A DNA stretch of 21,051 nucleotides from a virus. The stretch is from the IMG/VR virus record IMGVR_UViG_3300023179_000597, positions 1 to 21,051 of that record. The stretch is one strand, 5' to 3'. The notes below the pieces were generated by a model. That model did no database searches. It was not told the DNA's origin and saw only the letters and a list, made by a program, of their open reading frames with translations. Shown piece by piece: positions 1 to 21,051 of this stretch; positions within the stretch are counted from its first letter, which is position 1, and the number at the start of each line of letters is the position of its first letter. The position numbers and the translations under genes are program-made.

Positions 1-405
1 CCAGAAAAACTATTGCCGTTATCAGTGAAAATATTGCAACGCAACAAAAAAATAAGACTTCATAACAAAGGAACACCTATTCGTAACTGGTTACATGCCG
101 ATGACACAGCAAACGCTGTTGTTGCAATCATTAACTCTGGAGTCAAAAACGAAATTTACAATATTGCAGGTAATTGTGAGCAAGCCAATATCGATACTGT
201 AAAACAAGTTATCGACGCATATTATGAAACAAATGTCAAAGACTACGAAAAGTTTTTAGATCTTTCTTTTGTTAGAGAAGGTCAAGATGTTCGTTATGCT
301 TTGAATGATTCAAAGTTAAAAGCTCTTGGTTGGCAACCGAAAAAATGCTTTGAAGAAGAAGTAAAAACTATTGTAAAGTATTTTAAAACACACTACAGGT
401 GGTGA
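1..405 (+). CDS. rmlB: NAD-dependent sugar epimerase/dehydratase, RmlB-like, C-terminal part (5' end outside window)
   Basis: The reading frame is open from base 1, and the four codons before the TTG at 13 (P-E-K-L) continue the family pattern, so the gene starts upstream and only about 134 C-terminal residues are seen. They resemble the C-terminal part of extended short-chain dehydrogenases of the dTDP-glucose 4,6-dehydratase type: an 'IRNWLHADDTANAV' segment (RDWLYVxDHxxA in RmlB), 'EIYNIAG', then 'REGQDVRYALNDSKLKALGW', which matches the substrate-binding RxGHDxRYAxDxxKxxxELGW region. The Rossmann domain and YxxxK catalytic residues lie outside the window. RmlB converts dTDP-glucose to the 4-keto-6-deoxy sugar. 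The exact nucleotide sugar here is uncertain, since related CDP- and GDP-sugar enzymes share this tail. Its stop is 1 base before the next gene. Confidence 0.8.
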   Translation, partial: PEKLLPLSVKILQRNKKIRLHNKGTPIRNWLHADDTANAVVAIINSGVKNEIYNIAGNCEQANIDTVKQVIDAYYETNVKDYEKFLDLSFVREGQDVRYALNDSKLKALGWQPKKCFEEEVKTIVKYFKTHYRW

Positions 406-406
406 T

Positions 407-721
407 ATGAAATACGTTTTTGATATCGATGGTACCATATGCACTAACACAAACGGGAAATATTGTGATGCTAAACCATATATCGAACGAATAGATAAAA
501 TCAACAAACTTTTTGATCAAGGAAACGTAGTTGTATTCCACACAGCCCGAGGTATGGGTAGCAGCAACAACAATATATTTGAAGCGTACAATAAATGGTA
601 TACGTTAACAGAATCGCAACTCAAAAGTTGGAACGTTAAATATCATATGCTGGTAATGGGTAAACCTTCTGGCGATTTCTATGTAGATGACAAAGGAATA
701 AACGATGAAAAATTTTTCTGA
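407..721 (+). CDS. Small HAD-superfamily phosphatase, capsule/sugar-biosynthesis type
   Basis: This 104-residue protein has the HAD core motifs: DxDGT at D6-x-D8 (nucleophile and acid/base), T46 in 'FHTARGMG' as motif II, K86 in 'GKPSGD' as motif III and D94-D95 as the metal-binding acidic pair. There is almost no cap domain, typical of the short HAD phosphatases found in capsule and nucleotide-sugar clusters of bacteria and large phages. It probably removes phosphate from a sugar phosphate, but the substrate cannot be read from sequence. It lies 1 base after the RmlB-like gene, and its last 17 bases overlap the cupin gene, so translation is probably coupled. The family call is firm; the pathway role is inferred from neighbours. 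Confidence 0.82.
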   Translation: MKYVFDIDGTICTNTNGKYCDAKPYIERIDKINKLFDQGNVVVFHTARGMGSSNNNIFEAYNKWYTLTESQLKSWNVKYHMLVMGKPSGDFYVDDKGINDEKFF

Positions 722-1076
722 TATCAAGTTCGTGCCTAAAGGCTGGGGATACGAAAAATGGATTGTCAACAAAGAACAATACTGTGGAAAAATTCTTTTC
801 TTTGTGAAAGGTAAAAAATGTTCTTGGCATTATCATAAGATAAAAGACGAAGTTTTTTACGTTCACTCAGGAAAGCTTCAAGTAACTTATGGTTATCAAG
901 ATGACATAACAAAAACAGAAACTGTTATCCTAGAAAAAGGTGACAATTTTCATGTTCCTGTTGGTATGCGTCATCAGATGTTGGCTTTGGAAGATACAGA
1001 AATGTTTGAATTCTCAACTCAACACTTTGATGAAGACAGTTATGCCATAATCAAAGGTGACGTTATTTCGAAATGA
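705..1076 (+). CDS. Cupin-fold protein, mannose-6-phosphate isomerase/sugar isomerase-like
   Basis: This 123-residue single-domain cupin carries both cupin motifs. Motif 1, G(X)5HXH(X)4E(X)6G, is met by G36, H42, H44, E49 and G56. Motif 2, G(X)5PXGXXH, is met by G79 through H90 in 'GDNFHVPVGMRH'. The three histidines and the glutamate form the usual metal site. The N-terminal 'PKGWGYEKWIVN' is typical of cupins related to type II phosphomannose isomerase and the C-terminal domain of GDP-mannose pyrophosphorylase. It may be a sugar-phosphate isomerase or sugar-binding enzyme acting with the adjacent dehydratase and phosphatase. The ATG lies inside the end of the HAD gene. Substrate is unknown. 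Confidence 0.8.
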   Translation: MKNFSDIKFVPKGWGYEKWIVNKEQYCGKILFFVKGKKCSWHYHKIKDEVFYVHSGKLQVTYGYQDDITKTETVILEKGDNFHVPVGMRHQMLALEDTEMFEFSTQHFDEDSYAIIKGDVISK

Positions 1077-1130
1077 AACATTTATAAACCAAGGTCATAG
1101 AATAGTTCTGATCAACACGGAGCTTTACAT

Positions 1131-2432
1131 ATGATCGAAGATTCTGATTTGGTAATCGAAACATCCAAACCTGTTAAAAAGCATAAAATCTTAATGCTTT
1201 CTGACCATCCACTCTGCACCTCTGGTGTAGGTGTGCAAGCAAGATTTCTTATTCAAGGTCTACTAAACACTGGACGGTATAGCTTTCGTTGTTTGGGTGG
1301 TGCAGTCAAACACCCAAGCTATGAAACAATCATGCTTAATCCAGACTTCGTGATTAAACCTGTTGATGGTTTTGGCAACCACGAAATCATTCGCAATATC
1401 TTGATTAATGAACGTCCTGACGCTGTGCTTCTTTTCACCGACCCAAGACAGTTTTTCTGGCTTTGGGATATCGAAGACGAGATTCATCAAATCTGTCCAA
1501 TCACTTATTGGCACGTTTGGGACAATGATCCGTACCCAGACTACAACGACGTATGGTACAAGTCCACAGACCTTATCAACTGCCTTTCATATAAAACATA
1601 TGAAATGGTGAAGTCAAAGTTCCCAGAACGTACAAACTATATTCCACATGCCTTCCCAAAGGAAGTTTATTTCCCACTTCCAGAACAAACAAAGGCAGAT
1701 CTTCGCAAGAAGAACTTTGGAGATCGTGCAGATTGGTTTGTTGGTACATGGGTTAATCGTAATGCAACCCGCAAGATGCCAAACGATGTTCTTAATGCAT
1801 GGCGAGTGTTCCTTGATCGTCTACAAGCCGAAGAAGGCCATCGCAAGGCTGTACTAATCATGCATACAGACCCAAACGATGTTGAAGGTCCAAACCTTAT
1901 CGCTGTCACAGAAAAGCTTGGGATTAATGAGCATGTTATGTTTTCAACCCAAAAGGTTGATTTTAACGATATGAACGCTCTTTACAACATCACGGATTTT
2001 ACGGTTAACGTTTCCAAGGCCGAAGGATTTGGTTTAGCCACACTGTCTGCCATGATGGCTGGCAAGCCTATTATTGCTCTTAAAACAGGTGGTTTAACTC
2101 GTCAAGTTGTCGATCATCGTGACGGTTCAGAACATGGCGTAGCTATTGAACCAGCAGCACGAACCTTGGTTGGTTCACAAGCTGTTCCTTACATTTACGA
2201 CGATCACGTAAACTATCTTGACGTTGCCGAAGCTTATTGGAAGCTTTACAAGATGACTCCCGAAGAACGAAAAGCTTTGTTTGAAAAGAACATTGCTTAT
2301 TGTGATTTTGAGTTCAGTTATGAAAACATGATTAAGCAATGGGACGAAACATTGGATAAGTGCATCAGTGAATGGAAAACTAACAAACCAAAGAGTTGGA
2401 CATGTGAACAACTTCGCCCGTTTGGTAAATGA
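1131..2432 (+). CDS. GT-B fold glycosyltransferase (GT4/group 1-like)
   Basis: This 433-residue protein looks like a two-domain GT-B glycosyltransferase. The N-terminal domain has 'ILMLSDHPLCTSGVG' (about 20-34) with the glycine-rich loop after the first strand. The C-terminal domain has 'FVGTWVNRNATRKMPNDV' (about 203-220) and the nucleotide-sugar loop 'AEGFGLATLSAMMAGKPII' (about 297-315). E298 fits the first glutamate of the EX7E motif, but the second position is S306, so the motif is incomplete. GGAG at 1119-1122, 8 bases before the ATG, supports the start. It uses more C-ending codons than the genes around it. It probably transfers a sugar made by the upstream enzymes; acceptor (DNA base, virion protein or host surface) is unknown. 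It is followed by a relic of the start of the second glycosyltransferase. Confidence 0.78.
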   Translation: MIEDSDLVIETSKPVKKHKILMLSDHPLCTSGVGVQARFLIQGLLNTGRYSFRCLGGAVKHPSYETIMLNPDFVIKPVDGFGNHEIIRNILINERPDAVLLFTDPRQFFWLWDIEDEIHQICPITYWHVWDNDPYPDYNDVWYKSTDLINCLSYKTYEMVKSKFPERTNYIPHAFPKEVYFPLPEQTKADLRKKNFGDRADWFVGTWVNRNATRKMPNDVLNAWRVFLDRLQAEEGHRKAVLIMHTDPNDVEGPNLIAVTEKLGINEHVMFSTQKVDFNDMNALYNITDFTVNVSKAEGFGLATLSAMMAGKPIIALKTGGLTRQVVDHRDGSEHGVAIEPAARTLVGSQAVPYIYDDHVNYLDVAEAYWKLYKMTPEERKALFEKNIAYCDFEFSYENMIKQWDETLDKCISEWKTNKPKSWTCEQLRPFGK

Positions 2433-2450
2433 TAGGAAGGCTATAAGACA

Positions 2451-2483
2451 ATGAAATCTGTACTACTACGTGCTCCACTACTT
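2451..2483 (+). repeat. Duplicated coding tract, copy 1 (MKSVLLRAPLL)
   Basis: This 33-base tract encodes the same 11 residues as 3397-3429. It differs at 12 of 33 bases, every difference being synonymous. Apart from the fixed ATG and the shared AAA, all nine codons differ. A second, shorter match lies at 2535-2549 (GYGVH in the same frame), 13 of 15 bases identical to 3439-3453. Confidence 0.85.
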
Positions 2484-2492
2484 ACAAAATAA
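2451..2492 (+). pseudogene. Stranded 5' end of the second glycosyltransferase gene (13-codon mini-ORF)
   Basis: ATG at 2451 opens a 13-codon frame reading MKSVLLRAPLLTK and stopping at 2490-2492. The first 11 residues are identical to the start of the intact glycosyltransferase at 3397. The nine codons after ATG-AAA are all different from, but synonymous with, those downstream. An AGGAAGG ribosome binding site sits at about 2434-2440. This looks like the original start of the glycosyltransferase, cut off from its body by the endonuclease element. It may still be translated as a leader peptide; its stop lies 6 bases before the hairpin that hides the endonuclease ribosome site. Confidence 0.8.
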
Positions 2493-2498
2493 TATATC

Positions 2499-2552
2499 TG
2501 TGTGAACTCCGTAACCACCAACTACTTATTGGAAGGATATGGAGTTCATACA
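2499..2552 (+). promoter_or_regulatory. RBS-sequestering hairpin upstream of the endonuclease gene
   Basis: The arms 2499-2521 and 2529-2552 pair in about 21 base pairs around a 7-base loop (2522-2528). The heart is GAACTCC (2504-2510) against GGAGTTC (2541-2547), with 2499-2513 pairing continuously to 2538-2552 including two G-U pairs. One A-A mismatch and a small internal loop interrupt the upper stem. The GGAG Shine-Dalgarno (2541-2544) and the upstream GGAAGG (2531-2536) are both in the 3' arm, and the start codon follows directly at 2553. The 5' arm begins after an AT-rich TAATATAT (2490-2497) that could be a phage late promoter core. T4 endonuclease genes such as I-TevI are known to be silenced by this kind of structure. 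Confidence 0.8.
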
Positions 2553-3395
2553 ATGAGCAATAAAGCTAAAAAGAGAGTCGATAATAGACCAGCATTATCT
2601 CAAAACCTAGTTGATGGTTTTTTAGATTGTCAGTTGTGCAATCAGAAAAAAAGATGGAAAGGTGGAAGTTTTACCCGCCATTTACAATCCGTTCATCAAC
2701 TCACAACTTCTGCTTACTATATTCAAATTTATGGCAACAACTGGAAAAGTTGTTTGTGTGGATGCGGCGAGGAAACAGCATGGGAATCCCGTGAAGGATA
2801 TTACAAGGGATACATATCTGGTCACAACTATCGAGGTAAAACTAAAGAAACAGATTTGACTGTGGCTTTAAGAACGACCAAAATGATTCAGAATGAAAAG
2901 TGGCTAGAATCAACTTTTAAAAAAGGCCAGAAAGCTTGGAATAAATGTTCAACTGATGTTGAATATTTACAAAAGCTTTTCAAAAGAACGAAACTCAGCC
3001 TAAAAACTTCCGGTATCAAAAAAGGAAAATACGAATCTCAGAAGTCTGGGATTTTATTCTATTATGATAGTGGTTGGGAACTAGAGAGAATGAAGTTTTA
3101 TGACGCCGAGCCGTCGATATCCTCATGGAGTAGATGCGATGATTTGATCCCGTATATCGACACAAACGGACAAAAGAGACATTATAATCCAGATTTTATC
3201 ATAAAATATGGAGAAGGTAAAATCAGAATAGAAGAAATAAAAGGTGGCAGATTTGGAGAATCTACACACTGTAAGTTACAAGCTGCTAATGAATATTACA
3301 AGAATATTGGATATGAATACATTGTGATTACTAAGAGACAAGATTCTTTTATTCAAGTACCACTAGATTTATTCCTACAAAAGAAAGAAGTTTAA
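2553..3395 (+). CDS. Zinc-finger PD-(D/E)XK homing-endonuclease-like protein
   Basis: Translation from ATG 2553 gives 280 residues. The frame also has a GTG at 2502, but that lies in the 5' arm of the hairpin, while ATG 2553 has GGAG 8 bases upstream. The N-terminus has a Ros/MucR-like zinc finger: C26-x2-C29 and H43-x4-H48, followed by 'QLTTSAYYIQIYG'. Then comes a cysteine cluster 'CLCGCGEET' (C67, C69, C71) leading into 'YISGHNYRGK', a pattern seen in DNA-binding regions of phage homing endonucleases. The C-terminal half has E176 in 'GWELERM', P213-D214 in 'YNPDFII' and E228-x-K230 in 'IEEIKG', as in PD-(D/E)XK nucleases. It probably cuts the uninterrupted glycosyltransferase gene to spread the element. 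Cleavage site and activity are inferred. Its stop is 1 base before the next ATG. Confidence 0.78.
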   Translation: MSNKAKKRVDNRPALSQNLVDGFLDCQLCNQKKRWKGGSFTRHLQSVHQLTTSAYYIQIYGNNWKSCLCGCGEETAWESREGYYKGYISGHNYRGKTKETDLTVALRTTKMIQNEKWLESTFKKGQKAWNKCSTDVEYLQKLFKRTKLSLKTSGIKKGKYESQKSGILFYYDSGWELERMKFYDAEPSISSWSRCDDLIPYIDTNGQKRHYNPDFIIKYGEGKIRIEEIKGGRFGESTHCKLQAANEYYKNIGYEYIVITKRQDSFIQVPLDLFLQKKEV

Positions 3396-3396
3396 T

Positions 3397-3429
3397 ATGA
3401 AATCAGTTCTTTTAAGAGCACCTTTGTTG
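3397..3429 (+). repeat. Duplicated coding tract, copy 2 (MKSVLLRAPLL, synonymously recoded)
   Basis: This is the start of the intact glycosyltransferase gene and the partner of 2451-2483. The recoded copy uses TTA, TTG and AGA where the relic uses CTA, CTT and CGT, so its codon style is closer to the AT-rich endonuclease gene than to the rest of the glycosyltransferase. Confidence 0.85.
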
Positions 3430-4581
3430 GTTCATGCAGGCTATGGTGTTCATGCCCGTCAAATCGCCCGCTGGCTTTTTCGTGTGGCAACAGAAACACA
3501 TCAACTAGACATTACCACAGAACCACTCGGTTGGGGTAAAACTCATATGATTGTTGATACTGAAGCGGAAGATGGTCTTATTGGCCAGATTCTTCAAGCA
3601 TCAGGAAACAAAAAGAACTTTTACGATGTAACCATTCAGCTTCAACTGCCAAACGAATGGAATCCTTTCCTTGGAACGTTTAATGTTGGAGTAACAGCAG
3701 GTGTAGAAACTGACAAATGCAATCCAGCTTGGATCGATTGCATCAACCGTATGGATATGGTTATTGTTCCAAGCGAGTTTACAAAGCAAACTTTTCTAAA
3801 CACAGGGGAAGTAACTGTTCCTATCGTTGTTGTACCAGAAAGCTTCCCAGATAGCTTACTCTCTGACGCTATTAGTTTGGATCTTGGCTTGACAACAAAG
3901 TTTAACTTTCTAGTTGTTGGTCAGTTAACTGGTAACAACACAGAAAATGATCGTAAAAATTTAGCTTACACGATGAAATGGTTGGCAGAAACGTTTGCTG
4001 ATTGTCCCGACGTTGGTATTGTTGTTAAAACAAATTCTGGGGCACAAACACAACTCGACAAGCAAAACATTAGGAATATTTTTTCTAAATTGGTTGAAGA
4101 AGTTGTTGGACCCAAGAACAAGGGACCAAAGTTTTATCTTCTTCACGGTCATATGTCAGATGAAGAAATGCATGGACTTTATACACATCCAGACATAAAG
4201 GCTCTTGTAACGTTTACTCACGGCGAAGGATATGGTTTACCTATCATAGAAGCTGCCGCTTGCGATCTTCCAGTTATTGCAACAAACTGGAGCGGTCACT
4301 TAGAATTCCTTAGACATGGAAGATTTATTCCTGTCGAATATAACCTAATGACTATTCCAGAATCTAGAGTTGACAATCAAATATTCGTAAAGGATACGAA
4401 ATGGGCAAATCCTGTTGAGTTTGATGCAAAACAAAGATTGAAGAAGTTTTATTCTGGTGCTCAGATTCCAAAACAATGGGCAACAGAGCTTGGAAAAAAA
4501 ATTCGAGAACATTATTGTTTTGATGCTGTTGCTCGTATTTATTCTGAAACATTAGATGAGCAATTGAAAGAAAACAAATGA
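3397..4581 (+). CDS. GT-B fold glycosyltransferase with complete EX7E motif (GT4/group 1-like)
   Basis: This 394-residue protein starts 'MKSVLLRAPLLVHAGYGVHARQ', cut here as first strand plus glycine loop of a GT-B N-terminal domain. The C-terminal domain has 'FLVVGQLTGNNTENDRKNL' (about 171-189) and the donor-binding loop 'HGEGYGLPIIEAAACDLPVIA' region with E277 and E285 forming a full EX7E motif, unlike the neighbouring glycosyltransferase. The start lies 1 base after the endonuclease stop, with only a weak purine-rich AAGAAAGAAG upstream, so translation may depend on coupling or on a transcript starting nearby. The native ribosome site (about 2434-2440) is stranded upstream with the relic. 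The next gene overlaps the stop as ATGA. Donor and acceptor are unknown; the upstream sugar genes suggest a modified sugar. Confidence 0.8.
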   Translation: MKSVLLRAPLLVHAGYGVHARQIARWLFRVATETHQLDITTEPLGWGKTHMIVDTEAEDGLIGQILQASGNKKNFYDVTIQLQLPNEWNPFLGTFNVGVTAGVETDKCNPAWIDCINRMDMVIVPSEFTKQTFLNTGEVTVPIVVVPESFPDSLLSDAISLDLGLTTKFNFLVVGQLTGNNTENDRKNLAYTMKWLAETFADCPDVGIVVKTNSGAQTQLDKQNIRNIFSKLVEEVVGPKNKGPKFYLLHGHMSDEEMHGLYTHPDIKALVTFTHGEGYGLPIIEAAACDLPVIATNWSGHLEFLRHGRFIPVEYNLMTIPESRVDNQIFVKDTKWANPVEFDAKQRLKKFYSGAQIPKQWATELGKKIREHYCFDAVARIYSETLDEQLKENK

Positions 4582-4901
4582 TAGGTTATTTATTAGCGTT
4601 AATATTAATAATTGCTTTAGTATTTGTAGTTTATCATTCAATTAGATGGGCCAAGATTATTTTTATAGTAGAAGATGATCTTGCTGATGCAATTGAGATT
4701 CATGAAAGAACATTGAAAACATTAGAAGATATCGTTAAAACTCCGATGTTTTTTGATAATCCACAAACAAAAGCAGCAGTTGACGAAGCCATGGAAAATG
4801 TAAAAATGTGTCAGACAGCGACACATAAGCTTATTCAGAATTTTACACAACGTAGCAAGCAACGTTACATAAGGCTTGTGGATGAAGAAGAAGCGGAATG
4901 A
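4578..4901 (+). CDS. Small one-pass membrane protein of unknown function
   Basis: The 107-residue product begins with one hydrophobic segment (about residues 2-20, 'IGYLLALILIIALVFVVYH'), followed by a short basic/aromatic stretch and a helical, charged C-terminal region of about 75 residues that looks amphipathic and may be a coiled coil. The likely topology is an N-terminal anchor with the soluble domain in the cytoplasm. It overlaps the glycosyltransferase stop and the sigma-factor start by ATGA, so it belongs to the same translation unit. No family is recognised. It could be a virion, inner-membrane or lysis-control protein; nothing in the sequence decides between these. Confidence 0.75.
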   Translation: MIGYLLALILIIALVFVVYHSIRWAKIIFIVEDDLADAIEIHERTLKTLEDIVKTPMFFDNPQTKAAVDEAMENVKMCQTATHKLIQNFTQRSKQRYIRLVDEEEAE

Positions 4902-5635
4902 CTCCAACAGGTAAAAAGCTTATCAAACGTAAGCCAAAAGGCGGAGCTTCACCACAAGAATTTTATTTCAACGCTAATACTCAAAAAGCTATTGTTGATT
5001 ATAAAGCCGAAACAATTCCTTCCAAGCGAAATGAAATATATGTGAATGAGATACTTCCAGCTTTCAATAAGCTTGTAGAAAATTTAATCAACGTATATGG
5101 TTTTCAGATTCAGTATGAAAGCAAGGCAGATTTACAAAATGAATGCATTGAGTTTTTATATGGTGTAATTACAAAATTTGATGCAAGTAAAGGTACCAAA
5201 GCATTTTCTTATTTCAATGTTGTTGCAAAACATTGGCTTATCATTAAAAGCAAACAAAGCGTTCGCAATATTCATGTGTTTACTTCGATTGATGACACAG
5301 AAGCTTTGTCGCAACATGATTTAGAGACAATAGAAAGCCACAGCATTTCACCTTCTCCAGAAGAAAGCTTGGTTGATGAATGCGATCATCAAAAGATTAA
5401 AACAATATTAGAGTTTATTTCTTCAAATACTGTAACCGAGAACGAAATCGAATGTCTTAAAGGAATCAAAATGTTATTCGACAATGTTAACGAACTTGAT
5501 TTTCTTAACAAACGAGCCATAATGCTTTATTTAAGAGAAATAACCAATCTTTCTCCAAAACAATTATCTGTTGTACTTTCACTTATGAAACGATACTACA
5601 AGTCCGCTAAAGAAGAATATAACATAAATCAGTAA
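4898..5635 (+). CDS. 55: Late-transcription sigma factor, T4 gp55-like
   Basis: This 245-residue protein has a sigma region 2-like block at about residues 78-120: 'DLQNECIEFLYGVITKFD' then 'GTKAFSYFNVVAKHWLI', with the F-x-Y-F pattern followed by an aromatic/basic helix that is typical of gp55 and of minimal sigma-70 relatives. In T4, gp55 replaces the host sigma on RNA polymerase and recognises the short late-promoter core. This product is longer than T4 gp55 (about 185 residues), with an extended C-terminal helical part (about 165-245) and no obvious region 4 helix-turn-helix. It lies directly before the tail genes it would be expected to switch on. Start chosen by the ATGA overlap with the membrane-protein gene. 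Confidence 0.78.
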   Translation: MTPTGKKLIKRKPKGGASPQEFYFNANTQKAIVDYKAETIPSKRNEIYVNEILPAFNKLVENLINVYGFQIQYESKADLQNECIEFLYGVITKFDASKGTKAFSYFNVVAKHWLIIKSKQSVRNIHVFTSIDDTEALSQHDLETIESHSISPSPEESLVDECDHQKIKTILEFISSNTVTENEIECLKGIKMLFDNVNELDFLNKRAIMLYLREITNLSPKQLSVVLSLMKRYYKSAKEEYNINQ

Positions 5636-5670
5636 CTCGATAAACAAGAAACATTAAATTCATTGAAACC

Positions 5671-6075
5671 ATGATAAATTTTGAAGAAATCGAAAAAGAT
5701 AATCCAACAGGACAAGAATTAATCAAAAAAACCGATTCAGATCTTGAAGTATTTTCTGATTTATTGAATTCGATTACAACAATAGACGAGCGTTTAAAAC
5801 TTTTATGGAAACAAATCTATGAAAATGCTTTAATTGACAGAAGAAATGCTTATATGATTTGGACCGATTTATATCTTCAAGTTCATGGTAATCCTGAACA
5901 ACATGTTATTCATGGTGATCATATGGCAAAGTACATGGAGAGAATGGAAAAAGCTAACACTCAACTTTTAAAACTAGCCGAATTGGTTTATAAAGCTAAA
6001 GATAAACAAGAAGACGAAGAAATACCAAATAGTCATTCTTTATTCGATAAGATCAAACGTAATAGCAAGGAATAA
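5671..6075 (+). CDS. Small helical charged protein, unknown; possible late-transcription partner or small terminase-like protein
   Basis: The 134-residue product is almost all helix-forming, with acidic ends around a conserved-looking core 'ENALIDRRNAYMIWTDLYLQ' (about 51-70) and 'HMAKYMERMEKANTQLLKLAEL' (about 87-108, shown shortened by its key residues H, Y, R and the leucine repeat). I recall similar helical cores in small proteins of T4-type phages, but cannot assign a family. Its place right after the gp55-like gene suggests a co-activator like T4 gp33, and 'SHSLF' near the C-terminus loosely resembles a sliding-clamp-binding box. A small terminase subunit is the other possibility. No strong Shine-Dalgarno is visible before the ATG. 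Confidence 0.6.
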   Translation: MINFEEIEKDNPTGQELIKKTDSDLEVFSDLLNSITTIDERLKLLWKQIYENALIDRRNAYMIWTDLYLQVHGNPEQHVIHGDHMAKYMERMEKANTQLLKLAELVYKAKDKQEDEEIPNSHSLFDKIKRNSKE

Positions 6076-6078
6076 GTA

Positions 6079-6585
6079 ATGACTGCTGAAAACGTTAACG
6101 TAGGGAGAATTTTAGCTGGGGCTACTTCTCCCACTTTAGACCTATCAAGGATGGTGTTAAACAGTCAAATGGCTGGTTCACCACCAATATTCCAACGTGC
6201 AACTGTTGAAGAAGTTATATATAATCCAAAAGATTTAACGTTTGAAGATCGAGATCGTATAAAGCGTTTGGTTGTTAATCCAGAAGAAGTAGAACAAGCT
6301 CCTGCCAATAGTGTTATCGCAACAGCAATCTCTGAAGGTGTGAGCGATTCTACTCCCACCAAGATTCTTATTGCTCCTTTTTTCCAAAGCCATTTCATGC
6401 TTCCAATACAAGTTGGAGAGCAAGTTACAGTTGTATTTGAAGACTTCCAAAAATACGGCTGGAAAGGTGCCAAGTGCTTACACGAAGTCCAGAAGGTTTA
6501 CCTGTTGAAGATCCAAATTTTACACACAACGATAGAAGATTCAACCAAGAATATTTCGAGACAACTCGTGTTAGTCAATCGTTAA
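6079..6585 (+). CDS. Baseplate hub-like OB-fold protein, N-terminal part (frame interrupted near 6475)
   Basis: AAGGA at 6067-6071 is 7 bases before the ATG. The first ~132 residues look like the N-terminal OB-fold of gp5-type hub proteins: 'KILIAPFFQSHFMLPIQVGEQVTVVFEDF' region (about 95-123, core I-x-VGEQV) leading to 'YGW'. The expected continuation, a W/F-L-T-R strand and 'D..FTH.DRR', appears in the -1 frame starting at 6474. From about residue 133 (6475) to the stop at 6583-6585 this frame reads a sequence with no family resemblance, so true coding in this frame probably ends near 6474. Either one base is missing (for example TG for TGG at 6475-6476), or ribosomes shift frame. The full protein would be about 594 residues. 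Confidence 0.7.
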   Translation: MTAENVNVGRILAGATSPTLDLSRMVLNSQMAGSPPIFQRATVEEVIYNPKDLTFEDRDRIKRLVVNPEEVEQAPANSVIATAISEGVSDSTPTKILIAPFFQSHFMLPIQVGEQVTVVFEDFQKYGWKGAKCLHEVQKVYLLKIQILHTTIEDSTKNISRQLVLVNR

Positions 6586-7865
6586 ACAGAAGTGTTAGTA
6601 CATATGTTCCATATTTTCCAAACGGTGGTAATCAAAACAATACAACAACATTACCACAAAACGATACAACAAATCCATATGATACTATATTTCAACTATC
6701 CCGCACAGGAAGCTTACAACATGCTTATGAAGTAGTACCTCGCTGGACAAAAAGACCACAAGAGTTTGTAATTCAAGGCATGAATAACTCTTTAATCATG
6801 CTTGGTAGAGATCGTGTTGGGTACGTATCAGGTTCTGCTGTAGAACAAAAAAACTATGCTGGAACAATTGATATTGTAGCTGGCAGAAGTCGTTATATAT
6901 TAGATCCGTCAGATCGCACTATCCCCAGTGTTCAAGCTTCTCATAAAGGTACAAGCCCATTTGTTGTTACAAACTCTCGTGGATTAAAAGAAATTGATAA
7001 AACTCCTAGATTAAATGGCAGAGTAGAACAACTTAAAGAAGGTGACCCAGATTTTATTCATGATGCTGCAAGAATTTATGTCAGCATGAAAACTCTTGGT
7101 GATACCAATTTTAAAACAGCAAAAACAACGCAAGGAGCAGTTAACGACGCATTAAAACCAGAAGGTATAAACTATAGCCCAAATAGCTTATATCCCGTTC
7201 AATTTAATTCTTCTAGTACTAATGTTGGTAGCGCCTATATCGTTAACAAAGCTGATCACATTAGGTTTATTGCAAGAAGATCCGTACCAAGTGAAGACAG
7301 CTTGGGCGATGTAATATCTGGTTCTGTTTTGATTTTAAAAGAAGGAAAAAATAGAACACCAGAAGATTTAAATGCTGGAGCAGCGGATACAGATCATTTG
7401 GCTTATTTGTATATGAGTCCAGAAGGTCGTGTTCAAATTGACGGAATGCAAATATTTCTTGGTGGAGCAGCGATTAACACAAATCCCGCACCTTCAAATC
7501 CTTTTGCTCCTTTTCCAGATACACCACGTAACCAAAACGGAGCAAGTGATGCTCTTAGCGTTGGTGATCAAAATACGTTTGCTGGTGCAGAACCCTACAT
7601 TAAATGGAGCGAGTTTAAAAAAGTAGTTGAAGGTTTGCAACGTCAAATCGATGCTCTACAAACAGCTTATTCTGGTTTGGTTGATGATTTAGGAGCTGCA
7701 AGAGTTAATGTTTCCACTCATGGTGGTCCAAACTCAGCATGGGAACCGTTGTATAATAGCAGCGATATCAAACGTACAAACCTTAACCAAAAAATAACTG
7801 ATGCTAGAACTAAAACTAACCAAGCCGTATATAAATCTAGGTCCGCTAAAATCTTCGGACAATAA
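6474..7865 (+). CDS. Baseplate hub-like protein, main C-terminal part (continues 6079 frame after a -1 shift)
   Basis: The frame is open from 6441; the listed start is a GTG at 6474 that has no convincing ribosome site and lies in mid-domain. The first residues, 'LTRSPEGLPVEDPNFTHNDRR', continue the OB-fold broken off in the preceding frame. The body (about 450 residues) has beta-rich segments such as 'FVIQGMNNSLIMLGRDR' and 'YMSPEGRVQIDGMQIFLGG', resembling the gp5/VgrG-like hub proteins of large phages in which a strand-rich domain follows the OB-fold. A likely coiled-coil follows near 'WSEFKKVVEGLQRQIDALQ'. No lysozyme domain is seen, unlike T4 gp5. It precedes gp25 and gp6 relatives, as hub genes often do. 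Assignment is by motif and context. Confidence 0.68.
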   Translation: MLTRSPEGLPVEDPNFTHNDRRFNQEYFETTRVSQSLNRSVSTYVPYFPNGGNQNNTTTLPQNDTTNPYDTIFQLSRTGSLQHAYEVVPRWTKRPQEFVIQGMNNSLIMLGRDRVGYVSGSAVEQKNYAGTIDIVAGRSRYILDPSDRTIPSVQASHKGTSPFVVTNSRGLKEIDKTPRLNGRVEQLKEGDPDFIHDAARIYVSMKTLGDTNFKTAKTTQGAVNDALKPEGINYSPNSLYPVQFNSSSTNVGSAYIVNKADHIRFIARRSVPSEDSLGDVISGSVLILKEGKNRTPEDLNAGAADTDHLAYLYMSPEGRVQIDGMQIFLGGAAINTNPAPSNPFAPFPDTPRNQNGASDALSVGDQNTFAGAEPYIKWSEFKKVVEGLQRQIDALQTAYSGLVDDLGAARVNVSTHGGPNSAWEPLYNSSDIKRTNLNQKITDARTKTNQAVYKSRSAKIFGQ

Positions 7866-7907
7866 TTTTTAAAACGTCCCCTCCCTATTTAACATGAGGA
7901 ATTTGCA
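7866..7907 (+). promoter_or_regulatory. Shared C-rich intergenic element, copy A
   Basis: The gap contains TAAAACGTCCCCTCCCTATT (7870-7889), the same start as the elements at 11079 and 17254. The C-run is unusual in this AT-rich sequence. A GAGGA ribosome site (7896-7900) follows, 7 bases before ATG 7908. CTATTTAA could be a phage late-promoter core, but the hairpin is only 3 base pairs here. Function is inferred only from recurrence. Confidence 0.35.
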
Positions 7908-8693
7908 ATGGCTTTAGAAGACATTATAAGGGACAGACAAAGATTAGCTAGCGAGCAAAATACACGAGTCAGTGACTTAACTAATAAGTCTGTAACCAGA
8001 AGTCAAGTAATTATTGTTAGTCAAGCTATTGGTGGATTACCTGCACCAGTTAATATTGCTGCCAGAGCTCTTGGTGAGGGTTTGTTCGCAGCTTTTAATG
8101 TTCCAGTTAATCCTATACGTCATCCTGCTAGTTCTGATGAAGATACAAAAAAGCTAATGGCATATACTATGGCTTTTGCAATATTAAAAGCAATGTGGTG
8201 TTTCATAAAAAGTATTCTTAATCCTTTACCAATAATTGGTTCTTTTTTCTCTCTTTGTTCTAACGGGAGTGACACAGAGAATATTGTTTTGAATACGGCT
8301 TCTTCAGCTTTTGATTCAGTGTCGAGTAATTCTTCAATTAACATACAAGATTCTATTAATATTCAACAAGCCAACAATGTTTTAAACAATCTAAATAGAA
8401 ATATCCCAACAAGTTCTGAAATGTCTTCTGGTGAGACTGGAATAACGTTCGAGCAGTTTGTTGCACGAACTGCAACAGCAGCTTCTAATCCTAATATTGC
8501 TGGTACTGATACAGAAGCAGCTTTGAGAGGTCAAACTGCGCAAGGACAAACAACAGCAAACTTACCCGTTCAACCAGCAGCAAACTTACCCGTTCAACCA
8601 GCAGCAAACTTAGCAACTGCCGAATGGCAGGCAACAGAAAAATCAACAGAAGCTTCTTCATATGAATCTTATCGTAGATTATTTGGTTTATAG
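7908..8693 (+). CDS. Virion or membrane-associated protein, unknown
   Basis: This 261-residue protein has a polar N-terminus, a hydrophobic stretch at about residues 83-117 ('MAYTMAFAILKAMWCFIKSI' and following) that could cross the membrane once or twice or form a buried helical hairpin, and a low-complexity C-terminal half rich in Ser, Asn, Gln, Ala and Thr with a tandem repeat (PAANLPVQ). No enzyme motif is seen. It lies between the hub-like gene and the gp25 relative. Possibilities include a tail-tube initiator chaperone, a hub-associated protein or an inner-membrane-contacting tail component; the sequence does not choose between them. Confidence 0.7.
   Translation: MALEDIIRDRQRLASEQNTRVSDLTNKSVTRSQVIIVSQAIGGLPAPVNIAARALGEGLFAAFNVPVNPIRHPASSDEDTKKLMAYTMAFAILKAMWCFIKSILNPLPIIGSFFSLCSNGSDTENIVLNTASSAFDSVSSNSSINIQDSINIQQANNVLNNLNRNIPTSSEMSSGETGITFEQFVARTATAASNPNIAGTDTEAALRGQTAQGQTTANLPVQPAANLPVQPAANLATAEWQATEKSTEASSYESYRRLFGL
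8554..8612 (+). repeat. 24-base tandem repeat inside coding sequence (2.5 copies)
   Basis: Unit CAGCAAACTTACCCGTTCAA plus CCAG occurs at 8554-8577 and 8578-8601 without a mismatch, followed by 11 matching bases at 8602-8612. It encodes an 8-residue repeat, so copy-number change keeps the frame. Exact identity suggests recent slippage. Confidence 0.9.
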
Positions 8694-8702
8694 TTATAGA
8701 AC

Positions 8703-9179
8703 ATGAGAAGCTTTAAAAGTGTTGGAATTACATCTGCTGAATTAACTACCCAACAGACAGCTATAGCTCCCACACCAAAACCCATAGGAATCATAACTCC
8801 TTTACGGTTTGGTGAAAATAACGAAGGTTTACTTGGTATGCATTATACTGTTGGTAATACCATGAAGAACAATCTTCGTGATTTGATTATGACAAATTGG
8901 GGTGAAAGATTGGCTTTGTATGACTATGGCGCTAATATTGGACCTTTGGTTACAGAATACGAATTAGGCAAAGGTTCATTCGATGATACAGTGATGCAAC
9001 GAATTTCTAATGCTGTTGGCAAATGGATGCCTTATGTTGAGTTGGAAGGTTTTGATAGTTCTCAACAATCATATACAACCAGTCCAGGCTTAGGTTTTGT
9101 TGTTATAACAATAGATTACAGCATACCAAGAGCATCGATACCAACATCACGTTTACAAATAACTTTTGCGATAACTTAA
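8703..9179 (+). CDS. 25: Baseplate wedge subunit, gp25-like (GPW/gp25 family)
   Basis: The 158-residue product has the hallmark of the gp25/lysozyme-like baseplate family: 'NTMKNNLRDLIMTNWGERL' (about 52-70) followed by 'YDYGANIGPLV', matching the family pattern of a helix, GER and a downstream PxFG-type turn. In T4-type baseplates gp25 joins gp6 and gp53 in the inner wedge around the hub. It is slightly longer than T4 gp25 (132 residues), with an extra N-terminal stretch of about 35 residues. The next gene is the gp6 relative, as expected. No strong Shine-Dalgarno precedes its ATG, which is 9 bases after the previous stop. Confidence 0.9.
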   Translation: MRSFKSVGITSAELTTQQTAIAPTPKPIGIITPLRFGENNEGLLGMHYTVGNTMKNNLRDLIMTNWGERLALYDYGANIGPLVTEYELGKGSFDDTVMQRISNAVGKWMPYVELEGFDSSQQSYTTSPGLGFVVITIDYSIPRASIPTSRLQITFAIT

Positions 9180-9211
9180 AATATTTCATATCTAAGATAA
9201 GGTAAATTATA

Positions 9212-11074
9212 ATGCCAATTGACACCAGAAGAACAATCGTAGAAGTTATCAAAGAAAGAAAATATCTTAATAAAGATTTCGATAGTTTTCGTGCAGATTT
9301 AGAAGAATATGCACGCATATATTTTCCAGATCGTATACAAGATTTTTCTGCAAACGGGTTTGGTGGTTTGCTACTTGAATTAGCGTCTTACATTGGTGAC
9401 GTTCAAAGCTTTTACCTAGATCATCAGTTTGGTGAATTAAATGCTGAAACGGCTGTTGAATCAAAAAATCTTGAAAAATTATTAAGAGAATCTGGTGTGA
9501 AAATTGTTGGTGCGGCACCAGCAGTTTGTCCTATTACATTCTATATTCGTATACCTGCTGGTACTAATGGTTCTTATAACAAAGACGCTCTTCCTATAAT
9601 AAAAGAAGGAACCGTAGTTAATTCAAATTTATCTATTAACTTTCAGCTTATTGAGGATTTAGATTTCACTGTTACAAAAAGCGATGGAACACCGGGTGCT
9701 GGTATAAGTTATGTTCGTGGTGATGTTGATAATAACAACAATCCCACCAACTTCATTTTCTCTGCGACAGCAGACTGTTTAAGCAGCATTACAACAGTTG
9801 AATCATTTACTGTTAACGGTTTTGAACCATTTAAAACTTACACTCTCGGAAATCGAGATGTAACCGATATTATTTCAGTTGTTGACAGTGATGGCAACAA
9901 TTATTACGAAGTTGATTATCTAACACAAGACACAGTTTTTAAATCTGTAAGAAACAGAAATCCTGCTTCAACTGCTGCTCCAAATGAACAATACGTTGAA
10001 GCAAACTTGGAGATTCAACCAGCTCCATTCAGATATTATCGTACAACAGCTCTTGCAAGTCGTTTAACAACGTTAACTTTTGGTGGTGGTTCTGGACAAA
10101 CGATGAATGATGATCTTATACCAGATCCTTCAGAAGCCGCTTTGCCATTATATGGACGCAAAAATTTTTCTAGATTCACAATAGATCCAAATAATCTTTT
10201 GAGAACATCAACTTTGGGAGCTATAGCTCCAAATGTAACAATAACAGTAACTTATCGTGCTGGAGGAGGTTTAAGCCATAATATACCACCAAGAAGCATT
10301 GTAGGCGTTGCAACATTGATTACTGAATTTCCAAAAAATCCATCAACAACGATAGCTTCAGATGTTAGGGCTTCTGTTGACGCAAACAATAATCTCGCTG
10401 GTGCTGGTGGTGCTGATGCTCCAACTCTAGATGAGCTTCGTATTCAAATCCCAAGTGCCAGAGCATCACAATCAAGAATCGTAAGTAAAGAAGATTTGAT
10501 TGCAAGACTGTATTCTTTGCCAGCAAACTTTGGCCGTGTATATCGTGCTTCAATAAAAAATAACCCTGATAACCCAAACAGTGCGTTGCTTTATATCTTG
10601 TGCCGTAACAGTTTAAACCAACTAATACTAGCTCCAGACTTGCTTAAAAAGAACATAGCGGTATACCTCAATCAATATCGTATGATTTCTGATGCTATTG
10701 ATATTTTGGATGGTCGTATTGTTAACTTGCAAATCAACTATGACATAACAGTTGATCCAACATATAGCCGTCAACTAGTGCTACAAAACGTACAAAGCAA
10801 ACTTATCAAATACTTCAACGTTGGAAACTTTCAAATGGATCAACCATTGATTTTAGACGACATAAGAAACATTATCTATAACAACGTTGGTGTGTTGGGT
10901 GTTAGAGGAATCACGGCAACAAACATCACTGGAACAGTTGGTGATCGTGTGTATAGTGATGTTCGCTATGATATCACAACAAACTTAATCAACAATTCAA
11001 TTCTTATTCCACCACCAGGAGGAATGTTTGAAATTAAATATCTCAACTCAGACCTTATCGGAAGAGTTTCTTGA
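9212..11074 (+). CDS. 6: Baseplate wedge subunit, gp6-like (Baseplate J family)
   Basis: This 620-residue protein begins with 'LNKDFDSFRADLEEYARIYFPD' region (about 19-40) and 'GFGGLLLELASYIGDVQSFYLD' region (about 49-70), the N-terminal pattern shared by T4 gp6 and relatives. A central beta-rich part is followed by 'PTLDELRIQIPSARASQSRIV' region and 'SKEDLIARLYSLP', the helical/beta core of Baseplate_J proteins. The C-terminal part ('YDITVDPTYSRQLVLQNVQSK' region) fits the wedge-dimer domain. gp6 forms the inner iris of the baseplate with gp25 and gp7. Length is close to T4 gp6 (660). AAGGTAA at 9199-9205 is the likely ribosome site. The downstream gap holds shared element B. Confidence 0.92.
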   Translation: MPIDTRRTIVEVIKERKYLNKDFDSFRADLEEYARIYFPDRIQDFSANGFGGLLLELASYIGDVQSFYLDHQFGELNAETAVESKNLEKLLRESGVKIVGAAPAVCPITFYIRIPAGTNGSYNKDALPIIKEGTVVNSNLSINFQLIEDLDFTVTKSDGTPGAGISYVRGDVDNNNNPTNFIFSATADCLSSITTVESFTVNGFEPFKTYTLGNRDVTDIISVVDSDGNNYYEVDYLTQDTVFKSVRNRNPASTAAPNEQYVEANLEIQPAPFRYYRTTALASRLTTLTFGGGSGQTMNDDLIPDPSEAALPLYGRKNFSRFTIDPNNLLRTSTLGAIAPNVTITVTYRAGGGLSHNIPPRSIVGVATLITEFPKNPSTTIASDVRASVDANNNLAGAGGADAPTLDELRIQIPSARASQSRIVSKEDLIARLYSLPANFGRVYRASIKNNPDNPNSALLYILCRNSLNQLILAPDLLKKNIAVYLNQYRMISDAIDILDGRIVNLQINYDITVDPTYSRQLVLQNVQSKLIKYFNVGNFQMDQPLILDDIRNIIYNNVGVLGVRGITATNITGTVGDRVYSDVRYDITTNLINNSILIPPPGGMFEIKYLNSDLIGRVS

Positions 11075-11078
11075 TTTG

Positions 11079-11116
11079 TAAAACGCCCCTCTTTACTATA
11101 TCCTAACAGATTAGGT
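11079..11116 (+). promoter_or_regulatory. Shared C-rich intergenic element with hairpin, copy B
   Basis: The element reads TAAAACGCCCCTCTTTACTA then TATCC, followed by a hairpin CCTAA (11102-11106), CAGA loop, TTAGG (11111-11115). Over 25 aligned bases it matches copy C (17254 region) at 19. ACTATAT could be the late-promoter core recognised by the gp55-like sigma; the hairpin could instead mark an RNA-processing site. There is no T-run, so it is not a standard terminator. Fifty-one further bases lead to the next ATG. Confidence 0.4.
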
Positions 11117-11167
11117 AAAGCTACAAGAAATATATAATGCAGCTATTTACATCATAGTGGAAAAACT

Positions 11168-12757
11168 ATGTATCGTATTCTTAAAGCTGACAAAGATAGC
11201 TACGTAACCAACAAAATCATTCTTAGCACCCGACCTATTAATTCAGCTTCTACGGATGCAAACGTAGGACAAGCTGGTACCATTGACATATTCAAACTTT
11301 ATAATGTTACTCCTGTTGTAAGTGGAACTTCTGGTGTTGAGTTATCCCGTGGGCTTGTTCATTTCGATTTAAATGAACTAAGGGTTCTTACTAGTTCAAT
11401 ATTGAACATTAACGATCCAAGTTTTAAATGCTATGTATCAATGAAAAACGTATACGGTGGACAAACCGTTCCATCAAACTACACGCTTATTCTTTATCCA
11501 CTAGCAAAAGATTGGGAAGAAGGTCGTGGTAACGACGTTATTGGCTATCGTGACTTAGATGCTGTGAACTGGTTTACCGCTTCGATTAATCCAACCATTG
11601 TAACATGGACAAGTGGTGGAGTAGGATACGGATCAGATGTAACAGATAATAACGCAGACTATTATCTTTCTTCCTCTCTTATTGGTAGTGTTCCACTAGG
11701 CTTTTCTCAAAGCTTTGCCAGAGGCGATGAAGACTTGTTAATCGATGTAACCACAGCGGTTTCTGCAACCCTCAATGGCGGTATACCAGATTATGGTTTT
11801 AGATTAAGTTTTTCTGGTTCACAAGAAACCGATGCGGTTACAAGATTTGTTAAACGATTTTCCACAAGACAATCCAGAAACACAAACCTACATCCTGCGC
11901 TTGTTGTAAAATATAACGATAGCTTTTTCGACAACCAAGCAAGTTCGTTTTTTGATTACAACAACAAAATAGGCTACTACTATTCACCATTTGGTGTTCC
12001 AACAAACTTTATATCTGGCAGCACCGAAGTATCTGGTTCTGGCAGCATCATCCTAGAGCTAATAGCCAGCAAGAGCGTATACGTTACTGCAACAACATAT
12101 AGTTTCAGTCACTCAATGTCGATAAACTATTTGTCTGCAAGTTGGAACTACTTTTCTCAAAGCTTTACTGGTTCTCAGATTAGTTTTGGTGGAATATTCC
12201 AAACAGGAAGTTATTATGCCGATGTGTTTATTCCTTTCAATATAGCAGGCTTATCTGGGGTTCTTAAGTCAGACAAGACCGTTGAGTTTGAAAGCGTGTG
12301 GAAGTCGTTGGATAATACCGTTATATTCGCTACAGGGTCATCTATAACCCTTCGTCAGCTCCAAGGACGTAACACCATAGTCAACACTCAAAACTATGGT
12401 GTTAACATCACCAACCTAGAAGAAAACTATCCAAACAACCAATCAACAACGTTGCAAGTTTTTGTATACGATTATGATCCAACTCTTAAAAGCTTTTACT
12501 TGCCTTATAAAGCTCAACCAAAAGTGTTTCCAAAAATGTATTGGAGACTTATAGATCCGTTTACAAAAGAAATATTGATTCCTTTTGATGATGTTGGAAC
12601 AAAGCTTTCGGCAGATGGTGGAGGAATGTATTTCACCTTGTATATGCAAGACTTGCCTATCAACAAACCTTTGGAAATACAATTTTTGATCAAAGAAAAC
12701 AACGAAACATATTTGATTGAAAATCAAGGGTTTAAGTTTAAGGTTATTGCATCATGA
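11168..12757 (+). CDS. Virion structural protein with DNRLRE-like N-terminal domain
   Basis: In this 529-residue protein, residues 1 to about 250 resemble a DNRLRE-type beta-sandwich: an initial 'ADKDSYVTNKI', an 'ANVGQAGTIDIF' turn, 'RGLVHFDLNEL' strand, 'LYPLAKDWEEGRG', and a final 'STRQSRNTNLHPALVVKYN' that matches the family's closing strand. This fold occurs in bacterial and phage surface proteins. The rest is beta-rich with repeated Ser-Gly-Ser/Thr-Gly-Ser motifs ('SGSTEVSGSGS') and a final domain with 'PKVFPKMYWRLIDP'. It lies between gp6-like and gp7-like genes, so it is probably an outer baseplate or wedge-associated protein. The stop overlaps the next start by ATGA. Family call is moderate. 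Confidence 0.7.
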   Translation: MYRILKADKDSYVTNKIILSTRPINSASTDANVGQAGTIDIFKLYNVTPVVSGTSGVELSRGLVHFDLNELRVLTSSILNINDPSFKCYVSMKNVYGGQTVPSNYTLILYPLAKDWEEGRGNDVIGYRDLDAVNWFTASINPTIVTWTSGGVGYGSDVTDNNADYYLSSSLIGSVPLGFSQSFARGDEDLLIDVTTAVSATLNGGIPDYGFRLSFSGSQETDAVTRFVKRFSTRQSRNTNLHPALVVKYNDSFFDNQASSFFDYNNKIGYYYSPFGVPTNFISGSTEVSGSGSIILELIASKSVYVTATTYSFSHSMSINYLSASWNYFSQSFTGSQISFGGIFQTGSYYADVFIPFNIAGLSGVLKSDKTVEFESVWKSLDNTVIFATGSSITLRQLQGRNTIVNTQNYGVNITNLEENYPNNQSTTLQVFVYDYDPTLKSFYLPYKAQPKVFPKMYWRLIDPFTKEILIPFDDVGTKLSADGGGMYFTLYMQDLPINKPLEIQFLIKENNETYLIENQGFKFKVIAS

Positions 12758-15700
12758 CAACATTACCAACATCAACGCAACGATTGGTTGCTTTACGTCC
12801 CGGTGTTTTCAGTCCATCATTGATACGTGGAGTTATTGATCCAGATGGAGGTTTATCAACATTTTCTTCAGAGAATGGTACATTTTTAACACAAGCATCT
12901 ATTGGAGAAACTGGATCATTTCGTTATGATCCAATAGGTTCTGGTATCAAATCAACCCAACAGCTTAATATTGATTGGAGTTTATTTGAAAACCATGTAT
13001 TTTTCAATAGTGCCCAAGTAAAAGTTAACGCAGCTTTTAATAAAATTTTTGATCGTTATCCGTTCGATGGAACTCAAAAAGAAACCGAACTTTTTTATGA
13101 TCAAATGACAGGCTACGAAAATTATGTATTTCAAAACCTACCCAAAAACAAAGGTTATTTGTTTTTTTCTGGAAGTAATATTGGTGATACACCAGTAAAA
13201 GGTACATGGGTTACAGTAAAAGATAGTGCTGGTACAGTATTCCCATTTCTTACAAAGAATCCGAACGGTGCTAGCAGACTTGATCCAACAACTGGTTCAG
13301 TATCATTTCAGTTCCAAATATATGCTGCATCAGGTTCCAACTCAAACCAAATAGTTTTTCAAAAACTTGAAACTTTAAGTCCAACAGAGCAACATGGTTT
13401 TGGTTGCTTTCTTTCGAGTTCTACGGCACCTACAGCGAGCTTAACTTTTTTTGTTGCCTCTGGTTCAATAAATGTTATGTCGGCCTCTATTGAGCTTGTA
13501 AAAGAAACTTGGACACCTATTACATTTACTTGGAATAGAACAAGTGGCATAAATCAATTATTTGGTTATGTGAGTGGTTCCTTGGTTGCAACAAGTAGCC
13601 AAGTTACAATTCATAATTTAAATTTTCAAACAGCTAGCTTGCTTATTGGAACAGGAAGCAACCTTGTTGCTCCATTGTTTACACCAGCAACAACTTTTTC
13701 TGGGGCTATAGACGAATTTCGTTACTTTAAACGTATTGTTTCTACAGATGAAATGAAATCGTATCAAAGTAGTAGCATATATGCTGAACCAGATCTTGCT
13801 TTGTATTTTAAATTTAATGAGCCAAGTGGATCATCAACAAACCTTGTTTTAGATTGCTCTGGAAAAGGTATGCATGGTACATTAAATGGATATGCTCTCA
13901 ACGTCTTAAAGGTAAGAAACATCAATACAGGTTCTTATATGGGTGAAAGCCCAATGATTTATGAAGACATAAGAAAATGTCCGATCTTATTTCCAGATCA
14001 ACCAAAAGTTATAACATATCGTGAGAACCTTATTGCTGATGGAGCTTTATATGATTCTTATAATCCAAACAATATAACAAAACTTGTACCAAAACAATAT
14101 TTCACATATGGTCAAGAGCAAGCTGCATTAACAACAGAGGAAGGTGAAATCAATGAGTTGCAATATGGATCAGAGCCAAACACAGTGGCTCTTGGTAGCA
14201 CACAAACATTGTTAAGTCTTCTTTATATGTGGGCTGGATTCTTCGATGAAATCAAACTGTGCTTGGATGCCTTTTCAACATTAAGACACGTTGATTATAA
14301 TAACTTTGATACCGTTCCCGATTCTTTCTTAAAACAACTTGCTGATTTCTATGGTTTAGATCTTCCACCTTTGTTTATCGGTTCAGATATTAATCAGTTT
14401 ATAAATGGTACCAACATTACACCAACAATTATTAACAGCGAATATACTCTTCAATATCTACAAAACCAAATATGGCGTAGGATATTGATTAATGTAAATG
14501 ATATTCTTAAAAGCAAAGGTACCATTCATAGTATCAAATCTCTACTAAGAGCTGTTGGTATTGATGGTGACAATATTTTTAGATTTAAGGAATATGGTGG
14601 ACCAACACAACGTTCACTTGATTCTTTGCGTGAATCAAGAAATGAAATAGGTACTGCCTTAAGTTTTAGAGATGGTGGCTACGTAAAGATGCCATATCTT
14701 TCTGGTAGTAGAATTGAACCAGGATATCCAACACCTGTAGGTACCTTTGTTATTGATCCTTATACTGGTCACAACACAAATACAACAAACGCTAATGACG
14801 GTTTGTTTACAAGCGGTTCATGGACCTATGAAGGTTTATATAACTATTCTGGTACACCTACAAATAATAACATACAAAGTCTTGTACGCATAATCACTAC
14901 TGGTTCTAGTAATACAGAAAACGTGCTAGCTAACTTATACGCAACAAGTGGATCTGGTGTTACGTTATATGTTAATCCAAATTCAACTGTTGGTGCAACT
15001 GCATTGACGATGAGCATAACAACGCCTGACATTTTAAATGGTCAAGCTTGGAACATTAGTTTTGGTAGAGTTCGTGGAGATTCTATTAACCAAGTATCTT
15101 CTTCTTATTTTTTGCGTATTGGAAGAAATAATCTTGGACAGATTGCTGAAGAGTATACAACAAGTTCTTATTACGATGACAATTTTGGAACTAACTCTGC
15201 TAACAATATGTGGCAAGTCATTAATGGAACATATAATGCTTCTGGTTCTTTTTTAGCATTTGGTAGCGGAAGTACAACGATTGCTGCAACCAATAGATTT
15301 GTTAATGAACATGATTTACAAACGTTTGATGGTAAGGTAACGCAAATGCGTTGGTGGAGTAAAGGATTAACCATTGATGAATGGAGAGAACACGTAAGAG
15401 ACTATAAGAGTCTTGGTGTGGAAGATCCATTGGTTAACTTTAACTTCGAGAACTTTAGAAGCGGATCGTTTCAAAAGCTTCGTGGTGACTGGAATACAGA
15501 TCAAGTTGAATTAATGACAGATTCAACAGGTTCAATTCAAATCTTTGATTTCTCCCAGAATTATCTACATGCTAGTGGTACAGGATTTCCTGTTGCAGCT
15601 TCAGTTATTGTCCCAGAAAGATTTTATTACTCACTTATTTCTCCAAACTTTGATGAGGCTGTAACAGATCAAAAGGTTCGTGTAAGAAGCTATCAAAATT

Positions 15701-16209
15701 TGGATTATGTAGAACAAGATATTGGTATTTATTCCCAAGTTGCGCCTGTATATGAAATTCAACAAGAACAAATACCAGAAGACAATGCCAAGTTCAGCAT
15801 TGATTTTTCTATCGTTGATTCATTAAACCAAGATATCATTGGAATGTTTTCTTCGTTGGACATATTCAACAATATTCTTGGATCACCAGACATGATGTTC
15901 TCTCCAGATTATCCAGATCTAGAATCATTACGAGACATATACTTTAACCGATTAACAAATCAATTAAACATTCGTGGCTTTTTTGATTTTTATCAATGGT
16001 TTAATACAAATATAGGTAAATTTATCGAGCAGTTACTGCCAAGAAAAACAAAATTCAAAGGTATTAACTACGTAATTCAATCTCACATGCTTGAACGTCC
16101 AAAATTAGAATATCACTTCGAGGATCTATACGTGGGCGTCAATAACAGAAATCGTCAAAAAGAAGTGCTTTTACTGCAACTTTTTACTGGTATACTTAAG
16201 AAATATTAA
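12754..16209 (+). CDS. Large baseplate wedge-like protein: tail-protein-I/gp7-like core with LamG-like lectin domains
   Basis: This 1151-residue protein has, in order, an N-terminal region (1-175) including 'FNKIFDRYPFDGTQKETELFYD'-type sequence, a LamG/concanavalin-A-like domain (about 180-385: 'GSVSFQFQIYAAS', 'WTPITFTWNRTSG', 'FSGAIDEFRYFKRIVSTDEM'), a helical core (about 485-615: 'FLKQLADFYGLDLPPLF', 'IWRRILINVNDILKSKGTIH', 'LLRAVGI'), a second lectin-like domain (about 640-900, 'FDGKVTQMRWWSKGLTIDEW') and a C-terminal region. The core's KGT-x-x-SI-x-x-LLRAxGI pattern resembles P2 tail protein I, counterpart of T4 gp7. It follows gp6, as gp7 does in T4, and is similar in size (T4 gp7 is 1032). 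Lectin domains may bind host sugars. The gp7 link is inference. Confidence 0.72.
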   Translation: MTTLPTSTQRLVALRPGVFSPSLIRGVIDPDGGLSTFSSENGTFLTQASIGETGSFRYDPIGSGIKSTQQLNIDWSLFENHVFFNSAQVKVNAAFNKIFDRYPFDGTQKETELFYDQMTGYENYVFQNLPKNKGYLFFSGSNIGDTPVKGTWVTVKDSAGTVFPFLTKNPNGASRLDPTTGSVSFQFQIYAASGSNSNQIVFQKLETLSPTEQHGFGCFLSSSTAPTASLTFFVASGSINVMSASIELVKETWTPITFTWNRTSGINQLFGYVSGSLVATSSQVTIHNLNFQTASLLIGTGSNLVAPLFTPATTFSGAIDEFRYFKRIVSTDEMKSYQSSSIYAEPDLALYFKFNEPSGSSTNLVLDCSGKGMHGTLNGYALNVLKVRNINTGSYMGESPMIYEDIRKCPILFPDQPKVITYRENLIADGALYDSYNPNNITKLVPKQYFTYGQEQAALTTEEGEINELQYGSEPNTVALGSTQTLLSLLYMWAGFFDEIKLCLDAFSTLRHVDYNNFDTVPDSFLKQLADFYGLDLPPLFIGSDINQFINGTNITPTIINSEYTLQYLQNQIWRRILINVNDILKSKGTIHSIKSLLRAVGIDGDNIFRFKEYGGPTQRSLDSLRESRNEIGTALSFRDGGYVKMPYLSGSRIEPGYPTPVGTFVIDPYTGHNTNTTNANDGLFTSGSWTYEGLYNYSGTPTNNNIQSLVRIITTGSSNTENVLANLYATSGSGVTLYVNPNSTVGATALTMSITTPDILNGQAWNISFGRVRGDSINQVSSSYFLRIGRNNLGQIAEEYTTSSYYDDNFGTNSANNMWQVINGTYNASGSFLAFGSGSTTIAATNRFVNEHDLQTFDGKVTQMRWWSKGLTIDEWREHVRDYKSLGVEDPLVNFNFENFRSGSFQKLRGDWNTDQVELMTDSTGSIQIFDFSQNYLHASGTGFPVAASVIVPERFYYSLISPNFDEAVTDQKVRVRSYQNLDYVEQDIGIYSQVAPVYEIQQEQIPEDNAKFSIDFSIVDSLNQDIIGMFSSLDIFNNILGSPDMMFSPDYPDLESLRDIYFNRLTNQLNIRGFFDFYQWFNTNIGKFIEQLLPRKTKFKGINYVIQSHMLERPKLEYHFEDLYVGVNNRNRQKEVLLLQLFTGILKKY

Positions 16210-16224
16210 GGAAAACCATATACT

Positions 16225-17256
16225 ATGCCATACTGGGTTAATGACATATCTTTTAAACCGTTTGTTGATACAGCAAACTATTATGCTAAAACAAATCGGT
16301 ATCTTACTGTGTCTGGTGGTATGTCAACCAGAGAAATTGACATATATCGTGAAGGTGTAAACCTACGCACAATACAAGATATCTATAATTCAAACCAACA
16401 AAAGATAATTGTTCAAGATGGTACCCAAGATAGCTTAACAGAACGAAATGGTGAGTTTACACATCAATCTACATTTATAACCTACGGCCAAGCTGGAGAC
16501 TATACACAATATACTTCAAATCCTACATTCAATGATTCGCATGTTGGTGTTGATGGAACTTTGTTGATTGGTGAAAAAAGAATAAGCAAAACTGCAAACT
16601 ATTTGATTGAATCTGGACTTATAGTTGAAGGTTTATTAAATTCAGATGATGTTTATCCAATTTATATGAATGGTGGACCTCAGTTCTATGAAGAATCAAT
16701 TATTGAACCCTTTCCTATGCCTTTTCGTCTTGCAACCAACGAAAGTCCACAAGAGCAAATCCGTGGAGTATACGCTTTTCTAGAAGCTGGCAACGTTGGT
16801 GATGAACGTAGATTTGGTACCGACGTTGTTGAACAAATGGTTTATCGAGATGAACCTAAAATGTTTCGTTCGTATTTGGAATATGGCGCTGGGTATATAA
16901 TCGTAACAGGAAGCAGCGGCAACATTATTGGGGTGATTGATACAAGACCTAATGCCATTATGGATCAAACTGTTCAACCAAAAATAGAACCTTGGGTCGA
17001 TAAACCTAATGGTGCGTTCTTCCCAGAACTAACAAATACAACCGATCTTCTTGGTGTAACAGTTACTTCCAGTGTTGTTAACTTTAACGGCGAAGTTGTT
17101 GATTCGATTATTCAACCATTTTTTAGTGAAAATTATGAGATAAGTGATTCAAACTTACAAACCAGAGATCAAAAAAGTGCAACAGCAGGATTCACATATG
17201 GTAACGTTGCTTTGTATGGAACGGATTCTGTCGCATTTGGTGGATGGACCCGGTAA
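16225..17256 (+). CDS. Predicted virion protein, unknown
   Basis: The 343-residue protein has no signal peptide or membrane segment. It starts with 'MPYWVNDISFKPFVDTANYYAK', then is mixed alpha/beta with 'RDEPKMFRSYLEYGAGYI' and a final Ser/Thr/Asn-rich stretch. AAGGAAA just before the ATG (16208-16214) is a good ribosome site. No family is recognised. Position after the gp7-like gene and before further Ser-Gly-Ser-rich proteins suggests a baseplate periphery or tail-fibre-attachment role, comparable in place to T4 gp8-gp10, but no sequence resemblance to them was seen. The stop codon overlaps shared element C. Confidence 0.72.
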   Translation: MPYWVNDISFKPFVDTANYYAKTNRYLTVSGGMSTREIDIYREGVNLRTIQDIYNSNQQKIIVQDGTQDSLTERNGEFTHQSTFITYGQAGDYTQYTSNPTFNDSHVGVDGTLLIGEKRISKTANYLIESGLIVEGLLNSDDVYPIYMNGGPQFYEESIIEPFPMPFRLATNESPQEQIRGVYAFLEAGNVGDERRFGTDVVEQMVYRDEPKMFRSYLEYGAGYIIVTGSSGNIIGVIDTRPNAIMDQTVQPKIEPWVDKPNGAFFPELTNTTDLLGVTVTSSVVNFNGEVVDSIIQPFFSENYEISDSNLQTRDQKSATAGFTYGNVALYGTDSVAFGGWTR

Positions 17257-17289
17257 AACCTGCCCTTTCTACTATATACTAATAGTAGA
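17254..17289 (+). promoter_or_regulatory. Shared C-rich intergenic element with hairpin, copy C
   Basis: Starting in the stop codon, the element reads TAAAACCTGCCCTTTCTACT then ATATACT. Its hairpin is TCTACTA (17268-17274) with TAGTAGA (17283-17289), 7 base pairs around an 8-base loop. It matches copy B at 19 of 25 aligned bases, including ACTATAT. The next ATG is 40 bases further on. A late promoter or processing site fits equally well. Confidence 0.42.
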
Positions 17290-17329
17290 GGTAACAAAAT
17301 CAATCTGAAACAGACACATAACTAACATC

Positions 17330-19648
17330 ATGGCAAGAACTCTTAAAGGAACAAGAGCGAGAGGATTACCTCCCAAAGTATTGTTGTCTCAACGACAAGA
17401 TGCAACAGGTAGTTTTCCAACAATTTGGAGAACATCTAGTGATAATCGTACAGGTCGTTATCCCGTCTTCTTTAACGATAAAAAGGTTTTAGTTTTTAAT
17501 AAACCTGTAACAGATGTTGGAATTTCTGCGAATACATATCCAGCATATGAAGAAAAAGTTATTACTGTAGGTTCTTTAGGTAATCCAGTAACAGGGAGTG
17601 TTATAACATTCGATTATCCTTTTATGGGTACACCTATTGTTGCATTAACAGAATTAACTCCCAATACAAATACTCCAACTGTAAACGTATTTGTCACAAA
17701 TATAACAAATACAAATTTGACGATTGGATTCTCTGGTCCATTTGAAGGAACAATTGTTTATCGAGCAATATTTCAATTTATTCAAGGAGAACCAGTTAAC
17801 GTTGTTCGTTCTCCAAGATTTACCAATCAATATTCATTGGTTGTTGCAAAATATGGATCTTTAATTGATGATCACGTTGATATTAATTTCTCCGATTTTG
17901 GATCAATTCCATCAGAGAACTATATTGTATTCCGAGATTTTTTAGTAAATAACGCACAAGATATATCTGGTAGCGGCAGTGTCAGCAACACTTCAATTGC
18001 TGTAACAGGAAGTGCTAATGGTTTAGGTTCAACCCTTATGTATTATATGGGATTTGGCACTACAACATTAACAAACAATGACATTAAAGTTAATGGAATT
18101 GTATATCCATTGGAAATGACACCAGAAACAATCAATTCAGGTTTATCTCCAGAAGCTAAGGCGGATTTGTACAAGCAACCGTATTTTTCTGGCTCTGCGA
18201 TTGTTAACCAGCCAATTGTGGCTTCTGGAAGGATGGGTAAAGGTATCGCAGACACGTTTATAACGTTCACTCCCGGTCAAGACGTAGAGCCTTTTCAAGA
18301 CTTTGCGAATCCAGAAGTTGATGGGAAAATCTCCGCAAACATTGGTGGAGTTAATCCTTTTTATGCAACAGGAAGTGCTGTAACAACAACAGGTTTAGGT
18401 TTCCAACAACCTCTTTGGAGCAAGAATAAAATAGAGATTGATATAACACCAGCGGCTGCACAAACGATAAGTTTCGAAAATACAGGAAGTTCTGGTAACT
18501 ATCCTATGTGTTATTGGAATCCAAGTACAAAACAATATGAAGGGATCGGTACTGGTAGGGGATTGTGGAGTGGCTTCGGAAACTCTGCTCCTTCAGATGT
18601 TTCCGCATTAAAAAGTCTGTTAGATAACCAAGTATATGGTTTTGGAGCTTCGGTTGATGTTGGTTTGAATACTCTTACTCAAATAGGATCGAATTTATAC
18701 GCTAGACAAATCAGCACTTTTGGATTTCCATATCATCCAAAATTTCAACCAACTAGCTCGCAACAAATTATAATGAGCGATTATATTTCGGAACCTTTCT
18801 TGCTTGAAAAAATCGTTTTTGAGTATAGTGGTTCTTTAGAAGTTAACGGAGGAACCGGCCTAACTGATTCTGCTATATGGACGTTTTTTCTATTAAATAG
18901 CAAAAATCAAGTTCCAAATAAAGAATCAGATATTCAAACCATAAGATATCAAAATTTCGGGACTTCAACTGTTGGAACGTTTTTAACTTCCTCTATTTTG
19001 ACAAATAGCTATCTGGATTTGGTTGATTATTTTCAAGTGGCTTTTACGGGGAGTTTTTCTTCTTTTGACGTGCAAGCGATCAATAGAGAGTTGATAGTCA
19101 CGCCAACACTTTTGTATTCACCTTTTAGATATCGTTATACCAATCAAATGATTGTAAGTTCTTCCGTTAAGTCAAGTTTGAAATATGATGGTTTTGGTTT
19201 TTATGCAACAAAAAATTCACTAAATCAGATTTTAGCTATATCCCAAAGTTTAAACGTTTCTGGGAGAAATGAACTTTATCCTTCGAATGGGAGAGATTGG
19301 AGAACTACATTTGAATCAAATCAGTTAAGCGGTATATCAGTTAGCCCTAATCCGGGGGTAATTTCAGAAGTCGAAACAAATACAACGTATACAAAAATAA
19401 ATCCATATGTTTTATTACCTACAGATAAGCTTACATTTGGTTTTCAGTTGCCTTGGTCTTCGACTATGGGGTATGTCAACTATCAAATGACATCTTCTAT
19501 TGGATTTGCTCCAACGGGTGTAAACAAAATCATTCTTTACGGGTCATCCCTGAGAGTTAATACAGAAACAAATCAACTTGAAGAATATCATGAGGATAGT
19601 CTTAATCAGCTTCTTTCTTCAGAATCCATTCATGAGACAATTGGTTAG
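17330..19648 (+). CDS. Predicted virion/tail protein, Ser-Gly-Ser-rich, unknown
   Basis: This 772-residue beta-rich protein has a basic N-terminus ('MARTLKGTRARGLPPK'), then a repeating strand-turn pattern with many SGS and TGS turns ('DISGSGSVSNTSIAVTGSA'). There is no enzyme motif, signal peptide or membrane segment. The C-terminus 'EEYHEDSLNQLLSSESIHETIG' is helical and may contact a partner. Size, beta content and place among baseplate genes suggest a tail fibre or baseplate-spike-type protein. No glycan-binding fold could be named. The gap after its stop is 17 bases, with a weak inverted repeat GATAG/CTATC and no clear ribosome site for the next gene. Confidence 0.72.
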   Translation: MARTLKGTRARGLPPKVLLSQRQDATGSFPTIWRTSSDNRTGRYPVFFNDKKVLVFNKPVTDVGISANTYPAYEEKVITVGSLGNPVTGSVITFDYPFMGTPIVALTELTPNTNTPTVNVFVTNITNTNLTIGFSGPFEGTIVYRAIFQFIQGEPVNVVRSPRFTNQYSLVVAKYGSLIDDHVDINFSDFGSIPSENYIVFRDFLVNNAQDISGSGSVSNTSIAVTGSANGLGSTLMYYMGFGTTTLTNNDIKVNGIVYPLEMTPETINSGLSPEAKADLYKQPYFSGSAIVNQPIVASGRMGKGIADTFITFTPGQDVEPFQDFANPEVDGKISANIGGVNPFYATGSAVTTTGLGFQQPLWSKNKIEIDITPAAAQTISFENTGSSGNYPMCYWNPSTKQYEGIGTGRGLWSGFGNSAPSDVSALKSLLDNQVYGFGASVDVGLNTLTQIGSNLYARQISTFGFPYHPKFQPTSSQQIIMSDYISEPFLLEKIVFEYSGSLEVNGGTGLTDSAIWTFFLLNSKNQVPNKESDIQTIRYQNFGTSTVGTFLTSSILTNSYLDLVDYFQVAFTGSFSSFDVQAINRELIVTPTLLYSPFRYRYTNQMIVSSSVKSSLKYDGFGFYATKNSLNQILAISQSLNVSGRNELYPSNGRDWRTTFESNQLSGISVSPNPGVISEVETNTTYTKINPYVLLPTDKLTFGFQLPWSSTMGYVNYQMTSSIGFAPTGVNKIILYGSSLRVNTETNQLEEYHEDSLNQLLSSESIHETIG

Positions 19649-19665
19649 ATAGAATAGTTACTATC

Positions 19666-20826
19666 ATGCCAATCTACGATGTAGAAAATAGATTCTCTTA
19701 TTATAAAAATTACTCAGACAATATTTTTGTTGGTCCACCAAAACCAAACATTGGAGATACAACATGGTTTAGATTTGTTTCTGGCAGTGTTGTAAGTGGA
19801 TCGGAAGAATACAAGGCGGCAAGCACTTTAACCGCTTACTACTATGAAAAAAATAATCAGTTTTTTCGCTCTGGCGAAGTTAGATATCTAAGATTAGCTA
19901 GCGGAAAACAAACGATTGAAGACAGCGTTACACCAGATATCATAGCTTTATATACCACAGGTTCATACGGCCAAGGAAAGTTCGTTTATTCAACAAAAGA
20001 CTTTGGTGGCAGTGATGTGTACCTTAAGATGTATTGGAGCTTGGATGGATACCCAGTAACAGCTAGTTATACCGACAGTACAGTAGTAAATAATATCGTG
20101 TTTTCTCAAACATCTCCTTTTGAAAAACAATATAGCTACGTTACAAGATTCACAACAGAAAAATATAGTCTTACCGCTACATTTAAAGAGTTTGGAACAT
20201 ATTTCTCAGCGAACGCTGTGCCGTTTACGGTTATCAGGGAAAAATTAGTTATATGCTTGACTGCTGGAAGCGCAGGTGGGGTTAGTCTTTTTAACAACAT
20301 CGATGCGTTTGGACAAGGTACCTTAAGTTCATTCACCGTTACCGACTACACAGGAAGTTTTGCGAATCCAACGCTGGCATCAAAACTGGTGTTTGGAATC
20401 AAACCGAGTCCGATTAGCACAAATAATCCCGGCCATACGATCAGCGGATATATCGTTTCCAACATGACCGGAGCGTATATCGAAGGCTGGAAATACGGAT
20501 TGTACAACGGGTTACCTACCAAGTTTTCTTGCGTGTTCAGACAAAATCATTATGGCCAACCAAGAGACATGCTTGAAGGTAGACCATACACAAAAACATA
20601 CAACAACCCTTTGATTGGCGGACCGCTGGATGAAAGCGGAGGTATCAACTTCATCTCTGGTAGTGCTTTGTCGGGCGAAAGCGACAACTATTTAACTGCA
20701 TCGATATATCAAGCAAAAGACGTTGCAGCAGCTTATGTTATTAATCCATATGGATCTGGTATATTCGATAAAGAATATCGTGCGTCGCAACCTTGGCATG
20801 ATGATGATCCAAGAGTAGGAACATAA
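19666..20826 (+). CDS. Predicted virion protein, Ser-Gly-Ser-rich, unknown
   Basis: This 386-residue protein has Ser-Gly-Ser turns like its neighbours ('RFVSGSVVSGSEEY', 'NFISGSALSGESDNYL'). It looks beta-rich in the first 250 residues, followed by a more compact part with 'GWKYGLYNGLPTKFSCVFRQ' (W, Y, C and R conserved-looking) and an acidic tail 'PWHDDDPRVGT'. The 3' third of the gene is noticeably more GC-rich than the 5' part. No family is recognised. It probably belongs to the same tail or baseplate periphery as the two genes before it. Only 3 bases separate its stop from the next ATG. Confidence 0.7.
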   Translation: MPIYDVENRFSYYKNYSDNIFVGPPKPNIGDTTWFRFVSGSVVSGSEEYKAASTLTAYYYEKNNQFFRSGEVRYLRLASGKQTIEDSVTPDIIALYTTGSYGQGKFVYSTKDFGGSDVYLKMYWSLDGYPVTASYTDSTVVNNIVFSQTSPFEKQYSYVTRFTTEKYSLTATFKEFGTYFSANAVPFTVIREKLVICLTAGSAGGVSLFNNIDAFGQGTLSSFTVTDYTGSFANPTLASKLVFGIKPSPISTNNPGHTISGYIVSNMTGAYIEGWKYGLYNGLPTKFSCVFRQNHYGQPRDMLEGRPYTKTYNNPLIGGPLDESGGINFISGSALSGESDNYLTASIYQAKDVAAAYVINPYGSGIFDKEYRASQPWHDDDPRVGT

Positions 20827-20829
20827 TAC

Positions 20830-21051
20830 ATGGGACTTTTATCACCCAAAACACGTTTACTGGACACGATTATCACCGACGAAGGCAGAAGGCAGCTAGG
20901 AACAGGTCGTTTTATTCCTGCCTTTTATTCTTTTTCTGACGCTAGTGCGGTATATTCTCCATTAGACACTTATGTTACAGGGAATGTACCAGATTCAAGT
21001 ATTGCAACTCTTGTGACCTTTGAAGCTTTTCCTTTGCCACAAGTTCAAGTT
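20830..21051 (+). CDS. Conserved phage protein, N-terminal fragment (runs off the window)
   Basis: ATG at 20830 opens a frame of 74 codons with no stop before the window ends. It begins 'MGLLSPKTRLLDTIITDEGR' followed by 'RQLGTGRFIPAFYSFSDASAVY'. This opening (MxxLxPKTRxxDxIxTxEGRxQ...GxxxxxYxSFxD) is one I recall from uncharacterised, probably virion-associated proteins of large marine and T4-type phages. AGTAGGA about 10 bases upstream (20814-20820) can serve as ribosome site. The later residues 'LPQVQV' near the edge also fit that family. Function is unknown. Confidence 0.7.
   Translation, partial: MGLLSPKTRLLDTIITDEGRRQLGTGRFIPAFYSFSDASAVYSPLDTYVTGNVPDSSIATLVTFEAFPLPQVQV

What the first reader, a model, noticed from the sequence alone, without database searches (positions are those of the whole stretch)
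2451..3453. Endonuclease element sits between two copies of a gene start, with every degenerate codon synonymously changed
The first 11 residues of the glycosyltransferase at 3397 are also encoded at 2451-2483, upstream of the endonuclease gene. All nine codons after ATG-AAA differ, and all are synonymous (12 of 33 bases). A simple tandem duplication would keep bases, and neutral drift would change residues. The pattern fits an element that brings its own recoded copy of the target gene's 5' end, restoring the protein while removing the endonuclease recognition site: a natural counterpart of a recoded rescue. Allomyces mitochondrial atp6 is a known 3'-end parallel, where an endonuclease element carries a replacement gene end. 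An alternative is capture of a divergent homologue's gene start by recombination. Codons after about 3440 return to the relic's style, suggesting a junction there.
Basis: partly seen in the sequence, partly recalled or inferred. Interest (0 to 1): 0.88.

Follow-up and report, generated by a model that had tools for sequence, protein, structure and literature searches.

The report
Homing endonuclease displaced a gene's start
In a virus of bacteria, a selfish DNA-cutting gene sits on top of the start of a sugar-transfer gene, with the old start left behind upstream and a working start borrowed from another virus's version of the gene downstream; the cutter's own control region also carries two mirror-image copies of a piece of that gene.

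Summary
In detail: codons 1-11 of the glycosyltransferase (GT2, 3397) occur also at 2451-2483, with all nine degenerate codons synonymously different. Element-free relatives show that 2451 is the displaced original start, with the original ribosome-binding context. The endonuclease between the copies combines an N-terminal zinc module, shared with other phage homing-type endonucleases, with a TnsA-like nuclease whose active site is intact.

The 'recoded rescue' is not needed. The working start is a natural allele: its first 26 bases equal those of a distant phage (L052), and from about codon 8 the gene matches the closest relative again. Whether the captured start also protects against the endonuclease is untested.

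New here: the endonuclease's leader is an 18-bp inverted repeat whose arms both encode GT2 codons 15-20 (GYGVHT). In 4.25 million scanned positions of related sequence nothing but GT2 scores as high. The hairpin hides the endonuclease's ribosome-binding site. The likeliest reading is a target-like operator plus translational hairpin, as in T4 homing endonucleases.

Verdict: a 5'-end, phage counterpart of the Allomyces/Glomus gene-end replacements; new variant of a known kind, resting on one contig.

The parts
1131..2432 (+). GT1, GT4-family glycosyltransferase gene upstream; its end and intergenic context are shared with element-free relatives
   Evidence: Pfam PF00534 1e-11; 88% DNA identity to L001 up to 2467
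2433..2450 (+). original GT2 ribosome-binding context (TAGGAAGGCTATAAGACA), now in front of the relic
   Evidence: same context before the single GT2 start in L001, L005, L006, L007 and others
2451..2492 (+). relic of the native GT2 start: codons 1-11 (possibly 12), then AAA TAA, a 13-codon mini-ORF MKSVLLRAPLLTK*
   Evidence: direct reading; 27-29/33 identity to element-free starts L004, L006-L008, L010, L011
2499..2516 (-). left arm of the inverted repeat; on the - strand reads GGTTACGGAGTTCACACA = GYGVHT = GT2 codons 15-20
   Evidence: profile score 24.9 bits, next best - strand hit in the window 3.5
2535..2552 (+). right arm GGATATGGAGTTCATACA = GYGVHT = GT2 codons 15-20, directly before the endonuclease ATG and covering its Shine-Dalgarno-like bases
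   Evidence: 0/2000 shuffles reach its score; 24.1 bits, next best + strand hit in the window 5.7 apart from GT2 itself
2499..2552 (+). hairpin predicted to sequester the endonuclease ribosome-binding site (-28.9 kcal/mol in a 90-nt fold)
   Evidence: hairpins directly before the ATG also in relatives L145, L150, L158, L168, L171
2553..3395 (+). free-standing homing-type endonuclease, 280 aa
2628..2825 (+). N-terminal zinc module (C-x2-C ... H-x4-H ... CxCGCG ... GH)
   Evidence: C26 C29 H43 H48 C67 C69 C71 H91 invariant in alignment A1 with Vsr-like and HNH-type relatives
3012..3338 (+). TnsA-like PD-(D/E)XK nuclease domain, catalytic residues E176, D214, E228/K230 kept
   Evidence: invariant in A2 and A3; PF08722 1.6e-5; fold match to TnsA 1f1z/1t0f
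3393..3399 (+). endonuclease stop (TAA 3393-3395) one base from the GT2 ATG (3397): probable translational coupling
   Evidence: direct reading; coupling is inferred
3397..3422 (+). captured foreign start of GT2 (codons 1-8 and part of 9); crossover somewhere in 3414-3429
   Evidence: 26/26 identical to L052; codons 4-7 GTT CTT TTA AGA as in L018, L052, L053 and unlike the other near relatives
3397..4581 (+). GT2, functional GT4-family glycosyltransferase gene, 394 aa
   Evidence: Pfam PF13692 1.3e-8; 92% aa identity to L001
3439..3456 (+). GT2 codons 15-20 (GYGVHA), the conserved motif mimicked by both hairpin arms; predicted recognition element
   Evidence: 29.4 bits in the 18-nt profile; the role as recognition site is inferred

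Best explanation
A free-standing homing endonuclease has moved into the start of the phage glycosyltransferase gene GT2. The endonuclease cuts (inferred) the GT2 start of element-free phages near codons 12-20. One side of the break was repaired by homology inside GT2, copying in the donor's endonuclease together with the donor's own, divergent GT2 start (codons 1 to about 8). The other side was joined illegitimately, so the resident start remains as a truncated relic upstream. The result keeps the GT2 protein unchanged and places its translation start one base after the endonuclease stop. The endonuclease's own expression is restrained by a leader hairpin that hides its ribosome-binding site. 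Both hairpin arms copy GT2 codons 15-20, so they probably also serve as a target-like operator to which the endonuclease binds. Shown here: relic, replacement, foreign tract, junction, domain make-up, hairpin and its GT2 identity. Inferred: cutting, the site, homing, the one-sided repair, operator function, coupling.
For: Single GT2 start directly after GT1 in 12 near relatives and in most of 66 further contigs; relic has native context and native-type codons (GTA at codon 4 in all near relatives but L018), working copy has GTT CTT TTA AGA of L018/L052/L053; working copy returns to L001 type from codon 7-8; excess synonymous change in codons 3-9 versus the rest of the gene against L010 (7/7 vs 27/85, p = 0.0006) and L011 (p = 0.003); nuclease domain matches TnsA by profile and by fold with catalytic residues intact; N-terminal module shared with EDxHD/Vsr-type and HNH-type phage endonucleases, one of them between intein-like gene halves (L150); near relatives L004 and L018 carry other TnsA-like nucleases, with NUMOD3 motifs in L018's; hairpin arms match GT2 codons 15-20, no non-GT2 hit at their score in 3.07 million positions nor at >= 20 bits in a further 1.18 million. 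Precedents: T4 one-sided illegitimate break repair at microhomologies (PMC2988022), I-TevI operator with 15/20 identity to its homing site and ribosome-site hairpins before T4 homing endonucleases (PMC2988022).
Against: The element is known from one contig; no second copy and no close relative of the endonuclease in viral contigs or prokaryote genomes. No donor phage with the endonuclease upstream of an L052-type GT2 was found. The closest relative L001 has a mosaic start (bases 1-17 as the relic, from about base 18 as the working copy), so the resident allele is not cleanly known. The foreign tract is short (18-26 bases), and against single relatives other than L007, L010 and L011 the excess is not significant. 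Activity and site of the endonuclease are untested.
Confidence: 0.72

Rival explanations
1. Recoded rescue: the element carries a copy of the GT2 start whose synonymous differences exist because they destroy the endonuclease site, so the element restores the protein while making its carrier immune.
For: All nine degenerate codons differ; an endonuclease beside an intact target gene needs some difference in the site; the relic breaks off at codon 11-12, inside the altered stretch.
Against: The start is an existing allele of other phages (26/26 bases in L052), so no recoding event is needed; complete synonymous replacement occurs in 7.5% of natural pairs; the only target-like motif found in the element (codons 15-20) is undamaged in the working gene. 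Protection by the captured allele remains possible.
Confidence: 0.2
2. The endonuclease arrived by ordinary recombination between two phages, and the upstream copy is the passenger: the working start is the resident one and the relic came with the element.
For: From codon 8 on, the working copy matches the closest relative L001; L001 bases 19-45 resemble the working copy, not the relic.
Against: The relic has the native intergenic context continuous with GT1 and native-type codons 3-7, while codons 4-7 of the working copy are of the L018/L052 type.
Confidence: 0.15
3. The hairpin arms are not a regulatory mimic but fossils: pieces of GT2 codons 15-20 left in both orientations by repeated breakage and faulty repair at the GT2 start. 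(This is a rival for the leader only, not for the displaced start.)
For: The right arm is in frame with the relic and in the right order (codons 1-12, then 15-20); an 8-base repeat ACTACTTA lies in the relic end and the loop; the arms differ only at three third-codon positions, all synonymous.
Against: The arms stop sharply at codons 15-20, form a near-perfect stem over the ribosome-binding site, and several related endonucleases also have hairpins there; codon 20 is ACA (Thr) in both arms, unlike the near relatives.
Confidence: 0.35
4. Assembly chimera: two phage populations were joined at the conserved GT2 start.
For: Single contig; IMG/VR fragment of 21 kb.
Against: Relic and working copy share only short exact runs (73% identity over 26 nt); the relic-leader boundary has no shared long word; the open frames are intact; the right flank is confirmed from 3891 at 99% identity in a contig of another data set (L014).
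Confidence: 0.07

Closest known systems
Endonuclease elements that replace the 3' end of mitochondrial genes (Allomyces atp6; Glomus atp6, atp9, cox2, nad3) (PMC3630166)
   Same: Endonuclease gene plus a foreign replacement gene end, native end left as a displaced relic; nucleotide-divergent but protein-similar copies (Glomus atp6: 63.5% nt, 91% aa)
   Different: Those replace C-terminal ends with LAGLIDADG or GIY-YIG enzymes in mitochondria; here the 5' end of a phage gene is replaced, by a TnsA-like enzyme, and the tract is only 18-30 bases
Free-standing T4 homing endonucleases and intronless homing (SegF, SegG, MobE) (PMC2988022)
   Same: Intergenic endonuclease next to a conserved gene; co-converted flanks; leader hairpins hiding the ribosome-binding site (mobE, segB)
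   Different: T4 enzymes are GIY-YIG or HNH and their cut sites lie hundreds of bases away or more; a relic of the target gene's start is not described in the text read
I-TevI autoregulatory operator (PMC2988022)
   Same: Sequence before the endonuclease gene resembles the target (15/20 bases for I-TevI; 14/18 and 12/18 here against the resident GT2, 16/18 against the nearest GT2 alleles)
   Different: Here two inverted copies that also form the ribosome-site hairpin; binding untested; target not determined
EDxHD/Vsr-type and HNH-type phage endonucleases sharing the N-terminal zinc module (L119, L134, L141; L136, L139)
   Same: Same N-terminal C2-H2 + CxCGCG...GH module
   Different: Different nuclease domain; here TnsA-like
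TnsA and phage gp4/head-closure nucleases
   Same: Nuclease fold and catalytic residues (fold match 1f1z; phrog_218 1.8e-14)
   Different: No transposon genes nearby; extra N-terminal zinc module; not in a head-gene context

Membership tests
Homing endonuclease (free-standing, phage) | Intact nuclease domain of a homing-associated or site-specific class | tested here: met
   TnsA-like PD-(D/E)XK, E/D/E-K invariant; fold match to TnsA; PF08722 E 1.6e-5 but 0.7 bits under the curated cut-off
Homing endonuclease (free-standing, phage) | DNA-binding module shared with known homing endonuclease types | tested here: met
   N-terminal module shared with Vsr-like and HNH-type phage enzymes; those are themselves assigned by sequence only
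Homing endonuclease (free-standing, phage) | Presence/absence polymorphism at a site in a conserved gene pair | tested here: met
   absent between GT1 and GT2 in the related contigs examined
Homing endonuclease (free-standing, phage) | Cuts the element-free allele and is inherited preferentially | not testable with these tools
   needs protein and mixed infection
Gene-end replacement element (Allomyces/Glomus type) | Displaced native gene end retained next to the endonuclease | tested here: met
   relic 2451-2483 in native context
Gene-end replacement element (Allomyces/Glomus type) | Replacement end of foreign origin, fused in frame to the resident gene | tested here: met
   codons 3-7 of L052/L018 type, L001 type from codon 7-8
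Gene-end replacement element (Allomyces/Glomus type) | Acts at the 3' end of a mitochondrial gene | tested here: not met
   5' end, phage gene: it works like these elements but is not filed as one of them
Recoded rescue / immunity copy | Synonymous changes that do not pre-exist as natural alleles | tested here: not met
   26/26 bases shared with L052
Recoded rescue / immunity copy | Endonuclease cuts the native but not the replacement start | not testable with these tools
   biochemistry needed
I-TevI-type autoregulatory operator | Sequence upstream of the endonuclease resembling its target | tested here: inconclusive
   resemblance to the target gene is strong, but the true target is unknown
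Group I intron or intein element | Self-splicing RNA or intein domains around the endonuclease | tested here: not met
   no Rfam intron in 2300-3600; no intein domain in the endonuclease or GT2

The most novel reading that the evidence does not exclude
A phage homing element that replaces the 5' end of its target gene and carries inverted mimics of its own target in its leader, so that one sequence acts as target, operator and ribosome-site hairpin, while the captured gene start makes the carrier immune and ties translation of the target gene to the endonuclease.
Probability: 0.25. Interest if true: 0.8.

Novelty: new variant of a known kind. Interest (0 to 1): 0.55.

Why it matters
Gene-end replacement by endonuclease elements is documented in fungal mitochondria at 3' ends; this is a 5' case in a phage, with both the native and the borrowed start preserved, so the event can be read directly. 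It shows how an endonuclease gene can enter a conserved gene without an intron or intein and without breaking it. The target-derived inverted repeat predicts the recognition motif (GGNTAYGGNGTNCAY), which makes an otherwise uncharacterised TnsA-like endonuclease directly testable.

Tried and rejected
No DNA match in named phages; named phages hold only distant GT2 and nuclease-domain relatives. Endonuclease scans of viral contigs and prokaryote genomes found no close relative. A pattern scan for the same inverted repeat found none elsewhere. Solved-structure sequence search gave only chance hits; the fold search succeeded. Gaps between GT1 and GT2 in L112 (an epimerase gene) and L241 (two unrelated ORFs) are not endonuclease insertions. 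Apparent split GT2 in L228, L229 and L251 was GT1 matching the GT2 query. Rfam: only a chance miRNA hit on the hairpin. Flank duplication like the window's was not seen in the other relatives of the N-terminal module; L144 scored high on an upstream/downstream protein-level match that I judged low-complexity and did not pursue. Leader arms of other family members did not clearly match their neighbouring genes. The whole-protein AlphaFold model is poor outside the nuclease domain. Considered and rejected: tandem duplication (the copies are of different allele types), group I intron, intein, neutral decay of the relic.
Full report
WHAT IS THERE. The window is a 21-kb IMG/VR virus fragment with glycan genes (epimerase-like, cupin, two GT4-type glycosyltransferases) followed by tail and baseplate-like genes. 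Between GT1 (1131-2432) and GT2 (3397-4581) lies an endonuclease gene (2553-3395). The first 11 codons of GT2 occur also at 2451-2483; 12 of 33 bases differ, all nine codons after ATG-AAA are changed, none changes the protein. The upstream copy ends in AAA TAA after codon 12.

WHICH COPY IS NATIVE. In the near relatives L001, L002, L004-L011, L013 and L018 (GT2 75-92% identical in protein) GT2 begins a few bases after the GT1 stop, with no endonuclease; most of 66 more distant contigs show the same close spacing, and a further alignment-based scan found no endonuclease at this place. The sequence before the upstream copy (TGATAGGAAGGCTATAAGACA-ATG) is the native context. The upstream copy agrees with L004, L006, L007, L008, L010 and L011 at 27-29 of 33 bases, the working copy at 21-22. 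All near relatives except L018 have GTA at codon 4, as the relic does; the working copy has GTT CTT TTA AGA at codons 4-7, as in L018, L052 and L053. So the relic is the native start and the working start is foreign.

IS THE RECODING SPECIAL? No. Between element-free starts with at least 7 comparable codons, 63% of synonymous codons differ on average and 63 of 842 pairs differ at every one. The working start is an existing allele: its first 26 bases are identical in L052, a phage whose GT1 is only 64% identical in protein. Against L010 the working copy has 7/7 changed codons in 3-9 but 27/85 in 12-110 (p = 0.0006); against L011 p = 0.003; against several other relatives the excess is not significant singly. 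From about codon 8 the copy follows L001. The tract is thus 18 to about 30 bases, with the crossover in 3414-3429. L001 is itself mosaic: bases 1-17 equal the relic, the next 16 differ from it at 8 positions (p = 0.0009). The gene start is evidently a place of repeated exchange.

THE ENDONUCLEASE. Residues 154-262 form a TnsA-like PD-(D/E)XK domain: Pfam PF08722 (E 1.6e-5, just under the curated cut-off), NCBIfam TnsA-like 2e-5, fold match to TnsA 1f1z/1t0f, with E176, D214, E228 and K230 invariant. The whole model is weak (pLDDT 53.6) but this domain is mostly at 80-90. Residues 26-91 are a zinc module with eight invariant Cys/His, shared with enzymes that carry Vsr/EDxHD-like (L119, L134, L141) or HNH-like (L136, L139) nuclease domains; one carrier (L150) sits between intein-like gene halves, the arrangement known as fractured genes. 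Near relatives L004 and L018 carry other TnsA-like nucleases, in L118 with NUMOD3 motifs (3e-16). This modular make-up fits a homing endonuclease.

THE LEADER. Directly before the endonuclease ATG lies an inverted repeat, 2499-2516 and 2535-2552, folding at -28.9 kcal/mol and hiding both GGAAGG and GGAG. Both arms, read on their own strand, encode GYGVHT, which is GT2 codons 15-20, and their three differences are all synonymous third positions. With a profile of 79 GT2 starts neither arm is matched in 2000 shuffles. In 3.07 million scanned positions every hit at the right arm's score is GT2 itself (two unclassified hits, in L003 and L109, are GT2 too); a further 1.18 million positions gave only GT2 even at 20 bits (L184 and L214 there are contig-end GT2 starts). 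These loci partly overlap, so the background is somewhat redundant. The arms are therefore derived from, or mimic, the target gene. Hairpins at this place occur in relatives L145, L150, L158, L168 and L171, but their arms do not clearly match neighbouring genes.

HOW IT MOST LIKELY WORKS. Shown: relic, foreign start, junction, domains, hairpin and its GT2 identity. Inferred: the endonuclease recognises the GT2 start around codons 12-20 and cuts it; repair used homology on the GT2 side, copying the donor's endonuclease and GT2 start, and an illegitimate join on the other side, leaving the relic. One-sided illegitimate repair with microhomology junctions is documented for T4 homing (PMC2988022). 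The endonuclease stop is one base from the GT2 start, so GT2 translation is probably coupled to it, which would penalise loss of the element. The leader would restrain the endonuclease in two ways known from T4: hiding the ribosome-binding site, and acting as a target-like operator (I-TevI: 15/20 identity to its homing site; PMC2988022). The alternative that the arms are fossils of earlier breaks is weighted at 0.35.

COMPARISON. The nearest known cases are endonuclease elements that replace 3' gene ends in fungal mitochondria, where native and inserted ends of Glomus atp6 share 63.5% of bases and 91% of residues (PMC3630166). The phage case acts at the 5' end. Searches of open papers found no 5' counterpart and no TnsA-like homing endonuclease, but this search was limited.

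LIMITS. One contig, no donor, no second copy, no activity data. A chimeric assembly is unlikely (no long shared words between the copies; right flank confirmed from 3891 by L014 at 99%) but is not excluded.

Noticed in passing
window 2499-2552: Leader hairpin of the endonuclease whose two arms both encode GT2 codons 15-20 in opposite orientations; became part of the main finding.
   Followed up: yes
L001 6001-6045: The closest element-free relative has a mosaic GT2 start: first 17 bases as the relic, from about base 18 as the working copy. It could be a recombinant or a past loss of the element by recombination between the two starts.
   Followed up: partly
L158 around 3986-4891; L171 around 1061-1951: Related endonuclease genes behind tail-tube-like genes are flanked by exact direct repeats of 18 and 17 bases: leader sequence repeated just after the endonuclease stop.
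   Followed up: partly
L119, L134, L141, L136, L139, window 2628-2825: One N-terminal zinc module is combined with three different nuclease types (Vsr/EDxHD-like, HNH-like, TnsA-like).
   Followed up: partly
L150 3082-5300: An endonuclease with this N-terminal module lies between the two halves of an intein-like split in a ribonucleotide-reductase-like gene (fractured-gene arrangement).
   Followed up: no
L118 883-1863 and L116 1477-2457 (-): Near relatives L018 and L004 carry closely similar 327-aa TnsA-like nucleases behind the same kind of upstream gene; L118 has NUMOD3 motifs, and a small gp4-like nuclease lies about 2 kb away in both phages.
   Followed up: partly
L144 3873-5721: A protein-level similarity between upstream and downstream flanks of the endonuclease (VLINILIRKLMLFF / LIINVILRRINLYF, z 8.3), probably low complexity but unexplained.
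   Followed up: no
window 4898-5635: ORF with weak similarity to late sigma transcription factors (phrog_234, E 1.4e-4) just downstream of the glycan genes.
   Followed up: no
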